A stretch of 64,000 nucleotides of DNA, from NCBI RefSeq assembly GCF_004134905.2, contig NZ_SDPQ02000004.1, forward strand, positions 124,001 to 188,000. The letters are read 5' to 3'. The notes under the pieces were generated by a model. It searched no databases, was not told where the DNA came from, and saw only the letters and a program-made list of their open reading frames with translations. This DNA comes from Aeromicrobium ginsengisoli (GTDB taxonomy: Bacteria > Actinomycetota > Actinomycetes > Propionibacteriales > Nocardioidaceae). A program made the translations under genes and the position numbers. Each line of letters begins with the position of its first letter. Position 1 is the stretch's first letter. This document shows, in pieces, positions 1 to 64,000 of the stretch.

Positions 1-1
1 C

Positions 2-160
2 CCGATCGACCCCAAGGAGTACTACGCCGGCGTCAAGCAGGACCAGTACAAGCTGAACTCGGCGTGGGACTCGGCCGACATCGAGGGCGTCCGCAAGGAG
101 TACGACGCGGCGTTCAAGACCGGCCCCCTGTTCGAGTTCAAGAGCGATCTCGTCGCCTGA
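2..160 (+). CDS. Sugar ABC transporter substrate-binding protein, C-terminal end (partial)
   Basis: Only the last 52 codons are inside the window; the frame is open from the left edge to a TGA at 158-160. The tail is charged and aromatic-rich and ends LFEFKSDLVA. The role is inferred from position: the stop lies 2 bp before a two-domain sugar ABC ATPase and a RbsC-type permease, and the gene preceding such a pair is usually the periplasmic-binding-protein-like (RbsB/XylF family) lipoprotein that captures sugars or polyols outside the cell. No binding-site residues are visible, so the family assignment rests mainly on operon context. Confidence 0.6.
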   Translation, partial: PIDPKEYYAGVKQDQYKLNSAWDSADIEGVRKEYDAAFKTGPLFEFKSDLVA

Positions 161-162
161 CG

Positions 163-1692
163 ATGTCCACCACGTCAACCATCGAGCTCACCGGCGTCTC
201 CAAGACGTACGGTCCGGTCCATGCCCTGCGCGACGTCTCGCTCGAGGTACGGCCGGGGGAGGTCCTCGGCCTCATCGGTGAGAACGGTGCCGGCAAGTCC
301 ACGCTCATCGGGGTGCTCAGCGGCACCGTCCGGCCCGACGCAGGGACCATGCAGGTCCACGGGCAGGCGGCGCCGCTGGGCGACCCCCGGGCGCTGAGCT
401 CGCTCGGCATCTCGGTGGTCGTCCAGGAGCAGGCGCTCGTGGAGTCGCTGCGCGTCTACGAGAACATCTACCTCGGCAGGGAGAGCGCCGTCGGCGGCCG
501 TGGGCCGGGCCGCCGCCGGCGCCTGCGGGCGGCGGCGAGGAAGCTGCTCGAGGACCTGCACATCACGGGCGTCGATGCCGATGCCGTCGTGGTCGAGCTG
601 TCGTACCCGCAGCGCCAGCTGATCGAGATCGCGAAGGCGTTCTCCCGTACGCGCACCGGCTCGGCGGCTCCGGTGATCCTGCTGGACGAGCCCACCAGCG
701 CGCTGAGCGAGACCGAGGTCGAGATCCTGTTCTCGCTCGTGGAGCGGTGGAAGGACCGGGTCTCGTTCATCTTCGTCTCGCACATCCTGCAGGACGTCCT
801 CAAGATCAGCACCCGGTTGCTGGTGCTGCGCGACGGCCGCGCGATCGAGACGCTCCCCAACGTCGGGGTCTCGCCCGAGCACCTGCACGAGCTCATGGTC
901 GGCAGCGAGCGCAGCGCCGACTACTACCGCGAGGACGAGCAGGGCGGTGCGAGCGCCGAGGAGCCGGTCGTCGAGCTCCGCGGGGCGAGCGTCACGGGCG
1001 AGTTCGAGGACGTCGACCTGGTCATCCGGCCCGGCGAGATCGTCGGCGTCGCCGGCGTCATCGGATCGGGCAAGTCGACGCTCGCGGCAGCCGTCGCGGG
1101 CGCCGAGCGCCTCCACACCGGCGAGCTGCTGCTCGACGGCCGCCCTCGTACGCGATGGAACGTGGCCAAGGCGGTGCAGGAAGGCGTGCTGTACGTGCCG
1201 CCCGAGCGCGCCCACGACTCGCTCTTCACCACGACGTCGATCCGGTCCAACATCTCGATCGGCTTCCTCGACCTGCTCCAGACTCCGTGGAACCGCCTGA
1301 TCCGGCTGCGGGAGGAGCGCACGCGATCCACGGCGCTCGCCAAGCGCCTGCAGATCAAGGCGCCGTCGCTCAGCACGCCGATCGGTGAGCTCAGCGGCGG
1401 CAACCAGCAGAAGGCCGTGTTCGCCCGGTGGCAGGGCCGCCGGTGCCGCGTCCTCGTGCTCAACGACCCGACGCGCGGCATCGACGTCGGGACCCGCGAG
1501 GAGATCTACGGACTCATCCGGGAGATGGCCGCAGACGGCATCGGTGTGCTGCTGTGCGCCGAGTCGCTCGAGGAGGTCATCGGCATGTCCGACCGGATCA
1601 TCGTCATGAAGGACGGTCGGGTCACCGCCGAGCTGTCCTCACCCACAGCCGCCAAGCCGACCGAGGTCGACGTCATCAAACACATGATGTGA
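163..1692 (+). CDS. Sugar ABC transporter ATP-binding protein (RbsA/MglA/XylG type)
   Basis: 509 aa, the usual length for a duplicated sugar-importer ATPase that powers uptake through an RbsC-like permease at the inner face of the membrane. The first half has Walker A GENGAGKST near residues 39-47 and Walker B VILLDEPTSA near 172. The second half has Walker A GVIGSGKST near 298, a good signature LSGGNQQK near 409 and Walker B VLVLNDPTRGID near 430. The first-half signature is degenerate (LSYPQRQ instead of LSGGQ-like), which is common in this subfamily. The frame is also open upstream, but ATG 163, 2 bp after the preceding stop, begins the family-typical N-terminus; the longer frame would overlap the binding-protein gene. 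Confidence 0.93.
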   Translation: MSTTSTIELTGVSKTYGPVHALRDVSLEVRPGEVLGLIGENGAGKSTLIGVLSGTVRPDAGTMQVHGQAAPLGDPRALSSLGISVVVQEQALVESLRVYENIYLGRESAVGGRGPGRRRRLRAAARKLLEDLHITGVDADAVVVELSYPQRQLIEIAKAFSRTRTGSAAPVILLDEPTSALSETEVEILFSLVERWKDRVSFIFVSHILQDVLKISTRLLVLRDGRAIETLPNVGVSPEHLHELMVGSERSADYYREDEQGGASAEEPVVELRGASVTGEFEDVDLVIRPGEIVGVAGVIGSGKSTLAAAVAGAERLHTGELLLDGRPRTRWNVAKAVQEGVLYVPPERAHDSLFTTTSIRSNISIGFLDLLQTPWNRLIRLREERTRSTALAKRLQIKAPSLSTPIGELSGGNQQKAVFARWQGRRCRVLVLNDPTRGIDVGTREEIYGLIREMAADGIGVLLCAESLEEVIGMSDRIIVMKDGRVTAELSSPTAAKPTEVDVIKHMM

Positions 1693-1699
1693 GGAACCC

Positions 1700-2719
1700 A
1701 TGACCAACGTGATAGCCCCGCAGACACCCACGTCGCCCCCTCCGGCTCCCCCCGGCGGAGGGGGGCGTGGGGCCCTGGCCCGCCTCGACCAGTACCGCAA
1801 CGTGCTCGTGCCGACGATCGCCGTGATCGCGCTGGTGATCTACTTCCAGTCGCAGACCTCGTCGTTCGTGTCGGCCGACTCGGCCCAGAACATCCTGCGC
1901 CAGATGGCCTTCCTGACGGTCCTCGCGCTCGCCGGCACGTTCGTGATCCTGATCGGTGGCATCGACCTGTCGGTCGCCGCCAACGCGACGCTCGCCGGCA
2001 TCCTCATCGCGACGTGGATCGACGACTTCGGCGGCACGCTCGCGATCGTCATGGTCATCGCGGTCGGTGCGTTCGTCGGCCTGGTCAACGGCATCATCAC
2101 GACCTGGCTGAAGGTGCCGTCGTTCCTGGTGACGCTCGGCATGATGTCGATCCTCGACGGCGTGTCCAACTCGATCTCGGACGGCGGCCCCGTGTCGTAC
2201 CAGTCCGGGCTGCTGCAGACGCTCATCAACGACTCGACGATCCCCAATGTCCCCAACGGTGCCCTGATCGCGATCGTGCTGACCGCGATCGCCACGGTCG
2301 TCGCGTTCGCCACGCCGTTCGGCCGGCACATGTACGCGGTGGGCGGCAACGAGCGGGCCGCGGGTCTGAGCGGCGTACGCGTGCGGGCCGTCAAGCTCGC
2401 GGTGTTCGCACTCGCCGGTGGCGTCGCTGCGATCGCCGGCATCATCTTCACGGGTCAGGCCAGCACGGGCGTCCCGATGGGCGCCGATGCGAGCCTGCTC
2501 AACTCGATCGCCGCGATCGTCGTCGGCGGCACGGCGTTGTCGGGAGGCGTCGGCGGACCTCACCGTACGCTCCTCGGCGCGCTCGTCATCGTGCTGTTGA
2601 GCGCCGGGATGGACATCACATCGGTCGACCCGTACACCCAGCTCGTCGTCAAGGGCGCCGTCGTCATCGCGGCCGTCGCCCTCACGATCGATCGTCGTCG
2701 CTACGGGATGATCAAATGA
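1700..2719 (+). CDS. Sugar ABC transporter permease (RbsC type)
   Basis: 339 aa integral membrane subunit that forms the import channel with the ATPase immediately upstream (7 bp gap). A Pro/Gly-rich cytoplasmic N-terminus (about 25 residues) precedes roughly eight to ten hydrophobic segments. Family landmarks are LIGGIDLSV near residue 75, NGIITTWLKVPSFLVTLG in the middle, GGNERAAGLSGV near 215 and the conserved IVVGGTALSGGVGG near 275. The stop overlaps the next start (ATGA at 2716-2719), so translation is likely coupled to the following dehydrogenase. This links transport to oxidation of the imported compound; the substrate cannot be read from sequence. Confidence 0.93.
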   Translation: MTNVIAPQTPTSPPPAPPGGGGRGALARLDQYRNVLVPTIAVIALVIYFQSQTSSFVSADSAQNILRQMAFLTVLALAGTFVILIGGIDLSVAANATLAGILIATWIDDFGGTLAIVMVIAVGAFVGLVNGIITTWLKVPSFLVTLGMMSILDGVSNSISDGGPVSYQSGLLQTLINDSTIPNVPNGALIAIVLTAIATVVAFATPFGRHMYAVGGNERAAGLSGVRVRAVKLAVFALAGGVAAIAGIIFTGQASTGVPMGADASLLNSIAAIVVGGTALSGGVGGPHRTLLGALVIVLLSAGMDITSVDPYTQLVVKGAVVIAAVALTIDRRRYGMIK

Positions 2720-3549
2720 CCGGGCGGATGGCGGGCAAGGTCGCGTTCGTCACGGGTGCCGCCCGCGGGCAGGGTCGCAGCCACGCCGTGCGACTCGCCG
2801 AGGAAGGCGCGGACATCATCGCGATCGACCTCTGCGAGGACCTGCCCGAGGTGCCGTACCCGCTGGCCACCAAGGCCGACCTCGACGAGACCGTGCGCCA
2901 GGTCGAGGCGCTGGGTCGTCGCATCGTCGCCCGCGTCGCCGACGTACGGGACTCCGCCTCGATCGACGCAGCGCTCCGCGAGGGCGTCGACGAGCTGGGC
3001 CGCCTCGATGCCGTGTGCGCCAACGTGGGGATCAACAACCCGGCGCCGGCGCACGAGATCACCGAGGAGCAGTGGCACACCGTCATCGACATCGACCTCG
3101 GCGGCACGTGGCGCACCGTGAAGGCCGCGATCCCGTATCTCGTCGGCCAGGGCACCGGCGGGTCGATGGTGCTCACGAGCTCGGCTGCGGGCCTCAAGGG
3201 CTATGCCAACATCGCGCACTACACCGCCGCGAAGCACGGCATCAACGGCCTGATGAAGACCCTGGCCCAGGAGCTCGCCGAGCACCACATCCGCGTCAAC
3301 ACCGTCAACCCGACCCAGGTCGACACCCCGATGATCATGAACGACCCGATGTACCGGTTGTTCTGCCCCGACATCGAGAACCCCACCCGCGAGGACTTCG
3401 CCCCGATCTCGCAATCGATGAACGCTCTTCCCATACCGTGGGTGGAGTCTCGGGACGTCAGCAACTCCGTGCTGTTCCTGCTCTCTGACGAGTCCAGGTA
3501 CATCACCGGTGTCGCACTGCCGGTCGATGCCGGCGTGCTCATCAAGTAG
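2716..3549 (+). CDS. Mycofactocin-type SDR oxidoreductase (first of tandem pair)
   Basis: 277 aa NAD(P)-dependent short-chain dehydrogenase. The glycine-rich cofactor motif TGAARGQG is at residues 13-20. The catalytic set is a Ser in the TSSAAG stretch near 155, then Tyr and Lys (YTAAK) near 169-173. The opening pattern GKVAFVTGAARGQGRSHAV and an insertion after the second strand match the mycofactocin-coupled SDR subfamily, whose NAD is held tightly and reoxidised through the mycofactocin redox peptide. It overlaps the permease stop by 4 bp, so it probably oxidises the alcohol or sugar that the transporter imports. No mycofactocin biosynthesis genes are in this window. Assignment to the subfamily is by sequence resemblance only. 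Confidence 0.88.
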   Translation: MTGRMAGKVAFVTGAARGQGRSHAVRLAEEGADIIAIDLCEDLPEVPYPLATKADLDETVRQVEALGRRIVARVADVRDSASIDAALREGVDELGRLDAVCANVGINNPAPAHEITEEQWHTVIDIDLGGTWRTVKAAIPYLVGQGTGGSMVLTSSAAGLKGYANIAHYTAAKHGINGLMKTLAQELAEHHIRVNTVNPTQVDTPMIMNDPMYRLFCPDIENPTREDFAPISQSMNALPIPWVESRDVSNSVLFLLSDESRYITGVALPVDAGVLIK

Positions 3550-3598
3550 AACCAGGCGGCCGCACGCGTGGCCGCACGCATCCCGAGGAGGACGGAAC

Positions 3599-4432
3599 AT
3601 GGCAGGACGAGTCGAGGGCAAGGTCGCCTTCATCACCGGCGCAGCACGCGGACAGGGCCGCAGTCACGCGGTCAAGCTCGCGGAGGAGGGCGCCGACATC
3701 ATCGCCGTCGATGCACTCAAGGACATCGACACGGTCACGTACCCGATGGCCACCGACGAGGACATGCAGGAGACGGTGCGACTGGTCGAGGCGACCGGGC
3801 GCCGCATCCACTCCGCGCACGCGGACGTCCGTGACTTCGAGTCGCTGCGCATCGCCCTCGACGCGGGCGTCGAGCAGTTCGGCCACGTCGACATCGTGTC
3901 GGCCAACGCCGGCATCCTCTCGTTCGGCGCTGTGGAGGAGCTGTCGGAGGAGACCTGGGCGCAGATGATCGACATCAACCTCAGCGGCGTCTGGCGCACC
4001 GCGAAGGCGGCGATCCCGCATCTCATCAGGCAGGGCACGGGCGGGTCGATCATCCTGACGTCGTCGGTCGCGGGCCTGCGGTCGTACGCCGGAGTGGGCC
4101 ACTACGTCTCCGCGAAGCACGGCGTCGTCGGGCTCATGAAGACGTTGGCGCAGGAGCTGGCCGAGCACCACATCCGCGTCAACACGGTCAACCCCACGCA
4201 GGTCGACACGCCCATGGTGCAGCACCCCGACATGTACAAGCTGTTCAGCCCCGACATCGAGAACCCGACCAAGGAGGACTTCGCGCAGGCGTCCGGCGAG
4301 TCGATCCTCTACCCGATCCCATGGGTCGAGTCGATCGACGTCAGCAACGCGGTCCTGTTCCTGGCCTCGGAGGAGTCGCGCTACATCACCGGCGTGGCGC
4401 TGCCGATCGACGGTGGCGTGCTGGTCAAGTAG
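3599..4432 (+). CDS. Mycofactocin-type SDR oxidoreductase (second of tandem pair)
   Basis: 277 aa, the same length as the preceding gene and clearly paralogous: both carry TGAARGQGRSHAV and the run LMKTLAQELAEHHIRVNTVN, and both end in a short Gly-Val-Leu-x-Lys tail. Catalytic Ser (TSSVAG), Tyr and Lys (YVSAK) are present. A strong ribosome binding site, gaggagg, lies just before ATG 3599, which fixes the start. The two proteins differ mostly in the region after the cofactor motif and in the substrate loop (IENPTKEDFAQASGES here), so they may act on successive or related substrates. Tandem duplication followed by divergence is the likely origin. Confidence 0.9.
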   Translation: MAGRVEGKVAFITGAARGQGRSHAVKLAEEGADIIAVDALKDIDTVTYPMATDEDMQETVRLVEATGRRIHSAHADVRDFESLRIALDAGVEQFGHVDIVSANAGILSFGAVEELSEETWAQMIDINLSGVWRTAKAAIPHLIRQGTGGSIILTSSVAGLRSYAGVGHYVSAKHGVVGLMKTLAQELAEHHIRVNTVNPTQVDTPMVQHPDMYKLFSPDIENPTKEDFAQASGESILYPIPWVESIDVSNAVLFLASEESRYITGVALPIDGGVLVK

Positions 4433-4485
4433 CCGCGGGCGGCGCCTGCGGCGGTCGAATCACGTGGTTCGTGTAGGACTGGACC

Positions 4486-5835
4486 ATGACGAATCAAGAG
4501 GTCGACGTCCTGGTCGTGGGCGCCGGAGCGACGGGACTGTCCGCCGCGTACGCCCTGCAGCGCGCGGGCAGGTCGGTGCTGGTGCTCGAGTCGCGCGAGC
4601 GGGTCGGTGGCCGGCTGTGGACCGACGAGGTCGATGGCGTCGATCTCGAGATCGGCGGTCAGTGGGTCTCGCCTGACCAGGACGCGCTGCTGGCGATGCT
4701 GGGCGAGCTGGGCCTGGAGACGTTCGAGCGGCACCGCGAGGGCGAGTCGATCTACGTGGGCCTCGACGGCCAGCGGCGTACGTTCACGGGTGAGCAGCTC
4801 CCGGTCGCCCACGCGGTCGAGGCCGAGATGGCCCGGCTCACGGCCCTGCTCGACGAGCTGTCGGGGCAGATGGACCCGGCGAGGCCGTGGGACATGCCGG
4901 GTGCCCGAGAGCTCGACCAGGTCACGTTCCTCGGCTGGCTCGAGCAGAACTGCAGCGAGCCAGAGGCGCGCGACAACATCGGCATGTTCATCGCACAGGC
5001 CATGCTGACCAAGCCCGCGCACACGTTCTCCGCCCTGCAGGCCGTGCACATGGCCGCGAGCGCGGGCAGCTTCAGCAACCTGGTCGACTCCGAGTTCATC
5101 CTCGACAAGCGGGTCATCGGCGGCCTGCAGCAGGTGCCGCTCCGCCTGGCCGAGCGACTCGGCAGCGCCGTGCGCACGGGCCGCGACGTCGAGAAGGTCG
5201 CCTGGACCGACGCCGGCGTCACGGTCTCGTCCGGCGACCTCACCGTCAGTGCTCGTCACCTCGTGCTCGCGATCCCGCCGACCGCGGTCACCCGCGTGCG
5301 CTTCGAGCCGCCGCTGCCGTCGATCCAGCGTGAGACCCGCCAGCACCAGTCGTTCGGGCAGGTCATCAAGGTGCACGCGACGTACGAGTCACCGTTCTGG
5401 CGCGACGCCGGGCTCTCGGGCACGGCCTTCAGCCCGTACGAGGTGGTGCACGAGGCGTACGACAACACCAACCACGACGAGCCGCGGGGGACGCTGGTGG
5501 GCTTCGTCTCGGACCTGCAGGCCGATGCCGTGCTCAGGCTGTCGGCAGACGAGCGGCGCGAGGTCGTCCTGTCGTCGCTGTCGACGTACTTCGGCCCTCA
5601 GGCCGCCGCGCCGCTGACCTACTTCGAGAGCGACTGGACCTCCGAGGAGCTCGGCAGCGGAGCGTACGGCTCGAGCTTCGACGTCGGCGGGCTCACCCGG
5701 TTCGGGCCCCGTCTCCGGGAGCCGGTCGGCCCGATCCAGATCGGCAGCTCGGACGTGGCGGGCCTGGGGTTCCAGCACGTCGATGGCGCCCTGCGCGTCG
5801 GGGCGGAGCTGGCCGAAGCCATCGTCGAGGGTTGA
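4486..5835 (+). CDS. Flavin monoamine oxidase family protein
   Basis: 449 aa FAD-dependent amine oxidase that would oxidise a primary or secondary amine to an aldehyde or imine with release of hydrogen peroxide. The N-terminal dinucleotide fold reads VVGAGATGLSAAYAL (residues about 8-22), followed by ERVGGRLWTDEV, the standard GGR flavin-binding motif, and IGGQWVSPDQ. The C-terminal FAD segment is VAGLGFQHVDGALRVGAELA. The length fits bacterial monoamine or putrescine oxidases. It follows the SDR pair by 53 bp and is probably part of the same catabolic unit, or has its own weak -10 box (TAGGACT) about 8 nt before the ATG. The exact amine cannot be assigned. Confidence 0.88.
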   Translation: MTNQEVDVLVVGAGATGLSAAYALQRAGRSVLVLESRERVGGRLWTDEVDGVDLEIGGQWVSPDQDALLAMLGELGLETFERHREGESIYVGLDGQRRTFTGEQLPVAHAVEAEMARLTALLDELSGQMDPARPWDMPGARELDQVTFLGWLEQNCSEPEARDNIGMFIAQAMLTKPAHTFSALQAVHMAASAGSFSNLVDSEFILDKRVIGGLQQVPLRLAERLGSAVRTGRDVEKVAWTDAGVTVSSGDLTVSARHLVLAIPPTAVTRVRFEPPLPSIQRETRQHQSFGQVIKVHATYESPFWRDAGLSGTAFSPYEVVHEAYDNTNHDEPRGTLVGFVSDLQADAVLRLSADERREVVLSSLSTYFGPQAAAPLTYFESDWTSEELGSGAYGSSFDVGGLTRFGPRLREPVGPIQIGSSDVAGLGFQHVDGALRVGAELAEAIVEG

Positions 5836-5869
5836 CGGGCCAGCGCGCCGGCTTCTTCGGCGGAGTGCG

Positions 5870-6034
5870 GTGGGCCACGCGCCAGGCGACGATCGCGATG
5901 GTGAGGTAGACGGCGTAGCCGGCCAGCCGCGCTGGCTCATCCTGCTGGGCGTTTTCGGGCTGTTCGCCCTGGGCGTCTACCTCGTCGAGCTGCGCAACCT
6001 GCGACGCACCCGCAAGGTGACGCCCCGGCACTGA
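5870..6034 (+). CDS. Possible small single-span membrane protein
   Basis: A possible 54-aa frame from GTG 5870 to TGA 6032-6034. Its second half, WLILLGVFGLFALGVYLVEL followed by RNLRRTRK, looks like one membrane helix with a positive inside tail and has strongly GC-biased third positions. The first half is poor. Oddly, bases 5836-5940 show coding bias on the opposite strand instead, where they read a different hydrophobic stretch (LAGYAVYLTIAIVAW followed by basic residues) without a convincing start or stop. I cannot decide between a real small gene, two decayed gene ends meeting at a rearrangement junction, and chance. Confidence 0.3.
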   Translation: MGHAPGDDRDGEVDGVAGQPRWLILLGVFGLFALGVYLVELRNLRRTRKVTPRH

Positions 6035-6051
6035 GCCGGCTCAGCTCGCGT

Positions 6052-6651
6052 CTAGCGCCGCAGCAGCGTTTGCACTTGCTCGCGGATGTCGGCCACGACG
6101 GTCTCGTCGCTCACGGCGGGGTCCGCGTGGGTGGCCATGCTGAGGAAGCCGATCGCCGAGATGATGTGAGCCAGCGTCGCAGCGTCGTCGACGAAGGACT
6201 CGTCGCGCGCGAGGGCGGCGGCAAGGGCCTCCTCGGTCCGGGCGGAGATTGCGAGCGCCTCACCGTGATGTGGCTCGTCATGGTCACCGAACACCATTTC
6301 GCGCAGGTACGTACGACCATTGGCGATCTGGGTGCGGTTGCACTCCACGATGGGCTGCATGATCGCCATCACCGCACCCAGCGCGTCCGGGACCGACTCG
6401 GCCGCCTTCCGGCCCCGTTCGAGCGCCTCGGCGTAGTGCGTGTTCTGCACCATGAGGAGGAGCTCGCCCTTGGTCTTGGCATAGAGGAACAGCGTCCCGG
6501 TGCCGATGTCAGCCTGGTCGGCGATCTGCTGGGTCGTGACGTCCTCGACGCCGTGCTCGGCGAACAGCTCGCTGGCGGCCGTGAGGATGCGGTCGAGCTT
6601 CTCCTGCTTGTTGCGCTCGCGCCGGCCGAGCGGCTGGGAGGCGAGAGTCAT
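6052..6651 (-). CDS. TetR/AcrR family transcriptional regulator
   Basis: 199 aa DNA-binding repressor. An N-terminal helix-turn-helix occupies residues about 15-60 (RILTAASELFAEHGVEDVTT, then IADQADIGTGTLFLYAKTKGELL), the conserved TetR signature. The rest is a helical ligand-binding and dimerisation domain with no recognisable ligand specificity. ATG 6651 was chosen because the helix-turn-helix begins at the usual distance; an in-frame ATG 51 bp upstream would add an atypical Pro-rich leader. It lies downstream of the EthD-like and hydrolase genes on the same strand and is a candidate regulator for the operator upstream of the hydrolase (8443-8456) and for the acyl-CoA synthetase. Confidence 0.9.
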   Translation of the reverse strand: MTLASQPLGRRERNKQEKLDRILTAASELFAEHGVEDVTTQQIADQADIGTGTLFLYAKTKGELLLMVQNTHYAEALERGRKAAESVPDALGAVMAIMQPIVECNRTQIANGRTYLREMVFGDHDEPHHGEALAISARTEEALAAALARDESFVDDAATLAHIISAIGFLSMATHADPAVSDETVVADIREQVQTLLRR

Positions 6652-6723
6652 GGCGCAACCTCCGGGTCTGGGCTCTGACAGGGCCGGGCTCCATCCTTCC
6701 ACGGAGGAGCGACCGGCACCGGC

Positions 6724-7521
6724 CTACGCCTCGTGGTGCGGGAGGACACGGGCGTCCTTCACGTAGGTGAGGGCGGCCGTGACGTCGTACGCATGGATCG
6801 TCGCGGCCAGCGGAATGAGCTGCTCGGACAGGCCCCGGATGGCGTCGCCGGCGAAGAACGCGTCACGAGCCGCGTCATCGGCGAACCCGAGCATCACCGA
6901 GGCGTGAAAGCGCTGGTCCTCGGGGTTGTCGTGGGCCACGTTGGGGGTGTCCCACAGCTTCTGGCTCCAGGGCAGGAACGTCTGCGTGCGCAGCTCCTTC
7001 AGGAGTCCGGTCCCGGCCATCGCTGACACGAGCTGCGTGTTGACGAGCTTCCGGAACGTCCGTGCGCTCACGCCGTCGCGGCGACGCACGTAGATGACGG
7101 CGCGCGAGCCGACCGGCTCGCCGGGTGCGACGTCGTACCAGCGGGACATGCCCGGGAGGCCGGCGTAGAGCAGGGTGCGGCGGAAGACGTTGATCTCGTC
7201 CTGGTACGCCATGGCGTTCTGCTTGCGCCCTTGGAGCGTGGAGAGCACGCCCTTGAGGGTGACCTCGGCGATGCCGTCGATCTTGCGGTCGTGCGGGATG
7301 GCGGTAGCGATGCCGGCGGTGGCCGGCCAGCGGCCCACATTGTCCTCGGCGACGTGGATCTGCCGGTACTCCTTGAGGCCGCGGTTGGCCGAGATGATCC
7401 CGGAGTGCGGGCCCTTCCAGTAGTCCATGCCGGTCTGGCGAGGCTGGTCGGTCCGCACCCACAGCAGGATCGAGCTCGAGAGCTGCTTCCTGGCCTTCGG
7501 TGCGGCGGTTGAGGTGCTCAT
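6724..7521 (-). CDS. Hypothetical protein with EthD-like alpha/beta-barrel character
   Basis: 265 aa soluble protein. The start of the chain (LLWVRTDQPRQTGMDYWKGPHSGII) and the later GFADDAARDAFF and LSEQLIPLAATIHAYDVT stretches resemble the strand-helix pattern of dimeric alpha/beta-barrel proteins of the EthD/stress-responsive type, apparently as two such units. No catalytic motif is visible. It follows the alpha/beta hydrolase by 22 bp on the same strand and is almost certainly co-transcribed with it. EthD-like proteins often accompany degradation operons for hydrophobic compounds, which fits the acyl-CoA synthetase across the promoter. The function is unknown. Confidence 0.75.
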   Translation of the reverse strand: MSTSTAAPKARKQLSSSILLWVRTDQPRQTGMDYWKGPHSGIISANRGLKEYRQIHVAEDNVGRWPATAGIATAIPHDRKIDGIAEVTLKGVLSTLQGRKQNAMAYQDEINVFRRTLLYAGLPGMSRWYDVAPGEPVGSRAVIYVRRRDGVSARTFRKLVNTQLVSAMAGTGLLKELRTQTFLPWSQKLWDTPNVAHDNPEDQRFHASVMLGFADDAARDAFFAGDAIRGLSEQLIPLAATIHAYDVTAALTYVKDARVLPHHEA

Positions 7522-7543
7522 GATCGTTCCTTCGGTCGTGAGG

Positions 7544-8398
7544 TCAGCGGTTCAGGAACTCCACGGCGAGGGGGGCGAACTGCTCGTGGAACTGGAAGAT
7601 GCCGCCGTGTCCGGAGTCGGGGTAGATGACGAGCTCGGAGCCCGTGATGCGGCGGTGCAGGTCCTCGGACAGGACGGAGGGCACCATGCGGTCGTTGTCG
7701 CCGTTGGCGATGAGCGTCGGCTGGGTCAGCTTCGACAGGTCCGACGGCGTGCCGCGGCCGTACTTCTTGATGGCCTTGAGCTGGGTCTGGAACGCCGGCA
7801 TCTTCATCTTCGCGTCGCGGTCCTCGGTGCGCTCCTCGAGTCGCTTGACGAACGCCTTGGCGGCAGGCTTGCCGGTCGCATTGCGGTTGAAGAACAGGAA
7901 CTCCTTGGGGTCGGATCGTGTCAACGTCGCGCGCAGGATGTCCCAGTAGGTGACCCCGGCGATCTTGTCGATGTCCTTGCCTCCGCGCGGGCCGGTGCCG
8001 GTCAGCACGAGCCTGCGGACGAGCTCGGGGTGCTTGACGACGAGATCCTGGGCGATCATGCCGCCGAGAGAGAACGAGAAGATGTCGATCTGGTCGAAGC
8101 CGAGGGCCTTGATGAACGCGTACGCGTCGTCGGCCATGGCCTCGACGCTGTCGGGCACCTTGCCGGACGAGCCGCCGACGCCCTTGTTGTCGAACGTGAT
8201 GACGTGGCGGGTCTTGGCGATGGGGTCGACGATGCGCGGGTCCCAGTTGTCGAGGGTCGCGGCGAGGTGCACGAAGAAGATGACGGGGATGCCTTCCTTC
8301 GGTCCCAGCTCCCTGTAGGCGTACGTCGTGCCGTTGGCCGTGATGGTCTTGGCGGGTGCCTTCGCGTATGTGGTGACGATGTCTTCCGTGCTGCTCAT
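7544..8398 (-). CDS. Alpha/beta hydrolase
   Basis: 284 aa serine hydrolase fold. The visible catalytic set is the nucleophile elbow FSFSLGGM (Ser near residue 110), an Asp in NGDNDRMVP near 235 and His in YPDSGHGGIF near 262. The oxyanion region reads PVIFFVHLAATLDNWDP instead of the more usual HG-x-P, so the HG dipeptide is altered to HL. The lid after residue 130 is Lys-rich. It is likely the first gene of a two-gene transcript with the EthD-like protein, driven by the promoter at 8449-8477. The physiological substrate is unknown; esterase, lactonase or dehalogenase-like activity are all possible. Confidence 0.88.
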   Translation of the reverse strand: MSSTEDIVTTYAKAPAKTITANGTTYAYRELGPKEGIPVIFFVHLAATLDNWDPRIVDPIAKTRHVITFDNKGVGGSSGKVPDSVEAMADDAYAFIKALGFDQIDIFSFSLGGMIAQDLVVKHPELVRRLVLTGTGPRGGKDIDKIAGVTYWDILRATLTRSDPKEFLFFNRNATGKPAAKAFVKRLEERTEDRDAKMKMPAFQTQLKAIKKYGRGTPSDLSKLTQPTLIANGDNDRMVPSVLSEDLHRRITGSELVIYPDSGHGGIFQFHEQFAPLAVEFLNR

Positions 8399-8428
8399 GA
8401 TCGATCTCCTGTGAGGTGGTGGGTGTGC

Positions 8429-8477
8429 TCAGAAACGAGCATACTCATTTATGAGTTGACTCAGAAACTTTTGTCAA
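8429..8477 (-). promoter_or_regulatory. Promoter with overlapping palindromic operator for the hydrolase operon
   Basis: On the minus strand a consensus -35 TTGACA (plus-strand 8472-8477) is followed after about 17 nt by an AT-rich -10 region (TCATAA, about 8449-8454). A perfect dyad ACTCAT-TT-ATGAGT (8443-8456) sits on the -10, and the 9-mer ctcagaaac occurs twice as a direct repeat at 8429-8437 and 8460-8468, flanking the dyad. This is the layout of a repressor site blocking RNA polymerase. The TetR protein encoded at 6052-6651 is the nearest candidate binder; the assignment is inferred. Confidence 0.6.
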
Positions 8478-8563
8478 GTCGGCTGGTCTGTTGGTGGAAT
8501 GTGGAACTCGGGTCGCTGGTGGGGGACGATGCAGGGAGGCCACCACGGGAGGGAACAGCAAGC

Positions 8564-10176
8564 ATGGATCTCAGCGTCGCAACGGGCACGACCGAGTCAC
8601 CGCAGCTCACGACCACGATCGGTGCGAACCTGGTCGCCACCGTGCAGCAGCACGGTGCACGGGAGGCGCTGGTCGACTGCGTCAGCGGTCGCCGCTGGAC
8701 GTACGACGAGCTGCTCGCTGAGGTCGATCGCGTGGCGCTCGGCCTGCTGGCCCTCGGGGTGACGAAGGGGGACCGGGTCGGGATCTGGGCGCCGAACTGC
8801 CCGGAGTGGACGTTCGTGCAGTACGCGACGGCGCGCATCGGCGCGATCCTCGTCAACGTCAACCCGGCCTATCGGAGCCATGAGCTGTCGTTCGTCGTGG
8901 GTCAGTCGGGCATGCGGACGATCGTCGCGGTGCCGGAGTTCAAGGGTTCCAGCTATGCCGACATGATCGCGGAGGCGCAGGCCGAGCACCCGTCGCTCGT
9001 CGACGTCGTGCTGATCGGGACCGACTCGTGGGAGCAGCTCTGCGAAGCCGGTCGCGGTGACGATCGGGCCCGGCTCGCGGAGATCGAGGGTGGGCTCGAC
9101 GCAGCCGATCCGATCAACATCCAGTACACGTCCGGCACGACCGGGTTCCCCAAGGGCGCGACGCTCTCGCACCGCAACATCCTCAACAACGGTTGGTTCG
9201 TCGGCGAGCTGATCGACACTCCGAGGAGGACCGGGTCTGCATCCCGGTGCCGTTCTACCACTGCTTCGGGATGGTCATGGGCAACCTTGCGTGCACGACG
9301 CACGGCGCCACCATGGTGATCCCCGCACCGTCGTTCGACCCGGTGGCGACGCTCGAGGCAGTGGCCGCCGAGCGGTGCACGTCGCTGTACGGCGTGCCGA
9401 CGATGTTCATCGCGATGCTCACCGAGCCGGTCGTCGACACCCTCGACCTCACCTCATTGCGCACCGGCATCATGGCCGGGTCGCCGTGCCCGGTGGAGAC
9501 CATGAAGCAGGTGATCGGCCGGCTCGGCATGACCGAGGTCTCGATCTGCTACGGCATGACCGAGACCTCGCCGGTCTCCACCCAGACCCGCACCGACGAC
9601 TCGCTCGAGCGGCGCGTGTCGACCGTCGGCCGGGTCGGGCCGCACCTCGAGGTCAAGATCGCGGACCCGGGCACCGGGGAGGTGCTGCCGCACGGCGAGG
9701 CGGGCGAGCTCTGCACGCGCGGATACTCGGTGATGCTCGGCTACTGGGACCAGCCGGAAAAGACCGCCGAGGCGATCGACGCCGACGGTTGGATGCGCAC
9801 GGGCGACCTGGGGGTCATGGACGCCGACGGCTACGTGACCATCACCGGCCGTATCAAGGACATGGTGATCCGCGGCGGCGAGAACATCTATCCCCGCGAG
9901 ATCGAGGAGTTCCTCATGACGCATCCCGACGTGCTCGACGCCCAGGTGATCGGCGTCCCGGACGACAAGTACGGCGAGGAGCTCATGGCGTGGCTGCGCC
10001 TGCGCGACGGTGCCGCGCCGGTCGATGCGCCGGCCCTGCGTGAGTTCTGCACCGGCAAGCTGGCGCACTACAAGATCCCTCGTTATGTGCACATCGTCGA
10101 CGAGTTCCCCATGACGGTCACCGGCAAGGTCCGCAAGGTCGAGATGCGGAAGGCCGCCATCGAGCTGCTGCGGTGA
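8564..10176 (+). pseudogene. AMP-binding acyl-CoA synthetase, interrupted by a one-base frameshift
   Basis: Together the two frames encode a full-length acyl-CoA synthetase (about 537 aa) that would activate a fatty or aromatic acid with ATP and CoA. Frame 1 runs from ATG 8564 and carries the phosphate-binding loop [11 protein letters not shown] near residue 187. Homology continues in the +1-shifted frame from [17 protein letters not shown] (about 9223) through [19 protein letters not shown] and the C-terminal lysine motif [13 protein letters not shown], ending at 10176. One base is missing between about 9212 and 9222; adding one base makes the length divisible by three. Either the strain carries a real inactivating deletion or this is a sequencing error. 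Neither half alone would be active. Confidence 0.85.
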
Positions 10177-10192
10177 CGCCGCGGCGGGCGGG

Positions 10193-10441
10193 TTAGCCGT
10201 CGAGGTTGCTGGCGACCAGGTCGGCGATCGTCGCCAGCATCGCCTCGTCGTCGGACTCCACGATGACCTCGTCGCCGAACTTGGCGCCCAGCGTCATGAT
10301 CATGAGCGCGGAGCCGGCGTCCACTGCGGGCTTGTCCGCCATGGCGAGCGTGACGCCGCTCGTCGCCGCCTGGGCGATCAGGGCGGCCGGTCGGGCGTGC
10401 AGGCCCACGGTCGAGCCGACGGTGACGGTCTTGGTTGCCAT
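10193..10441 (-). CDS. ptsH: Phosphocarrier protein HPr
   Basis: 82 aa phosphocarrier of the phosphoenolpyruvate:sugar phosphotransferase system. The active-site motif GLHARPA puts the phosphorylated histidine at position 15 and a serine at 44 (AGSALM), close to the regulatory Ser46 of Firmicute HPr. An in-frame ATG 9 bp upstream exists, but the internal ATG at 10441 is preferred because gagg lies 9 nt before it and it places histidine exactly at residue 15. It is co-directional with, and 37 bp downstream of, the DeoR regulator; enzyme I lies divergently beyond. HPr takes phosphate from enzyme I and passes it to EIIA proteins in the cytoplasm. Confidence 0.93.
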   Translation of the reverse strand: MATKTVTVGSTVGLHARPAALIAQAATSGVTLAMADKPAVDAGSALMIMTLGAKFGDEVIVESDDEAMLATIADLVASNLDG

Positions 10442-10478
10442 GGTGCTCATCCTCTGTGTCGGGTGTGGTCAGGGTGGT

Positions 10479-11243
10479 TCATGCGAGTACGACCTCGACG
10501 TCGTGGGCTCGCAGCGCCTCGAGCTCGCGCTGGTCGGCGCCCTTGTCGGTGATCACGATGTCGAGGTCGTCATAGGAGGCAAAGGCGAAGACGTGCTCGG
10601 CGGAGAACTTCGACGCGTCGAACAGGGCGACGACCTTGCGGGCCGATCGCACGAAAGCGCGCTTGACGGCGGCCTCCTCGCTGTCGGGTGAGCTCAGGCC
10701 GTGCTGCGGTGATGCGGCGCTCGTCGCCAGGAAGCACACGTCGACCTGCACCGAGGCGAGCGCATCGACGGTCGAGTGACCGGCAGCCGCGGAGGTGACG
10801 CCGCGCACGCGCCCTCCGAGCATGTGCAGCTCGACCGACGGGATCGTCATGAGCTTGGCAGCGGTCGGGATCGCATGGGTGATGGCGGTGAGCTGGTGGT
10901 CGTGCGGGATCAGGTCGACGAGGTGGCTGATCGTCGTACCGGCGTCGAGCACCATGCTGCCGCCGGCGGCCGGCAGGTGGGCCGCGGCTGCGCGGGCGAT
11001 GCGGCCCTTCTGATCGGCGTTCGGGACCGCGCCCTCGGGTCCGGCTGCAGGGATGCTCCGTCTGCGCGCCGCGACTGCGCCGCCGTGCACCCTCTGGGCC
11101 AGGCCGTCGCGCTCGAGGACCGCGAGGTCGCGGCGGATCGTCTCGCTGCTGACGTCCAGCTCCTCAGCCAGGGCGATCACGGCGAGCCGGCCGTCCTGGA
11201 CCAGGCGCTCGACGAGGAGCTGCTGGCGTTCTGCGGCGTACAC
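10479..11243 (-). CDS. DeoR family transcriptional regulator
   Basis: 254 aa. The N-terminal DeoR helix-turn-helix spans residues about 4-58 (ERQQLLVERLVQDGRLAVIA, then LDVSSETIRRDLAVLERDG), followed by the family's linker HGGAVAAR and a C-terminal sugar-phosphate-sensing domain with DAGTT (near 98-102), LGGRVR and ITDKGAD motifs. Such regulators typically respond to phosphorylated sugars. It is transcribed with ptsH and divergently from ptsI, so control of the general PTS components is the likely job. Its promoter overlaps that of ptsI (see 11296-11326), so one binding site could regulate both directions. Confidence 0.9.
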   Translation of the reverse strand: MYAAERQQLLVERLVQDGRLAVIALAEELDVSSETIRRDLAVLERDGLAQRVHGGAVAARRRSIPAAGPEGAVPNADQKGRIARAAAAHLPAAGGSMVLDAGTTISHLVDLIPHDHQLTAITHAIPTAAKLMTIPSVELHMLGGRVRGVTSAAAGHSTVDALASVQVDVCFLATSAASPQHGLSSPDSEEAAVKRAFVRSARKVVALFDASKFSAEHVFAFASYDDLDIVITDKGADQRELEALRAHDVEVVLA

Positions 11244-11295
11244 GGCGCTCCTCGCGGACAGATGTGGGTTTGTGTGGCTATGCCTTTGGTACGTA

Positions 11296-11326
11296 TTGTT
11301 TTACGCCCGAGTGTGTGTAAAGTCAA
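11296..11326. promoter_or_regulatory. Overlapping divergent promoters for deoR-ptsH and ptsI
   Basis: Plus strand: -35 TTGTTT (11296-11301), 16-nt spacer, -10 TAAAGT (11318-11323), leading to ptsI at 11356. Minus strand: -35 TTGACT (11321-11326), 17-nt spacer, -10 TAAAAC (11298-11303), leading to the DeoR gene at 11243. Each -10 overlaps the opposing -35, so the promoters occupy the same DNA face to face and should exclude each other. Repeated gtgtg pentamers (11271-11275 and 11311-11317) may form part of a regulator site. Boxes were matched by eye. Confidence 0.5.
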
Positions 11327-11355
11327 CCAACACCATCCAGCGCTGGAGGAGCAGC

Positions 11356-13008
11356 ATGACGTCGACGATCCTGCACGGCAACGGTGTGGTCCCGGGCATC
11401 GGCACCGGGCCGGTCGTCCGGCCGAGCCCTCGTCCCGAGGCCCCGTCCGATGAGGAGAGCCTCGACCCGGAGGTGGGTGCGGCCAAGTTCAGCGAGGCGG
11501 CGAGCATCGTCGCCGACCGGCTGGCCGCTCGGTCCGAGCAGGCCAGCGGCGCGGCAGCCGAGGTGCTCCTGGCGACGTCGGCGCTCGCACGGGACCGTGG
11601 CCTGGTGGCGCTGGTGCAGAAGCGATTGGCCGACGGCGTGGGCATCTGTGCGTCGACGGTGGGCGCGATCGATGAGCTGAGCGCGATGTTCACCGCTGCC
11701 GGCGGGGTGATGGCCGAACGCGTCACGGACCTCGAGGACATCCGCGATCGCGTCGTCGCCGAGCTCACGGGGCAACCCGAGCCGGGCATCCCGAGCCCCG
11801 ACGTCGCATCGGTGCTGTGCGCCGACGACCTCGCGCCGGCCGACACCGCGACCCTCGATCCGGTGGCGATCGTGGCGATCGCCACCTCGCTGGGCGGCGC
11901 GACGAGCCACACCACGATCATCGCCCGCCAGCTCGGCATCCCGTGCGTGGTCGGCACCGAGGGCCTCGACGACATCGCCGAGGGCACGACGGTCCTGGTG
12001 GACGGCGCCACAGGCGAGGTCGTCGTCGATCCGGATGCCGACCTCGTAGGGGAACGCGCAGACGCCGCCGCAATGCTGCGGGCGGCCGCAGCGTCGTGGC
12101 GGAGTCCCGGTGCGACGTCCGACGGGCATGCGGTCGACATCCTTGCCAACGTCCAGGACGGAGCGGGGGCTCGCAAGGCGGCCGAGACCCAGGTGCAGGG
12201 CGTCGGGCTGTTCCGCACTGAGCTGTGCTTCCTCGACCGCGACGTCGAGCCCTCCGTCGACGAGCAGGCAGCGATCTACCGCGAGGTCTTCACCGCGATG
12301 GGCGACCGCAAGGTCGTCATTCGTACGCTCGACGCCGGGTCCGACAAGCCCATCGGCTTCGCCACGATCAAGGACGAACCCAACCCCGCCCTCGGCGTCC
12401 GCGGCATGCGACTCGGGCTGCGGGACGAGGGGCTGATGGACCGCCAGCTCGATGCCATCGCACTGGCCGCCGAAGGATCGGCCGCACCGGTGTGGGTCAT
12501 GGCGCCGATGGTCGCCACCGAGGACGAGGCCGAGTGGTTCGGCGCCAAGGTGCGTGCACGCGGCCTCATGCCCGGCGTGATGATCGAGATCCCCAGCGCC
12601 GCGCTGCTCGCCGACCGCATCCTGCGCCACGTCGACTTCGTCTCGATCGGCACCAACGACCTGAGCCAGTACGCCTTCGCGGCCGACCGGATGGCGCCGT
12701 CGCTGTCGGAGCTCACCGATCCGTGGCAGCCGGCGCTCCTCGGTCTCATCGAGCGCGTGGCGCGGGCCGGAGCTGAGGCCGGCAAGCCGGTCGGCGTCTG
12801 CGGCGAGGCCGCCGCCGATCCGCAGCTCGGTTGCGTGCTGGTCGGGCTGGGCGTCAGCTCGCTCTCCTCGGCGGCCTCCGCAGCGCCGCTCGTGGGCGCG
12901 ACCCTGGCGCGGGTGTCGCTCGAGGCGTGCCGGTCGGCGGCTCGTGCGGCGCTCGGGGCCAGAGGGCCCGCGGCAGCACGGGAGGCCGCGGCCGCGCAGC
13001 TCGTCTGA
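11356..13008 (+). CDS. ptsI: Phosphoenolpyruvate-protein phosphotransferase (PTS enzyme I)
   Basis: 550 aa cytoplasmic kinase that takes phosphate from phosphoenolpyruvate and hands it to HPr. The phosphohistidine domain carries GGATSHTTIIARQLGIPCVVG with His185. The C-terminal PEP-binding barrel has LFRTELCFLDRD, RTLDAGSDKP, ALGVRGMRLGL and the catalytic Cys482 in GVCGEAAADP. The HPr-binding N-terminal helices are somewhat divergent. ATG 11356 follows ggagga, 6 nt away; the frame is open further upstream but without family sequence. The gene is separated from the divergent deoR-ptsH pair by a shared promoter region. No EII component is encoded in the window. Confidence 0.93.
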   Translation: MTSTILHGNGVVPGIGTGPVVRPSPRPEAPSDEESLDPEVGAAKFSEAASIVADRLAARSEQASGAAAEVLLATSALARDRGLVALVQKRLADGVGICASTVGAIDELSAMFTAAGGVMAERVTDLEDIRDRVVAELTGQPEPGIPSPDVASVLCADDLAPADTATLDPVAIVAIATSLGGATSHTTIIARQLGIPCVVGTEGLDDIAEGTTVLVDGATGEVVVDPDADLVGERADAAAMLRAAAASWRSPGATSDGHAVDILANVQDGAGARKAAETQVQGVGLFRTELCFLDRDVEPSVDEQAAIYREVFTAMGDRKVVIRTLDAGSDKPIGFATIKDEPNPALGVRGMRLGLRDEGLMDRQLDAIALAAEGSAAPVWVMAPMVATEDEAEWFGAKVRARGLMPGVMIEIPSAALLADRILRHVDFVSIGTNDLSQYAFAADRMAPSLSELTDPWQPALLGLIERVARAGAEAGKPVGVCGEAAADPQLGCVLVGLGVSSLSSAASAAPLVGATLARVSLEACRSAARAALGARGPAAAREAAAAQLV

Positions 13009-13039
13009 GCTGTCCGACCCATGCGCGAGGATCGACCTC

Positions 13040-13579
13040 ATGACGTACGTCGTGCTGTTCCGTGGCATCAACGTCGGTGGCCGCAACAAGGTCCCGATGG
13101 CGGCACTGCGCGACCACCTGGGCGCCGACTTCGCGAACGTACGCACCTACATCCAGTCCGGCAACGTGCTGCTCGACAGCGACCGGTCCACGGCTGAGGT
13201 GACGGCGCACATCGATGCCGGCCTGCGGTCGGCGTTCACCCTCGACTCCGACCTCGTACGCGTGCTGGTGCTCGACGCCGACGCGTTCCGTGAGGTCGTC
13301 GCCGAGGCCCCTGACGGCTTCGGCGGCGACCCCGACACGCATCGCCATGACGTGTTCTTCTACATGGGCGTCACCGCGGCCGAGGTCGAGCCCCATGTCG
13401 TGGTCAACCCCGATGTCGACGAGGTCTTCGTGGGCCGCCGTGCGCTCTATCACCGCCGCGTCACGGCACTGGCGACCCGGAGCCGGGTCAACAAGATCAT
13501 CGGCTCGCCGGTCTATGCCGGCATGACGATCCGCAACTGGAACACCACGACCAAGCTCGCGGCCATGCTCGACGAGTGA
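13040..13579 (+). CDS. DUF1697 family protein
   Basis: 179 aa, matching DUF1697 proteins in length and signature: the opening YVVLFRGINVGGRNKVPM, the YIQSGNVLLDS strand, a middle DVFFYMG strand and the closing RNWNTTTKL. The fold predicted for the family is two ferredoxin-like repeats. No biochemical role is established and no catalytic residues stand out. It stands alone, 31 bp after ptsI, and converges on the PPOX gene with only 3 bp between the stops. ATG 13040 was chosen because the conserved MTYVVLFRG start follows directly. Confidence 0.88.
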   Translation: MTYVVLFRGINVGGRNKVPMAALRDHLGADFANVRTYIQSGNVLLDSDRSTAEVTAHIDAGLRSAFTLDSDLVRVLVLDADAFREVVAEAPDGFGGDPDTHRHDVFFYMGVTAAEVEPHVVVNPDVDEVFVGRRALYHRRVTALATRSRVNKIIGSPVYAGMTIRNWNTTTKLAAMLDE

Positions 13580-13582
13580 GCG

Positions 13583-14044
13583 TCAGGCCAGACGGGCGGG
13601 GAAGCCGCCGGTCGCGACGGGTCCCCACCGCGTCGGGGTGATGCGCATCAGGCACTTGCCCTGGTCGAGCATGGCCTGGCGGTACTCCGCCCAGTCCGGG
13701 TGCTCTCCGGAGATGTTGCGGAAGTACTCGACGAACGCGTCGAGCCCTTCCGGCACGTCCAGCACCTCGCACGTCCCGTCGACCTGCACCCACGGGTCGT
13801 TGAAGTCGTCCGACAGCACCACCACGCTGACGTCAGGCCGTTTGCGGGCGTTCTTGGCCTTGGCGCGCTCGGGATAGGTGGAGATGACGATCCGGCCGGA
13901 GTCGTCGACGCCACCCGTGACCGGCGAGGCCTGCGGTGAGCCGTCGGCGCGCTGCGTGATGACGATCATCCGGTGGCGCGGTCGGACGAACTCGACGAGC
14001 TCGGACTGGCTGACCTGGGTCGACGTGGCGATCTGGCGTGGCAT
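13583..14044 (-). CDS. PPOX-class flavin/F420-dependent oxidoreductase
   Basis: 153 aa split-barrel flavoprotein of the pyridoxamine-phosphate-oxidase-like superfamily, many actinobacterial members of which use F420. Recognisable features are RMIVITQRADGSPQASPV (strand, turn and cofactor-contact region, residues 25-42), RIVISTYPERAKAKNARKRPDVSV, the phosphate-contacting Lys/Arg stretch, and WVQVDGTCEVLDVPE. A tail of this type usually includes a helix such as YRQAMLDQ, seen here near 118. It probably reduces a quinone-like, haem or biliverdin-like substrate; the individual substrate is not predictable. It stands as a single gene. Confidence 0.82.
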   Translation of the reverse strand: MPRQIATSTQVSQSELVEFVRPRHRMIVITQRADGSPQASPVTGGVDDSGRIVISTYPERAKAKNARKRPDVSVVVLSDDFNDPWVQVDGTCEVLDVPEGLDAFVEYFRNISGEHPDWAEYRQAMLDQGKCLMRITPTRWGPVATGGFPARLA

Positions 14045-14107
14045 GACGTACGTCCTTCCGGCGGCGCGGGTGCGGCTCCTTCGATCGTACGGACGCGGGC
14101 CAGCGGG

Positions 14108-15616
14108 TCAGGCCACGCCCGCGACCTCGACGGGCTCGGCGAACAGGTCGAGCAGGATCTCCTGGACGACCTCGAGCACGTCGGTGTCGGGGGCGACGCT
14201 GGCGGCGAAGCCGGACAGGTAGAGCAGGTTCTTGAAGAACAGCACGAGGTCCTTGGGCATCCGGAAGCCGTTGCGAGCCAGGACCTGCAGGAGCCGGCCG
14301 AGCGTCAGTCCGAGCTGGTCGAACGTGACTTGGCCGCGCGACCGGTCCTGCAGGAGGTCGAGCTCGGCCTGCAGCTCGGCGACGACCGTCGCGGTGTCGG
14401 CGTCGGCGGCGATCGCGCCGAACGACTGCATCGCCGCGATCTGTCCCTCGGCGTCGTTGGTCGCCCAGGCCGCGAGGTACTCGACGAGGCCGGAGCGCTG
14501 CTTGGCGCTCAGCCGGCCGGTGATGCCGAAGTCGACCAGCGAGAACGTCTGCGTCGCGTCGTCGATCAGGACGTTGCCGCCGTGCAGGTCGCCGTGGAAG
14601 ACGCCGTGCCTCATGGTGGCCTCGAGGACGCCCTTGATGCCGAGCTGCAGCAGGCGTTGCCCTTCGGACCGGCTGAGCCGGCCCTCGAGGTGCGCGTACG
14701 AGACGCCGGGGAGGTACTCCATGACCAGCAGTCGCTCGGTGACCATGCCCGGAACGGGCCGCGGGGTGTTCATGTGGTCGGCGCCCAACGCCTCGAGCAC
14801 GGCGCTGGAGTCGACCAGGTTGGCCGCCTCGAGCTGGAAGTCGAGCTCCTCGAGGGCGAGCTGGGCGAACAGCTCGACGAAGCCCCGGAGGTTGGCCGAG
14901 CGAGCGCCGGCATGCAGCTTCTCGGCGGCGGCCGCCGCAAGGGCCAGCGTCTCGATGTCGGCACGGAAGCGCCGGCGCAGGCCGGGGCGGCGCACCTTGA
15001 CGACGACCTCGGTGCCGTCGTCGAGCCGGCCCCGGTGGACCTGGCCGATCGACCCGGCAGCCAGGGGCTCGTCGTCGAGCCAGGCCAGGCGGCTCCGCTG
15101 GTTGCCCAGCTCGCGGTCGATCACCTCGTGCGCGACGCCGGGCGGCAGCGGCGGAGCCTCGTCCCGGCACCACGCGAACCCCTCGACCCATGCGGCCGGG
15201 AGCAGTCCCTCCGCCGTGGCGATGAACTGGCCGAGCTTGATGTAGGCCGGGCCACCGGCGCGTACGAGACGCTGGGCCCGGTCCAGAGTGCCGGCGCTCG
15301 CGTTGGGCGGCTCGACCCGCAGGCCGACGGCGCAGGCGCCCGCCGCCAGCAGCTGCAACGGGGCATCGGGCGCAGCGGTGGCGAGCAGTCGCCAGCCCGT
15401 CGACGCGAGCGACGCGAGAGTGTCGGGCCAGAGCCGTGGCGCGGCCAGGCGATCGGCCTCGCGCGCCAGGGTCTTGCGGCGGACAGTTGCCTCGCGGTGC
15501 CAGACGAGCGCCTGCTCGGTCAGCCCGGGCACGGCCCGCAGGCGGGTCGAGCGGCGGATGAGCTCGTCGACCGTCGGCTCGGCCGAGAACGTGACATTGC
15601 CGATGGCAGATTCCAT
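14108..15616 (-). CDS. ABC1/UbiB-family atypical kinase (AarF-like)
   Basis: 502 aa. The UbiB-defining KxGQ motif appears as YIKLGQFIAT near residue 148, replacing the ordinary glycine-rich loop region, with AAGSIGQVHRG near 190 and the ATP-anchoring lysine in VVVKVRRPG near 207. The catalytic loop reads HGDLHGGNVL near 344 and the metal-binding DFG is LVDFGITG near 358. Family members support isoprenoid quinone or other lipid metabolism and usually associate with membranes; this one has only a weak hydrophobic C-terminal stretch (VLFFKNLLYLSGFAAS). Bases 14104-15614 are also open on overlapping frames, but this is the frame with conserved kinase motifs. Confidence 0.9.
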   Translation of the reverse strand: MESAIGNVTFSAEPTVDELIRRSTRLRAVPGLTEQALVWHREATVRRKTLAREADRLAAPRLWPDTLASLASTGWRLLATAAPDAPLQLLAAGACAVGLRVEPPNASAGTLDRAQRLVRAGGPAYIKLGQFIATAEGLLPAAWVEGFAWCRDEAPPLPPGVAHEVIDRELGNQRSRLAWLDDEPLAAGSIGQVHRGRLDDGTEVVVKVRRPGLRRRFRADIETLALAAAAAEKLHAGARSANLRGFVELFAQLALEELDFQLEAANLVDSSAVLEALGADHMNTPRPVPGMVTERLLVMEYLPGVSYAHLEGRLSRSEGQRLLQLGIKGVLEATMRHGVFHGDLHGGNVLIDDATQTFSLVDFGITGRLSAKQRSGLVEYLAAWATNDAEGQIAAMQSFGAIAADADTATVVAELQAELDLLQDRSRGQVTFDQLGLTLGRLLQVLARNGFRMPKDLVLFFKNLLYLSGFAASVAPDTDVLEVVQEILLDLFAEPVEVAGVA

Positions 15617-15628
15617 ACTCGGAGTATG
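15614..15628. promoter_or_regulatory. Palindrome at the UbiB-like gene start
   Basis: CATACTC-G-GAGTATG is a perfect 7-bp dyad with a one-base centre. Its left arm contains the start codon (minus strand ATG at 15614-15616). Read on the minus strand it also contains CATACT placed 6 nt before the ATG, a spacing seen for leaderless -10 boxes elsewhere in this window (for example 55558-55563). The symmetry may therefore be an operator over the promoter or a by-product of a -10 box. Confidence 0.35.
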
Positions 15629-15737
15629 TCCCAGGTTCCGTTCCAGCAGGAGTGCCCATGCGGGTGAGTCCCATCACGCCTCGACGGATGAGCTCGAGGC
15701 ACCCACGCGGTCGGCGGGCTGCCGCTAGTGTGAGCCG

Positions 15738-16538
15738 GTGACATCGCTCGAGGTCGTCCTGGCCGCATCGACCACGGTGCTGGCGGTCGGGCTGCTGGTC
15801 ACCGTGCTGAGGCTGCGCGCGGCCCGGCGCGAGATCGAACGGCTGAGCCGGCGGACCGACCGGAGCCGGCTCGTGCCGTCTCCCACGGATGCGGTGCGAA
15901 CCGTCGTCGGGACGGCGATGAAGGTGCGGGACCAAGGATTCAGCGGGGCTCTCCGCAGCTCGATCGACGAGCTCGCGCTGTGGGCCGACGTCGAGCGGCC
16001 CGACCTGGCCCGGCTCGCCAGCGCGGACGGCTCGGTGACGATCCTGTTCAGCGATATCGAGGGGTCCACGTCGCTCAACCATCGACTGGGTGATCGCGGC
16101 TGGGTGCAGCTGCTCTCGAAGCACGACCGGCTCCTCAAGCACGCCATCGAGGCCCACTCAGGCCACCTGATCAAGAGCCAGGGCGACGGCTTCATGGTCG
16201 CGTTCGCCGAGGCGAGCCAGGCCGTCGCCGCAGCGTCGGACATCCAGCGGCGGTTCCACCGGGTCCGGCCGGGGTCGCGGCTGTGGGGGGTCAAGGTACG
16301 TATCGGTGCGCACAAGGGCTCGGCGGTGCACCGCGACGGCGACCTGTTCGGCCGCAACGTCGCCTTCGCCGCGCGCGTCGCGGCGCAGGCCGAGGGTGGG
16401 GAGGTCCTGGTCAGCGAGAGCGTCGTCGAGTCACTGCCCGAGGACACCGTGACGGTGCTGGCGCCCCGTGCGGCAGAACTCAAGGGCGTACCGGGAACGC
16501 ACCAGCTCTATCCGATCGACTGGAGCGCCCGCCACTAG
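15738..16538 (+). CDS. Membrane-anchored class III adenylate/guanylate cyclase
   Basis: 266 aa. A single N-terminal membrane helix (residues about 4-25, LEVVLAASTTVLAVGLLVTV) is followed by a basic linker and a class III cyclase catalytic domain. The first metal-binding Asp lies in TILFSDIEGSTSLN near residue 105, the second in KSQGDGFMVAF near 150, and the transition-state Asn/Arg pair in GRNVAFAARVAA near 213-220. It should make cAMP or cGMP on the cytoplasmic side. Start: GTG 15738 with a TAGTGT -10 box 6 nt upstream (15726-15731), suggesting a leaderless mRNA. Its stop codon overlaps the stop of the convergent cyclic-nucleotide-binding gene. Confidence 0.9.
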   Translation: MTSLEVVLAASTTVLAVGLLVTVLRLRAARREIERLSRRTDRSRLVPSPTDAVRTVVGTAMKVRDQGFSGALRSSIDELALWADVERPDLARLASADGSVTILFSDIEGSTSLNHRLGDRGWVQLLSKHDRLLKHAIEAHSGHLIKSQGDGFMVAFAEASQAVAAASDIQRRFHRVRPGSRLWGVKVRIGAHKGSAVHRDGDLFGRNVAFAARVAAQAEGGEVLVSESVVESLPEDTVTVLAPRAAELKGVPGTHQLYPIDWSARH

Positions 16539-16948
16539 GAGTCGTTGGCCATGCGGCTCTCTGCGGTGCTGCGGAGCGTGTCGGCGAACGTCGGGTCCTG
16601 CTCGATGAGCGACTCGAGGGCGGAAGCCTCCAGGCGCAGCGCACGGATCGCGGTCGAGGCGATGACGGACGCGCTTCGCAGCAGATGGTTGACGAGGGCG
16701 ATCTCGCCGAACACGTCGCCGGGGCCGAGCGTCGCGAGGACCTTGCCCGACTTGCGGATCTCGACCTCGCCCTCGAGCACGATGTAGGCCGAGTCCGCCG
16801 GCGTCGACTGCATGATGATCGACCAGCCCTGCGGGATCGAGACCGGTGTGCCCACGGTGGCGAGCGTCTTGATCAGCTCGTCGTCGAAGTCGGTGACGCG
16901 GCTCAGGTCCGCCTGGACCTCGGGGTCGATCTTCTGCCTACGGATCAT
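16535..16948 (-). CDS. Cyclic nucleotide-binding domain protein
   Basis: 137 aa, essentially a lone cNMP-binding beta-roll with a short N-terminal helix. The phosphate-binding cassette is FGEIALVNHLLRSASVIA near residues 85-102: the Gly-Glu and Arg expected for cyclic nucleotide contact are present, though the usual R-A/T-A reads R-S-A. PGDVFGE precedes it. No DNA-binding or kinase domain is attached. ATG 16948 has aaggac 6-7 nt upstream; the frame continues 72 bp further but with non-family sequence. It converges tail to tail on the cyclase gene, the stops sharing bases at 16535-16538, so the two may form a local signal source and receiver. Confidence 0.88.
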   Translation of the reverse strand: MIRRQKIDPEVQADLSRVTDFDDELIKTLATVGTPVSIPQGWSIIMQSTPADSAYIVLEGEVEIRKSGKVLATLGPGDVFGEIALVNHLLRSASVIASTAIRALRLEASALESLIEQDPTFADTLRSTAESRMANDS

Positions 16949-17069
16949 GGGGAGTCCTTCGATCGAGAGTGCGACTGCGGCGTCGCCGCCGGGGCCCACG
17001 GTAGCGACAAATGGGGACATCCGCCCGGATTGTGTGGGCAGACACGCCCTGCTCGGGCGGGTCGCCCGC

Positions 17070-18086
17070 TCAGACGACCGAGAACTCGTACCGCACCACG
17101 TTGACGTAGGTCTCGCCCGGCCGCAGGACCCGCTGCGGGAACTCCGGGTGGTTGATCGAGTCGGGGAACGTCTGCATCTCGGCGGTGACGCCGGCGAATG
17201 CGGCGTACGTCCCGAGGTCGCCCTTGGCGCTCGCGCCCTCGAGGTAGCCGCCGGCGTACACCTGGATGCCGGGCTGATCGGTGACCAGGGTGAGTCGTCG
17301 ACCGCTCTGCGGATCGGTCAGCGTCGCGACCTGACGCATGCCGTCGCCGTCGAGCACCCAGTTGTGGTCGTAGCCTGCGTTGTCGACCTCGTCGATGTGC
17401 GCGCCGATCGGCGTCGGCTCCCGGAAGTCGAAGGGCGTGCCGGCGACGCTGAGCACCTCGCCCGTCGGCAGCAGCTCGGCGTCGACCGGGGTGTAGGCGC
17501 CAGCGTCGACCTGGAGGACCTGGTCGAGCACCGTGCCGGAGTCGTGACCCGCCAGGTTGAAGTACGCGTGGTTGACCAGGTTGACGATCGTCGGGCGATC
17601 CGTCTCGGCCTCGATGCGGATCTCGAGCGCGGAGCCGTCGAGCGTGTAGGTGACCCGGGACTCGAGGGTGCCGGGGTAGCCCTCGTCGCCGTCGGGGGAC
17701 GTGTGCGAGAACGTCACAGCGTCGCGCGCGGCGTCGAGCTCGGTCGTCCAGACGTACGTGTCGAAGCCCCGCTTGCCACCGTGCACGTGGTTCGCGCCCT
17801 CGTTGCGGGTGACCTCGTGCTCGGTGCCGTCGACCGCGAAGCGGCCCTTGCGGATGCGGTTGGCGTAGCGGCCGGCGGTGACGCCGAAGTAGTACTGGTC
17901 GCCGGGCAGCTCGTCGTACGACTTCCGGCCCAGCACGACGTCGGCGAGCACGCCGTCGCGGTCTGGGGCGTGCAGCTCGAGGATGCGGGCGCCGAGGTCG
18001 GCCAGCACGACGCGGCACTGCTCGTTGGAGATCGTGACGACGGTGATCTGGCGGTCGCCGGCGGTGGCCGTGAAGCTTTCGAGCAT
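17070..18086 (-). CDS. galM: Aldose 1-epimerase (mutarotase)
   Basis: 338 aa cytoplasmic enzyme interconverting alpha and beta anomers of hexoses. Diagnostic pieces are VTAGRYANRIRKGRF near residue 70, the catalytic-histidine segment VNLVNHAYFNLAG near 170, the acidic cluster AEMQTFPDSINHPEFP near 305 containing the catalytic Glu, and the C-terminal LRPGETYVNVVRYEFSV. The length is usual for the family. The gene stands alone, 122 bp downstream of the cyclic-nucleotide-binding gene on the same strand. A hairpin CCCACC/GGTGGG (18117-18134) upstream lies between it and the divergent sigma factor gene. Confidence 0.93.
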   Translation of the reverse strand: MLESFTATAGDRQITVVTISNEQCRVVLADLGARILELHAPDRDGVLADVVLGRKSYDELPGDQYYFGVTAGRYANRIRKGRFAVDGTEHEVTRNEGANHVHGGKRGFDTYVWTTELDAARDAVTFSHTSPDGDEGYPGTLESRVTYTLDGSALEIRIEAETDRPTIVNLVNHAYFNLAGHDSGTVLDQVLQVDAGAYTPVDAELLPTGEVLSVAGTPFDFREPTPIGAHIDEVDNAGYDHNWVLDGDGMRQVATLTDPQSGRRLTLVTDQPGIQVYAGGYLEGASAKGDLGTYAAFAGVTAEMQTFPDSINHPEFPQRVLRPGETYVNVVRYEFSVV

Positions 18087-18236
18087 CGGAAGAACTTTCT
18101 GGAAAGGGGTCGTTGCCCCACCCTCAGAGGTGGGTCACGGAGCTCCTCCTCACCGCGGCAGCACTCTAGCCGAGAGGGGCGACACGGCTCCAAAGGGCTA
18201 TGGCGGCCGCGAGACGGCCGGTCCTAGGCTCCGAGA

Positions 18237-18821
18237 ATGGACGACCACCAGCTGGTCGAACGTCTTCGTGGCGGTGACGAAGGCGCCTTCGTCTCGCTCG
18301 TACGGCAGCACCAACCGGGTCTGCTCAGGTTGGCGGAGTCGATCGTCGGCAATCGGGCGGTGGCCGAGGAAGTCGTGCAGGACACGTGGCTCGCGGTCTG
18401 CAAAGGGGCGGACGCATTCGAAGGGCGATCATCGCTCAAGACCTGGATCTACACGATCCTCGTCAACCGGGCCCGGTCCACCGCGACACGGGAGCGCCGC
18501 AGCGAACCGGTGGACAACGACGCGTACCACGGATGCTTCGACTCGTCCGGCGCCTGGGCGACAGCGCCTGTCCCGTGGTCGGAGAAGGTCGACGACGAGA
18601 TTGTCGCGCGCCAGTTCGCCAAGCTGGTGTCCCAGGTCCTGCCCGACCTTCCGGACGCCCAGCAGCAGGTCCTTCTGCTACGCGATGTGGAGGGACTGCC
18701 GGCCGCCGAGGTGGCTACGCTCCTGAGCATCAGCGACGGCAATCAGCGAGTCCTGCTGCATCGGGCCCGGTGCAGCATCAGGCGGCATCTCGAGAATGCG
18801 ATGGGCGGCGAATGGTCGTGA
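18237..18821 (+). CDS. ECF-type RNA polymerase sigma factor
   Basis: 194 aa. Region 2 spans residues about 20-60 (LVRQHQPGLLRLAESIVGN, then AEEVVQDTWLAVCKG) and binds core polymerase and the -10 element. Region 4 spans about 140-185 (LPDAQQQVLLLRDVEGLPAA, then RVLLHRARCSIRRHLE) and binds the -35 element. There is no region 3, as expected for ECF sigma factors. A TAGGCT -10 box at 18225-18230 lies 6 nt before the ATG, suggesting a leaderless transcript from a housekeeping promoter. The downstream zinc-finger gene overlaps it and should encode the cognate anti-sigma factor. Confidence 0.92.
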   Translation: MDDHQLVERLRGGDEGAFVSLVRQHQPGLLRLAESIVGNRAVAEEVVQDTWLAVCKGADAFEGRSSLKTWIYTILVNRARSTATRERRSEPVDNDAYHGCFDSSGAWATAPVPWSEKVDDEIVARQFAKLVSQVLPDLPDAQQQVLLLRDVEGLPAAEVATLLSISDGNQRVLLHRARCSIRRHLENAMGGEWS

Positions 18822-19075
18822 TCTGGTGGAAGAAGCGCCGCGGCATCGTGTGCGAGCAGGCCGTTCGCCTGATGGCGGGTTACCTGGACGGTGTCCTGCC
18901 GGAGGCCGACCGCGCCCGGCTCGAGGCCCACCTCGCTGAGTGCCCGCACTGCAGTGAGCACCTCGCCCAGCTGCGCATCGCGATCTCTGCCGCGGGTCAC
19001 GCCCAGCCCGATGACCTGCCTGAAAAGGCGATCGACGACCTGGTGGCGGTGTTCCGCCGCTGGCAGCGGGAGTAG
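18812..19075 (+). CDS. Zinc-finger anti-sigma factor
   Basis: 87 aa soluble protein with the ZAS signature: CEQAVRLMAGYLDG, then LEAHLAECPHCSEHLAQL, giving His-x3-Cys-x2-Cys near residues 42-49. Such domains bind zinc, hold an ECF sigma factor inactive, and release it on thiol oxidation or another signal. There is no transmembrane segment, so the signal is cytoplasmic. The start overlaps the sigma gene; ATG 18812 or GTG 18818 (GTGA overlap with the sigma stop) are both possible and differ by two codons. Translational coupling keeps the two products in balance. Confidence 0.88.
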   Translation: MVVIWWKKRRGIVCEQAVRLMAGYLDGVLPEADRARLEAHLAECPHCSEHLAQLRIAISAAGHAQPDDLPEKAIDDLVAVFRRWQRE

Positions 19076-19090
19076 CACGACCGAAGTTTC

Positions 19091-19126
19091 TGTAACGCCG
19101 GGCGGTCTCACAGGGACTACTCATCG
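19091..19126 (+). promoter_or_regulatory. Candidate ECF-dependent promoter
   Basis: Between the anti-sigma gene and the methyltransferase gene, TGTAACG (19091-19097) is followed after about 19 nt by CTACTCATCG (19117-19126). A -35 with an AAC core and a -10 ending in CATCG resemble ECF promoters rather than housekeeping ones. If correct, the sigma factor just upstream would drive the methyltransferase, flavodoxin-like and SnoaL-like genes. Assigned by eye. Confidence 0.35.
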
Positions 19127-19149
19127 GGGCGACAGAAAGGAACGGTTTC

Positions 19150-20214
19150 ATGACCACCACGATTGACGAAGCCAAGCTCGATGCCTTCATGGGTCAGCTC
19201 GCGGGCTACATGACGGGCGCGACGGTATGTCTGGGCATCTGGCTCGGCGACCGGCTCGGGCTCTTCCAGGCACTCAACGGCGGGGGGCCCACCACGGCCG
19301 ACCAGCTCGCCGAGCGGACCAACTGCCACCCGCGGCTGGTGCGCGAGTGGCTCAACTCCCAGGCGGCCGGCAAAGTGCTGACGTACGACGGCGCGACCGA
19401 CACCTACGAGCTGTCACCCGAAGTGGCACTGGCTGTGGCCGACGAGGACTCCCCGGCCTTCACCGCGCGCGGCCTCAGTGTCCTCAACTCGCTGTTCATC
19501 GACGCCGAGAAGGCCGCCGACACGATCCGCGGCACTGGGGCGCTGAGCTGGGTCGATCACGACCACCACTTGTTCGACGGCACCGAGTGGTTCTTCCGCA
19601 CGGGCTATCGCGAAGGGCTGCCGGTGTGGATCGACGCCCTCGACGGCGTGTCCGACGTCCTCCATGCGGGCGGCACCATCGCCGACGTCGGGTGCGGCCA
19701 CGGCGCGGCTGTCGTGGTGCTCGCCGACCTCTACCCGGAAGCGACGCTCACGGGCTTCGACTTCCACGCACCGTCGGTCGAGACCGCGAAGGAACGTGCC
19801 GTCGAGGCTGGGGTATCGGACCGCGCGTCGTTCCGCCAGGCGGACGCCCAGGGGTACGACGGCAGCTACGACCTGATCTGCTTCTTCGACTGCCTGCACG
19901 ACATGGGCGATCCCGTCGGGATCCTCCGCTACGCCAAGGAGCACCTCAACCCGGGCGGGACGATCCTGCTGGTCGAGCCGTTTGCGCTGGACGATCTCGC
20001 CTCCAACATCGCGGACAACCCGATGGCGGCGATCTTCTACACCGCCTCGGCGACGATCTGCACGCCGAACTCTCAGTCACAGGAGGTCGGGCTCGGCATC
20101 GGTACGCAGGCCGGCGCAGCCAGACTGCGCGAGGTGGCGAACGAAGCCGGGCTGACGCACGTACGAACGGCCGACCAGACACCGTTCAACCTCATTCTCG
20201 AAGTCCGACCCTAG
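19150..20214 (+). CDS. SAM-dependent methyltransferase with winged-helix N-terminus
   Basis: 354 aa. Residues about 20-90 form a dimerisation/winged-helix unit (LGIWLGDRLGLFQAL, then LVREWLNSQAAGKVL), as in plant- and polyketide-type O-methyltransferases and related regulators. The SAM pocket follows: motif I IADVGCGHGAAVVVLA near residue 174, the acidic end TGFDFHAPS near 197, and motif III LNPGGTILLVEPFA near 266. Between them DLICFFDCLHDMGDP resembles the motif IV region. It is the first gene of a three-gene set after the ECF sigma/anti-sigma pair, with a good aaagga ribosome site. The substrate is unknown. Confidence 0.85.
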   Translation: MTTTIDEAKLDAFMGQLAGYMTGATVCLGIWLGDRLGLFQALNGGGPTTADQLAERTNCHPRLVREWLNSQAAGKVLTYDGATDTYELSPEVALAVADEDSPAFTARGLSVLNSLFIDAEKAADTIRGTGALSWVDHDHHLFDGTEWFFRTGYREGLPVWIDALDGVSDVLHAGGTIADVGCGHGAAVVVLADLYPEATLTGFDFHAPSVETAKERAVEAGVSDRASFRQADAQGYDGSYDLICFFDCLHDMGDPVGILRYAKEHLNPGGTILLVEPFALDDLASNIADNPMAAIFYTASATICTPNSQSQEVGLGIGTQAGAARLREVANEAGLTHVRTADQTPFNLILEVRP

Positions 20215-20223
20215 GACGTGACG

Positions 20224-20949
20224 ATGACTGCCGAACCCGCAACTGACGTCGACTACTCCGACCTGAGCGCCGTCTTCATCAACTGCACGCTCAAGCGATC
20301 ACCCGAGGTTTCCAACACCGAGGGCCTGGCCGCGATCTCGATCGACATCATGCGCAAGCAGGGTGTCGCGGTCGAGTCGATCCGAGCCGTCGACCACGAG
20401 ATCGCCACGGGCGTGTGGCCGGACATGACGGAGCACGGCTGGGAGCGCGACGACTGGCCCGGGATCTTCGACAAGGTCATGGCTGCTGACATCCTCGTGC
20501 TGACGACACCGATCTGGCTCGGTGAGAAGTCATCCGTGTGCACGCGGATCGTGGAGCGCCTGTACGGCAACTCGAGCCAGCTCAACGACGCGGGCCAGTA
20601 CGCGTACTACGGGCGGGTCGGCGGGTGCCTGGTCACGGGCAATGAGGACGGCGTGAAGCACTGCGCCATGAATGTTCTCTACTCGCTCCAACACCTCGGG
20701 TACGTCATCCCGCCGCAGGCGGACTCGGGCTGGATCGGCGAGGCCGGGCCCGGGCCCAGCTACCTGGATCCGGGCTCCGGAGGGCCGGAGAACGACTTCA
20801 CCAACCGGAACACGACGTTCATGACGTGGAACCTGCTGCACCTCGCGCGCATGCTCAAGGACGCAGGCGGCATACCGGCACATGGCAACCAGCGTTCGCT
20901 GTGGGACGCCGGTTGCCGGTTCGACTCCGACAATCCCGAGCATCGCTGA
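20224..20949 (+). CDS. Flavodoxin-fold NAD(P)H-dependent oxidoreductase
   Basis: 241 aa protein of the NADPH-dependent FMN reductase/flavodoxin-like group. It opens with the phosphate-loop strand AVFINCTLKRSPEVSNTEG (residues about 15-34) for FMN binding, followed by ADILVLTTPIWLGEKSSVCTRI near 90, the typical flavodoxin-like loop after strand 3, and GGCLVTGNEDGVKHC near 137. ATG 20224 is preferred because agga lies 7 nt before it; a GTG two codons upstream is also possible. It follows the methyltransferase by 9 bp and is surely co-transcribed. A redox role in a stress regulon controlled by the neighbouring sigma factor is an inference. Confidence 0.85.
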   Translation: MTAEPATDVDYSDLSAVFINCTLKRSPEVSNTEGLAAISIDIMRKQGVAVESIRAVDHEIATGVWPDMTEHGWERDDWPGIFDKVMAADILVLTTPIWLGEKSSVCTRIVERLYGNSSQLNDAGQYAYYGRVGGCLVTGNEDGVKHCAMNVLYSLQHLGYVIPPQADSGWIGEAGPGPSYLDPGSGGPENDFTNRNTTFMTWNLLHLARMLKDAGGIPAHGNQRSLWDAGCRFDSDNPEHR

Positions 20950-20981
20950 TCCAGGCCGGGGGCGTGGGGGATCATGTCCCC

Positions 20982-21392
20982 ATGGAAGACCCGCTCGAGG
21001 CCGCCGTCGAGACGTACCTGTCCGCACTGCGGGAGGCCGACGTGGAGCGCGTGCTGTCGTTGTTCGCCCCGGACGCTGTCGTGCACTCGCCTTTGTACGG
21101 ACCCATGGCGCCGAGCGACTTCTACCCGCGGCTGTTCGCGGACACGAGCGCGGCGAACCTCGAGCTGCGGTCGGTGATGCACGGGCGCGACACGACCGGC
21201 GTACGGACGATGAGCTTCTGGTTCCACTTCGACTGGCGGCTCCCGTCCGGAGCCGCAGCGCCGTTCGACGTCGTCGACGCGGTGACGCTGGACGACGACG
21301 GCTTGTTCACCTCGCTGCACATCCTGTACGACACCGTGGACGTGCGGCCGGCCTTCGAGGCGGAGATCGGTCGGCCGTCCTGGCGACCGTAG
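20982..21392 (+). CDS. SnoaL-like/NTF2-fold protein
   Basis: 136 aa, the usual size for NTF2-like cone-fold proteins. The opening helix VETYLSALREADVERVLSLF and strand APDAVVHSPLYGP (residues about 8-42) are characteristic of SnoaL-like polyketide cyclase or ketosteroid-isomerase relatives. Later strands include MSFWFHFDWRLPSG and VVDAVTLDDDGLFTSLHILYD. A hydrophobic pocket for a small ligand is expected, but no catalytic Asp/His pair can be assigned with confidence. It follows the flavodoxin-like gene by 32 bp and converges on a TetR gene 9 bp away. Confidence 0.8.
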   Translation: MEDPLEAAVETYLSALREADVERVLSLFAPDAVVHSPLYGPMAPSDFYPRLFADTSAANLELRSVMHGRDTTGVRTMSFWFHFDWRLPSGAAAPFDVVDAVTLDDDGLFTSLHILYDTVDVRPAFEAEIGRPSWRP

Positions 21393-21401
21393 ACGTTCTC
21401 G

Positions 21402-21971
21402 TCAGGCGAGCAGGCGGCTGCCGAGGCCGTCGAGCACGATGTCGAGGATGCGGTCGTGCCAGTCGTGGCGTTGTGTCGCGGTCCGGTCGCCGTTGATGCG
21501 GGCCAACGGGTAGGAACCTGACGTGCCCTTGACCGATGTGGTCAGGGCGAGGTTGCCGGCGATCTGGACCGCGACGGTGGCGTCCTCGATCGTGAAGCCC
21601 TGCTTGTGCAGCGACGAGATGTAGGGCGTGACCTGGCCGACGATGCGCTCGGGCCACTTGGGCGGCGAGAGGGCGACGACGTCGTAGCCGGGGTAGCGCT
21701 CGCAGATCGTCCAGACCGCGCGGGCCACGTCGCCGAGCAGCTGGCGCCACGGCAGGTCGGGCTCGGGCCAGTCGACCGAGAGGGCTGCCTTCTCGATCGC
21801 CGCGACAAGCAGCTCGTCGCGATCCGTGACGTAGCGATAGAGACCCGAGTGCGCCACCCCGAGCCGCGCCGCGATCGACGGCATGCTGAAGGTCGCGATC
21901 CCGTCCTCGAGCACGGCGTCGACGATGAGCTCCAGGCTGAGGGAGCGTGGCCGGCCTGGTCTGCGGTCCAT
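21402..21971 (-). CDS. TetR family transcriptional regulator
   Basis: 189 aa. The helix-turn-helix is compact at residues about 12-50 (SLELIVDAVLEDG, then IAARLGVAHSGLYRYVTDRDELL). The ligand domain includes YPGYDVVALSPPKWPERIV and a tail ending LDGLGSRLLA. The start is ATG 21971 in the motif MDRRPGRPRSLSLE, typical of the family. It converges on the SnoaL-like gene and is followed upstream by about 155 bp without a gene (21972-22127) before the ribokinase stop; that stretch has no feature I can recognise apart from general GC richness. The target genes are unknown. Confidence 0.88.
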   Translation of the reverse strand: MDRRPGRPRSLSLELIVDAVLEDGIATFSMPSIAARLGVAHSGLYRYVTDRDELLVAAIEKAALSVDWPEPDLPWRQLLGDVARAVWTICERYPGYDVVALSPPKWPERIVGQVTPYISSLHKQGFTIEDATVAVQIAGNLALTTSVKGTSGSYPLARINGDRTATQRHDWHDRILDIVLDGLGSRLLA

Positions 21972-22127
21972 GCTTCGATCGTACGTTCAGCGCTCGCGGG
22001 CGCACGGGGAGGTCCGTCGACGGGTCCCGGGCAGAGCGCCGGCGGGGGCCGTTGCCGCGAGACACCGCGACGCCGCCGACGCCTGCCCTGCCGCGATACC
22101 CACCGGGACGCCGGGCCAAACCGAGCC

Positions 22128-23021
22128 CTACGGCTGCAGCGCCTCGACTTCGGCGCGCGTGGGTATCGAGTCCTGTGCGCCGGACCGCTGGACCGTGAGC
22201 GAGGCGGCAGCGCCGGCGATCGGCATGGCGCGTTCCACGGGCCGGCCGGCAGCGAGGCCCGCGGCGAGGACTCCGCAGTACGTGTCACCGGCCGCGGTCG
22301 TGTCGACGACCGGAACCGTGAGGGCCCGGGCTCGTATGACCGGCAGATCGGCGCGATGCAGCTCGGAACCGCCCGCGCCGAGCGTCACCAGGAGCACCGG
22401 GAAGCGGGCGACGAGGAGCTGGATGGCCTCGTCGAGATCGTTGGTGCCGGCGACCGATCTCGCCTCGTGCTCGTTGACCACCAGCACGTCGACCTCGCGA
22501 GCGAGCTCATCGGTGAGCGGCGCCGCCGGGGCGGCGTTGAGAATGAACGGCACGCCCGAGCGGCGCGACCGTGCGGCCTCGGCCACGAGCTGTTGCGGTG
22601 TCTCCAGCTGGGCGAGGACCACGTCCGCCGTGTGGAGCAGTTCTCGATCGGGGGCGTCGATGGCGAGGGCAGCGTTGGCGCCCGGTGCCACGACGATCGC
22701 GTTCTCGCCGGCGCGGTCGACCGTGATGAGGGCAAGCCCCGAGGACTGACCGGCGACCACGGCGACGCGCTCCGTGCCGACCCCGGCCCGGCCCAGCTGG
22801 TCGAGCAGGTAGTGGCCGTCCGGATCGTCGCCGACGGCTCCCACGATGCTCGTCGAGGCGCCACCGGCCCGGGCCGCCGCGACCGCCTGGTTGGCGCCCT
22901 TGCCGCCCGCGCTCCGGCGCGCGGCGGTCGCCAGGACGGTCTCACCGGGGGCGGGGATCGTGTCGCACGTCAGCGCGAGGTCTACGTTGAGGCTGCCGAC
23001 CACGACGACCCGTCCGGTCAT
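22128..23021 (-). CDS. rbsK: Ribokinase
   Basis: 297 aa PfkB-family sugar kinase phosphorylating D-ribose (or a close relative) to ribose 5-phosphate. The opening GSLNVDLALTCDTIPAPGET and RSAGGKGANQAVAAARAGG (PfkB signature 1, residues about 36-54) give the substrate-binding Asn/Asp and GGKGAN motif. The anion-hole and catalytic base segment is VDTTAAGDTYCGVLAAGLA near 247 (signature 2). The start overlaps the upstream AsnC-family regulator stop by 4 bp, so both are one transcript. No ribose transporter sits beside it, though an RbsA/RbsC-like pair is at the left edge of the window. Confidence 0.9.
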   Translation of the reverse strand: MTGRVVVVGSLNVDLALTCDTIPAPGETVLATAARRSAGGKGANQAVAAARAGGASTSIVGAVGDDPDGHYLLDQLGRAGVGTERVAVVAGQSSGLALITVDRAGENAIVVAPGANAALAIDAPDRELLHTADVVLAQLETPQQLVAEAARSRRSGVPFILNAAPAAPLTDELAREVDVLVVNEHEARSVAGTNDLDEAIQLLVARFPVLLVTLGAGGSELHRADLPVIRARALTVPVVDTTAAGDTYCGVLAAGLAAGRPVERAMPIAGAAASLTVQRSGAQDSIPTRAEVEALQP

Positions 23022-23476
23022 GACTGGCCCGTCCGTTCGGGCGAGGACTCCTCGAACACCAGCAGCGTGCGCGTGCTGAGGATGCCCGGGATGCCCTGGA
23101 TCTCGTCGAGCACCAAGCGCCGGAGGTCGGCGTTGTCCCGCGCGCGTACGAGCATCACGACGTCGAACTCGCCGCCGACCAGCGCGATGTGCTCGACGCC
23201 GTCGAGGGCCCGCAGTTGGGCATGGATGCTGCGCCAGTCGGGCTGGCGCACGTTCATCGTGAGGTAGGCCGAGGTGCCGAGGCCGCGACCGACGGGATCG
23301 ACGAGTGCGGTGTAGCCCTTGATGACACCGGACTCGGCGAGCCGCTCGACGCGTGCGTACGCATTGGCGCGCGAGATGTGGACCTCTTCGGCGAGCTGGC
23401 GCATCGACAGCCGACCGTCGCGCTCGAGGGCATCGAGGATGCGGGTGTCGATGTCGTCGATCGGCGCTCCGGCCAT
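23018..23476 (-). CDS. Lrp/AsnC family transcriptional regulator
   Basis: 152 aa. The N-terminal helix-turn-helix (IDDIDTRILDALERDGRLSM, then LAEEVHISRANAYARVERL, residues about 6-48) is followed by the RAM-type ligand-binding domain (HIALVGGEFDVVMLVRARDN near 98) that usually senses amino acids. It overlaps ribokinase and is divergent from the 2-oxo acid dehydrogenase operon across a 153-bp gap that contains a perfect dyad at 23542-23556. The pairing with a branched-chain-type dehydrogenase suggests it controls that operon in response to an amino acid; this is inference from arrangement. Confidence 0.9.
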   Translation of the reverse strand: MAGAPIDDIDTRILDALERDGRLSMRQLAEEVHISRANAYARVERLAESGVIKGYTALVDPVGRGLGTSAYLTMNVRQPDWRSIHAQLRALDGVEHIALVGGEFDVVMLVRARDNADLRRLVLDEIQGIPGILSTRTLLVFEESSPERTGQS

Positions 23477-23541
23477 CTGTCTCTCCTGACTGGTGTGACG
23501 TGGGTCATGCTGGACGTACGGCCACCTGAAATGTCACTTGG

Positions 23542-23556
23542 CGAGACATCTTCTCG
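23542..23556. promoter_or_regulatory. Dyad operator between AsnC regulator and dehydrogenase operon
   Basis: CGAGA-catct-TCTCG is a perfect 5-bp inverted repeat with a 5-bp centre, the 15-bp length typical of Lrp/AsnC sites. It lies midway between the divergent starts at 23476 and 23630 and so could serve both. The gap also contains AT-richer stretches (gacaatcatg at 23556-23565), consistent with promoter DNA. Confidence 0.45.
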
Positions 23557-23629
23557 ACAATCATGCAGCACTTGAACCCGGATGGCCATGTGGCGCACTG
23601 TTCTGTGAACAGACGTATGTCTTCGAAAG

Positions 23630-24727
23630 GTGTGCATCCCGGTGCCGAGCCATGACTTCCTGCCCTCCGAGCAACCCGTCCAGCTGCTCGACCAGGACGG
23701 TCGACGCGTCGAGGATCCGAAGCGTGCGTTCCCGTCGGACGAGGACCTGCTGCGGGCGCACGAGGCGCTGGTGGTGGGCCGCCGGATCAACGAGCAGGCG
23801 TACGCATTGGTGCGCCAGGGTCGGCTCGCGGTCTATCCGTCCTCGTACGGGCAGGAGGCGTGCGAGGTCGCGGCCGCGCTGGTGCTCGACGACCAGGACT
23901 GGCTGTTCCCGACCTACCGTGACGTCGTCTCGATCATCGGCCGCGGGGTCGACCCGGTCGAGACGCTGACGCTGCTCAAGGGCGACTGGCACTGCGGCTA
24001 CGACCCGACCGAGCACCGGGTGGCTCCCCAGACGACCCCGCTGGCGACTCAGCTGATCCATGCGGTCGGCGTCGCCCACGCGGCGACGCTGCGCGGCGAG
24101 GACACCGTCGTCATGGCGATGTGCGGCGACGGGGCGACGAGCGAGGGCGACTTCCACGAGGCGCTCAACTTCGCAGCGGTGTTCAAGGCGCCCGTCGTGT
24201 TCTTCGTGCAGAACAACGAGTACGCGATCTCGGTGCCGCTCGCCCGGCAGACCGTCGCGCCGTCGCTGGCGCACAAGGCGGTCGGCTACGGCATGCCGGG
24301 GGAGCGGGTCGACGGCAACGACGTCGCCGCGCTGCTGTCGGTGCTGGGCGACGCCGTGCACGCTGCTCGCAGCGGCGCTGGACCGTCACTCGTCGAGGCG
24401 CACACCTATCGGATGCAGGCGCACACCAACGCCGATGACGCCACGCGCTATCGGCAGGACGACGAGGTCGCGGCGTGGCAGGGCCGTGACCCGTTGCTGC
24501 GCTCCAAGGCGTACCTCACGGGTCGAGAGCTGCTCACCGACGAGCGGACCGCCGAGATCGCCGCCAAGGCCGAAGCGGTGGCAACCGTCATGCGCGACGG
24601 ACTCATGCAGGACGTCGAGCCGGTTCCCGGTGACCTGTTCGAACACGTCCATGCGACGCCGACGCCGCAGCTGCGCGAGCAGGCGGCGTTCCTCGCCGAT
24701 GAGCTCTCGCGAGAGAAGGTCAGCTGA
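23630..24727 (+). CDS. 2-oxo acid dehydrogenase E1 component, alpha subunit
   Basis: 365 aa thiamine-diphosphate enzyme, the decarboxylating half of pyruvate or branched-chain 2-oxo acid dehydrogenase. Typical segments are YPSSYGQEACEVAAAL near 80, DWLFPTYRDVV near 101, the TPP-binding MAMCGDGATSEGDFHEALNFA near 166-186 ending in QNNEYAISVP, and the phosphorylation-loop-like TYRMQAHTNADDATRYR near 270. GTG 23630 is the longest start; GTG 23642, 12 nt after the aaagg box, is equally plausible. The beta subunit gene overlaps by one base (TGATG). A branched-chain substrate is favoured by the neighbouring AsnC regulator, but pyruvate cannot be excluded. Confidence 0.9.
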   Translation: MCIPVPSHDFLPSEQPVQLLDQDGRRVEDPKRAFPSDEDLLRAHEALVVGRRINEQAYALVRQGRLAVYPSSYGQEACEVAAALVLDDQDWLFPTYRDVVSIIGRGVDPVETLTLLKGDWHCGYDPTEHRVAPQTTPLATQLIHAVGVAHAATLRGEDTVVMAMCGDGATSEGDFHEALNFAAVFKAPVVFFVQNNEYAISVPLARQTVAPSLAHKAVGYGMPGERVDGNDVAALLSVLGDAVHAARSGAGPSLVEAHTYRMQAHTNADDATRYRQDDEVAAWQGRDPLLRSKAYLTGRELLTDERTAEIAAKAEAVATVMRDGLMQDVEPVPGDLFEHVHATPTPQLREQAAFLADELSREKVS

Positions 24728-25716
24728 TGGCCGAGCACGAGAAGATCACGATGGCGCAGGCGTTCAACCAGGCGCTGCGCGATGCGATGACGGCCGACGA
24801 GTCGGTGCTGATGTTCGGCGAGGACGTCGGCGCGCTCGGTGGCGTCTTCCGGGTCACCGACGGGCTCACGGCGGAGTTCGGTGGCGCCCGCTGCTTCGAC
24901 ACGCCGCTCGCCGAGTCCGGGATCATGGGCTTCGCCGTGGGGCTCGCGATGAACGGCATGCGGCCCGTCGTCGAGATGCAGTTCGACGCGTTCGCGTATC
25001 CGGCGTTCGAGCAGATCGTCAGCCACGTCGCCAAGATGCGCAACCGCACCCGCGGCGCCCTGAGCATGCCGATCACGATCCGCATCCCGTACGCCGGAGG
25101 CATCGGCGGCGTCGAGCACCACTGCGACTCGTCGGAGGCCTACTACGCGCACACGCCGGGGCTGACGGTCGTCGCGCCGGCGACCGTCGCCGACGCGTAC
25201 ACGCTGATGCGCGAGGCCATCGCGTCGCCCGATCCGGTCGTGGTGCTGGAGCCCAAGAAGCTCTACTGGAGCAAGGACGAGGTCGACCTCGACGAGGTAC
25301 AGCCCGGCATCGGCCGCGCGGTCGTACGCCGTGAAGGCACCGACGCGACGCTGATCGCGTACGGCACGTCGGTGCCGATCGCGCTCGAGGCCGCTGATGC
25401 CGCCGCGGCCGAGGGGCGCAGCCTGCAGGTCGTCGACGTCCGCTCGATCGTGCCGTTCGACGACGAGACCGTCTGCGCGGCCGTACGCTCGACCGGTCGT
25501 GCCGTGGTGGTCGCCGAGGCCCCTGGCTTCGCGAGCGTCTCGTCGGAGATCGTCGCGCGGGTCACCGAGCGGTGCTTCCACCACCTCGCAGCGCCGGTCC
25601 GCCGGGTCACCGGGTTCGACATTCCGTACCCGCCGCCCAAGCTCGAGCACCTCCACCTCCCGAGCGTCGACCGCGTGCTCGACGCCGTCGACACCCTCCA
25701 GTGGGACGACGTATGA
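24727..25716 (+). CDS. 2-oxo acid dehydrogenase E1 component, beta subunit
   Basis: 329 aa partner of the preceding alpha subunit, forming the E1 heterotetramer. It begins ITMAQAFNQALRDAMTADES and contains the TPP-contacting FGEDVGALGGVFRVTDGL near 30-47, CFDTPLAESGIMGFAVG near 57 and the potassium/cofactor loop PYAGGIGGVEHHCDSSEAYY near 121. The transketolase C-terminal domain runs from about 200 with VDVRSIVPFDDETV. The start overlaps the alpha stop by one base and the stop overlaps the E2 start (ATGA), so all three subunits are translationally coupled. Confidence 0.93.
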   Translation: MAEHEKITMAQAFNQALRDAMTADESVLMFGEDVGALGGVFRVTDGLTAEFGGARCFDTPLAESGIMGFAVGLAMNGMRPVVEMQFDAFAYPAFEQIVSHVAKMRNRTRGALSMPITIRIPYAGGIGGVEHHCDSSEAYYAHTPGLTVVAPATVADAYTLMREAIASPDPVVVLEPKKLYWSKDEVDLDEVQPGIGRAVVRREGTDATLIAYGTSVPIALEAADAAAAEGRSLQVVDVRSIVPFDDETVCAAVRSTGRAVVVAEAPGFASVSSEIVARVTERCFHHLAAPVRRVTGFDIPYPPPKLEHLHLPSVDRVLDAVDTLQWDDV

Positions 25717-26975
25717 GTGAGCGCCAGACCTTCGTGCTGCCGGATCTCGGCGAAGGGCTCACCGAGGCCGAGGTCGTGCGCTGGCTCGTCGCGGTCGGTG
25801 ACGAGGTCGTCGTCGACCAACCGGTCGTCGAGGTCGAGACCGCCAAGTCGATCGTCGAGGTCCCCTCGCCGTACGCCGGCCGGGTCAGCGAGCTGCACGG
25901 CGAGGAGGGTGGCACGGTCGCGGTCGGGAGTCCCTTGATCTCGGTGGAGGCCGCGCTGGTACCGGCCTCGGCTGCGGAGACCTACCGCCAGGAGGAGCAG
26001 GCCGGATCGGGCAACGTCCTCATCGGCTACGGCACGCCAGAGGGTGCCGGCTCCGGCCGTCGGCGTCGTCCGCGCTCGACTCCGGTCGCTGCGGCGCCCG
26101 CGTCATCGACCTCGGTGCCCCGGGTGTCGTCCCCGCTGGTACGCCGGCTGGCCAGGGAAGCCGGCGTGTCCATCCTCGGCATCACCGGCACCGGCGTCGA
26201 CGGGCTCATCACCCGGCACGACGTCGAGGCCGCGATTGCCGCCGCTGCGCCGCGCGTCGAGTCCACGGGCCGGGCCGGCCTCGAGGTCGCGCAGCGCACG
26301 CCGATGAGTGGCTTCCGCAAGGCCGTCTCGGCAGCGCTGTCGCGCAGTCGCAGCGAGATCCCCGAGGCGACGGTGTGGGTCGACGTCGACTTCACCGAGC
26401 TGTTCGCCATCCGTGCGGCGGCCAAGGCCGCGGGCAAGCCCGTGCCGGGTCTGCTGGCCTATCTCGCCCGGTTCACGGTCGCGGCGCTGCGCGCCCATCC
26501 CGAGCTCAACGGCGAGGTCGACACGGTCAACGACGAGCTGATCCAGTACGCCGGCATCAACCTCGGCCTCGCGGTGCAGACCGACCGCGGTCTGCTGGCC
26601 CCGGCCGTGCTCGACGCGCACCGCCTGACCACAACTGAGCTCGACACCGAGATCCGCCGGATCACCGTGGCGGCACGGGAGGGACGGGCGACGCAGGAGG
26701 AGCTCACCGGAGGCACCTTCACGCTCAACAACTACGGAGCGTTCAACGTCGACGGCAGCGCCGCGATCATCAACCACCCGCAGGTCGCGATCCTGGGCTT
26801 CGGCCGGGTCATCGACCGCGCGTGGGTCGTCGACGGCGAGCTGGCGGTGCGCAAGATCGCGCAGATGTCGTTCGTGTTCGATCACCGCGTGTGCGACGGC
26901 GGTACGGCGGCGGCGTTCATGCGGGTCGTGGCCGACGCGATCGAGTCACCCGGCTCCGCCATCGCGAACCTCTGA
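25713..26975 (+). CDS. 2-oxo acid dehydrogenase E2 component (dihydrolipoyl acyltransferase)
   Basis: 420 aa core subunit. One lipoyl domain (residues about 4-78) carries the lipoylated lysine in VETAKSIVEVPSPYAG near 48. A basic, Pro/Ala-rich linker follows, then the peripheral-subunit-binding domain VSSPLVRRLAREAGVSI near 140-172, and the catalytic acyltransferase domain with the active-site histidine in FVFDHRVCDGGTAAAF near 390. It moves the acyl group made by E1 onto CoA. No E3 (dihydrolipoyl dehydrogenase) gene follows, so a shared E3 must come from elsewhere. ATG 25713 overlaps the E1-beta stop. Confidence 0.93.
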   Translation: MSERQTFVLPDLGEGLTEAEVVRWLVAVGDEVVVDQPVVEVETAKSIVEVPSPYAGRVSELHGEEGGTVAVGSPLISVEAALVPASAAETYRQEEQAGSGNVLIGYGTPEGAGSGRRRRPRSTPVAAAPASSTSVPRVSSPLVRRLAREAGVSILGITGTGVDGLITRHDVEAAIAAAAPRVESTGRAGLEVAQRTPMSGFRKAVSAALSRSRSEIPEATVWVDVDFTELFAIRAAAKAAGKPVPGLLAYLARFTVAALRAHPELNGEVDTVNDELIQYAGINLGLAVQTDRGLLAPAVLDAHRLTTTELDTEIRRITVAAREGRATQEELTGGTFTLNNYGAFNVDGSAAIINHPQVAILGFGRVIDRAWVVDGELAVRKIAQMSFVFDHRVCDGGTAAAFMRVVADAIESPGSAIANL

Positions 26976-26988
26976 GAGGCGACCGCGC

Positions 26989-27294
26989 TCAGAGGTTGGT
27001 CTCGGTGACCTCGCCGGTGAACGTCGTCATGGAGGCGACGTCGAACGTCTGCGCGTCGGCAGCGGTCTTGGCCATCTCGGGCGACTTCAGCGCGGTCTTG
27101 AGAGCATCGGCGTCGTCGAACCACAGCTCGGCGACGAAGTAGGGCGCGTCGCCGCCCATGGCCCGAGGATGCGAGCGGACGAAGCGTCGAAGCCCCGGCA
27201 GCGTCGAGGCCAGAGGGACGTGCACCTCGGTGTAGTGCTGCTCGAACGCCTCGGGGTCGGCAGGCACGCCGTACTGGACCGTGATGCGGTGCAT
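26989..27294 (-). CDS. EthD family protein
   Basis: 101 aa. The sequence pattern ITVQYGVPADPEAFEQHYTEVHVPLA with the VHVPLA turn and the later AELWFDDADALKTAL are classic for EthD/dimeric alpha-beta-barrel proteins such as those in alkane, ether and phenylacetate-related operons. These small homodimers bind hydrophobic ligands, and some act as mono-oxygenases or isomerases without a cofactor. It converges on the E2 gene and lies 21 bp downstream of paaZ on the same strand, so it probably belongs to the paaZ transcript. The function in phenylacetate breakdown is not established. Confidence 0.85.
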   Translation of the reverse strand: MHRITVQYGVPADPEAFEQHYTEVHVPLASTLPGLRRFVRSHPRAMGGDAPYFVAELWFDDADALKTALKSPEMAKTAADAQTFDVASMTTFTGEVTETNL

Positions 27295-27303
27295 GGAGTT
27301 CTC

Positions 27304-27318
27304 GTTTCGACAGGCTCA
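27304..27318 (+). repeat. Dispersed 15-bp repeat, copy 1 (at the paaZ stop)
   Basis: The 15-mer gtttcgacaggctca recurs in the window at 32151, and in reverse orientation near 35806 and 48561. Here it overlaps the end of paaZ: read on the minus strand, its TGA provides the paaZ stop codon at 27316-27318. Short interspersed motifs of this kind are common in some Nocardioides-like genomes; their function is unknown. Confidence 0.7.
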
Positions 27319-29361
27319 GTGAGCGGTGGGGGGCCAGGTCTTGGCCACGAGGGTCAGGACGTCGTACGTGGCGACGGGCTGCCCCTCGGCGTTGGCGACG
27401 ACGGCGTCCCATCGCACCTCACCGTAGTAGGCGCTGTTGCGCGGCGTGATCTGCTTGACGGTCAGCGTGACGTCGATCGTGTCGTCGGCCTTGACCGGCG
27501 TGAGGAACCGCAGGTTGTCGACGCCGAAGTTGGCCAGCACCGGGCCCGGATCGGGATCGACGAACAGGCCTGCGGCCAGGGACACGACGAGGTAGCCGTG
27601 CGCGACGATCCCGCCGAACAGCGGGTTGGCGGCAGCCGCCTCGGGGTCGGTGTGCGCATAGAACGTGTCACCGGTGAACTCGGCGAAGTGACCGATGTCG
27701 TCGAGCGTGACGGTGCGCGACGCCGAGCGGATCGTGTCGCCGATGCGCAGCTCGGCGAGGCTCTTGCGGAACGGGTGCACGTCGTCGATGCGCTGCTCAG
27801 AGCCTTTGATCCACTGCCCGGTGATCGCCGTCAGCATGTCGGGCGACGCCTGGATCGCGGTGCGCTGCATGTGGTGCAGGACGCCACGGATGCCGCCGAG
27901 CTCCTCGCCGCCACCGGCGCGCCCGGGCCCGCCGTGCACCAGCATCGGCAGCGGCGAGCCGTGGCCGGTCGACTCGGGGGCAGCGTCGCGGTCGAGCACG
28001 AGGATGCGGCCGTGCCACGGTGCGAGGCCGAGCGTGATCGCCCGCGCGACGGTCGGATCGTGCGTGACGAGGGAGCCCGCGAGGCTGCCCTGTCCGCGCG
28101 CCGCGAGGGCGATCGCGTCGTCCACCGAGTCGTACGTGATGACGGTGCTGACCGGGCCGAACGCCTCGACGTCGTGGGGCTCGCCGGCGCCGGCGGTCGC
28201 CCGCAGCAGGATCGGCGACATGAACGCGCCGGCCTCCGCGTCCGCGTCGACGACGTCCACGCGGTCGGGGTCGCCGTAGACGATCTCGGCGGAGCTGCGC
28301 AGGATCTGCACGGCCTTGCGGACCTCGTCGCGCTGGGCGAGGCTCGCGAGGGCGCCCATGCGTACGTCGGGGTTGGCCGGGTTGCCGACCGTGACCTTGG
28401 CGAGGCGCGCGCTGATCGCCGCGATGACCTCGTCGGCGATTGCAGCGGGCACGATCGTGCGGCGGATCGCGGTGCACTTCTGCCCGGCCTTGACGGTCAT
28501 CTCGGCGACGACGCCCTTGACGTAGAGGTCGAACTCCGGGTCCTCGGGCGTCACGTCGGGGCCGAGGATCGAGCAGTTGAGGGAGTCGGCCTCGACGCCG
28601 AGCTGCACCCCGCCATGCAGCACCGACGGGTGCTGGCGCAGGGTCGCGCCGGTGCTCGCGGAGCCGGTGAACGCGACGGAGTCCTGGGCGCCGAGCTGGT
28701 CGAGCAGGCCTTCGGGGCTGCCGCACAGCAGCTGCAGCGAGCCCTCGGGCATGAGGCCGGAGTCGATGATGCGGCGCACGACGAGCTCGGTCAGGTAGGC
28801 CGTCTGGCTCGCCGGCTTCACGATCGTCGGCAGGCCGGCGAGGAATGCCGGTGCGAGCTTCTCGAGCATGCCCCAGACCGGGAAGTTGAACGCGTTGATC
28901 TGCACTGCGACACCCGGCCGCGAGGTCCAGACGTGCTGGCCCAGGAACACGCCGGTCCGGCCGAGCTGCTCGGTCGCGCCGTCGAGGATCACGGTGTCGT
29001 TGGGGAGCTCGCGCGTGCCCTTGCTGGCATAGCTGAAGACCGTGCCGATGCCACCGTCGATGTCGACCTGCGAGTCGCGAAGGGTCGCGCCGGTATGCGC
29101 CGACAGTGCATACAGGGGGTCCTTGTCCTCGCCGAGGTGCTTGGCGACGGCCTTGAGGATGCTGGCGCGCTGGTGGAACGTCAGGGCGCGGATCGCGGGT
29201 CCACCGACGGTGCGGGCGTGCTCGACCATCGCGGAGAGGTCGAGCCCGGTCGCCGAGATCCGGGCAACCTCTTCACCTGTGGACGCGTCGAGAAGGGGCT
29301 TGCCTTCGTCGCTGGCGCGGAACCAGGAGCCCCCGGCATAGCTTTCGAGCAGTGCACTCAC
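27316..29361 (-). CDS. paaZ: Bifunctional oxepin-CoA hydrolase / 3-oxo-5,6-dehydrosuberyl-CoA semialdehyde dehydrogenase
   Basis: 681 aa two-domain ring-opening enzyme of the phenylacetyl-CoA pathway. The N-terminal aldehyde dehydrogenase domain (about residues 1-520) has VAFTGSASTGATLR near 230, the general-base Glu in LGVEADSLNC near 255 and the catalytic Cys in AGQKCTAIRRT near 293. The C-terminal MaoC-like hydratase domain (about 540-681) has DIGHFAEFTGDTFYAHTDPEAA and GGIVAHGYLV, with the catalytic Asp/His dyad. Both halves look intact. It is divergent from paaABCDE across an operator at 29404-29459, and its stop codon is supplied by a dispersed repeat. Confidence 0.95.
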   Translation of the reverse strand: MSALLESYAGGSWFRASDEGKPLLDASTGEEVARISATGLDLSAMVEHARTVGGPAIRALTFHQRASILKAVAKHLGEDKDPLYALSAHTGATLRDSQVDIDGGIGTVFSYASKGTRELPNDTVILDGATEQLGRTGVFLGQHVWTSRPGVAVQINAFNFPVWGMLEKLAPAFLAGLPTIVKPASQTAYLTELVVRRIIDSGLMPEGSLQLLCGSPEGLLDQLGAQDSVAFTGSASTGATLRQHPSVLHGGVQLGVEADSLNCSILGPDVTPEDPEFDLYVKGVVAEMTVKAGQKCTAIRRTIVPAAIADEVIAAISARLAKVTVGNPANPDVRMGALASLAQRDEVRKAVQILRSSAEIVYGDPDRVDVVDADAEAGAFMSPILLRATAGAGEPHDVEAFGPVSTVITYDSVDDAIALAARGQGSLAGSLVTHDPTVARAITLGLAPWHGRILVLDRDAAPESTGHGSPLPMLVHGGPGRAGGGEELGGIRGVLHHMQRTAIQASPDMLTAITGQWIKGSEQRIDDVHPFRKSLAELRIGDTIRSASRTVTLDDIGHFAEFTGDTFYAHTDPEAAAANPLFGGIVAHGYLVVSLAAGLFVDPDPGPVLANFGVDNLRFLTPVKADDTIDVTLTVKQITPRNSAYYGEVRWDAVVANAEGQPVATYDVLTLVAKTWPPTAH

Positions 29362-29403
29362 GGGTCGGAGCCTTTCGTCGATGAACAGCGTTGCGCGAAC
29401 CTG

Positions 29404-29459
29404 ATGTCGCGTGCAAGACTATTACAGACCGTTCGGTCAGTAAATGGTTGACGCGACAT
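29404..29459. promoter_or_regulatory. Nested dyad operator between paaZ and paaA
   Basis: An inner palindrome GACCG-TT-CGGTC (29427-29438) extends symmetrically to TTAC (29422-29425) and GTAA (29440-29443), a 22-bp TetR-type site. An outer perfect 9-bp inverted repeat, ATGTCGCGT (29404-29412) and ACGCGACAT (29451-29459), is centred one base away. The structure lies between the divergent starts of paaZ (29361) and paaA (29474) and overlaps their promoter DNA, so one bound regulator could control both. The PaaR-like TetR protein at 33242-33853 is the likely ligand-sensing repressor. Confidence 0.75.
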
Positions 29460-29473
29460 TTCTGGAGGCGTGC

Positions 29474-30421
29474 ATGACGCTGGCACCCGAGGCCGACGAG
29501 AGCGAGCTGCGGGCGGTGTTCGAGGCGACGATCGAGCGGCACGACCGCATCGAGCCGCGCGACTGGATGCCTGAGGCGTACCGCAAGACCGTCATCCGGC
29601 AGGTCGCTCAGCACGCCCACTCCGAGATCATCGGCATGCAACCCGAGGGCAACTGGATCACCCGGGCGCCGTCGTTGCGCCGCAAGGCGATCCTGCTGGC
29701 CAAGGTGCAGGACGAGGCCGGCCACGGGCTCTACCTCTACTCCGCGTGCGAGACGCTCGGCGTCTCCCGGCTCGAGCTGACCGAGATGCTGATCAACGGC
29801 AAGCAGAAGTACTCCTCGATCTTCAACTACCCGACGCTGTCCTACGCCGACGTCGGCACGATCGGCTGGCTCGTCGACGGCGCCGCGATCTGCAACCAGG
29901 TGCCGCTGTGCCGCACGTCGTACGGGCCCTACGGCCGGTCGATGATCCGCATCTGCAAGGAGGAGTCGTTCCACCAGCGCCAGGGCTACGAGCTGCTGGC
30001 GACGATGATGCGCGGCACCGACGAGCAGCGCGAGATGGTGCAGGAGTCGGTCAACCGCTTCTGGTGGCCGGCGCTCATGATGTTCGGCCCGCCCGACGAC
30101 GACTCGCCCAACACCGCGCAGTCGATGGCGTGGGGCATCAAGCGCAACACCAACGACGACCTGCGTCAGCGCATGGTCGACATGACCGTGCCGCAGGCCA
30201 AGGCGCTCGGCGTGACGCTGCCCGATCCCGAGCTGAGGTGGAACGAGGAGCGCCAGTCGCACGACTTCGGCTCTCCGGACTGGGACGAGTTCAAGGACGT
30301 CATCACGGGCAACGGCCCGTGCAACACGCAACGCATCGCGCACCGCCGCCGCGCGCACGAGGACGGCGCCTGGGTGCGCGAGGCCGCGATGGCATTCGCC
30401 GCGAGGGGAGCAGAGGCATGA
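29474..30421 (+). CDS. paaA: 1,2-phenylacetyl-CoA epoxidase, catalytic subunit PaaA
   Basis: 315 aa diiron oxygenase subunit that epoxidises the ring of phenylacetyl-CoA. The metal ligands sit in the ferritin-like motifs [14 protein letters not shown] near residue 84 and [14 protein letters not shown] near 166, with a further Glu in QHAHSEIIG near 54. The substrate and partner contacts [19 protein letters not shown] near 230 are typical. ATG 29474 is preferred over an in-frame ATG 30 bp upstream because ggagg lies 5 nt before it. paaB overlaps the stop (ATGA). It begins the five-gene epoxidase operon. Confidence 0.95.
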
Positions 30422-30711
30422 CCGATATCCAGGGTGACTGGCCGTTGTACGAGGTGTTCGTCCGGGGCAAGCGCGGGCTCAACCACGTGCATGTCGGCTC
30501 GCTGCACGCCGCCGACGACGAGATGGCGGTGCGCCATGCCCGCGACGTCTACACCCGCCGCAACGAGGGCGTCAGCATCTGGGTCGTCCGGTCGGACGCG
30601 ATCACGGCCTCGAGCCCTGACGAGAAGGACCCGCTGTTCGCCCCGAGCGGCGACAAGGTCTATCGCCACCCGACGTTCTACGACATCCCCTCCGACGTTC
30701 CCCACATGTAG
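30418..30711 (+). CDS. paaB: 1,2-phenylacetyl-CoA epoxidase, subunit PaaB
   Basis: 97 aa small subunit thought to help assemble or bridge the PaaA-PaaC catalytic complex. The family signature is clear: [24 protein letters not shown] near residues 7-30 and [20 protein letters not shown] near 42, closing with [10 protein letters not shown]. The length is normal. The start overlaps the paaA stop by 4 bp and the next gene begins 6 bp after the stop, so translation is coupled along the operon. Confidence 0.95.
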
Positions 30712-30717
30712 GCGGCC

Positions 30718-31659
30718 ATGAGTCACACACCTGATCCGAGCCACCTGCCCGACCACGACTCCGTCTATGACGGCCTGCTCGGCGGTGACGACTCCCAGTG
30801 GGCGTTCGGCACCGACTTCGAGGACCCGCTCGCCGGCGTCGACACAACGGTGCCCGACGGCGTCGACACGCACGAGCTCGCGACCTACTGCCTGATGCTG
30901 GCCGACGACGCCCTCGTGATGTCGCACCGGCTGTCGCAGTGGTGCAGCAACGCGCCCGACCTCGAGGAGGACATCGCGCTGGCCAACATCGCGCTCGACC
31001 TCTTGGGTCAGGCCCGGCTGCTGCTGGCCCGGGCCGCCGCCGCGGATCCCTCGGTCGTACCGGCGCTGCCTGCGGGGTCGCCGGTCCCGCCGGAGGACGC
31101 CCTCGCGTTCTTCCGCGGTGATCGCGAGTTCCGCAACGTACGCCTCGTGGAGACCGACAACGGCGACTTCGCGGTGACGATTGCCCGGCTGCTGCTGTTC
31201 TCGACCTGGCGCCTCGCGCTGCTGCAACGCCTTGCCGCCAGCCGCGACCACGTGTTGTCGGCTGTCGCGATCAAGGGCGTCAAGGAGATGACCTATCACC
31301 GCGACTACGCAGGTCGCTGGTTCCTCACGCTCGCGCGGGGGACCGAGGAGTCCCGTCGCCGGCTGATCGCCGGCCTCGAGGCGACCTGGCCGCTGCGGGC
31401 CGAGCTCTTCACGACTCATCCCGTCGAGCTGGCCGTCGCGGGTTCGGGCGTCGGGGTCGACCCGTCGACCGTGGCCGACGAGGTTGACGTGCTGCTGGAG
31501 CAGGTCTTCTCGATGAGCGGCGTCGACCGCCCCGACATCGCGCCTCTGGCCGGCGTACGCGGGGAGACCGGGCGCGACGGACTGCACACCGAGGCGTTCA
31601 GCCGGCTGCTGGCCGAGATGCAGGTCGTGGCCCGGGCGCACCCCATGGGGAGCTGGTGA
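30718..31659 (+). CDS. paaC: 1,2-phenylacetyl-CoA epoxidase, structural subunit PaaC
   Basis: 313 aa, longer than the roughly 250 aa of the E. coli protein because of an extra acidic N-terminus of about 45 residues (DPSHLPDHDSVYDGLLGGDD). The helical core, from LATYCLMLADDALVMSHRLS through LANIALDLLGQARLLL, forms the inactive ferritin-like partner of PaaA. GVKEMTYHRDYAGRWFLTLARG near 185 is the conserved helix pair. It supports structure and stability of the epoxidase rather than catalysis. Its stop overlaps the paaD start. Confidence 0.93.
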   Translation: MSHTPDPSHLPDHDSVYDGLLGGDDSQWAFGTDFEDPLAGVDTTVPDGVDTHELATYCLMLADDALVMSHRLSQWCSNAPDLEEDIALANIALDLLGQARLLLARAAAADPSVVPALPAGSPVPPEDALAFFRGDREFRNVRLVETDNGDFAVTIARLLLFSTWRLALLQRLAASRDHVLSAVAIKGVKEMTYHRDYAGRWFLTLARGTEESRRRLIAGLEATWPLRAELFTTHPVELAVAGSGVGVDPSTVADEVDVLLEQVFSMSGVDRPDIAPLAGVRGETGRDGLHTEAFSRLLAEMQVVARAHPMGSW

Positions 31660-32147
31660 TGGTCGCCGCGCGTGAGGCCGCCGCGTCGGTGACGGATCCG
31701 GAGATGCCGATGCTGACCCTCGAGGACCTCGGCGTGCTGCGCGACGTCGAGGTCGACGACGAACGAGTCGTCGTGACGATCACGCCGACCTACTCCGGCT
31801 GCCCGGCGATGGCCACGATGCGCGACGACCTGGTGCACCGGCTGCGCGACGAAGGGTTCGACGACGTCGAGGTGCGCGTCAGCCTGCATCCGGCCTGGTC
31901 CAGCGACTGGATCACCCCTCGCGGGCGCGCCGCGCTCGTCGAGCACGGCCTCTCGGCACCCGGACCGGCACCGTCGCACGACGGCCCCGTCGTCCTGTCG
32001 CTGCAGCCCACCCGCCGTACGCTCGCCTGCCCGCGCTGCGGCTCGTCCGAGGTGGACCTCACGTCCGAGTTCGGCCCCACCGCCTGCAAGGCCCTCTATC
32101 GCTGCGCGGCGTGCCTGGAGCCCTTCGAGCACGTCAAGGAGATCTGA
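31656..32147 (+). CDS. paaD: Phenylacetate epoxidase assembly protein PaaD
   Basis: 163 aa. The N-terminal half is a DUF59/MIP18-like domain (SVTDPEMPMLTLEDLGVLRD near residue 10, then ITPTYSGCPAM near 45) linked to iron-sulfur cluster maturation. The C-terminal half is a zinc- or iron-binding ribbon with four cysteines in two pairs, CPRCGSSEVD near 125 and CAACLEPF near 150. It is thought to help mature the epoxidase metal centres. GTG 31656 overlaps the paaC stop; ATG 31659 directly after it is an equal choice. paaE begins at the very next base after the stop. Confidence 0.93.
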   Translation: MMVAAREAAASVTDPEMPMLTLEDLGVLRDVEVDDERVVVTITPTYSGCPAMATMRDDLVHRLRDEGFDDVEVRVSLHPAWSSDWITPRGRAALVEHGLSAPGPAPSHDGPVVLSLQPTRRTLACPRCGSSEVDLTSEFGPTACKALYRCAACLEPFEHVKEI

Positions 32148-33245
32148 ATGGTTTCGACAGGCTCAACCGGCGTGGCCCCGGTCTTGGCTGCCCGCGCCGC
32201 GTTCCACACCCTCACGGTGGCGTCGGTCGAGCAGCTGACCGAGGACTCGGCCGCCATCACGTTCGAGGTGCCTGAGGACCTGCGCGAGGCGTACGCCTTC
32301 GCGGCCGGCCAGTCCTTGACGATCCGCCGGATGATCGACGGGCAGGACCACCGTCGTACGTACTCGATCTGCGCCGCCGTCGGTGAGCGCCCGCGCATCG
32401 GCGTGCGGGAGATCCCCGACGGCGTGTTCTCGAGCTGGCTCGTGCACGACGTACGCCCAGGGGACCGCGTCGAGGTGCAGACGCCGACGGGCACCTTCCG
32501 CGCCGATCCCGAGGCGGGTGGCAGGCACCTCTGCATCGCCGCCGGCTCCGGCGTCACGCCGATGCTGTCGATCGTGTCGTCGATGCTCAAGCACTCGGAC
32601 GCCCAGGTCACGATGCTCTACGGCAACCGCACGAGCCAGTCGGTCATGTTCGCCGAAGAGCTTGCCGACCTCAAGAACCGCTACGGCCCACGCTTCGACC
32701 TCGTGCACGTCCTCTCTCGGGAGCCGCGCGACGTCGAGCTGTTCTCGGGCCGGCTCGAGGCGGATCGGCTGCGCCGGCTGCTGGCGGCGCTGGTGCCGGT
32801 CGGCGCCGTTGACCACGTGTGGCTGTGCGGCCCGTTCGGACTGATCGCCGATGCGCGCGCGGTGCTCGACGAGCTCGGCGTCGAGCCCACCAAGGTGCAC
32901 TTCGAGCTGTTCTACGTCGACGAGCCCCCGCCGGAGCTGCATCGCGCCGACGCGGTCGTCTCCGGGATCACGAGCGACGTCACGATCGTGCTCGACGGGC
33001 GTACGACCACAGCACCCATGCCGCGCGACCAGAGCGTGCTCGACGGTGCCGCGGCGACGCGCAACGACCTGCCGTTCGCCTGCAAGGGTGGGGTGTGCGG
33101 CACATGTCGGGCCAAGGTCACCGACGGCGAGGTCGAGATGCGCCGCAACTACGCGCTCGAGGACGCCGAGGTCGACGCCGGCTTCGTCCTGACCTGCCAG
33201 AGTCACCCGGTGACAGAGACCGTGACCGTCACCTTCGATGCCTAG
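32148..33245 (+). CDS. paaE: 1,2-phenylacetyl-CoA epoxidase reductase subunit PaaE
   Basis: 365 aa electron-transfer subunit passing electrons from NADPH to the diiron site. The FAD domain has RRTYSICAAVGERPRIGVRE near residue 65, the NAD(P) domain CIAAGSGVTPMLSIVSS near 127, and the C-terminal plant-type 2Fe-2S ferredoxin CKGGVCGTCRAKV near 303 with the last Cys in LTCQ. aaggag 6 nt upstream fixes ATG 32148. Residues 2-6 (Val-Ser-Thr-Gly-Ser) come from a copy of the dispersed repeat inserted directly after the start codon, giving an unusual N-terminus that should be harmless. The stop overlaps the convergent tetR stop. Confidence 0.95.
   Translation: MVSTGSTGVAPVLAARAAFHTLTVASVEQLTEDSAAITFEVPEDLREAYAFAAGQSLTIRRMIDGQDHRRTYSICAAVGERPRIGVREIPDGVFSSWLVHDVRPGDRVEVQTPTGTFRADPEAGGRHLCIAAGSGVTPMLSIVSSMLKHSDAQVTMLYGNRTSQSVMFAEELADLKNRYGPRFDLVHVLSREPRDVELFSGRLEADRLRRLLAALVPVGAVDHVWLCGPFGLIADARAVLDELGVEPTKVHFELFYVDEPPPELHRADAVVSGITSDVTIVLDGRTTTAPMPRDQSVLDGAAATRNDLPFACKGGVCGTCRAKVTDGEVEMRRNYALEDAEVDAGFVLTCQSHPVTETVTVTFDA
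32151..32167 (+). repeat. Dispersed repeat, copy 2 (inside paaE)
   Basis: gtttcgacaggctcaac lies immediately after the paaE start codon and is translated in frame as Val-Ser-Thr-Gly-Ser-Thr. It is identical over 15 bp to the copy at 27304 and matches those near 35805 and 48561 in reverse orientation. The ribosome site and start codon of paaE remain intact, so the insertion extended or replaced the N-terminal residues without breaking the gene. Confidence 0.75.
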
Positions 33246-33853
33246 CCCTCGTGCAGGGCGAGACCGTCGAATGCCAGCGTGGCGATCGAGGTCGCGAGGA
33301 TGTCGGGGTCGACCGGGCCACCGGGGCGGTACCACTCGACGAGTGAGTTGACCATGCCGAACAGCAGCCGGCTGATGAGGTCGGGCGGGATGTCGGCGCG
33401 CAGCGCACCCTCGTCGACCGCGGCCTGCACGAGCGTCGCCAGGCGCTCGTCGATGCGGCGCCGGCGCTTGAGGGCGGCCAGCTCGACCTCGCTGTTGCCG
33501 TGCACGCGCAGCAGCAGCGTCACCGCCGGCAGGTGCTCGACGAGGATCCCGACCGACTCCTGCACGACGGTGCGCAGTCGCTCGTACGCACTGGTGCCCG
33601 GCTCAGCGGCTGCGGCGGAGTCGACCGCGGCCGACAGCCCGTCGAGCGCCTCGTCGAGGGCGGCGGCGAGGAGGTGCTCCTTGCTCGGCACGTGGTGATA
33701 GATCGCCGACTTGGTCAGCCCGAGCTCCTTGGCGAGGTCGCCCATGCTGGTGCCGTCGTAACCCTGGCGGTTGAACAGCTCGATCGCGCGACGGAGCACG
33801 GTCTGCTGGTCATAGCCGGGCCGGCCGCGTCGGGGTGCTGCCGCCTCGGTCAT
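33242..33853 (-). CDS. paaR: TetR family regulator, probable PaaR
   Basis: 203 aa repressor. The helix-turn-helix (LRRAIELFNRQGYDGTSMGD, then LGLTKSAIYHHVPSKEHLL) spans residues about 22-65. The ligand domain has VHGNSEVELAALKRRRRIDE near 115 and ends in VEWYRPGGPVDPDI. PaaR-type regulators bind the operator between paa operons and release it with phenylacetyl-CoA. The gene converges on paaE with overlapping stops and is 29.4-33.2 kb from its likely site at 29404-29459, which has the same accGttCGGt-type core seen for related proteins. The link is inferred from location and operator shape. Confidence 0.85.
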   Translation of the reverse strand: MTEAAAPRRGRPGYDQQTVLRRAIELFNRQGYDGTSMGDLAKELGLTKSAIYHHVPSKEHLLAAALDEALDGLSAAVDSAAAAEPGTSAYERLRTVVQESVGILVEHLPAVTLLLRVHGNSEVELAALKRRRRIDERLATLVQAAVDEGALRADIPPDLISRLLFGMVNSLVEWYRPGGPVDPDILATSIATLAFDGLALHEG

Positions 33854-33882
33854 GGCCCAAGCGTCTCACGCGGGGCGGGCGG

Positions 33883-35046
33883 CTAGGCGAACGCCGAGAG
33901 GCCCGTCAGCTCGCGGCCGATCGTCAGCTGGTGGATCTCGGCGGTGCCTTCGTACGTCAGCACCGACTCGAGATTGTTGGCGTGGCGCATGACGGAGTAC
34001 TCGCCCGAGATGCCGTTGGCGCCGAGGATCGTCCGCGCCGTGCGGGCGATCTCGAGGGCGACGCGGGTGTTGTTGAGCTTGCCGGCACTGACCTGGGCGG
34101 GCTTGAGGATGCCGGCCTCCTTGAGGCGCCCGAGGTGGACGCTCAGCAGCAACGCCGTGCCGTGGGCGACGCTCATGTCGGCGAGCTTGCCCTGGGTCAG
34201 CTGGAACGCGCCGATCGGCTTGTCGAACTGCGTGCGGGTCGTGGCGTAGTCGATCGCCGTCTCGAGGCACGATCGCGCCGCACCGGTCGTGCCGAAGACG
34301 ATGCCGAAGCGGGCCTCGTTGAGCGCACCGAGCGGACCGCGCAGGCCCTCGGCGCCGGGCAGCAGCGCCGAGCCGGGCAGCCGCATGTCCTCGAACGTCA
34401 GCTCGCTGGTGACCGACGCCCGCATCGACATCTTGTGCTTGATGGCGCGGCCGGAGAAGCCCGGGGTGTCGGTCGGCACGACGAAGCCGCGGATGCCGTC
34501 GTCGGTCTGCGCCCACACCACGACGACGTCGGCGACGCTGCCGTTCGTGATCCACATCTTCGCGCCGTTGACGACCCAGTCGTCGCCGTCGCGCTTGGCG
34601 CGCGTACGCATGCCGTTGGGGTTGGAACCGTGGTCGGGCTCGGTCAGGCCGAACGCCCCGACGTAGTCGCCGGCGGCCATGCCGGGGAGCCACTGCTGCT
34701 TCTGCTCCTCGGAGCCATAGGCATGGATCGAGTACATCGCCAGCGAGCCCTGCACCGAGAACAGCGAGCGCAGTCCGCTGTCGATCGCCTCGAGCTCGAT
34801 GCTGGCCAGCCCGTACGCCGTGGGGCCGACGCCGGCGCAGCCGTAGCCCTCGAGGTGCATGCCCAGCAGGCCGGCGCCGCCCATCTGCTTGGCGATCTCG
34901 CGGGCCGGCAGCTCGCCGGTCTCGGCCCACTCGGCGACGTGCGGCGCGAGCTGGTCCTGAGCGAACCGGCGAGCGGTGTCGCGGATGGCCCGCTCCTCGT
35001 CGCTCAGCAGGTGGTCGACGTCGAGCAGGTCATGCGGTGCGTTCAT
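33883..35046 (-). CDS. Acyl-CoA dehydrogenase, glutaryl-CoA dehydrogenase-like
   Basis: 387 aa FAD enzyme that forms a 2,3-double bond in an acyl-CoA. The FAD-binding region FGLTEPDHGSNPNGMRTRA near 133 and WVVNGAKMWITNGSVADV near 157 are intact, and the catalytic glutamate is in SVLTYEGTAEIHQLTIGREL near 365. That position and the ending fit the glutaryl-CoA dehydrogenase subgroup, which also decarboxylates. It lies between the paa genes and hmgA on the minus strand. The pathway could carry a dicarboxylyl-CoA intermediate of aromatic catabolism, but its exact substrate is not shown by sequence. Confidence 0.9.
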   Translation of the reverse strand: MNAPHDLLDVDHLLSDEERAIRDTARRFAQDQLAPHVAEWAETGELPAREIAKQMGGAGLLGMHLEGYGCAGVGPTAYGLASIELEAIDSGLRSLFSVQGSLAMYSIHAYGSEEQKQQWLPGMAAGDYVGAFGLTEPDHGSNPNGMRTRAKRDGDDWVVNGAKMWITNGSVADVVVVWAQTDDGIRGFVVPTDTPGFSGRAIKHKMSMRASVTSELTFEDMRLPGSALLPGAEGLRGPLGALNEARFGIVFGTTGAARSCLETAIDYATTRTQFDKPIGAFQLTQGKLADMSVAHGTALLLSVHLGRLKEAGILKPAQVSAGKLNNTRVALEIARTARTILGANGISGEYSVMRHANNLESVLTYEGTAEIHQLTIGRELTGLSAFA

Positions 35047-35098
35047 GGATCCACCTTCTCAGAGCAGGGTGTCGATCGTTCAGGGGCTACGGCAACGG

Positions 35099-36316
35099 CT
35101 AGGAGTCGAGCCTGCGGCCGGCCCAGGACCAGGCGTACGCGTCGTCCTCGGCGGCGAGACCGCCCTCGCCGAGCTCGAGCGGCCGGAACGTGTCGACCAT
35201 GACGGCGAGCTCGTCGAACGCCTCGACGCCGAGGCTCGCCTCGATCGCGCTCGGCTGCGGCCCGTGGGCGTACCCGCCGGGGTGCAGCGAGATCGACCCC
35301 TTGTCGATGCCGGATCCTTTGCGTGCCTCGTAGTCGCCGTCGACGTAGAACATGACCTCGTCGGAGTCGACGTTGGAGTGGTAGTAGGGCACCGGGATCG
35401 CCAGCGGGTGGTAGTCGACCTTGCGCGGGACGAAGTTGCAGACCACGAAGTTCTGGCCCTCGAACACCTGGTGCACCGGCGGCGGCTGGTGCACGCGGCC
35501 GGTGATGGGCTCGTAGTCCGACACGTTGAACGTGTAGGGGTAGAGGCAGCCGTCCCAGCCGACCACGTCGAAGGGGTGGGTGTCGTACGTCATCCGGCTG
35601 CCGACGATGCCGTTGGCGCCGGAGCCGCGGTGCTTGACGAGGACCTCGACGTCGATGCCCTCGACGAGCAGGGGAGTCTCCGGGCCGTGCAGGTCGCGCT
35701 CGCAGTAGGGCGCGTGCTCGAGCAGCTGGCCGTAGCGCGACAGGTAGCGCTTGGGCGGTGCGACGTGGCTGTTGGACTCGATCGCGTACGCGCGCACCCC
35801 GCCCGTTGAGCCTGTCGAAGCGTCGGGGAGCCAACGGTGCGTCGTGGCGCGGGGGATGATGACGTAGTCGCCGGTGCGGAACGACAGGGCGCCGAAGACC
35901 GTCTCGACCGTGCCGGAGCCGGCCTCGATGAAGACGCACTCGTCGCCGATCGCGTTGCGGTAGAGCGGCGAGGGAGCGCTGCCCACGACGTACGAGATGC
36001 GGACGTCGCCGTTACCGAGCACGAGGCGGCGGCCGGTGACGAGGTCCGTGGCCGAAGGGTCGGTGTCGGCGAACAGCGAGGGCAGGCGCAGGTGGCGGGG
36101 CTTGAGCGGGTGGTTGGCGGTCGTGGCGTGGTCGGGGAGGTCCCAGACCTCCGACGCGACGATGCCCGACGGGACGCCGAGGTGGTAGAGCAGCGACGAG
36201 TCGCTCGAGAAGCCCTCCTCGCCCATGAGCTCCTCGCGGTGCAGGGCACCCTCGGGCGTACGGAACTGCGTGTGGCGCTTGGGCGGGATCTGCCCGACGC
36301 TGCGGTAGTGGGCCAC
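35099..36316 (-). CDS. hmgA: Homogentisate 1,2-dioxygenase
   Basis: 405 aa iron enzyme opening the homogentisate ring to maleylacetoacetate. Cupin-fold landmarks are VIIPRATTHRWLP near residue 154, VVGWDGCLYPYTFNVSDYEP near 268, FVVCNFVPRKVDYHPLAIPVPYYHSN near 308 with a metal-ligand Glu in SDEVMFYV, and the closing GSISLHPGGYAHGPQP near 352 with conserved His. GTG 36316 is chosen because aggag precedes it; the frame extends 48 bp more without support. Residues near 166-170 read Ser-Thr-Gly-Ser-Thr, encoded by an in-frame copy of the dispersed repeat. The gene is divergent from a hypothetical gene and fahA across an IclR-like operator. Confidence 0.95.
   Translation of the reverse strand: MAHYRSVGQIPPKRHTQFRTPEGALHREELMGEEGFSSDSSLLYHLGVPSGIVASEVWDLPDHATTANHPLKPRHLRLPSLFADTDPSATDLVTGRRLVLGNGDVRISYVVGSAPSPLYRNAIGDECVFIEAGSGTVETVFGALSFRTGDYVIIPRATTHRWLPDASTGSTGGVRAYAIESNSHVAPPKRYLSRYGQLLEHAPYCERDLHGPETPLLVEGIDVEVLVKHRGSGANGIVGSRMTYDTHPFDVVGWDGCLYPYTFNVSDYEPITGRVHQPPPVHQVFEGQNFVVCNFVPRKVDYHPLAIPVPYYHSNVDSDEVMFYVDGDYEARKGSGIDKGSISLHPGGYAHGPQPSAIEASLGVEAFDELAVMVDTFRPLELGEGGLAAEDDAYAWSWAGRRLDS
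35805..35820 (-). repeat. Dispersed repeat, copy 3 (inside hmgA)
   Basis: In reverse orientation the motif reads cttcgacaggctcaac and is translated within hmgA as Ser-Thr-Gly-Ser-Thr, between WLPDA and GGVRAYAIE. The reading frame is kept, so an insertion of this sequence enlarged a surface loop of the enzyme. Together with the paaE copy this gives two proteins of the same catabolic island carrying the same repeat-encoded pentapeptide. Confidence 0.75.
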
Positions 36317-36331
36317 GAGGACTCCTGTGTC

Positions 36332-36354
36332 CGGATAACGGATACAACTATCCG
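36332..36354. promoter_or_regulatory. Operator between hmgA and the fahA operon
   Basis: CGGATA (36339-36344), caac, TATCCG (36349-36354) is a perfect 6-bp dyad with a 4-bp centre, and a further CGGATA half-site lies at 36332-36337. It sits in the 67-bp gap between the divergent hmgA (36316) and the 36384 gene, overlapping both promoters. The IclR-family regulator at 38444-39076 downstream is the natural candidate to bind it. Function is inferred from symmetry and position. Confidence 0.65.
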
Positions 36355-36371
36355 ATAATAACATGACCCGC

Positions 36372-36377
36372 TAGGGT
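36372..36377 (+). promoter_or_regulatory. Leaderless -10 box for the 36384 gene
   Basis: TAGGGT lies 6 nt before GTG 36384, the spacing expected when transcription begins at the start codon. No ribosome binding site is visible. The box follows the IclR-type operator at 36332-36354, placing the repressor site directly upstream of the promoter. Confidence 0.5.
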
Positions 36378-36383
36378 GATGGC

Positions 36384-37208
36384 GTGACAATTCCTGGCCG
36401 TCTCACCGCGCTGGTCGACGACGCCGCGATGTTCCCGCCCGGCAACGCGCCCGTCGATGTCGCGATCCGCGAGCACCTCGGTCATCGCTCCAGCGCGTAC
36501 GCCCCGCTGATCGGACCGTTGCTGGTCCGCGACACCGATGTCGATCGCGTGCCCGAACTGACGCACGAGTCGCTTGCGATCGGGGTCGTCGCGACCTCGG
36601 GTCCGCGCGGGCTGGAGCAGTCGATCGCCGCGCTGCACGACGTCCCGCACATCCGGGTGGTCGCGTTCGAGATCCCGCTGGGTGACCTGTCGGCGGGAGA
36701 GCTGGTCTCCGCGCTGGCGGTGCCGGACGATGTCACGGTGTCGGTCGAGCTGCCGCGTGTGCCGGCCGGCCCTGGCGCCGAGTGGCTCAACGCTGCGGAC
36801 GAGATCCGCGCCGCCGGCTGGCAGGTCAAGTTCCGCACCGGCGGAGTCGAGCCGTCGGCCCATCCCGACGAGCACGAGCTCGCCGCGGTGCTGGCTGCGC
36901 TGGTGCCGCGCCGGTTCAAGCTGACGGCGGGACTGCATCACGCCGTGCGCAACACCCAGGCCGGGACAGGCTTCGAGCAGCACGGATTCGTCAACATCAT
37001 GGTGGCCGTGCGCCGGCTGCTGGTCGGCTCCACCGCGGATCAAGCGGCTGAGGTGCTCGCGATCCGCGATGGTGGCAGGCTGGCGGCCGAGGTCGGGTCG
37101 TGGACCGCTGACGACGCGGCTGCCGTGCGAGAGACGTTCCGTGGCTTCGGCTGCTGCGGCGTGACCGAACCATACGAAGACCTCCTCGAGCTGGGACTGA
37201 TCGCATGA
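36384..37208 (+). CDS. Unrecognised barrel-like protein between hmgA and fahA
   Basis: 274 aa soluble protein of unknown function. It alternates short strands and helices as in a TIM barrel: AIGVVATSGPRGLEQSIAAL near 66, VVAFEIPLGDLSAGEL near 92, VSVELPRVPAGPGAEW near 117, VKFRTGGVE near 144, FKLTAGLHHAVRNT near 177 and GFVNIMVAVRRL near 199. The conserved-looking polar groups KFRTGG and the double His in AGLHHAVR are candidate active-site residues, and FGCCGVTEP near 255 holds two cysteines. GTG 36384 follows a TAGGGT box. The stop overlaps the fahA start by 4 bp, so it is translated with fumarylacetoacetase. It may supply the missing isomerase step; this is a hypothesis. Confidence 0.8.
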   Translation: MTIPGRLTALVDDAAMFPPGNAPVDVAIREHLGHRSSAYAPLIGPLLVRDTDVDRVPELTHESLAIGVVATSGPRGLEQSIAALHDVPHIRVVAFEIPLGDLSAGELVSALAVPDDVTVSVELPRVPAGPGAEWLNAADEIRAAGWQVKFRTGGVEPSAHPDEHELAAVLAALVPRRFKLTAGLHHAVRNTQAGTGFEQHGFVNIMVAVRRLLVGSTADQAAEVLAIRDGGRLAAEVGSWTADDAAAVRETFRGFGCCGVTEPYEDLLELGLIA

Positions 37209-38356
37209 CCGGATTCGGAATCGACCACCTGCCCTATGGCGTCGCATCGCACGAGGGGCGTGAGCTGGTCGTCGTACGCCTCGATGACGATGTGATCGAC
37301 CTGGCTGCGTTGGCTGCGGTGTCGCCGCCCGGTCTCGACCCCGCGGTGTTGGCGGGTCCGTCACTCGGTCCGCTGATGGCTGCCGGCCCTGGCGCGTGGG
37401 CGGCCGTACGCGCATGGCTCCAGGACGTTCTCCCTGGCTCATCTGCCGGGCGCATCCCGCTGGCCGAGGTCGAGATGCGGATGCGGAGGCCGTTCATGGT
37501 CGCGGACTACGTCGACTTCTACGCCTCCCTCAATCACGCCTCCAACGTGGGCAGGATCTTCCGCCCCGACGCCGAGCCCCTGTTGCCCAACTGGCGACAC
37601 CTGCCGGTCGGCTACCACGGTCGCGCCGGCACCGTCGTCCCGTCCGGCACCCCGATCGTCCGCCCTGCCGGTCAACGCCGACCGGGCGCTGACGGGCGTC
37701 CCGGCTTCGGGCCGTCGCAGGCACTGGACATCGAGGCCGAGCTCGGTTTCGTCGTCGGTGCACCGAGCCGCATGGGCGAGCCCGTGCCGGCCGGCGCGTT
37801 CGCCGATCACGTGTTCGGGGTGACGTTGCTCAACGACTGGTCGGCTCGCGACATCCAGGCCTGGGAGTACGTCCCGCTGGGCCCGTTCCTCGGCAAGTCG
37901 TTCGCGACCTCGATCTCGCCATGGATCACCCCGCTCTCCGCGCTGCAGGACGTACGTACCCCGTTGCCGGGCCAGGACCCGGAACCGCTGGACTACCTGC
38001 AGGTCGCCGAGCCGGCCGGCTATGCCATCGACCTGGAGGTCGTGGTCAACGGCACCGTCGTGTCACGGCCGCCGTACGCATCGATGTACTGGTCGCCCGC
38101 CCAGATGCTGGCCCACATGACCGTCAACGGTGCCTCGCTGCGTACGGGTGACCTCTACGGCTCGGGCACGATCTCCGGCCCCGACCGCGACCAGCGCGGA
38201 TCGTTCCTCGAGCTGTCGTGGGGCGGCACGGAACCGTTCGCGCTCGCCGACGGCACCACCCGAACGTACCTCCAGGACGGCGACACCGTCACGATCCGCG
38301 CCACCGCCGGCTCGATCACCTTGGGCGAGGTCGCAGGCACGATCACCTCGCGCTGA
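37205..38356 (+). CDS. fahA: Fumarylacetoacetase
   Basis: 383 aa enzyme cleaving fumarylacetoacetate to fumarate and acetoacetate, the last step of tyrosine and homogentisate breakdown. The N-terminal domain ends near residue 100. Active-site and metal motifs of the C-terminal FAH fold are FMVADYVDFYASLNHASNVG near 98, WRHLPVGYHGRAGTVVPSG near 131, DIEAELGFVVG near 175, NDWSARDIQAWEYVPLGPF near 210, GKSFATSISPWITP near 232 and GDLYGSGTISG near 316. The start overlaps the preceding unknown gene (ATGA at 37205-37208). Maleylacetoacetate isomerase is not found beside it. Confidence 0.95.
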   Translation: MTGFGIDHLPYGVASHEGRELVVVRLDDDVIDLAALAAVSPPGLDPAVLAGPSLGPLMAAGPGAWAAVRAWLQDVLPGSSAGRIPLAEVEMRMRRPFMVADYVDFYASLNHASNVGRIFRPDAEPLLPNWRHLPVGYHGRAGTVVPSGTPIVRPAGQRRPGADGRPGFGPSQALDIEAELGFVVGAPSRMGEPVPAGAFADHVFGVTLLNDWSARDIQAWEYVPLGPFLGKSFATSISPWITPLSALQDVRTPLPGQDPEPLDYLQVAEPAGYAIDLEVVVNGTVVSRPPYASMYWSPAQMLAHMTVNGASLRTGDLYGSGTISGPDRDQRGSFLELSWGGTEPFALADGTTRTYLQDGDTVTIRATAGSITLGEVAGTITSR

Positions 38357-38358
38357 GC

Positions 38359-38433
38359 GGTGGATCGTCCACCTTGACGGTCGAGCGGTGGATCTTCCAC
38401 CGTTTGGTCGCTCATACGGTGGAGAATCCACCG
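38359..38433. repeat. Three tandem GGTGGA/TCCACC hairpins
   Basis: Three perfect stems with 3-nt loops follow the fahA stop: GGTGGA-tcg-TCCACC (38359-38373), CGGTGGA-tct-TCCACCG (38386-38402) and CGGTGGA-gaa-TCCACCG (38417-38433). The stems are identical while loops and spacers differ, a sign of selection on pairing or of a spreading palindromic unit. They lie between the convergent fahA and iclR genes and could act as a two-way transcription barrier or protein-binding array. There is no U-run, so a classical intrinsic terminator is not shown. Confidence 0.75.
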
Positions 38434-38443
38434 CCCGAGGTGC

Positions 38444-39076
38444 CTAGGCCAGGGCTTCGGCGACGGCTTGCGCCGCGGCCAGCACGAGCGGCTCGACGGT
38501 CTTGGCGTCGATGTCGTGCAGGCTGACGATGCCGACCGACGCCTCGAGGCCGGGCACGCCCCGCACCGGCGCGGCCAGTCCCGCGGCGCCGGGCTGGAGC
38601 TCGCCGGAGGTGCTGGCGACACCGTCCTTGGCAGCGCGGCCCAGCAGGATCGCCTTGCCTGCCGCGCCGGCGTCAAGGCGGTGACGCGCACCGACCCGGT
38701 AGGCCACGTGCATGTCGCTGCGGCTCGGCTCGACCACGACGAGTGCCACGGCGTCCTCGCCGTCGGCGATCGTCAGGTGCGCCGTCGTCCCGCTGGCATC
38801 GGCGAGCCGCGTGAGCGCCGGGGTGGCGCGCGACTTGAGCTCGGGGAGGTACGCGTTGCGGAACGCCATCATGCCGAACCCGGCGCCGATGCGACCCTGC
38901 TCGTCGCGGTGCAGCAGGTCGTGCTCCTCGAGCGTGACGATGAGCCGGTAGGCCACGGTGCGGCTGATCCCGAGTGACTCGGCGATCTCGTTGATCGTGA
39001 ACCGCGACTCCGACCCGGCGACGAGCCCCAGGATGCGCAGTCCACGGTCGAGCGTCTGCGCGGTCTCGGCTGCCAT
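38444..39076 (-). CDS. IclR family transcriptional regulator
   Basis: 210 aa, slightly shorter than the usual 240-270 aa. The winged helix-turn-helix (AQTLDRGLRILGLVAGSESR, then IAESLGISRTVAYRLIVTLEEHDLL) occupies residues about 6-62. The effector domain has ADASGTTAHLTIADGEDAVAL near 104 and RVGARHRLDAGAAGKAILLG near 130. IclR proteins near homogentisate genes usually respond to an aromatic intermediate. It is a good candidate for the CGGATA dyad at 36332-36354. ATG 39076 begins the family-like MAAETAQTLDRG. Confidence 0.9.
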   Translation of the reverse strand: MAAETAQTLDRGLRILGLVAGSESRFTINEIAESLGISRTVAYRLIVTLEEHDLLHRDEQGRIGAGFGMMAFRNAYLPELKSRATPALTRLADASGTTAHLTIADGEDAVALVVVEPSRSDMHVAYRVGARHRLDAGAAGKAILLGRAAKDGVASTSGELQPGAAGLAAPVRGVPGLEASVGIVSLHDIDAKTVEPLVLAAAQAVAEALA

Positions 39077-39113
39077 CGGTCCTCCTCGGTCGGTCGTTGA
39101 AGTCTGGCAGGCG

Positions 39114-40478
39114 TCAGAACACCGCGCCGGGATTGAGGATGCCCTGCGGATCGAGGGCGGCCTTGACCCGGCGGTTGAGGTCCATGGCCTCCGGGCCGAG
39201 ATAGGCCGGCAGCCAGTCCTTCTTGAGCCGGCCGACGCCGTGCTCGCCCGTGATCGTGCCGCCGAGGCCGATCGCCAGATCCATGATCTGACCGTATGCG
39301 GCTTGAGCCCGCGCACTCTCGTCGGGATCGGACGCGTCGAACACGATCAGGGGGTGCGTGTTGCCGTCGCCGGCGTGCGCGACGACCGCGACGGTGATGA
39401 CGTGCTCCTCGGCGATCGCCTCGATGCCACGGACCAGTGCCCCGAGCTGGGGGACGGGCACACCGACGTCCTCGAGCAGCAGCGAGCCCTGGCGCTCCAG
39501 CGACGGGATGACCATGCGGCGCGCCACGACGAACGCTTCTCCGGTCTCGGCGTCGTCGGTGGAGAACACTTCGGTGCTGTGGTTGGCCTGGCAGATGGCG
39601 GTGACCTCGGCGATCTCGGCGACGCCGTGGGTCGCGGGCTCGTCGGACTGCACGACGAGCATGGCCTCGGCGGTGCGGTCCAGGCCCATCATCGTGACGT
39701 CCTCGACGGCGTTGATCGACGTGCGATCCATGAGCTCGAGCATCGCCGGGCGCATCGTGCGGGTGAGGTCGAGGACTGTCCGGGTCGCGTCGTCGAGCGA
39801 TGCGAACGTGGCGACGAGTGTGCAGGGCGGGCGCTGTGCCGGCACGAGCCGCAGCAGGACGCGCGTGATGATCCCGAGCGTGCCCTCGCTGCCGACGAAC
39901 AGCTTGGTCAGCGACAGCCCCGCGGCGTCCTTGAGTCGCGGACCACCGAGCTCGACCGCGGTGCCGTCGGCGAGGACCACGGTCATGCCCAGGACGTAGT
40001 CGCTCGTGACGCCGTACTTGACGCAGCACAGCCCGCCCGCGTTGGTCGCGACGTTGCCGCCGATCGAGCAGATCTCGTACGACGAGGGATCCGGCGGGTA
40101 CCAGAGCCCGTGCTCGGCAGCGGCGGCCTTGACCTCGGTGTTCAGGGCGCCGGGTTCGACGACGGCGATGCGGGTCGCCGGGTCGATCTCGACCGCGCGC
40201 ATACGCTCCACCGAGACGACGAGGCAGCCGGAGAGCGCCGACGCTCCACCGGACAGCCCGGTCCCGGCGCCACGTGGGACGACGGCGAGTTCGTGGCGGG
40301 CGGCGAAGCGTACGGCTGACTGCACGTCCGCCGTCGACGTCGCGCGTACGACCGCGAGGGGGACACCGGCTCCGGGGTCGTTGGCCCGGTCCCACCGGTA
40401 GCCGGCCATCCGGTCCGGGTCGACCAGCAACGCTCCGGCGGGCAGCTCAGCCGCGAGCGCGTCGAGGTCGGGTGTCAC
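39114..40478 (-). CDS. FAD-linked oxidase, glycolate oxidase GlcD-like
   Basis: 454 aa FAD enzyme of the VAO/PCMH type oxidising a 2-hydroxy acid such as glycolate or D-lactate. FAD-binding landmarks are VVPRGAGTGLSGGASALSG near residue 66, VVEPGALNTEVKAAA near 106, DPSSYEICSIGGNVATNAGG near 127 and KLFVGSEGTLGIITRV near 190. The metal and substrate His residues lie in VVAHAGDGNTHPLIVF near 362, and the C-terminal GEHGVGRLKKDWL near 408 is also characteristic. It reads in the same direction as the IclR gene, 37 bp upstream. Electron acceptor and substrate cannot be fixed by sequence. Confidence 0.92.
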   Translation of the reverse strand: MTPDLDALAAELPAGALLVDPDRMAGYRWDRANDPGAGVPLAVVRATSTADVQSAVRFAARHELAVVPRGAGTGLSGGASALSGCLVVSVERMRAVEIDPATRIAVVEPGALNTEVKAAAAEHGLWYPPDPSSYEICSIGGNVATNAGGLCCVKYGVTSDYVLGMTVVLADGTAVELGGPRLKDAAGLSLTKLFVGSEGTLGIITRVLLRLVPAQRPPCTLVATFASLDDATRTVLDLTRTMRPAMLELMDRTSINAVEDVTMMGLDRTAEAMLVVQSDEPATHGVAEIAEVTAICQANHSTEVFSTDDAETGEAFVVARRMVIPSLERQGSLLLEDVGVPVPQLGALVRGIEAIAEEHVITVAVVAHAGDGNTHPLIVFDASDPDESARAQAAYGQIMDLAIGLGGTITGEHGVGRLKKDWLPAYLGPEAMDLNRRVKAALDPQGILNPGAVF

Positions 40479-40485
40479 CGCGGGC

Positions 40486-41619
40486 TCAGTCCTCCGCGAG
40501 CGTCTCGGCGGACTGGGCGTCCTCCTTGGGCGCCAGCACCGAGACGGAGTCGTCGATCCGCTCGTTGAGGTAGCGGAGGATCTCGGCGACCGTCGCGATG
40601 ACCGGCACGGCGAGGAACGCGCCCGTGATGCCGAACAGCGAGCTGCCGGCGGTCACGGAGAGCAGCACGACGGCGGGATGGAGGTTCATGTTCTTGCCCT
40701 GGAGCCACGGCGACAGGACGTTGCCCTCGAGCTGCTGGACGAAGACCACGATGCCGAGCGCGATGAGTGCGTCGCTCGTGCCGTTGGTGACCAGCGTGAC
40801 GAGCACCGCGAGCGCGCCGCTGACGAAGGCACCGATGATCGGGATGTAGGCACCGAAGAACGTCACGACGCCGAGCGGGACCGCGAGCGGCGAGCCGAGG
40901 ATGGCGAGACCGCCGCCGATGATGACGGCGTCGATCAGGGCCACGAGGGTCTGCGTGCGGATGAAGCCGCCGAGCGTGCTCCAGGCCCGTTCCATGACCT
41001 CGACGAGGTGGACGCCGGCGCGCTGGCCGCCGAGCGCGCGGACCCACGGGAGGAACTTGTGGCCGTCCTTGACGAAGAAGAACGTCAGCATCAGGACCAG
41101 GACCAGGTTGACAATGACCGACGTCGCGGTGCCGATCGTCGAGAAGACGCCGGAGCTGATCGCGCTGGCGCTCTCGGTCAGCTTGCCCTGCACCGCCTCG
41201 ATCGCGCGGGTGATCTGGCCGTCGGAGAGGTTGAGCGGCTCGCCGGTGACCCAGTCGCGGATCTTTTGGAGGCCGTCGGAAGCCCCGTCGGCAACCTGGC
41301 TGGCTTGGCCCGCGACCTGTGGAGTGAGGACCGCGATGACTCCGACGACGCCGCCGATGAAGCCCAGCACGATGGTGGCGGCGGCGAGGGCGTCGGGCCA
41401 GCCCTTGGAGCGGAGCCAGGCCGCCGGGGGACCGAGGACGGTCGTGACGATGAGAGCCAGCGCGACGGGATAGAGGACCATCCACACCGTGCCGATCAGG
41501 TGACCGAGGATCCACGCCGCCACGGCGATGACGATGAGGCGCAGGCCCCAGCGCTGCAGGGTCGCGAGCCCCTCGTCGATCACGACACCGCGATCACGGA
41601 TCTTCTTGTCCTTGGCCAC
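40486..41619 (-). CDS. AI-2E family transporter
   Basis: 377 aa membrane protein with about eight hydrophobic segments and a hydrophilic middle loop. Typical family sequence is seen in LVLMLTFFFVKDGHKFLPWV near residue 165, then GGFIRTQTLVALIDAVIIGGGLAILG near 215, LPLGVVTFFGAYIPIIGAFVSG-type helices near 250, and QQLEGNVLSPWLQGKNMNLHP near 300. Such proteins export signals or small solutes, or act as ion antiporters; the specificity is uncertain. The start is GTG 41619 with TAGGCT 6 nt upstream (41626-41631), so the transcript may be leaderless. Confidence 0.9.
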   Translation of the reverse strand: MAKDKKIRDRGVVIDEGLATLQRWGLRLIVIAVAAWILGHLIGTVWMVLYPVALALIVTTVLGPPAAWLRSKGWPDALAAATIVLGFIGGVVGVIAVLTPQVAGQASQVADGASDGLQKIRDWVTGEPLNLSDGQITRAIEAVQGKLTESASAISSGVFSTIGTATSVIVNLVLVLMLTFFFVKDGHKFLPWVRALGGQRAGVHLVEVMERAWSTLGGFIRTQTLVALIDAVIIGGGLAILGSPLAVPLGVVTFFGAYIPIIGAFVSGALAVLVTLVTNGTSDALIALGIVVFVQQLEGNVLSPWLQGKNMNLHPAVVLLSVTAGSSLFGITGAFLAVPVIATVAEILRYLNERIDDSVSVLAPKEDAQSAETLAED

Positions 41620-41655
41620 CTGCCCAGCCTAGGGCCATGCGGGTCCCGGCACGCG

Positions 41656-42591
41656 TTAGCCGGCGCCGCCCGCACGGAAGTCGACCCATGCGTCGTTCAT
41701 GCGCTCGACCTGGCCGGGCGTGAACATGTTCATGCAGGAGTCCTGGCTGTAGTCCATGAAGTTGTGGATCGGGTCCTTGCCGGGCGCGGTGCAGGTGTCG
41801 GCGCCGGTGGGGCAGTCGAACTGCGGCTGGCCCTCGCGCGGGGTGTCGGCCACGAAGTCGCCCGACGCCGAGCAGCCGCTCTTGAACGTGTGCTCGAGCA
41901 TCAGCCAGTGGCCGACCTCGTGGGTCAGGGTGTCGCCGAGGGAGTACTTGCCCTGGTTGCCGCCGGGCATCGACTCGTCGAGCATCACGACGCCGTCGAT
42001 GAAGTCGCGGCCGTGGTTGTAGCCCTTGGGGAAGTACGCCCAGCCGAGCAGTCCGGCGCCGATGTTGGCGGAGTAGACGTTGAGGGTCGTGGAGTCGCCC
42101 TCGTACAGCTCCTGCTTCATGTCGCGCTCGTTCTTGCCCGGCACGACGGTGTACCACGCAGGGTTCGTGGTCCAGGTGATCTTGGTGAGGCCGAAGCGGA
42201 ACGGCGAGTTGGCGGCGTTGGCGGCGGTCTTGCCCGAGTACGAGTCGTTGAGGACCGTCATCTGGGCGGTGATCATCTTCGTCCAGCGGGTCTTCTCTGT
42301 CGTGGAGAGCGTGTGGTCGGAGATCACGTGGAAGACCGTCGGGATGTGCACGCTGCCGTTGGGCAGGCGCGGAGCGTCCTTGATGACGCCGTACGCGTTC
42401 GCCTCGTTCTTGGAGTAGAGCTCCGGCTCCTTGGCCGTGCTGCCCTTGGCGACGCGCGCGGCACTGGGCGCGCAGTCCTCCGCACCGGGTGAGGCGGCCG
42501 CCGAGACGGTCTGGCTGGCTCCGGCGGCCGTCAGGAGGCCGCCGACCAAGGCAGCGACGGGCATCCAACGAATCATCGAGCGACGACGCAT
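41656..42591 (-). CDS. Secreted zinc metalloprotease, pappalysin-like (M43 family)
   Basis: 311 aa exported enzyme. An N-terminal signal peptide (MRRRSMIRWMPVAALVGGL, then LTAAGASQTVSA, cleavage near residue 32) is followed by a secreted domain. The extended zinc motif HEVGHWLMLEHTF near 227 gives His, His, His and catalytic Glu. The downstream methionine turn NFMDYSQDSCMNMFTPGQ near 283 is diagnostic of metzincins, and paired cysteines suggest disulfides. It would degrade extracellular proteins or cell-wall-linked proteins. No inhibitor or regulator is adjacent; it stands 37 bp from the AI-2E gene start on the same strand. Confidence 0.92.
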   Translation of the reverse strand: MRRRSMIRWMPVAALVGGLLTAAGASQTVSAAASPGAEDCAPSAARVAKGSTAKEPELYSKNEANAYGVIKDAPRLPNGSVHIPTVFHVISDHTLSTTEKTRWTKMITAQMTVLNDSYSGKTAANAANSPFRFGLTKITWTTNPAWYTVVPGKNERDMKQELYEGDSTTLNVYSANIGAGLLGWAYFPKGYNHGRDFIDGVVMLDESMPGGNQGKYSLGDTLTHEVGHWLMLEHTFKSGCSASGDFVADTPREGQPQFDCPTGADTCTAPGKDPIHNFMDYSQDSCMNMFTPGQVERMNDAWVDFRAGGAG

Positions 42592-42664
42592 GTTCTTGTC
42601 CCCTTTGGTGCGGCGGTTTCAGACAAGGTACGCCCTGCGGGGTCAGTCGGCGAGCCGATTCGTC

Positions 42665-43339
42665 CTAGACCTGCAGCCGCCAGTCGACGGGCTCGGCGCC
42701 TTGGGCGGCGAGGAGCTCGTTGGCCCGGCTGAACGGCTTGGAGCCGAAGAATCCGCGCGACGCCGACAGCGGGCTGGGGTGCACCGACTCGATGCGCGGC
42801 ACCTCGCCCAGCATCGGCGCCAGGCTCTGCGCGTCGCGGCCCCAGAGGATTGCGACGAGCGGAGTGCCCCGGGCAACGAGGGCCCGGATCGCCTGCTCGG
42901 TGACGGTCTCCCAGCCCTTGCCGCGATGGCTGGCCGGCGTGCCGGGTCGCACGGTCAGGACGCGGTTGAGCAGCAGCACGCCCTGCCGGGCCCACGGGGT
43001 GAGGTCGCCGGAGGGGGACCTCGGGATGCCGAGGTCGGTCTCGAGCTCGGTGAAGATGTTGACGAGGCTGCGGGGGAGCGGGCGTACGTCGGGCGCCACC
43101 GAGAACGACAGCCCGACGGGATGGCCAGGGGTCGGATAGGGGTCCTGGCCGGTGATGAGCACGCGTACGTTCGACATCGGCTCGGCGAACGCCCGCAGGA
43201 TGTGGTCGCCGGCGGGCAGATAGGGACGCCCCGCGGCGAGCTCGTCGCGGAGGAACTGGCCCATCGTGTGGATCTGCTCCTCGACCGGTGCCAGCGCCTC
43301 GGCCCAGTCCGGAGCCATGAGCTCGCTGAGCGGCTTCAT
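42665..43339 (-). CDS. ung: Uracil-DNA glycosylase (family 1)
   Basis: 224 aa DNA repair enzyme removing uracil from DNA. The water-activating motif [21 protein letters not shown] near residues 60-80 and the leucine-loop/catalytic motif [21 protein letters not shown] near 187-207 are both complete. [10 protein letters not shown] near 163 is the third conserved strand. The gene overlaps the upstream MFS gene by 4 bp (ATG 43339 against stop 43336-43338), so both are translated from one transcript. The link between an exporter and a repair enzyme is probably only genomic. Confidence 0.95.
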
Positions 43340-44484
43340 GCCTCCTCCTTCCGCAGGGCCGACGGGGCGAGCAGGCCGGCCAACAGGCAGCCGACGATCG
43401 GCACCGCGAACGCCGTGGTGAGCGACACCCAGTTGGTGAGGATGCCGATGATCGCGGGGCCGGCGAGCAGGCCGAGGTAGCCCGTGCCGGTGACCCGCGC
43501 GAGGTAGGTGCCGGCCGCCGTCGGGTCGATGTTGCCGGCCGCGCTGAAGAACTGCGGGACGCAGCCCGCGAGCCCCACACCGAAGATGGCCCACGCGACG
43601 ATCGCGACGGCCGGGTTGGGCGCGAGTGCCGCCCCGAGCAGGCCGGCCGCACCGACGAGCGCGGCCCGTTGGACGTACGCGGCGGCACCGATGCGAGCGA
43701 CGACGCGGTCGGCCACGAGGCGTACGAGGGTCATCGTGATCGAGAACGCGCCGAACGCCCAGGCGGCGACGGTCTTGCTCGCGTCGAGGGAGTCGTGCAG
43801 GTGGACCGTGCTCCAGTCGTACGCGACGCCCTCAGACAACAGCAGCATGAACGCGAGCAGCGACAGCACGACAACGCGAGGGGTCCACGGCGCGTGGGCG
43901 CGCGCGGCGCCGGACTCGCGGGTCGTGCCAGGGGAGGGTGGCAGCAGCGTGGGCCGGACCACGAGCGTGAGGATGAGGCCGAGCACGCCGGCTGCGGCGA
44001 GGGTCAGCCGGACGTCGACGTCGAGGGCGATCAGGCCGCCGCCGATGATCGACGCGAGCAGTCCGCCGAGGGAGAAGAACGCATGGAACGCGCTGATGAT
44101 CGGCCGGCCGTACGCCCGCTCGACCTCGACCGCCTGGGCGTTCTGCGACACGTCGATGACGCCGTTGAACGCGCCGAGCAGGGCGAGGGCGACCGCGAGC
44201 GCCGGGACGTTCGTGGCGAGGCCCGGCCCGACGAGGCACGCGCTCAGCACGAGCCCGGCGATCACCACGACGACCCGACTACCGAACCGGTCGATGAGCC
44301 GGCCGCCGACCTGCATGCCGAGCAACGCGCTGCCACCCAGGAGCAGCAGCAGGTAGCCGAGCACGACGGTGCTGGCGCCCGTACGGTCGCGGATCTCGGG
44401 GATGTTGACGACCCACATGCCGAGGAGGAAGCCGTTGAGGGCGAAGATCGCGAACGTCGACCGTCTCGCGGCTGATGGCGGCAT
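43336..44484 (-). CDS. MFS transporter
   Basis: 382 aa major facilitator superfamily carrier with about 12 hydrophobic helices. Helix 2-3 loop [19 protein letters not shown] near 60-78 fits the MFS G-x-L-a-D-r-x-G motif. [31 protein letters not shown] near 105-135 is typical of the fucose-permease-like/YbjJ subgroup. The substrate is unknown. TAGGGT lies 6 nt before the ATG (plus-strand 44491-44496), suggesting leaderless transcription. It is divergent from a second, unrelated MFS gene; the two starts lie 45 bp apart. Confidence 0.9.
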
Positions 44485-44529
44485 GCTCCGACCCTATCGA
44501 GGCCGCCGGTGCCCTACAGTTGTCAGGCT

Positions 44530-45744
44530 GTGTCAGCAATCGCCGCCTACCGCGCACTCCTGCGGATCGTCGGGCCCGCCTACATCCTCGTAGCCTTCCT
44601 CGGGCGGATTCCACTTGCCATGAGCCAGCTCGGCGTCCTGGTCCTGGTGAGCTCCAAGCTCGACAGCTACGGCGCGGGCGGCGCCGCGGCGGGCATCCTC
44701 GCGATCGCCAACGCCATCGGCTCGCCGCTCGCCGGCACGGTCGCCGACCGCATCGGCCAGCGCCCCGTCGTGCTCGTGCAGTCGCTCGTGGGGGCTGCGG
44801 GCCTGGCCTCGGTCGTGCTGGTGACCGATCCCGACGCGTCGCGCGCGCTGATCTTCGGCGTCGCCGGCGTCACCGGATTCGCGATGCCGCAGGTCGGGCC
44901 GCTCGCGCGCGTACGCTGGAGACCCATCACGCGCGACGAGGGCGATCAGCGACGCCTCGTGGACGCCGCGTTCTCGTACGAGGGAGCGGCCGACGAGGCG
45001 TCATTCGTGCTCGGCCCGGCGATGATCGGCGTCCTCGCGATCCTTGCGGAGCCGGCCGGAGCACTCCTGGCCGCGGCCGTGATCCTGGCGGTGTTCGGGT
45101 CGTGGTTCGCGATCCACTGGACCTCCGAGCTCGTGGCGAAGAGCTCCACGACCGGCGGCGCCGGTTCCGAACCGCTCTGGTCCGTCGCGTTCGCGGTGCT
45201 CGTGGTCGCGCAGCTGTGCATCGGCACGATCTTCGGCAGCGTCCAGACCGGCACCGCTGTGCTGGCCCGCGCCGACGGTCACGCCGGCAGCGCCGGGCTG
45301 ATCCACGCCGTGCTGGGCATCGGCAGCGTGACCGCCGGGCTCGCGATCACGGCCCTGCCCGAGCGCATCCTCTACGCCACGCGCATGCTCGTCGCCGCCG
45401 TCGGCCTGCTCCTGCTGTCGGCGCCGTTGCTGCTCGTCGACTCGATCGGCTCACTGATCCTGGTCATCGCGCTGCTCGGCTTCGCCGTGGCGCCCTACAT
45501 GATCAGCAACTTCGCCCTCGCCGGGATCCTCGTGCCGGTGCACCGGGTCGGCGCGGCCATGACACTGCTCGCGGGAGCGACCGGCATCGGCTACGCCCTC
45601 GGCGCCTCGATCGCCGGCAGGCTCGCCGACGAGGGCGGGCACACGCCGGCGTTCGCGGTCACGGTCGGCGCAGCCGGTGTCGCGGTGCTGCTGGCCGGCG
45701 TGGCCAACAAGGCGCTCCGGGAAGCCCGCCCCTACGTCGCCTGA
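44530..45744 (+). CDS. MFS transporter
   Basis: 404 aa with about 12 transmembrane helices; likely an exporter of a small molecule. MFS signature pieces are [21 protein letters not shown] near residue 65 and [20 protein letters not shown] near 120. GTG 44530 is preferred because it starts the sequence just before the first helix, with TACAGT 9 nt upstream; the frame runs further left but into the promoter region shared with the other MFS gene. It differs from that gene in sequence and is not a recent duplicate. The substrate is unknown. Confidence 0.88.
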
Positions 45745-45755
45745 CCAGCCAAGCG

Positions 45756-46865
45756 TCAGAGCGCCGAGAGCGGGGTGACCTCGAGGTCGAGGGCCTCGCC
45801 GACGGCGGCGTTGACGAGGTGGCCGTCGTGCGTGCTGAGGCCGCCGGCGAGCGCGGCGTCGTCGTTCACGGCCGTCTTCCAGCCCTTGTCGGCGAGCGCC
45901 ACGGCGTAGGGCAGCGTCACGTTGGTCAGCGCGTACGTCGAGGTGTGCGGCACGGCGCCCGGCATGTTGGCGACGCAGTAGAAGATCGAGTCGTGGACCT
46001 TGAACGTGGGGTCGTCGTGGGTCGTCGCGTGCGAGCTCTCGAAGCAGCCGCCCTGGTCGATCGCGATGTCGACCAGCACCGAGCCGGGCCGCATCGTGGA
46101 GACGAGGTCGTCGCTGATGAGCTTGGGTGCCTTGGCGCCGGGCACCAGCACAGCGCCGACGACGAGGTCGGCCTGCCGCACGGCCTTCTCGATCGCGTAC
46201 GCGTTGGAGGCGATGGTCGTGATGGCGCCGCCGAACTGCGCGTCGACCTGACGGAGCCGGGCGACGTTGAGGTCGAGGATCTGGACGCGCGCGCCCATGC
46301 CGTGTGCGACCTGCGCCGCGTTGACGCCAGAGACGCCTGCGCCGATCACGACGACATCGGCCGGGTGGACGCCGGGCACGCCGCCGGGCAGCACGCCGCG
46401 GCCACCGCCGCTGCGCATCAGGTGGTAGAAGCCGACCTGCGGGGCGAGCTTGCCGGCGACCTCGGACATCGGGGCCAGCAGCGGCAGCGAGCGATCGGGC
46501 AGCTGCACGGTCTCGTACGCGATCGAGGTCGTGCCGGCCGACAGCAGGGCGTCGGTGCACTCGCGGCTCGCAGCGAGGTGGAGGTAGGTGAACAGTGTCT
46601 GGCCACGGCGCATGCGGCCGTACTCCTCGGCGATCGGCTCCTTGACCTTGAGCACCAGCTCAGCGTCGGCCCACACGTCGTCGGCGCGGTCGAGGATCTT
46701 GGCGCCCGCGGCGACGTACTCGTCATCGGTGATCGACGAGCCGAGGCCGGCGTCGTGCTCGATGACGACGTCGTGGCCGTGGCGGGTCAGCTCGTGGACG
46801 CCGGCGGGCGTGATGGCGACGCGGTACTCGTGGTTCTTGACCTCGCGGGGGACACCGACCAGCAT
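45756..46865 (-). CDS. ald: Alanine dehydrogenase
   Basis: 369 aa NAD-dependent enzyme interconverting L-alanine with pyruvate and ammonia. The N-terminus [21 protein letters not shown] includes the substrate-contacting Arg and Lys. A dinucleotide fold [19 protein letters not shown] is near 165, and the active-site histidine segment [13 protein letters not shown] is near 88. The ending [14 protein letters not shown] matches the family. ATG 46865 has aaggag about 8 nt upstream; the frame extends 33 bp further without support. It is divergent from an Lrp-family gene across a GATTCT dyad, a standard arrangement for ald. Confidence 0.95.
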
Positions 46866-46938
46866 GACGTGCTCCTTCAGACGGAATAGTGTCTCCATGG
46901 TGAATCACCTGCGGATCAGTGCGCAACTTACCGAACAA

Positions 46939-46959
46939 GATTCTGTATGATCGAGAATC
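46939..46959. promoter_or_regulatory. Lrp-type operator between ald and its regulator
   Basis: GATTCT (46939-46944), 9 nt, AGAATC (46954-46959): a perfect 6-bp inverted repeat in the 133-bp gap between the divergent ald and Lrp-family genes. The spacing and AT-rich centre fit an Lrp/AldR-type site controlling both directions. Upstream AT-rich DNA includes a likely promoter. Confidence 0.6.
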
Positions 46960-46998
46960 GCTGCTCATGACACCGAATGACGATCCGCAGGAGTGCCC

Positions 46999-47466
46999 GT
47001 GCCGAATGATGTTCGCGAGCTCGATGACATCGACCAGAGGATCATCACGGAACTGCGCCGCCAGGGCCGGCTGCCCAACAACGCGCTCGCTGAAAAGGTC
47101 GGCATCGCGGCCTCCACCTGCCTGACCCGGTTGCGCAGCCTGATGGACCGTGGCGTCATCGCCGGCTTCCACGCCGAGGTCGATCCAGCGTGGATCGGCC
47201 GGCCGATCCAGGCGATGATCGCGGTGCGCCTGCGCGGTGACGCGCGCGGTGCGATCAACGAGTTCTCCGACCGGCTCGCCGGGATGCCCGAGGTGCTCAA
47301 CGTCTACTTCCTCGCCGGCGCCGACGACTTCCACGTGCACGTCGCAGCGCAGGACCCCGACGACCTGCGGGCGTTCGTCGTCGACCATCTCAGCTCGGCG
47401 CCGGAGGTCGCGCTGACCGAGACCAACCTGATCTTCGAGCACAAGAGGGGCAGACTGGCGGAGTGA
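46999..47466 (+). CDS. Lrp/AsnC family regulator (AldR-like)
   Basis: 155 aa. The helix-turn-helix spans residues about 8-52 (LDDIDQRIITELRRQGRLPN, then LAEKVGIAASTCLTRLRSLMDRG), with the RAM ligand domain after it (VLNVYFLAGADDFHVHVAAQD near 95). GTG 46999 has caggag 6 nt upstream; GTG 46993 is also possible. The divergent alanine dehydrogenase makes this the probable AldR: binding of alanine would switch it to activate ald. A GAGCGAGCGCAGCGAGCG-type repeat overlaps its stop codon. Confidence 0.9.
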   Translation: MPNDVRELDDIDQRIITELRRQGRLPNNALAEKVGIAASTCLTRLRSLMDRGVIAGFHAEVDPAWIGRPIQAMIAVRLRGDARGAINEFSDRLAGMPEVLNVYFLAGADDFHVHVAAQDPDDLRAFVVDHLSSAPEVALTETNLIFEHKRGRLAE

Positions 47467-47486
47467 GCGAGCGCAGCGAGCGAACC
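47461..47486 (+). repeat. GAGCGAGCG...GAGCGAA repeat, copy 1
   Basis: gagtgagcgagcgcagcg then agcgaacc covers the Lrp-family gene stop. A close relative occurs at 51111-51132. Imperfect self-complementarity (cgagcg/cgctcg-like) would let it form a small stem. Such motifs are scattered in actinobacterial genomes; no function is known. Confidence 0.45.
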
Positions 47487-47542
47487 ACGGGCGCACCATG
47501 GCGCCGCTTCCGTATCGTGGGTTTGTCTACGGAGGCGACGAC

Positions 47543-47935
47543 ATGACGGCCATCACAGCGACATTCCGGACGATTCCCGGCACGCAGGCGGCTGAGGGCC
47601 GCACGGGTGAGCACGCCGTGGTCGTCGATCGGCCGGCCGGCGTCGCCGGGGGCGCCGGAGCCGGGATGAACGGCGGGCAGCTCCTCGCGCTCGCGATCGG
47701 TGGCTGCCTCGCCAACGACGTCCGCTACGTCGCGGCGGTCCGCAACGACACGATCGACGACGTCCAGGTCGACGTGTCGCTCGAGATCGACAACGGCCTC
47801 GTCACCTCGGCGGATGTCGTCATCCGCCTGGTCGTGCCGGACGGCGTCGACACCGCAGCGCTGGTGGATGAGGCGGTGGCGGCCTCGACCGTGCTGGCAG
47901 CCGTACGCGACGGCTTCCCGGTCACGGTGCGCTGA
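47543..47935 (+). CDS. OsmC family protein
   Basis: 130 aa OsmC/Ohr-fold protein. Residues GGQLLALAIGGCLANDVRYVAA near 50-71 carry the first conserved Cys, whereas the second Cys expected in Ohr peroxidases is not seen in the tail (VAASTVLAAVRDGFPVTV). This points to a general OsmC-like protein rather than an organic hydroperoxidase. cggagg about 9 nt before ATG 47543 fixes the start. It overlaps the convergent GNAT gene by 14 bp at the 3' end. Confidence 0.82.
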   Translation: MTAITATFRTIPGTQAAEGRTGEHAVVVDRPAGVAGGAGAGMNGGQLLALAIGGCLANDVRYVAAVRNDTIDDVQVDVSLEIDNGLVTSADVVIRLVVPDGVDTAALVDEAVAASTVLAAVRDGFPVTVR

Positions 47936-48527
47936 CGGCCAGTCGTTCCTCGAGAGCGTCGCGGGCGGCGGGCCACTCGTCGTCGGTCATCGAGAACAGC
48001 ACGGTGTCGCGCCACGACCCGTCACGCCGGATGCGGTGCTTGCGGAGCACCCCTTCGCGTACGCCGCCGATGCGGGTGACCGCGGCCTGCGAGCGCTCGT
48101 TCTTGATGTCGACGTGCCAGACGACGCGGGCACAGTCGAGGCCGTCGAACGCGTGGCGCAGCAGCAGGAGCTTGGCCTCGGTGTTGACGCCCGTACGCCA
48201 GAAGCGCCGGCCGAGCCACGTCGACCCGATCGCGACGGTGCGGACCGTCGGGTCGATGTCGTAGTAGGTCGTGAGGCCCGCGACCTCGCCGGACGCCTGG
48301 TCGACCTGGACCCAGGGGACCGTGCAGGGCCTCGTCAGGTAGAGCCCGACGAGCGCCTCGGCCTGCTCGATCGTGTCGGGCCGGGCGAACGCCTGCCAGG
48401 TGAAGACCTCGTCGTCGTCCGACGCCCCGAGCACGCCCGCGGCATGGTGTGGCTGGAGCTGTTCGAGCCTGACGTGGTTGCCCGTCAAGGTGGGTGCCGC
48501 GTAGTAGTCCTCGGGGCTCACGCTCAT
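47922..48527 (-). CDS. GNAT family N-acetyltransferase (RimJ/RimL-like)
   Basis: 201 aa acetyltransferase. The beginning LTGNHVRLEQLQPHHAAGV and the acetyl-CoA pocket WLGRRFWRTGVNTEAKLLLLRHAF near residues 108-131 are characteristic of RimJ-like N-terminal acetyltransferases, and the later VWHVDIKNERSQAAVTRIGGVREG near 142 is the conserved Asn segment. It likely acetylates a protein N-terminus or small amine. TAGGTT lies 6 nt before the ATG (48534-48539), again pointing to a leaderless transcript. The 3' end overlaps osmC. Confidence 0.88.
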   Translation of the reverse strand: MSVSPEDYYAAPTLTGNHVRLEQLQPHHAAGVLGASDDDEVFTWQAFARPDTIEQAEALVGLYLTRPCTVPWVQVDQASGEVAGLTTYYDIDPTVRTVAIGSTWLGRRFWRTGVNTEAKLLLLRHAFDGLDCARVVWHVDIKNERSQAAVTRIGGVREGVLRKHRIRRDGSWRDTVLFSMTDDEWPAARDALEERLAVSAP

Positions 48528-48560
48528 GCCCCCAACCTATCGACCGGAGGCACGGGCTCC

Positions 48561-48575
48561 GTGAGCCTGTCGAAA
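48561..48575 (-). repeat. Dispersed repeat, copy 4 (intergenic)
   Basis: In reverse orientation the motif reads tttcgacaggctcac, between the GNAT and otsA genes. It shares the 12-bp core ttcgacaggctc with the three copies in the aromatic-catabolism island but lies about 13 kb away and outside any gene. Confidence 0.65.
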
Positions 48576-48594
48576 GGATCAGGGGTTGGGGGGT

Positions 48595-50022
48595 CTAGAC
48601 GGGGCGGGGGTTCTTGGCGTGCGGGTTGCGGACCAGCGTGAGCTCGCGCAGGAAGTTGGCCGCCCATAGCTCGATGTCGTTCTCCATGACCTGCTTGCGC
48701 ATCGCCTTCATGCGGCGGGCGTTCTCTCGAGGGCTGGCATTGATCGCCGCGAGCATCATGCTCTTCATGCCGTTGATGTCGTGCGGATTGACTTGATAGG
48801 CCGACTTGAGCTCGGACGCCGCGCCGGCGAACTCGCTCAGCACCAGGGCGCCACGATCGTCGTAGCGGCACGCGACGTACTCCTTGGCGACGAGGTTCAT
48901 GCCGTCGCGCAGCGGCGTCACGACCATGACGTCGGCGGCCCGGTAGAGCGCGGCCATCTCGGCGCGCGGGTAGGACGCGTGGAGATAGGTCACGGGTTGC
49001 TGGCCGATGCGCGCGACGTCACCGTTGATGCGCCCGACGAGGCGGTTGATGTCGTCGCGCAGGATCTTGTACTGGTCGACCCGCTCGCGCGACGGGGTCG
49101 CGACCTGCACGAACACCGCATCGTCGACGTGCAGCGAGCCGTCGCTGATGAGCTCCCCGAACGCGCGGAGCCGCTGCCGCAGGCCCTTGGTGTAGTCGAG
49201 CCGGTCGATGCCCAGCAGCATGGTCCTGGGGTTGCCGAGGCTCTCGCGGATCTCGGCTGCCCGGGCGATGACCTCGGGCGTACGGGCGAGCTCCTCGAAG
49301 CCGGCCGCGTCGATCGAGATCGGATAGGCCTGCGCGAGGACGGTACGCCCGTCGGGCAGGTAGATCATGTCGCGATGCGTCTTGTGGCCGACCCGCTGGC
49401 GTACGAGGCGGACGAAGTTCTGCGCCGCTCCGGGCATCTGGAAGCCGACCAGGTCCGCGCCGAGCAGACCCTCGAGGATCTGCCTGCGCCACGGCAGCTG
49501 CTGGAACAGCTCTGCCGGCGGGAACGGGATGTGCAGGAAGAAGCCGATGCGGAGGTCCGGGCGCAGCTCGCGCAGCATCGTGGGCACGAGCTGCAGCTGG
49601 TAGTCCTGCACCCACACGACGGCGTCGGGCTTGGCGATCTTGGCGGCTCGCTCGGCGAAGCGGCGGTTGACCCGGACGTACGCATCCCACCACTCACGGT
49701 GGAACTCCGGCGGCGCGACGACGTCGTGATAGAGCGGCCAGAGCGTGGAGTTGGAGAAGCCCTCGTAGTACTCGGCGACCTCGTCCTCGCTCAGGTGGAC
49801 CGGCACGAGGTGCAGTCCGTTGTGCACGAACGGCTTGAGCTTCTCGTCGGCCGCACCGTGCCAGCCGATCCACGCGCCACCGTTGCGGCGCATCACGGGC
49901 TCGAGGGCGGTGACCAGGCCGCCGGGGGAGGTGCGCCACATCGTGCCGCCGTCGGGCGACGTCACCCGGTCGACGGGCAGACGGTTGGCGATCACCACGA
50001 AGTCTGCGGTTCCCGTCACCAT
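48595..50022 (-). CDS. otsA: Trehalose-6-phosphate synthase
   Basis: 475 aa GT20 glycosyltransferase joining UDP- or GDP-glucose to glucose 6-phosphate. The N-terminal ANRLPVDR and GGLVTALEPVM near 10-42, VWVQDYQLQLVPTMLRE near 130, IGFFLHIPFPPAELFQQLPW near 152, GIDRLDYTKGLRQRLRAF near 270 and the nucleotide-sugar pocket VVTPLRDGMNLVAKEYVAC near 370 are all intact. TAGGCT (50030-50035) lies 7 nt before the ATG, so a leaderless transcript is likely. The partner phosphatase otsB is 3.4 kb away on the opposite strand. Confidence 0.95.
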   Translation of the reverse strand: MVTGTADFVVIANRLPVDRVTSPDGGTMWRTSPGGLVTALEPVMRRNGGAWIGWHGAADEKLKPFVHNGLHLVPVHLSEDEVAEYYEGFSNSTLWPLYHDVVAPPEFHREWWDAYVRVNRRFAERAAKIAKPDAVVWVQDYQLQLVPTMLRELRPDLRIGFFLHIPFPPAELFQQLPWRRQILEGLLGADLVGFQMPGAAQNFVRLVRQRVGHKTHRDMIYLPDGRTVLAQAYPISIDAAGFEELARTPEVIARAAEIRESLGNPRTMLLGIDRLDYTKGLRQRLRAFGELISDGSLHVDDAVFVQVATPSRERVDQYKILRDDINRLVGRINGDVARIGQQPVTYLHASYPRAEMAALYRAADVMVVTPLRDGMNLVAKEYVACRYDDRGALVLSEFAGAASELKSAYQVNPHDINGMKSMMLAAINASPRENARRMKAMRKQVMENDIELWAANFLRELTLVRNPHAKNPRPV

Positions 50023-50052
50023 GTCGGGCAGCCTAGCGCTGTGTGGCGGCGC

Positions 50053-51042
50053 TCACCTGTCGGCGACGCCCAGCTGGGCCAGGATCGTTGCCATCTGACG
50101 CATGATCGAGACCGTCTCGTCGAGGGGAAGCAGCGCCGATTCGGTGGCGCCGGCGCGCAGGCAGGCCGCGACCTCCTCGATCTCGTGGGCGTACCCATGA
50201 CCCGTGACGGGCTCACTGATCGTGTCCACCCGGTCGTCGTGCCAGTGCGTGAACGACGTCGCGGTGGGGAAGCGGGACGGCACCTCGATGAGCCCGGCGT
50301 CACCGGCGATCGAGGCGCGATTGTCGGTGTGCGCGACCTGGGTCCAGGAGATGCTCGCCACGGCACCGCTGTCGTACGCGAGGGTGGCTCCGCCGCTGAC
50401 GTCGATGCCCTCGGCCGACAGCGTCCCGGCGGCGACGATGCCGGCCGGCTCGCCGAGGATCAGGTGCGCGAACGTCAGGGAGTAGATGCCGACGTCGAGC
50501 AGTGCGCTCGCCCCGAGCGCCGGGTCCCAGAGCCGTGCGGTCGTGGCCGGCCCGACGAAGCCGCGGGCGGCTCTGAGCTCGCCGATCGTCCCGAGGGCGC
50601 CGCCGGCAGCGAGCTCGGCGACCCGCCGGATGTTGGGGTTGGCCCGCATCGCCATGGCTTCGGCGAAGAACAGTCCGCGCGTGCGGGCCTCGGCGACGAG
50701 CGTCTCCGCGTCGGCGGGGTTCATCGTGAGCGCCTTCTCGCACAGCACCGCCTTGCCGCCCTCGAAGCACGTCATGACGTCCTCGAAGTGCCGGCTGTGC
50801 GGAGTGGCGACATAGATGACGTCGACGTCCGGGTCGGCGGCCAGGTCCTCGTACGATCCGTGCGCCCGGGCTGCGCCGAACGTGTCGGCGAACGTCCGGG
50901 CGGCGTCGAGCCGGCGAGAGCCGACCGCGGCCAGCTCGTTGCCCTCGACCAGGGCCAGGTCGCGCACGAACGACTCGGCGATGCGACCCGTGGCCAGGAT
51001 TCCCCACCGGATGGGCGTACGCGTCCCCGAATCGGTCGTCAT
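50053..51042 (-). CDS. Gfo/Idh/MocA family oxidoreductase
   Basis: 329 aa NAD(P)-dependent sugar or inositol dehydrogenase-like enzyme. The Rossmann start is RWGILATGRIAESFVRDLAL near residue 12, followed by DVDVIYVATPHSRHFEDVM near 67, the conserved EK-type segment AVLCEKALTMNPADAE near 96 and the substrate domain GASALLDVGIYSLTFAHL near 175. ATG 51042 is chosen because MTTDSGTRTPIRWG leads straight into the fold; the frame extends 36 bp more. The substrate is unknown. It is divergent from the DUF3263 gene, 149 bp away. Confidence 0.88.
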   Translation of the reverse strand: MTTDSGTRTPIRWGILATGRIAESFVRDLALVEGNELAAVGSRRLDAARTFADTFGAARAHGSYEDLAADPDVDVIYVATPHSRHFEDVMTCFEGGKAVLCEKALTMNPADAETLVAEARTRGLFFAEAMAMRANPNIRRVAELAAGGALGTIGELRAARGFVGPATTARLWDPALGASALLDVGIYSLTFAHLILGEPAGIVAAGTLSAEGIDVSGGATLAYDSGAVASISWTQVAHTDNRASIAGDAGLIEVPSRFPTATSFTHWHDDRVDTISEPVTGHGYAHEIEEVAACLRAGATESALLPLDETVSIMRQMATILAQLGVADR

Positions 51043-51110
51043 GACACACAGCCTGCCATTCGGCGAAGCAAATGACACCGGTGTGATTCGTGGCCTAGGA
51101 TGACCAGCAT

Positions 51111-51132
51111 GAGCGAGCGCCAGCGAGCGAAT
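51111..51132 (+). repeat. GAGCGAGCG...GAGCGAA repeat, copy 2
   Basis: gagcgagcgccagcgagcga then at, differing from the copy at 47461 mainly by one inserted base. It lies upstream of the hairpin that covers the DUF3263 start. Function unknown. Confidence 0.45.
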
Positions 51133-51146
51133 CTTGAGGCAGGGAT

Positions 51147-51194
51147 CATGCCATTGCCTCCGTGTCGTTGGCTTGTGGTGGAGGTAATGGCATG
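51147..51194 (+). promoter_or_regulatory. Start-site-sequestering hairpin of the DUF3263 gene
   Basis: Bases 51147-51161 (CATGCCATTGCCTCC) pair along all 15 positions with 51180-51194 (GGAGGTAATGGCATG), with one G-U pair and an 18-nt loop. The right arm contains both the ribosome binding site GGAGG (51180-51184) and the start codon ATG (51192-51194). In RNA this would bury the translation start completely. Alternatively the DNA dyad is a protein-binding site. A regulated switch (temperature, RNA-binding protein, small RNA or upstream translation) is implied but not shown. Confidence 0.75.
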
Positions 51195-51488
51195 AGCGCC
51201 GTGGAGAAGTCGAACGCCGGAGCGCCGGCAGCTGCAGAATCGCTGTCGGAGCGCGACCGCGAGATCCTGGCGCTCGAGCGGCTGTGGTGGCAGTACGCCG
51301 GTGCCAAGGAGCAGGCGATCCGCGACAAGTTCGACATGTCGGCGACGCGCTACTACCAGGTGCTCAACGCCCTGATCGACCGTGAGGACGCCCTCGCGTA
51401 CGATCCACTCCTGGTCAAGCGTCTTCGCCGCCTGCGCGCCCAGCGCCAGCGCAGTCGTTCGGCCAGGCGTCTCGGCATCGACCTCTGA
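51192..51488 (+). CDS. DUF3263 family protein
   Basis: 98 aa actinobacterial protein. After a variable Ala-rich start it has the DUF3263 core: LSERDREILALERLWWQYAG, then AKEQAIRDKFDMSATRYYQVLNALIDRE and a basic tail LVKRLRRLRAQRQRSRSARR. The middle looks like a sigma-70 region-4-like helix-turn-helix, so DNA binding is plausible. It commonly precedes a LytR_C-domain gene, as here (8 bp gap). ATG 51192 has GGAGG 7 nt upstream, but both are inside a 15-bp hairpin (51147-51194), an unusual feature suggesting translational control. Confidence 0.85.
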   Translation: MSAVEKSNAGAPAAAESLSERDREILALERLWWQYAGAKEQAIRDKFDMSATRYYQVLNALIDREDALAYDPLLVKRLRRLRAQRQRSRSARRLGIDL

Positions 51489-51496
51489 AGGTTCCC

Positions 51497-52024
51497 ATGG
51501 ACCACCGCAGGACCCCGACTGGCAAGGCATACGTACCCGCCAGCTGGTTCATCGTCCTGACGATCATGCTGTGCGTCGGCGCTGCCGGCTGGCTGGGCTG
51601 GCTGTTCGTCGACGACGACCCCGAGACCGCGCCGACCACCAGCACGTCGGCCCCGCCGGCGACGAAGACGACGCCGACCCCCTCGCCGAGCAAGACCACC
51701 GAGACGAAGCCGTCGCCCACGCCGAGCGAGTCGAGCGCGTCGCCCGAGGCCGATCGCACAACACCCGTCGCGGTGCTCAACAACACGACGATCCAGGGAC
51801 TGGCGGCGACCTACTCCGCCCAGGTGCGCTCGGCCGGCTGGACCACCGTGACGATCGGCAACTGGCGCGGCTCCATCGCGGGCAACACCGTCTACTTCCC
51901 GCCGCAGCTCGCGGAGCAGGCCAAGCTGCTCGCCGCCGACCTCGACATCAGCCGGGTCCTGCCGAGCGTGGCACCGATGCGGACCGACCGGCTGACGATC
52001 ATCCTGTCCGGCCCGCAACAATAG
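51497..52024 (+). CDS. Membrane-anchored LytR C-terminal domain protein
   Basis: 175 aa. One N-terminal membrane helix (residues about 17-37, FIVLTIMLCVGAAGWLGWLF) is followed by a long Thr/Pro/Ser-rich extracytoplasmic linker (about 42-85) and a LytR_C domain near 88-172 (VAVLNNTTIQGLAATYSAQV, then VYFPPQLAEQAKLLAADL). Such domains are found at the end of cell-wall ligases; standing alone they may recognise wall polymers. There is no catalytic LCP domain, so it is not itself a ligase. It is downstream of the DUF3263 gene, a pairing repeated in actinobacteria. Confidence 0.88.
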   Translation: MDHRRTPTGKAYVPASWFIVLTIMLCVGAAGWLGWLFVDDDPETAPTTSTSAPPATKTTPTPSPSKTTETKPSPTPSESSASPEADRTTPVAVLNNTTIQGLAATYSAQVRSAGWTTVTIGNWRGSIAGNTVYFPPQLAEQAKLLAADLDISRVLPSVAPMRTDRLTIILSGPQQ

Positions 52025-52028
52025 GCGG

Positions 52029-52820
52029 ATGCCCGCCTCCGTCCGCACCGCCGTGATCGCTGATCCGGCCGGAACCCTGCTCGCCCTCGACTTCGACGGC
52101 ACGCTGGCGCACATCGTCGACGACCCGACGCAGGCGTACGCCCACGAGCGGTCCGTCGCTGCCTTGGCAAGGCTCGGCCGTGTGCTCGGCCAGGTCGCGA
52201 TCGTCACCGGGCGTCCCGTCCGCCAGGCGCTCGAGCTCGGCGGCTTCGCCGGCGTCGAGGGCTTCGAGCAGCTCGTGATCTGGGGCCAGTACGGCGCCGA
52301 GCAATGGGATGCGACGACGTCGGAGATCGTCGAGCCCGACCGCCCCGAGCCGATCAGCCGCCTCGCCGACGAGCTGCCCGGTTGGCTCGAGGAGCGCGGC
52401 GCCGGACACGTACGCATCGAGGACAAGGGCCTCGCGATCGCGGTGCACACCCGCGGCATCGACGCGAGCCTGCTCGACGAGCTGGCCCAGCCGCTAGCCG
52501 ACCTCGCCGGCGGCCTCGGCCTCGTCGTCGAGCCGGGACGCCAAGTCATCGAGATGCGCGCCCCGGGCGTCGACAAGGGCGACTCCGTGCGGGCGCTGGC
52601 CTCACGCCTCGGCGCCCGCCAGGTGATCTTCGCCGGCGACGACCTCGGTGACCTGCCGGCGTTCGCGGCGGTCGAGGACCTGCGGCGGTCCGGCGTCGGC
52701 GGACTGCTGATCTGCTCGGCGTCGGCGGAGCAGGACGCGTTGGTGGCCCGCGCCGACATCGTCCTCGACGGGCCCGATGCCGTGGCCGACTGGCTGGAGC
52801 AGCTCGCCGATGAGTTCTGA
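52029..52820 (+). CDS. otsB: Trehalose-6-phosphate phosphatase
   Basis: 263 aa HAD-family phosphatase converting trehalose 6-phosphate to trehalose. Motif I is LALDFDGTLAHIVDDP near residue 18 (nucleophile Asp), motif II IVTGRPVRQALELGG near 58, motif III with Lys near IEDKGLAIAVHTRG near 133, and motif IV FAGDDLGDLPAF near 201. It follows the LytR_C gene by 4 bp and overlaps the next gene by 11 bp, so it is in the same transcript, while the matching otsA is on the other strand 2 kb away. Confidence 0.93.
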   Translation: MPASVRTAVIADPAGTLLALDFDGTLAHIVDDPTQAYAHERSVAALARLGRVLGQVAIVTGRPVRQALELGGFAGVEGFEQLVIWGQYGAEQWDATTSEIVEPDRPEPISRLADELPGWLEERGAGHVRIEDKGLAIAVHTRGIDASLLDELAQPLADLAGGLGLVVEPGRQVIEMRAPGVDKGDSVRALASRLGARQVIFAGDDLGDLPAFAAVEDLRRSGVGGLLICSASAEQDALVARADIVLDGPDAVADWLEQLADEF

Positions 52821-53259
52821 TCCGGTGCTGCCGCACACGCGGTGGACGCGCGTGCGTACGGTGCTCAACTGGATCAATCTCAGCACGCCGCTCGGTCTCC
52901 TGATCGCCCGGATCGGCGGTGCGTCGATCACGCGTCGCGGGCGCGGGACCTACCTCGCGACGGGCTACCGGTTCGGCTTCCCGGTCGCCAGCGCATTCAC
53001 GATCGGCAGCGTCATCGCGAGCAAGCACGACCTCGACTGGGTGCGTGCCCGGCCGGTGCTGCTGCAGCACGAGGACCGGCACTGCACGCAGTACGCGTTC
53101 GTCCTGGGAGTCGTGATGCTGCCGTTCTACTTCCTCTGCGTCGGCATCTCCTACGCGATCGCCGGCGACCACTCGTCGTACAACCCGTTCGAGCGCCTCG
53201 CCAACCTCGCCGACGGCAACTACCCGCCCCCGCGCACCCGTTTCTCCCGCAAGCCCTGA
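52810..53259 (+). CDS. Hypothetical membrane protein with HEDRH motif
   Basis: 149 aa. A basic N-terminus leads to a hydrophobic stretch LSTPLGLLIARIGGASI near 27 and a strong membrane helix AFVLGVVMLPFYFLCVGISYAIAG-type near 95-118. Between them LLQHEDRHCTQYAFVLG near 85 contains His-Glu-x-x-His, the zinc-ligand pattern of many metalloproteases, in an atypical setting at the start of a membrane helix. The protein ends YPPPRTRFSRK. It is translationally coupled to otsB (11-bp overlap). Function is unknown; a membrane-bound peptidase is a possibility, but HExxH alone is weak evidence. Confidence 0.8.
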   Translation: MSSDPVLPHTRWTRVRTVLNWINLSTPLGLLIARIGGASITRRGRGTYLATGYRFGFPVASAFTIGSVIASKHDLDWVRARPVLLQHEDRHCTQYAFVLGVVMLPFYFLCVGISYAIAGDHSSYNPFERLANLADGNYPPPRTRFSRKP

Positions 53260-53267
53260 GCAACAGC

Positions 53268-53394
53268 TGGCGGTTTACCAAGAGGTCAGGGGAAACTTCG
53301 CGATCGCTCGCACTCCGCACGGCAACCTGCCACTCCGCAAGGCGCGCGCACCCTGAGGAGTGGCTGTTGGCCCTGACCTCTTGGTAAACCGCCA
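53268..53394. repeat. 127-bp palindromic element with perfect 24-bp inverted ends
   Basis: Bases 53268-53291 (beginning TGGCGGTTTACCAAG) are exactly complementary to 53371-53394 (ending CTTGGTAAACCGCCA). The 79-bp middle (53292-53370) holds a direct repeat CACTCCGCA and a further inverted pair (CAACctgCCACTCC against GGAGTGGCtgTTG). No target-site duplication is visible at the ends and no protein is encoded. It could be a non-autonomous mobile unit (MITE-like), a decayed terminator pair or a folded RNA. It fills most of the gene-free stretch 53260-53440. Confidence 0.8.
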
Positions 53395-53445
53395 ACCCGG
53401 GAGTGACCGAAGGGCGAACAGTCCGTGTCCGACATGCGGACCGAG

Positions 53446-53475
53446 TGGACACATCGTGAGACGCGCCCGTAGGCT
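53446..53475 (+). promoter_or_regulatory. Promoter of the thrC riboswitch transcript
   Basis: TGGACA (53446-53451), 18-nt spacer, TAGGCT (53470-53475). Transcription would begin near 53482, exactly at the first base-paired element of the SAM riboswitch, which supports both calls. The -10 matches the TAGGCT/TAnnnT boxes seen at several other genes in the window. Confidence 0.65.
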
Positions 53476-53482
53476 GAAACCA

Positions 53483-53592
53483 CTCATCACGAGGGGTACA
53501 GGGACACGGCCCTATGACGCCCCAGCAACCAGTCGCTCATCGACCAGGTGCTCAATCCGTCCCGGACGACAGTCGATCCGGGAAAGATGAAA
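53483..53592 (+). ncRNA. SAM riboswitch (S-box, SAM-I class) in the thrC leader
   Basis: The leader matches the S-box core in order: a closing stem CATC (53485-53488) with GATG (53586-53589), then the GAGGGGTACAGGGACACGGC junction, CCTATGACGCCCCAGCAACC, AGGTGCTCAATCC, a variable stem, and CGGGAAAGATGAAAGG. These are the conserved SAM-binding and kink-turn segments of SAM-I riboswitches. It is followed 10 nt later by GTG 53603 of threonine synthase. In actinobacteria such switches usually act on translation start. SAM would repress, so threonine synthase is expected to be high when methionine/SAM is low. Confidence 0.85.
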
Positions 53593-53602
53593 GGTCACTT
53601 CT

Positions 53603-54874
53603 GTGAGTACATCAGCTCCAAGCCTCGCCGCTCCCGCTCTGCGCGAAGGTGCCTTCGGCAACGCCGTCGAGCTCGTCTGCCGCGAGTGCGGCACGACGCG
53701 CGAGCTCGGTCCGCACTACGTGTGCGCGGAGTGTTTCGGCCCTTTGGAGATCCGGTACGACTTCCCGGCCATCACCCGCGAGCAGATCGCGGCCGGCCCC
53801 AACAACATCTGGCGCTACAAGGCCCTGCTCCCCGTCCCCGACGACATCGAGCTCAGCCCCAACCTCGAGCCCGGCTTCACCCGGCTCCTCAAGGCCGACA
53901 ACCTCGCCGCCGAGCTGGGCCTCAAGAACCTCTGGGTCAAGGACGACAGCACCAACCCCACCAACTCGTTCAAGGACCGCGTCGTGGCGTGCGCCCTCAG
54001 CGCTGCCCGTGAGTTCGGCAGCAAGGTCTTCGCCTGCCCCTCGACCGGCAACCTCGCCAACGCCGTCGCCGCTGCCGGCGCCCGCGCCGGAATCAAGACC
54101 GTCGTCTTCATCCCGAGCAACCTCGAGACGCCCAAGCAGGTCAACTCGGCGGTCTACACCGAGAACCTCGTCGCGGTCGACGGCAACTACGACGACGTCA
54201 ACAAGCTCGCCTCCGAGATCGCCGGCGAGCAGGACGGCTGGGCGTTCGTCAACGTCAACGTCCGCCCGTTCTACGCCGAGGGCTCCAAGACGCTGGGCTA
54301 CGAGATCGCCGAGCAGCTCGGCTGGCGCCTGCCCGACCAGATCGTCATCCCGGTCGCCTCCGGCTCACAGCTGACCAAGGTCCACAAGTCGTTCAAGGAG
54401 CTCATCGCCCTCGGCCTCGTCGAGGACAAGCCCTACAAGGTCTTCGGCGCCCAGGCCACCGGCTGCTCGCCGGTCTCCGAGGCGTTCCGCGAGGGCTGGG
54501 ACGTCGTACGCCCCGTCCGGCCCGACACGATCGCCAAGTCGCTCGCGATCGGCAACCCGGCCGACGGCGTGTACGTCCTCGACATCTGCCGCGAGACCGG
54601 CGGCGCGATCGCCGACATCTCCGACGACGAGGTCCGCGACGCGATCGTCCTGCTGGCGCGCACCGAGGGCATCTTCACCGAGACCGCGGGCGGCACGACC
54701 GTCGGTGTGCTCAAGAAGCTCGTCGAGACCGGCCAGCTCGACCCCGAGCTCGAGACCGTGGTGATCAACACCGGCCACGGTCTTAAGACCCTCGACGCGG
54801 TCACCGACCTGGTCGGCCCCGCCGCCACCATCGCCCCGACGTACGAGGCCTTCGTGGCCTCCGGCATCGCCTGA
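53603..54874 (+). CDS. thrC: Threonine synthase
   Basis: 423 aa PLP enzyme making L-threonine from O-phosphohomoserine. The N-terminal CRECGTTRELGPHYVCAECF carries a four-Cys zinc-ribbon-like element seen in this subclass. The PLP lysine is in DDSTNPTNSFKDRVV near 120 (Ser-Phe-Lys), with FACPSTGNLANAVAAAGAR near 145 and the C-terminal GLKTLDAVTDLVG. GTG 53603 follows the SAM riboswitch; the aaagg motif within the switch is 11 nt upstream and may be masked when SAM is bound. It is followed by a CysO-like gene. Confidence 0.95.
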   Translation: MSTSAPSLAAPALREGAFGNAVELVCRECGTTRELGPHYVCAECFGPLEIRYDFPAITREQIAAGPNNIWRYKALLPVPDDIELSPNLEPGFTRLLKADNLAAELGLKNLWVKDDSTNPTNSFKDRVVACALSAAREFGSKVFACPSTGNLANAVAAAGARAGIKTVVFIPSNLETPKQVNSAVYTENLVAVDGNYDDVNKLASEIAGEQDGWAFVNVNVRPFYAEGSKTLGYEIAEQLGWRLPDQIVIPVASGSQLTKVHKSFKELIALGLVEDKPYKVFGAQATGCSPVSEAFREGWDVVRPVRPDTIAKSLAIGNPADGVYVLDICRETGGAIADISDDEVRDAIVLLARTEGIFTETAGGTTVGVLKKLVETGQLDPELETVVINTGHGLKTLDAVTDLVGPAATIAPTYEAFVASGIA

Positions 54875-54899
54875 GTCCAGAGCACACCCAAGGAGCACT

Positions 54900-55178
54900 G
54901 TGAGCATCAACGTACGCATCCCGACGATCCTGCGGACCTACACGCAGGACCAGTCACAGGTCACCGCCGAGGGCGACACCCTCACCGAGGTCATCGAGTC
55001 GCTCGAGGGGACATTCCCCGGCATCAAGGCGCGGGTCGTCGACGAGCAGGGCAAGCTGCGCCGCTTCGTCAACATCTACGTCGCGGAAGAGGACGTGCGC
55101 TTCGCCCAGGGTCTGGACACGCCCACCCCGGCGGGCACGCAGGTCTCGATAATCCCTGCCGTCGCCGGGGGTTGCTGA
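54900..55178 (+). CDS. CysO/MoaD-type sulfur carrier protein ending Gly-Gly-Cys
   Basis: 92 aa ubiquitin-fold sulfur carrier. VRIPTILRTYTQDQSQV opens the fold and GTQVSIIPAVAGG ends it. In Mycobacterium CysO the chain ends at the Gly-Gly that is thiocarboxylated to deliver sulfur for cysteine synthesis. Here one extra Cys follows (AGGC), so a peptidase must trim the tail first, as known for QbsE (ending GGCF) and its protease. It follows thrC by 25 bp with aaggag before GTG 54900 and shares the SAM-controlled transcript, linking sulfur amino-acid supply to threonine synthesis. Confidence 0.88.
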   Translation: MSINVRIPTILRTYTQDQSQVTAEGDTLTEVIESLEGTFPGIKARVVDEQGKLRRFVNIYVAEEDVRFAQGLDTPTPAGTQVSIIPAVAGGC

Positions 55179-55196
55179 ACTCGCGGCACAGCCTTG

Positions 55197-55202
55197 TAGG
55201 CT
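55197..55202 (+). promoter_or_regulatory. -10 box of the cold-shock gene (possible leaderless mini-ORF)
   Basis: TAGGCT is placed so that transcription would start near 55209, where an ATG opens a 28-codon frame (ATG 55209 to TGA 55295, beginning [11 protein letters not shown]). That frame overlaps the csp start at 55261 in a different phase. It may be a translated leader or merely the 52-nt csp 5' leader. Confidence 0.45.
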
Positions 55203-55260
55203 CTGCGCATGAAGGGGCTCCGGCAGGTGGGTTCCTCCAGGATCAGGTGGGAGTGGCGGC

Positions 55261-55461
55261 ATGGTGCAAGGCACCGTCAAGTGGTTCAACGCTGACAAGG
55301 GCTACGGCTTCATCGAGGTCGAGGGCCAGGACGACGTCTTCGTCCATTGGTCCAAGATCGCGTCAGACGGTTACAAGACTCTCGAGGACGGCCAGAAGGT
55401 CGAGTTCGAGGTCGTCGACGGACCCAAGGGTCGCGAGGCCCACGAGGTCATCGGGCACTGA
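55261..55461 (+). CDS. Cold-shock protein (CspA family)
   Basis: 66 aa single cold-shock domain that binds single-stranded RNA and DNA. Both RNA-binding motifs are exact: KGYGFIEV (residues 13-20) and DVFVHW (25-30), with WFN at 8-10. A gggag box 7 nt upstream gives the start. The ORF is followed at once by a strong intrinsic terminator (55475-55500), so the mRNA is about 290 nt. Expression may be set by its 52-nt leader, as for many csp genes. Confidence 0.96.
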
Positions 55462-55474
55462 GTCCGTGAAAGAA

Positions 55475-55500
55475 CCCGGTCCGGGGGGACCGGGTTTTTT
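55475..55500 (+). terminator. Rho-independent terminator after csp
   Basis: A perfect 8-bp GC stem CCCGGTCC (55475-55482) / GGACCGGG (55487-55494) with a GGGG loop is followed directly by six T residues (55495-55500). Confidence 0.93.
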
Positions 55501-55525
55501 CATGCCCGAAACAGGCGCGTGACGC

Positions 55526-55548
55526 ATGTGACACTTGCGATGTCACAT
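55526..55548. promoter_or_regulatory. Dyad operator upstream of the membrane operon
   Basis: ATGTGAC (55526-55532), 9 nt, GTCACAT (55542-55548): a perfect 7-bp inverted repeat. It is followed by two copies of CATACTC (55546-55552 and 55558-55564); the second supplies a CATACT -10 box 6 nt before ATG 55570. TGTGA...TCACA resembles a CRP/GlxR-type half-site pair, but the 11-bp gap is longer than the usual 6. Confidence 0.55.
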
Positions 55549-55569
55549 ACTCGCTGACATACTCCCGGT

Positions 55570-57399
55570 ATGTTCATTTCTGCCGCAGAGCCCGTCACCG
55601 CGCCCGCCGGAGGAGCCGAGCTCGGCCAGGTCATCGGCCTCTCGATCGCCGCCGGGCTGGTGACCTGCGTCCTGCTGGTCATCGCCTGGGCGCACCGCAC
55701 GCACCGCATCGAGTGGATCCAGCGCGCCGGCGAGCGACTGGGTGCGCGCACCGGCGAGCCCGGCTGGGCGTCGATCCCGACGCTGTTCGTCGCGAGCTCG
55801 CTGATCGTCGCGCTGCTCGGCTTCATGTGGGACGTCAGCCTGCACGCCGGCCGAGGCCGCGACGCCGGGCCCCTCGCGAATCCCGCGCACTACCTGATCC
55901 TCTACGGGCTCTTCGCCCTGTTCGTCGCCGGCATGTCGGCGGTCATCTACGCGCGTGACGGCGAGAAGCCTGGCATCGCCGCGGTCCGCATCACCCGCAA
56001 CTGGTACGCCCCGGTCAGCGGCATCTTCATCGCCGCGTGCGGCCTCTACGCCCTGATCGGTTTCCCGCTCGACGATGTCTGGCACCGGCTGTTCGGGCAG
56101 GACGTCACCCTCTGGGGACCCACCCACCTGATGCTGATCGGCGGTGCCGGGCTGTCCACCGCCGGCATCATCCTGTTGCACCGCGAGGCCGACTTCGCGA
56201 TGCGCCAGAACGGCAAGGAGATGCCGACCTGGCTCAAGACGGCGACCCTGTCGATCGGCTTCGGCGCGCTCCTGATCGGGCTGTCGGTGTTCCAGGCCGA
56301 GTTCGACTTCGGCATCGCCCAGTTCCGCATGGTGTTCGCGCCGCTCATGATCGTCGCCGCTGCAGGCGTCACCTTGGTCGCCGCCCGTCTCTACGTCGGC
56401 CCGGGTGCCGCGATCGTCGCCGCGGTGTTCTTCCTGCTGATGCGCGGCATCATCTCGTTCATCGTCACGGACTTCTTCGGCGAGGCGCACCACGTGTTCC
56501 CGCTCTACCTCGGCAGCGCGGTGCTGATCGAGCTGCTCGCGTTCACGCAGCTGCGCAACAAGCCGCTGTGGTTCGGCGCGATCGGCGGCCTGCTGATCGG
56601 CACCGTCGGTCTGGTCATCGAGAAGCTCTGGAACGACCGGGTCTTCCAGTTCCCGTGGACCCAGGACATGTGGCTCGAGGGTCTGCTCATGGCCGTCCCG
56701 GTCGCGATCGCGTCGGGCCTGTGTGGGGCATTGTTCTCACTCGGCCTGCAGGGCCGGCTGCCCGCGGCGAAGATCAGCCGCACGATCATCACCGCTTCTG
56801 TGCTCGTCATCGCGGCCGCGGTCGCCAACGGGCTGCACGCCACGGTGCCCAAGAACGCCTCGGCGAGCTTCGCGCTGACCCAGGTCGGCACCGCCGCCCA
56901 CCCCGAGGTCACCGCCAAGATCACGGTCGAGCCGGCCGGCCTCGTCGACAAGCACCCGACCTGGGTGCAGATCACGGCCTGGCAGGGCGGTGGCGCGGGC
57001 GTCGTGACGGATCGCCTCCGGCGTACCGGCGACAACACGTGGGAGTCGACCAAGCCCGTGCCGGTCGGTGGCAACTGGAAGACCCTGCTGCGCGTGCAGG
57101 ACGGACGTACGCTCGCCGCCGTGCCGATCTTCATGCCGGCCGATGCGCCACTGAAGGTCAAGGAGGTCCCCGCCTCGGCGGAGTTCACCCGCAAATTCGT
57201 GCCGGAGATCGACATCCTGCAGCGCGAGCGCAAGGGTGACACGTCGCCGTGGCTGTGGGGTGCGGCCAACATGGTCGTGCTGCTGTGCAGCCTCGCGATC
57301 ATCATCGGCATCTCGGTGTCGGTCGCCCGCGTGGCGCGCCGCATCGAGGAGCACGAAGCCGACTCGTCGGGAGACCGTACGCCTACCCTGACGTCATGA
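55570..57399 (+). CDS. Polytopic membrane protein with C-terminal FixH/YtkA-like domain
   Basis: 609 aa, unrecognised. Residues about 20-425 hold some 10-12 membrane helices, several with charged or His residues near the centre (LWGPTHLMLIGGAG near 181, FGEAHHVFPLYLG near 305). About 440-570 is an extracytoplasmic beta-rich domain (TAKITVEPAGLVDKHPTWVQ, then PVPVGGNWKTLLRVQDGRTL), reminiscent of FixH/YtkA-like domains linked to copper or oxidase assembly, followed by a final helix. The stop overlaps the next gene (ATGA). It leads a four-gene operon with a cupredoxin-like lipoprotein; a role in metal or respiratory-chain handling is a hypothesis. Confidence 0.82.
   Translation: MFISAAEPVTAPAGGAELGQVIGLSIAAGLVTCVLLVIAWAHRTHRIEWIQRAGERLGARTGEPGWASIPTLFVASSLIVALLGFMWDVSLHAGRGRDAGPLANPAHYLILYGLFALFVAGMSAVIYARDGEKPGIAAVRITRNWYAPVSGIFIAACGLYALIGFPLDDVWHRLFGQDVTLWGPTHLMLIGGAGLSTAGIILLHREADFAMRQNGKEMPTWLKTATLSIGFGALLIGLSVFQAEFDFGIAQFRMVFAPLMIVAAAGVTLVAARLYVGPGAAIVAAVFFLLMRGIISFIVTDFFGEAHHVFPLYLGSAVLIELLAFTQLRNKPLWFGAIGGLLIGTVGLVIEKLWNDRVFQFPWTQDMWLEGLLMAVPVAIASGLCGALFSLGLQGRLPAAKISRTIITASVLVIAAAVANGLHATVPKNASASFALTQVGTAAHPEVTAKITVEPAGLVDKHPTWVQITAWQGGGAGVVTDRLRRTGDNTWESTKPVPVGGNWKTLLRVQDGRTLAAVPIFMPADAPLKVKEVPASAEFTRKFVPEIDILQRERKGDTSPWLWGAANMVVLLCSLAIIIGISVSVARVARRIEEHEADSSGDRTPTLTS
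57384..57389 (+). promoter_or_regulatory. Internal leaderless -10 box
   Basis: TACCCT lies 6 nt before ATG 57396, inside the end of the 609-aa gene. It fits the spacing of other leaderless boxes here and could give independent transcription of the downstream three genes. Confidence 0.35.
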
Positions 57400-57584
57400 C
57401 GCCGGGCGGAGACCAGATCCTTGCGCACCACGCTGCCCTGCTGGCGATCCCGGCGATCGTCCCGGCCCTCGTGGTCGTCGGCGTGATCCTCTACATCGCC
57501 CGCAAGGACCGGCGTGAGGAGCGCGAGGAGCGCGAGATCATCGAGCGGGCCTTCGAGCCCGAGGACGACAAGGAGAACCCGTGA
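57396..57584 (+). CDS. Small single-span membrane protein with charged tail
   Basis: 62 aa. One membrane helix (residues about 14-35, LLAIPAIVPALVVVGVILYIA) is followed by an extremely charged cytoplasmic tail RKDRREEREEREIIERAFEP, likely a short coiled coil or adaptor. It overlaps the 609-aa gene and the lipoprotein gene by 4 bp each, so it is a real part of the operon despite its size. It may be a small subunit of the membrane complex; no family is recognised. Confidence 0.8.
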   Translation: MTPGGDQILAHHAALLAIPAIVPALVVVGVILYIARKDRREEREEREIIERAFEPEDDKENP

Positions 57585-57949
57585 GGATCGCAGCAGCGCT
57601 GCTGGCCTGTGCCCTTGTCCTGACTGGCTGCGGCGGGTCGGACGGGTCGGACGGCTCGGACGGTGCCAAGGGTTCCAAGAGCGGCGTCACGGTCGACATC
57701 GCGATCAAGGACGGCAAGGTCACGCCGCAGGGCAAGCGGGTCGACGTCAAGGCCGGGGAGTCGGTGACGCTGCACATCACCTCCGACGCCGACGAGGAGA
57801 TCCACGTGCACTCCGACCCCGAGCACGAGTACGAGGTCGCCCCGGGCGCTGACGTCACCGAGTCGTTCACGCTCAAGACCCCCGGCCAGGTCGCGGTCGA
57901 GGCGCACCACCTCGACGTCACGATCGTGCAGCTCGTCGTCACGCCGTGA
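57581..57949 (+). CDS. Cupredoxin-like lipoprotein
   Basis: 122 aa. The signal peptide MRIAAALLACALVLTGCGG has a lipobox LTGC, so the mature protein is lipid-anchored at Cys17, followed by a Gly/Ser/Asp linker. The domain from residue 36 is beta-rich with HITSDADEEIHVHSDPEHEYE near 65-85, TESFTLKTPGQVAVEAHHLD and IVQLVV, the topology of cupredoxin-type or plastocyanin-like folds. Conserved His (IHVHSD, EAHHLD) could bind copper, but the Cys ligand of blue-copper sites is absent. GTG 57581 overlaps the previous gene. It may carry copper outside the membrane. Confidence 0.82.
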   Translation: MRIAAALLACALVLTGCGGSDGSDGSDGAKGSKSGVTVDIAIKDGKVTPQGKRVDVKAGESVTLHITSDADEEIHVHSDPEHEYEVAPGADVTESFTLKTPGQVAVEAHHLDVTIVQLVVTP

Positions 57950-59193
57950 TCGCCGCCGGGCTCCAGGCCCACGGGCTCGGCGGGTCGACCGACCTGCCGA
58001 TCCCGTTCCTGTACGCGATGGTCGGCGCCTCGTGGGCGCTGACGATCTCGTTCGCCGTGCTGGCCCTGGCGTGGAAGGAGTCGCAGTTCGCGGCCGAGCC
58101 CGATGCCACCGAGCCGCCACCTCGACGTCCGTGGCTCGCGGTCGTCGGCCTGGTGCTCACGGCCTGGCTGCTCGTCGCGCTGTACGCCGGACCGTCCACC
58201 GCCGGCAACGGCGGCCTCGGCGGGTTCTACATCTTCGTCTGGGTCGGTCTCGTGCCGCTCGCGCTGGTCGCGGGCCACGTGTGGCGCGACCTGTCGCCGT
58301 GGCGGACGATCACGTCGCTGCTGGGTCCGGGCCGGTGGGCGTACCCCAAGCGGCTCGGCTACTGGCCGGCCGTGGCCGGGCTGTTCGCGTTCGTCTGGCT
58401 CGAGCTGGCCTCTCCGGATCCGGGCTCGATCCATGCCGTACGTGTCTGGGTCGCGGTCTATGTCGTCGTCACGATCGCCGGCGGCATCGCCTTCGGCCCG
58501 CGGTGGTACGACCGCGCGGACCCGTTCGACGTCTACAGCGCGATCGTCGCGAAGCTCTCGCCGTTCGTACGGGACGGCCGGTGGCGCGTGCACAACCCGC
58601 TCCGCACGCTGCCCTCGGTGCCCGTCGATGCGGGGCTCGTCGCGGTGCTCGCGACGCTGCTGGGCTCGACGGCGTACGACAGCTTCTCGGCCTCGTCGTT
58701 CTGGCAGGGCAGGACGCTATCTACGTGGCAGCACTCCTTGACCCTGCTGGGCTTCTGCGCGGTGGTCGCCGTGCTGTTCATCGGTGCGGCTCGCGCGACG
58801 GGCGGGGTCAGCGCGGGGGAGCGGCGGCTGCTGCCGGGCCGGCTGGCCCACTCGCTGGTGCCGATCGTGGTGGGCTACATCTTCGCCCACTACCTGACCT
58901 ACCTCGTCGAGAAGGGGCAGGCGGTGTTCTTCGCCCTGCTCGACCCGCTGGGCCGCGGCTGGCATCCGCTGGGCGATCCCGACACGTCGTACGTCCTGTC
59001 CCAGCACACCTCGACCCTCGCGGCCCTCAAGGTCACGTTCGTCGTCGCCGGCCACGTGCTCGCGGTCGTCGCGGCGCACGACAAGGCGCTGGCGCTGCTG
59101 CCCAAGGGGCACCGGCTGAGCGGGCAGGTCGCGATGCTGCTGCTGATGGTCGGCTACACGTTCACCGGGCTGTTCCTGCTGTTCTCTGTCTGA
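57946..59193 (+). CDS. Polytopic membrane protein, last gene of the membrane operon
   Basis: 415 aa, unrecognised, with about ten membrane helices (for example PFLYAMVGASWALTISFAVLAL near residue 20, then GGFYIFVWVGLVPLALVAGHV near 93). Conserved-looking features include GHVWRDLSPWRTI near 111, FGPRWYDRADPFDVYSAIVAKLSPF near 182 and a His/Tyr-rich stretch VGYIFAHYLTYLVEKGQ near 305. GTG 57946 overlaps the lipoprotein stop by 4 bp. Its pairing with the cupredoxin-like lipoprotein and the FixH-like protein suggests one complex. It resembles no transporter family I can name. Confidence 0.8.
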   Translation: MIAAGLQAHGLGGSTDLPIPFLYAMVGASWALTISFAVLALAWKESQFAAEPDATEPPPRRPWLAVVGLVLTAWLLVALYAGPSTAGNGGLGGFYIFVWVGLVPLALVAGHVWRDLSPWRTITSLLGPGRWAYPKRLGYWPAVAGLFAFVWLELASPDPGSIHAVRVWVAVYVVVTIAGGIAFGPRWYDRADPFDVYSAIVAKLSPFVRDGRWRVHNPLRTLPSVPVDAGLVAVLATLLGSTAYDSFSASSFWQGRTLSTWQHSLTLLGFCAVVAVLFIGAARATGGVSAGERRLLPGRLAHSLVPIVVGYIFAHYLTYLVEKGQAVFFALLDPLGRGWHPLGDPDTSYVLSQHTSTLAALKVTFVVAGHVLAVVAAHDKALALLPKGHRLSGQVAMLLLMVGYTFTGLFLLFSV

Positions 59194-59202
59194 TCCGGTG
59201 GG

Positions 59203-59208
59203 TAGCGT
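59203..59208 (+). promoter_or_regulatory. Leaderless -10 box of the DHFR-like gene
   Basis: TAGCGT lies 7 nt before ATG 59216; no ribosome site is evident. Confidence 0.45.
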
Positions 59209-59215
59209 CGCGAGC

Positions 59216-59785
59216 ATGGCGACGATCTACAACACGGCGACGACCCTCGACGGCTATCTGGCGACGACCGACAACTCGCTCTCGTGGTTGTTCGAGGTGC
59301 CCGGCGCTGATGACGCCGAGTCGTCGTTCGGCGACTTCCTCGACGGCATCGGCGCGATGGCGATGGGCTCGACGACCTACGAGTGGCTGCTCGAGCACGA
59401 GTCACTCGTCGACAACCCGGCCAGGTGGCAGGAGTGGTACGCCGACCGTCCGACCTGGGTGTTCACCCATCGCGACCTGCCGATCATCGCGGGAGCCAAC
59501 GTCACGTTCACCAGCGACGACGTCCGCGCGGTGCATGCCGAGATGGCGGCTGCAGCGGGAGAGTGCGACATCTGGCTGATGGGCGGCGGTGACCTCGTCG
59601 GCCAGTTCGACGACGCGGGCCTGCTCGACCGCATCACCGCCACGATCGCGCCGGTCACGCTCGGCGCGGGCGCGCCCTTCCTCCCGCGGGACATCCGATC
59701 CGACCGATTGACCCTGACGTCGATCCTCCAGCGGGGTCAGTTCGCCGAGGTCACGTACGACGTGAAGCCGAAACCGACAACCTGA
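59216..59785 (+). CDS. Dihydrofolate reductase family protein
   Basis: 189 aa RibD-C/DHFR-fold reductase. The start ATIYNTATTLDGYLATTDNSLSW is the conserved first strand and loop, IGAMAMGSTTYEWLLEH near 47 is the second, PTWVFTHRDLPI near 75 the third, and CDIWLMGGGDLVGQFDDAGLLD near 112-133 the NADPH-binding glycine cluster. It is a predicted NADPH-dependent reductase of an unknown pteridine or related compound rather than the essential DHFR. A TAGCGT box gives its likely start. Confidence 0.88.
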   Translation: MATIYNTATTLDGYLATTDNSLSWLFEVPGADDAESSFGDFLDGIGAMAMGSTTYEWLLEHESLVDNPARWQEWYADRPTWVFTHRDLPIIAGANVTFTSDDVRAVHAEMAAAAGECDIWLMGGGDLVGQFDDAGLLDRITATIAPVTLGAGAPFLPRDIRSDRLTLTSILQRGQFAEVTYDVKPKPTT

Positions 59786-59799
59786 TTGCGCGGCGTTGA

Positions 59800-59826
59800 T
59801 TAGCACTCGTATGATGAGAGTGCTAA
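59800..59826. promoter_or_regulatory. CIRCE element (HrcA operator)
   Basis: TTAGCACTC (59800-59808), 9 nt, GAGTGCTAA (59818-59826): a perfect match to the CIRCE consensus. It lies 119 bp before groEL, where the HrcA repressor would hold transcription until heat shock. A 7-bp hairpin GCGGCGA/TCGCCGC (59855-59875) follows in the leader. Confidence 0.95.
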
Positions 59827-59843
59827 CCGGATCAGACCGATGA

Positions 59844-61577
<1,734 letters not shown>

Positions 61578-61631
61578 TCACGCAGCAACGCAAGGTCACC
61601 TCGCGAGGTGATTGAGCGAGGTCGCGTTTCT

Positions 61632-61679
61632 TGGTGAGCCAGCGCCGGGTGCTTCCCGGGCTGGGGAGTTCACTCACCA
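61632..61679 (+). other. Long imperfect hairpin downstream of groEL
   Basis: TGGTGAG (61632-61638) pairs with CTCACCA (61673-61679). Inside it CCAGC-g-CCGGG (61639-61649) pairs with CCCGG-GCTGG (61655-61664) around a five-base loop, with one bulge. The combined 17-bp structure in the groEL 3' region could be a structured RNA element or processing site; it is not followed by a U-run. Confidence 0.5.
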
Positions 61680-61695
61680 GGAGTCCAAGACGAAC

Positions 61696-61722
61696 GGCCC
61701 TCACCGGATCGCGGTGGGGGCC
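61696..61722 (+). terminator. Stem-loop terminator candidate after groEL
   Basis: GGCCCTCACCG (61696-61706) pairs over 11 bp (one G-U) with CGGTGGGGGCC (61712-61722) around a 5-nt loop. The tail ttcgtc has only a few T residues, so efficiency is uncertain. It ends 27 nt before the next gene. Confidence 0.5.
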
Positions 61723-61749
61723 TTCGTCATGTCCCGGCACACTGGTGGC

Positions 61750-62319
61750 ATGACCGACGTCGCCGGGGTGCTGCTGGCGGCCGGCGCCGGTACGCGCATG
61801 GGTCGGCCCAAGGCGCTGGTCGAGGGCCCCGACGGCACGCCGTGGGTCGTGTCGGCGGTCCGCACCCTGCGCGACGGTGGATGCGGCGCGGTCGTGGTGG
61901 TGATCGGCGCCGAGGCCGAGACCGTGCGTGCGTGCCTCGCAGGGGAGGACGTCACGATCGTCGAGCCGCCCGACTGGGCCGACGGCATGGGTGTCTCGCT
62001 GGGCGCCGGTCTCCGCGCCCTCGAGGCGCACGATGCGGCCTTGGTCCATCTGGTCGACCTGCCGGACGTCGGCCCCGATGTCGTACGCCGGCTGGCCCGC
62101 CACGCCGCGGTCGACGTGCTGGCCCGGGCCGACTACGGCCACGGGCCGGGGCACCCGGTCCTGCTCGGTCGCGACCACTGGGCCGGGGTGATCGCGTCGG
62201 TGGTGGGCGACCAAGGCGCTCGGGCGTACCTGGACCAGCACGACGTGCTCGCCGTCGACTGCCGCGACCTGGCCACGGGGGTCGACGTCGACCGGCCCGG
62301 ACCTATGCTGGGCCGATGA
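61750..62319 (+). CDS. MocA-like nucleotidyltransferase (molybdenum cofactor)
   Basis: 189 aa NTP transferase of the MobA/MocA group that attaches CMP or GMP to molybdopterin. The GTP/CTP loop is GVLLAAGAGTRMGRPKAL near residues 6-23, followed by VVVIGAEAETVRACL near 51, GMGVSLGAGLRAL near 79 and LVDLPDVGPDVVRRLA near 99 with the metal-binding Asp. YGHGPGHPVLLGRDHW is the C-terminal substrate segment. It is paired with the XdhC gene 21 bp downstream, a typical set for xanthine- or CO-dehydrogenase-family enzymes; those structural genes are not in the window. Confidence 0.85.
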   Translation: MTDVAGVLLAAGAGTRMGRPKALVEGPDGTPWVVSAVRTLRDGGCGAVVVVIGAEAETVRACLAGEDVTIVEPPDWADGMGVSLGAGLRALEAHDAALVHLVDLPDVGPDVVRRLARHAAVDVLARADYGHGPGHPVLLGRDHWAGVIASVVGDQGARAYLDQHDVLAVDCRDLATGVDVDRPGPMLGR

Positions 62320-62340
62320 CGAGCGACGTGGGCCGGCACC

Positions 62341-63477
62341 GTGCGTGAGGTCATGTCGCCCTTGCTCGCCGCGTGGCGCCGGGGTGAGACCGCAGCGCTG
62401 GCGACGGTGGTGCACACCGAGCACTCCGCGCCGCGACCACCCGGCGCCTCCATGCTGGTGCTCGCCGACGGCACGGTGCACGGTTCGGTCTCCGGTGGTT
62501 GTGTCGAGGGCGCCGTCTACGAGCTGGCGCAGACCGTCCTCGCCGACCGGGCGGCCGCTCTCCAACGGTTCGGCATCAGCGACGAGCAGGCGTTCACGGT
62601 TGGACTGACCTGCGGCGGCACGATCGACGTCTTCGTCGAGCCGATCGGTCCGGACCTCTTCACGGGTCTTGACCGACTCGCGGGCGACGTCCGGGCCGGC
62701 GACCCGGTCGCGATCGCGACGGTCGTCGAGCACCCCGACCAGGACTGGATCGGCCGGCGCATCGTCGTACGCCCCGGATCGGTCGACGGCACGCTCGGCC
62801 ATCCGCGGGCGGACGACGCCGTGACGGATGACGTACGTGGGCTGCTCGACGCCGGGACCACCGGGACCCTGGCGTACGGTCCGGCGGGCGAACGCATGGA
62901 GACCGGTATGCGGGTCTTCGTCTCGAGCTTCCAGCCTCGGCCCCGGATGATCGTCTTCGGTGCGATCGACTTCGCCGCCGCCGTGGCGCAGCAGGGGGCG
63001 TTCCTCGGCTATCGGGTGACGGTCTGCGATGCGCGGGGAGTCTTCGCGACACCGTCGAGGTTCCCCGCCGCCGACGAGGTCGTGGTGGCGTGGCCGCACG
63101 ACTATCTCGAGCAGCAGGTCGACGACGGTCTGCTCGACCGACGCACGGTGATCTGCGTCCTGACCCACGACCCGAAGTTCGACGTCCCGGTCCTCGACGT
63201 CGCGCTGCGCCTGGACGGCGCCCAGCGCCCAGCCTTCATCGGCGCAATGGGCTCGCGCCGTACGCACCTCGACCGGCTCGCGAGGCTCCGCGAGGCCGGC
63301 CTCGGCGACGACCACCTCGCCCGGCTGTCGAGCCCGATCGGCCTGGACCTCGGTGGGCGTACGCCCGAGGAGACGGCGGTCTCGGTCATGGCTGAGATCA
63401 TCGCGCAGCGTTGGGGCGGCTCGGGGCTTCCGCTGTCCGCCTCGGGCGGTCGGGTGCACCACGAGCACGCACCCTGA
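62341..63477 (+). CDS. XdhC/CoxI family molybdenum-cofactor insertion protein
   Basis: 378 aa. The N-terminal XdhC/CoxI domain has MSPLLAAWRRGETAALATVV, GSVSGGCVEGAVYELAQ near 50 and VGLTCGGTIDVFVEPIG near 84. The C-terminal Rossmann domain has VFGAIDFAAAVAQQGAFLGYRV near 204 and AFIGAMGSRRTHLDRLARL near 301. XdhC proteins bind the Mo cofactor, arrange its sulfuration and insert it into apo-enzymes. GTG 62341 lies 21 bp after the MocA-like gene; both likely form one transcript. It converges on the helicase gene with 2 bp between the stops. Confidence 0.9.
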   Translation: MREVMSPLLAAWRRGETAALATVVHTEHSAPRPPGASMLVLADGTVHGSVSGGCVEGAVYELAQTVLADRAAALQRFGISDEQAFTVGLTCGGTIDVFVEPIGPDLFTGLDRLAGDVRAGDPVAIATVVEHPDQDWIGRRIVVRPGSVDGTLGHPRADDAVTDDVRGLLDAGTTGTLAYGPAGERMETGMRVFVSSFQPRPRMIVFGAIDFAAAVAQQGAFLGYRVTVCDARGVFATPSRFPAADEVVVAWPHDYLEQQVDDGLLDRRTVICVLTHDPKFDVPVLDVALRLDGAQRPAFIGAMGSRRTHLDRLARLREAGLGDDHLARLSSPIGLDLGGRTPEETAVSVMAEIIAQRWGGSGLPLSASGGRVHHEHAP

Positions 63478-63479
63478 CG

Positions 63480-64000
63480 TCAGCTTGTGAGGACCACGAG
63501 CTGCTGGGTCGCGCGCGTCATCGCGACATAGCGATCGACAGCGCCCTCGACGCCGTCGCCGAACGTCTCGGGATCGATCAGGACCACCAGGTCGAACTCG
63601 AGTCCCTTCGACAGCTCAGGCCGGAGCGACCGGACCCGTGGCCGCTCCGCGATGGCGGCGGTGCTGATGATGCACGCGATGCCCTCGGCATGCTCCGCGA
63701 GCCAGGCGTCGAGGATCTCGTCGAGCTCGCCGACGGCACCATTCGCCACCGGGATGCCGCTGCGACGGATCGACGTCGGCACATTGGCGTCGGGCAGGGC
63801 CGCCCGGATGACCGGCTCGGCCTCGGTCATGACCTCCTCCGGCGTGCGGTAGTTGATGCTCTGCGCCTGCACCGTGACCTGGTCGAGCCCGGCCCGCTGG
63901 AGTCGTTCGGGCCAGGTCTCGGCGAACCCGCGCCGCGCCTGCGCGCGGTCGCCGACGACCGTGAAGCTCCGTGACGGGCAGCGCAACAGGAGCATCTGCC
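63480..64000 (-). CDS. HelR/UvrD-like helicase, C-terminal part (partial)
   Basis: The last 173 codons are in the window; the frame is open to the right edge, so the start is outside. Superfamily 1 helicase motifs seen are SFTVVGDRAQARRGF (motif IV/V region), SINYRTPEEVM, the motif VI-like ELSKGLEFDLVVLIDPE and the closing YVAMTRATQQLVVLTS with the catalytic Arg finger in MTRAT. The phrase pattern TVTVQ-free SINYRTP and GLEFDLVVL fit HelD/HelR proteins that remove RNA polymerase from DNA and protect against rifampicin in actinobacteria. UvrD-type DNA helicase remains possible. Confidence 0.8.
   Translation of the reverse strand, partial: QMLLLRCPSRSFTVVGDRAQARRGFAETWPERLQRAGLDQVTVQAQSINYRTPEEVMTEAEPVIRAALPDANVPTSIRRSGIPVANGAVGELDEILDAWLAEHAEGIACIISTAAIAERPRVRSLRPELSKGLEFDLVVLIDPETFGDGVEGAVDRYVAMTRATQQLVVLTS

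Follow-up and report, generated by a model that had tools for sequence, protein, structure and literature searches.

The hairpin over the start codon of a DUF3263 gene in the soil bacterium Aeromicrobium ginsengisoli is part of a short dispersed element with a mini-ORF that is kept open, arms that co-vary and ends that share one RTGA tetramer with the empty sites of relatives. Based on these features, we consider it highly probable that a miniature mobile element inserts at start codons or stop/start overlaps and couples the translation of the neighbouring gene to an upstream open reading frame (ORF). What began as a question about a single uncharacterised gene thereby becomes one about mobile start-codon elements that form a genus-wide family.

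The element at the DUF3263 start codon

The window, a 64,000-nt stretch of contig NZ_SDPQ02000004.1 (positions 124,001 to 188,000), had been reported to contain a 15-bp hairpin with an 18-nt loop that buries the Shine-Dalgarno (SD) sequence and start codon of the DUF3263 gene. The arms at 51147–51161 (CATGCCATTGCCTCC) and 51180–51194 (GGAGGTAATGGCATG) do pair at all 15 positions, one as G·U and the remainder as Watson-Crick pairs, and an extra pair, 51146/51195, brings the stem to 16 pairs including the one G·U. The right arm runs exactly from the SD GGAGG (51180–51184) to the ATG (51192–51194), as described, and Pfam confirmed the DUF3263 and LytR_C identities of the two genes. Perfect 16-bp stems (≤1 G·U, loop of 3–30 nt) occur twice in the window, here and at 55467, whereas 20 first-order Markov resamples of it yielded not one. 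The predicted stability of the stem is -27 kcal/mol, and the local fold of 51109–51215 lies 2.6 sd below that of shuffles, 2 of 200 of which equalled or bettered it.

This hairpin makes up the 3′ half of a dispersed element 87 nt long (51109–51195), whose 28-codon mini-ORF, overlooked in the first-pass annotation, starts with the ATG at 51109, encodes the peptide MSERQRANLEAGIMPLPPCRWLVVEVMA* and spans the entire hairpin. The E-values given below for copies of the element refer to R1, a covariance model from 24 copies (alignment A1) that was built with the stem included, so that its matches lean towards the stem.

51096..51101, + strand: -10-like TAGGAT, 7 nt 5′ of the mini-ORF ATG
51109..51195, + strand: whole inserted element, 87 nt, with ATGA at both ends (R1 match, E 8.8e-18)
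51146..51161, + strand: left (anti-SD/anti-start) arm, inverted repeat I1, co-varying with the right arm among copies
51162..51179, + strand: 18-nt loop, from folding; 18 nt long in 46 of 52 copies
51180..51195, + strand: right arm, SD GGAGG to ATGA, from sequence and predicted pairs
51192..51195, + strand: ATGA, in which the mini-ORF TGA (51193–51195) overlaps the DUF3263 ATG (51192–51194); second copy of the target tetramer
51192..51488, + strand: DUF3263 gene, 98 aa (PF11662, E 3.3e-37)
51497..52024, + strand: LytR_C gene, 3′ of DUF3263 (PF13399, E 6.9e-13)

No gene lies on the same strand 5′ of the element at DUF3263, and a leaderless transcript start is predicted at or adjoining 51109. 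The DUF3263 promoter also has, at 51071–51088, a separate AATGACANNNNTGTNATT-like palindrome within its -35/spacer segment. This palindrome is kept in 30/30 Aeromicrobium leaders read, was noted on visual inspection in some leaders of Cellulomonas, Ruania, Desertihabitans and Intrasporangiaceae, and is possibly an operator. Tried as a regulon signature with ≤2 mismatches, it was found at three places in the genome, one of the others lying between a putative rhomboid-like and a putative CrgA-like gene. Elsewhere in the window, a 29-nt inverted repeat with 93% complementarity and 69 nt between its arms (53268–53394) is possibly another miniature element or a terminator.

Dispersed copies and empty sites

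With up to three mismatches allowed, the 4.0-Mb genome contains 31 occurrences of the 24 nt that open the mini-ORF and none of the reversed control pattern. The R1 search listed 77 matches up to E 1, of which the best 52 (E up to 3.5e-7) were used as good copies; the 25 below these include short 5′ fragments, opposite-strand stem shadows and weak matches, the 53rd (E 8e-7) being a truncated copy of 48 nt. Copy length was 84 or 87 nt in 46 of the 52, 117 nt in three, and 82, 83 and 116 nt once each, and was divisible by three in 49; the usual form is ~80–83 bp plus a duplicated RTGA. The same tetramer stands at both ends of 46 copies (ATGA in 40, GTGA in six), and most have an SD-like stretch and a start codon at the end of the stem.

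Gene-like frames, defined as ≥60 codons with GC3 >0.75, begin at the terminal tetramer in 49 of the 52 copies, in one of which the ATG falls 3 nt later and the mini-ORF likewise ends 3 nt later. Of the three copies without a downstream gene-like frame, two are the leading members of tandem pairs and the third missed the GC3 cut. At the other end, the TGA of the first tetramer closes an upstream gene-like frame in 35/52 copies. Control RTGAs elsewhere in the same loci passed the upstream test in 25 of 358 cases and the downstream test in 178 of 358; since, in so GC-rich a genome, half of them open a gene-like frame, the upstream overlap is the telling test and the downstream one is less so. Tandem pairs among the matches listed overlap by exactly 4 nt (two in the search of this genome, five more in the Aeromicrobium-wide search). 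Ten of the 52 downstream proteins were scanned, and all ten had a Pfam match and were mutually unrelated, comprising Clp protease (ClpP), short-chain dehydrogenase, RNase J, globin, methylmalonyl-CoA mutase, 4Fe-4S protein, DUF2469, cytochrome c assembly, chlorite-dismutase family and Rieske proteins.

The mini-ORF closes in the terminal TGA in 47/52 copies. One of the five that fail this test just ends 3 nt later, and a truly broken mini-ORF (early stop or frameshift) precedes a gene-like frame in three copies, and any coupling must therefore be dispensable at some sites. Two copies leave the frame across the left arm and return to it by means of a 19-nt loop, which argues that the open frame is kept and not the peptide sequence. 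This bears on the reading of the mini-ORF as a regulatory leader peptide, at whose codons metabolite- or drug-dependent stalling would control DUF3263. A mini-ORF over an SD-burying stem does have the anatomy of translational attenuation, and the left arm and loop repeatedly show a PPYRG-like stretch; however, the same type of peptide stands before unrelated genes, the two frame-restoring copies alter it through the left arm, PP is not constant, and 28 of the 30 DUF3263 leaders read are without it. We regard a leader peptide as very improbable.

The window contains a second copy, which joins the end of one gene-like frame to the start of the next; its left arm is out of frame and a 19-nt loop restores the frame.

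47463..47546, + strand: second copy in the window, 84 nt, GTGA...ATGA (R1 match, E 3.6e-13)

Four copies, in loci L175, L176, L179 and L181 (G000:C3:406669-406784, C3:706170-706286, C1:962050-962166 and C2:428363-428479), have ~30 nt of GC-rich sequence (GGGGGTCCCCC...) nested close to the 5′ end, and the mini-ORF is still open in three of the four. Element 5′ halves also occur alone (G000:C2:146689, C3:403091, C2:936155, C1:1323190 and C1:1145585), where they make very short uORFs or the N-terminus (MSERQRAN / MSQRQRAN) of long frames, one of them putatively GlgB-like. Through such solo halves, the element may also donate coding sequence.

R1 matches were found in 44 of the 49 Aeromicrobium genomes, with 1 to 76 per genome; G015 and G036 are rich in copies, and G048 has none. 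With at most 23 candidates scored per genome in a family sample and at most 11 in a class sample, so that weak copies may be missed, at least 6 of 148 family genomes outside Aeromicrobium had matches, as did at least 21 of 394 genomes in the class sample. Strong matches among the former were confined to G062 (10 copies), an assembly of ~520 contigs with 8% contamination, and those in the at least nine class-sample genomes outside Aeromicrobium were weak (best E 4.6e-6).

Reading of DUF3263 leaders covered the 30 Aeromicrobium genomes, of 49, that were returned as loci. The element is present in two of them, this genome and G037, and absent from 28. In every one of the 30, a TANNNT box stands 6–7 nt 5′ of the first start codon, and on these grounds DUF3263 looks ancestrally leaderless. 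In the sister genome G019, which has an identical DUF3263 protein, the same promoter goes directly into ATGAGCGCCGTGGAG and the site is empty. As G019 and G035, whose leaders are the most similar to the occupied two among those read, are both empty, the insertions at the same ATG in this genome and G037 look like independent events. Empty sites in relatives were found for six insertions, with one RTGA when empty and one at each end when occupied. Besides the two at the DUF3263 ATG, these six comprise the copies in L111, L112 and L125, each with an empty site in at least one relative, and that at 47463–47546, whose site in G019 is an empty ATGA (four of five relatives yielded no alignment there). 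The alignments are less clean at L112, where G024 is shifted by 3 nt, and at L125, where G019 is shifted by 1 nt; at 51109 the alignment of G024 has a gap in the 5′ flank, and direct reading of its leader gives an empty site. The same RTGA of the L125 site carries a different, 115-nt palindromic insertion in G041 (L232) and a 37-nt one in G024 (L233); this site looks like a hotspot, and start codons may attract insertions of more than one element.

The first-pass annotation had treated the hairpin as a switch belonging to DUF3263/LytR_C and opened by a signal, and had named lack of conserved pairing in close relatives as an outcome that would refute it. That outcome is the one observed, as the stem is missing from those 28 leaders; it is instead conserved among dispersed copies before unrelated genes. 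The mini-ORF, which crosses the stem and terminates at the start codon, would already supply the opener, so that no external signal would be needed. A thermosensor or riboswitch specific to DUF3263 could appeal to so stable a stem over SD and ATG; against it, the only two leaders with the stem owe it to a mobile element, and no Rfam match in 50900–51400 came near its gathering score, the two matches listed reaching 18.4 of 100 and 15.9 of 40 bits. We rejected both kinds of switch for want of the stem in most leaders read and of a fitting Rfam family, and hold a signal-opened device here to be exceedingly unlikely.

Co-variation of the arms and the role of the stem

In the 24 copies of A1, 92.4% of stem cells pair, compared with 32.5–56% when the arms are slid out of register; both sides change in 12 of the 16 pairs, and 0/500 shuffles equalled the observed values on any of five measures. 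A total of 44 of the 52 copies in this genome were also examined, six with another loop length or register and two tandem duplicates of the same hairpin being omitted, and 602 of their 704 cells are Watson-Crick, compared with 487 ± 7 when whole arms are re-dealt (0/2000 as high); as the copies are related, all these shuffles overstate significance and their counts are not probabilities. A fixed register including those six (50 copies, 800 cells) gave 632 Watson-Crick, 65 G·U and 20 A·C cells, where 518, 98 and 54 were expected. Compensatory changes, for which the first-pass annotation had proposed a test, thus maintain the stem over the SD and start codon among the copies, where no shuffle reached the observed pairing. 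The covariation extends to the start codon: a C faces the G in five of six GTG-ending copies (the sixth is off register there), and mostly a T faces the A in ATG-ending copies, with at least one exception, C3:497471, which has a mismatched C. DNA template switching (quasi-palindrome correction) can create arm complementarity, and part of the co-variation among paralogous copies could stem from it.

Non-canonical pairs are unevenly distributed, with G·U exceeding A·C by 49 to 8 in the 44 copies of this genome and by 26 to 0 in 19 copies from other genomes (one match from each of 19 Aeromicrobium genomes). Re-dealt arms also favour G·U, with a share of 0.66 (own) and 0.76 (others) compared with the observed 0.86 and 1.0, and the need to keep an SD in the right arm may strengthen this lean. 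In a double-stranded dyad G·U and A·C should be equivalent, so selection for pairing probably acts on the sense strand, either RNA or single-stranded DNA. A DNA-binding dyad, or operator, had been offered as the alternative to a switch and accords with the near-perfect inverted repeat; the G·U excess disfavours it, as does the variation of arm sequences between copies with complementarity kept, although a separate conserved palindrome lies upstream in the promoter, at 51071–51088. An operator in the stem is, in our judgement, barely credible.

An element that had only to be harmless would need no hairpin over a ribosome-binding site (RBS), so the stem could serve mobility instead, as a single-stranded hairpin of DNA or RNA that a mobilising enzyme recognises, with SD burial as a by-product. 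Conservation of the stem before unrelated genes fits this reading, as do the precise insertion and the terminal tetramer belonging to the stem, and the G·U excess is compatible with single-stranded DNA, in which G·T also beats A·C. However, a pure mobility structure has no need of a start codon and SD-like stretch at the stem end or of a mini-ORF kept in frame, and the REP/RAYT-type Y1 transposase (PF01797) was absent from all 49 Aeromicrobium genomes, whereas 5 of 14 control genomes matched. Mobilisation by RAYT/REP was rejected on this count, and we think it unlikely, with some chance left to it, that the stem is kept for mobility. A bolder possibility, which we put at a low probability, is that the element seeks out start codons and spreads via RNA or in a manner tied to translation; each insertion would then bring a self-contained cassette for translational coupling, and this would be a new mobilisation mechanism that rewires leaderless and operon genes genus-wide. 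The sense orientation of 49/52 copies before a gene-like frame, although RTGA tetramers abound elsewhere, and the tendency of the left arm to match the start codon landed on are the observations behind it.

Proposed mechanism and relation to known systems

Under the coupling model that we favour, the element inserted at the start codon of DUF3263, a gene that was ancestrally leaderless, and the old leaderless promoter would now start the transcript at the mini-ORF ATG. A ribosome would initiate there leaderlessly, read the 28 codons, unwind the stem in passing and terminate at the TGA within ATGA, on the DUF3263 start codon. The freed GGAGG and the overlapping ATG would then let the same ribosome or a new subunit start DUF3263, and the stem would suppress initiation that bypasses the mini-ORF. 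The element would in this way bring an SD and hide it, together with the ORF that opens it. At DUF3263 the upstream ORF driving the neighbour would be the leaderless mini-ORF itself, and at most other sites the preceding operon gene, whose ribosomes would reach the element ATG via the same kind of ATGA overlap. The family offers natural before/after pairs, in which sister genomes hold the leaderless and the putatively coupled version of a gene's start, dozens of natural SD-burying stem variants for testing how ribosomes open structured starts, and, in 49 genomes with 0 to 76 matches, a place to look for the mobiliser.

Among the publications listed by the literature searches, none dealt with an element of this type from Aeromicrobium, Nocardioides or actinobacteria. 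REP/REPIN elements are extragenic, non-coding and mobilised by RAYT (Y1) transposases. The Aeromicrobium element likewise is a small dispersed repeat that bears a hairpin and lacks its own transposase gene, but it occupies start codons with a kept ORF. The short target-site duplication, RTGA, is a trait of classical MITEs; terminal inverted repeats of the classical kind were not seen in this copy, as none of the three inverted repeats in 51060–51260 pairs the element ends. Mycobacterial interspersed repetitive units (MIRUs), reportedly described by Supply et al. in 1997, are a closer counterpart in architecture, and to our knowledge no mobiliser of MIRUs is known either.

MIRUs are reported to be 46–101 bp long at 41 loci in M. 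tuberculosis (PMC3914561) and to enter start codons in such a way that an ORF inside them is coupled, at -4 spacing, to the gene that follows (PMC12548453). Those sources describe short dispersed repeats with tandem copies, start-codon insertion and a -4 ORF overlap, all of which the Aeromicrobium element shares, the insertion and overlap as a matter of anatomy (47/52 mini-ORFs closing in the terminal TGA, 49/52 downstream frames, one-RTGA empty sites). A parallel to the element on an ancestrally leaderless-looking DUF3263 is provided by parA, which PMC4128351 reports as leaderless in M. marinum and, in M. bovis, as preceded by a 77-nt 5′ UTR made up wholly of a class I MIRU. The two differ in genus and family, MIRUs being mycobacterial. 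R1 gave one weak match (E 2.9e-4) in 13 mycobacterial genomes that may or may not hold MIRUs. The element is best called MIRU-like and is not assigned as a MIRU, the likeness being one of architecture, and MIRU-like insertion is hereby shown outside mycobacteria.

The proposed mechanism is modelled on translational coupling as treated in PMC12548453, by RNA unfolding and by termination-reinitiation at ATGA overlaps. In the coupling systems covered by that source and PMC6728339, an upstream ORF likewise crosses structure that hides the downstream start, with a 4-nt stop/start overlap; the Aeromicrobium device differs in being a portable, repeated cassette and not a feature of one operon. A literature search on MIRU, hairpin and Shine-Dalgarno returned, among the matches listed, only a coupling review as relevant, and the passages seen of PMC12548453, PMC3914561 and PMC4128351 mention for MIRUs no co-varying stem that buries the SD and start codon, which is a feature of the Aeromicrobium element. 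Compared with the closest known systems, the element is distinguished by the absence of RAYT transposases (0/49 genomes) and by its RBS-burying stem.
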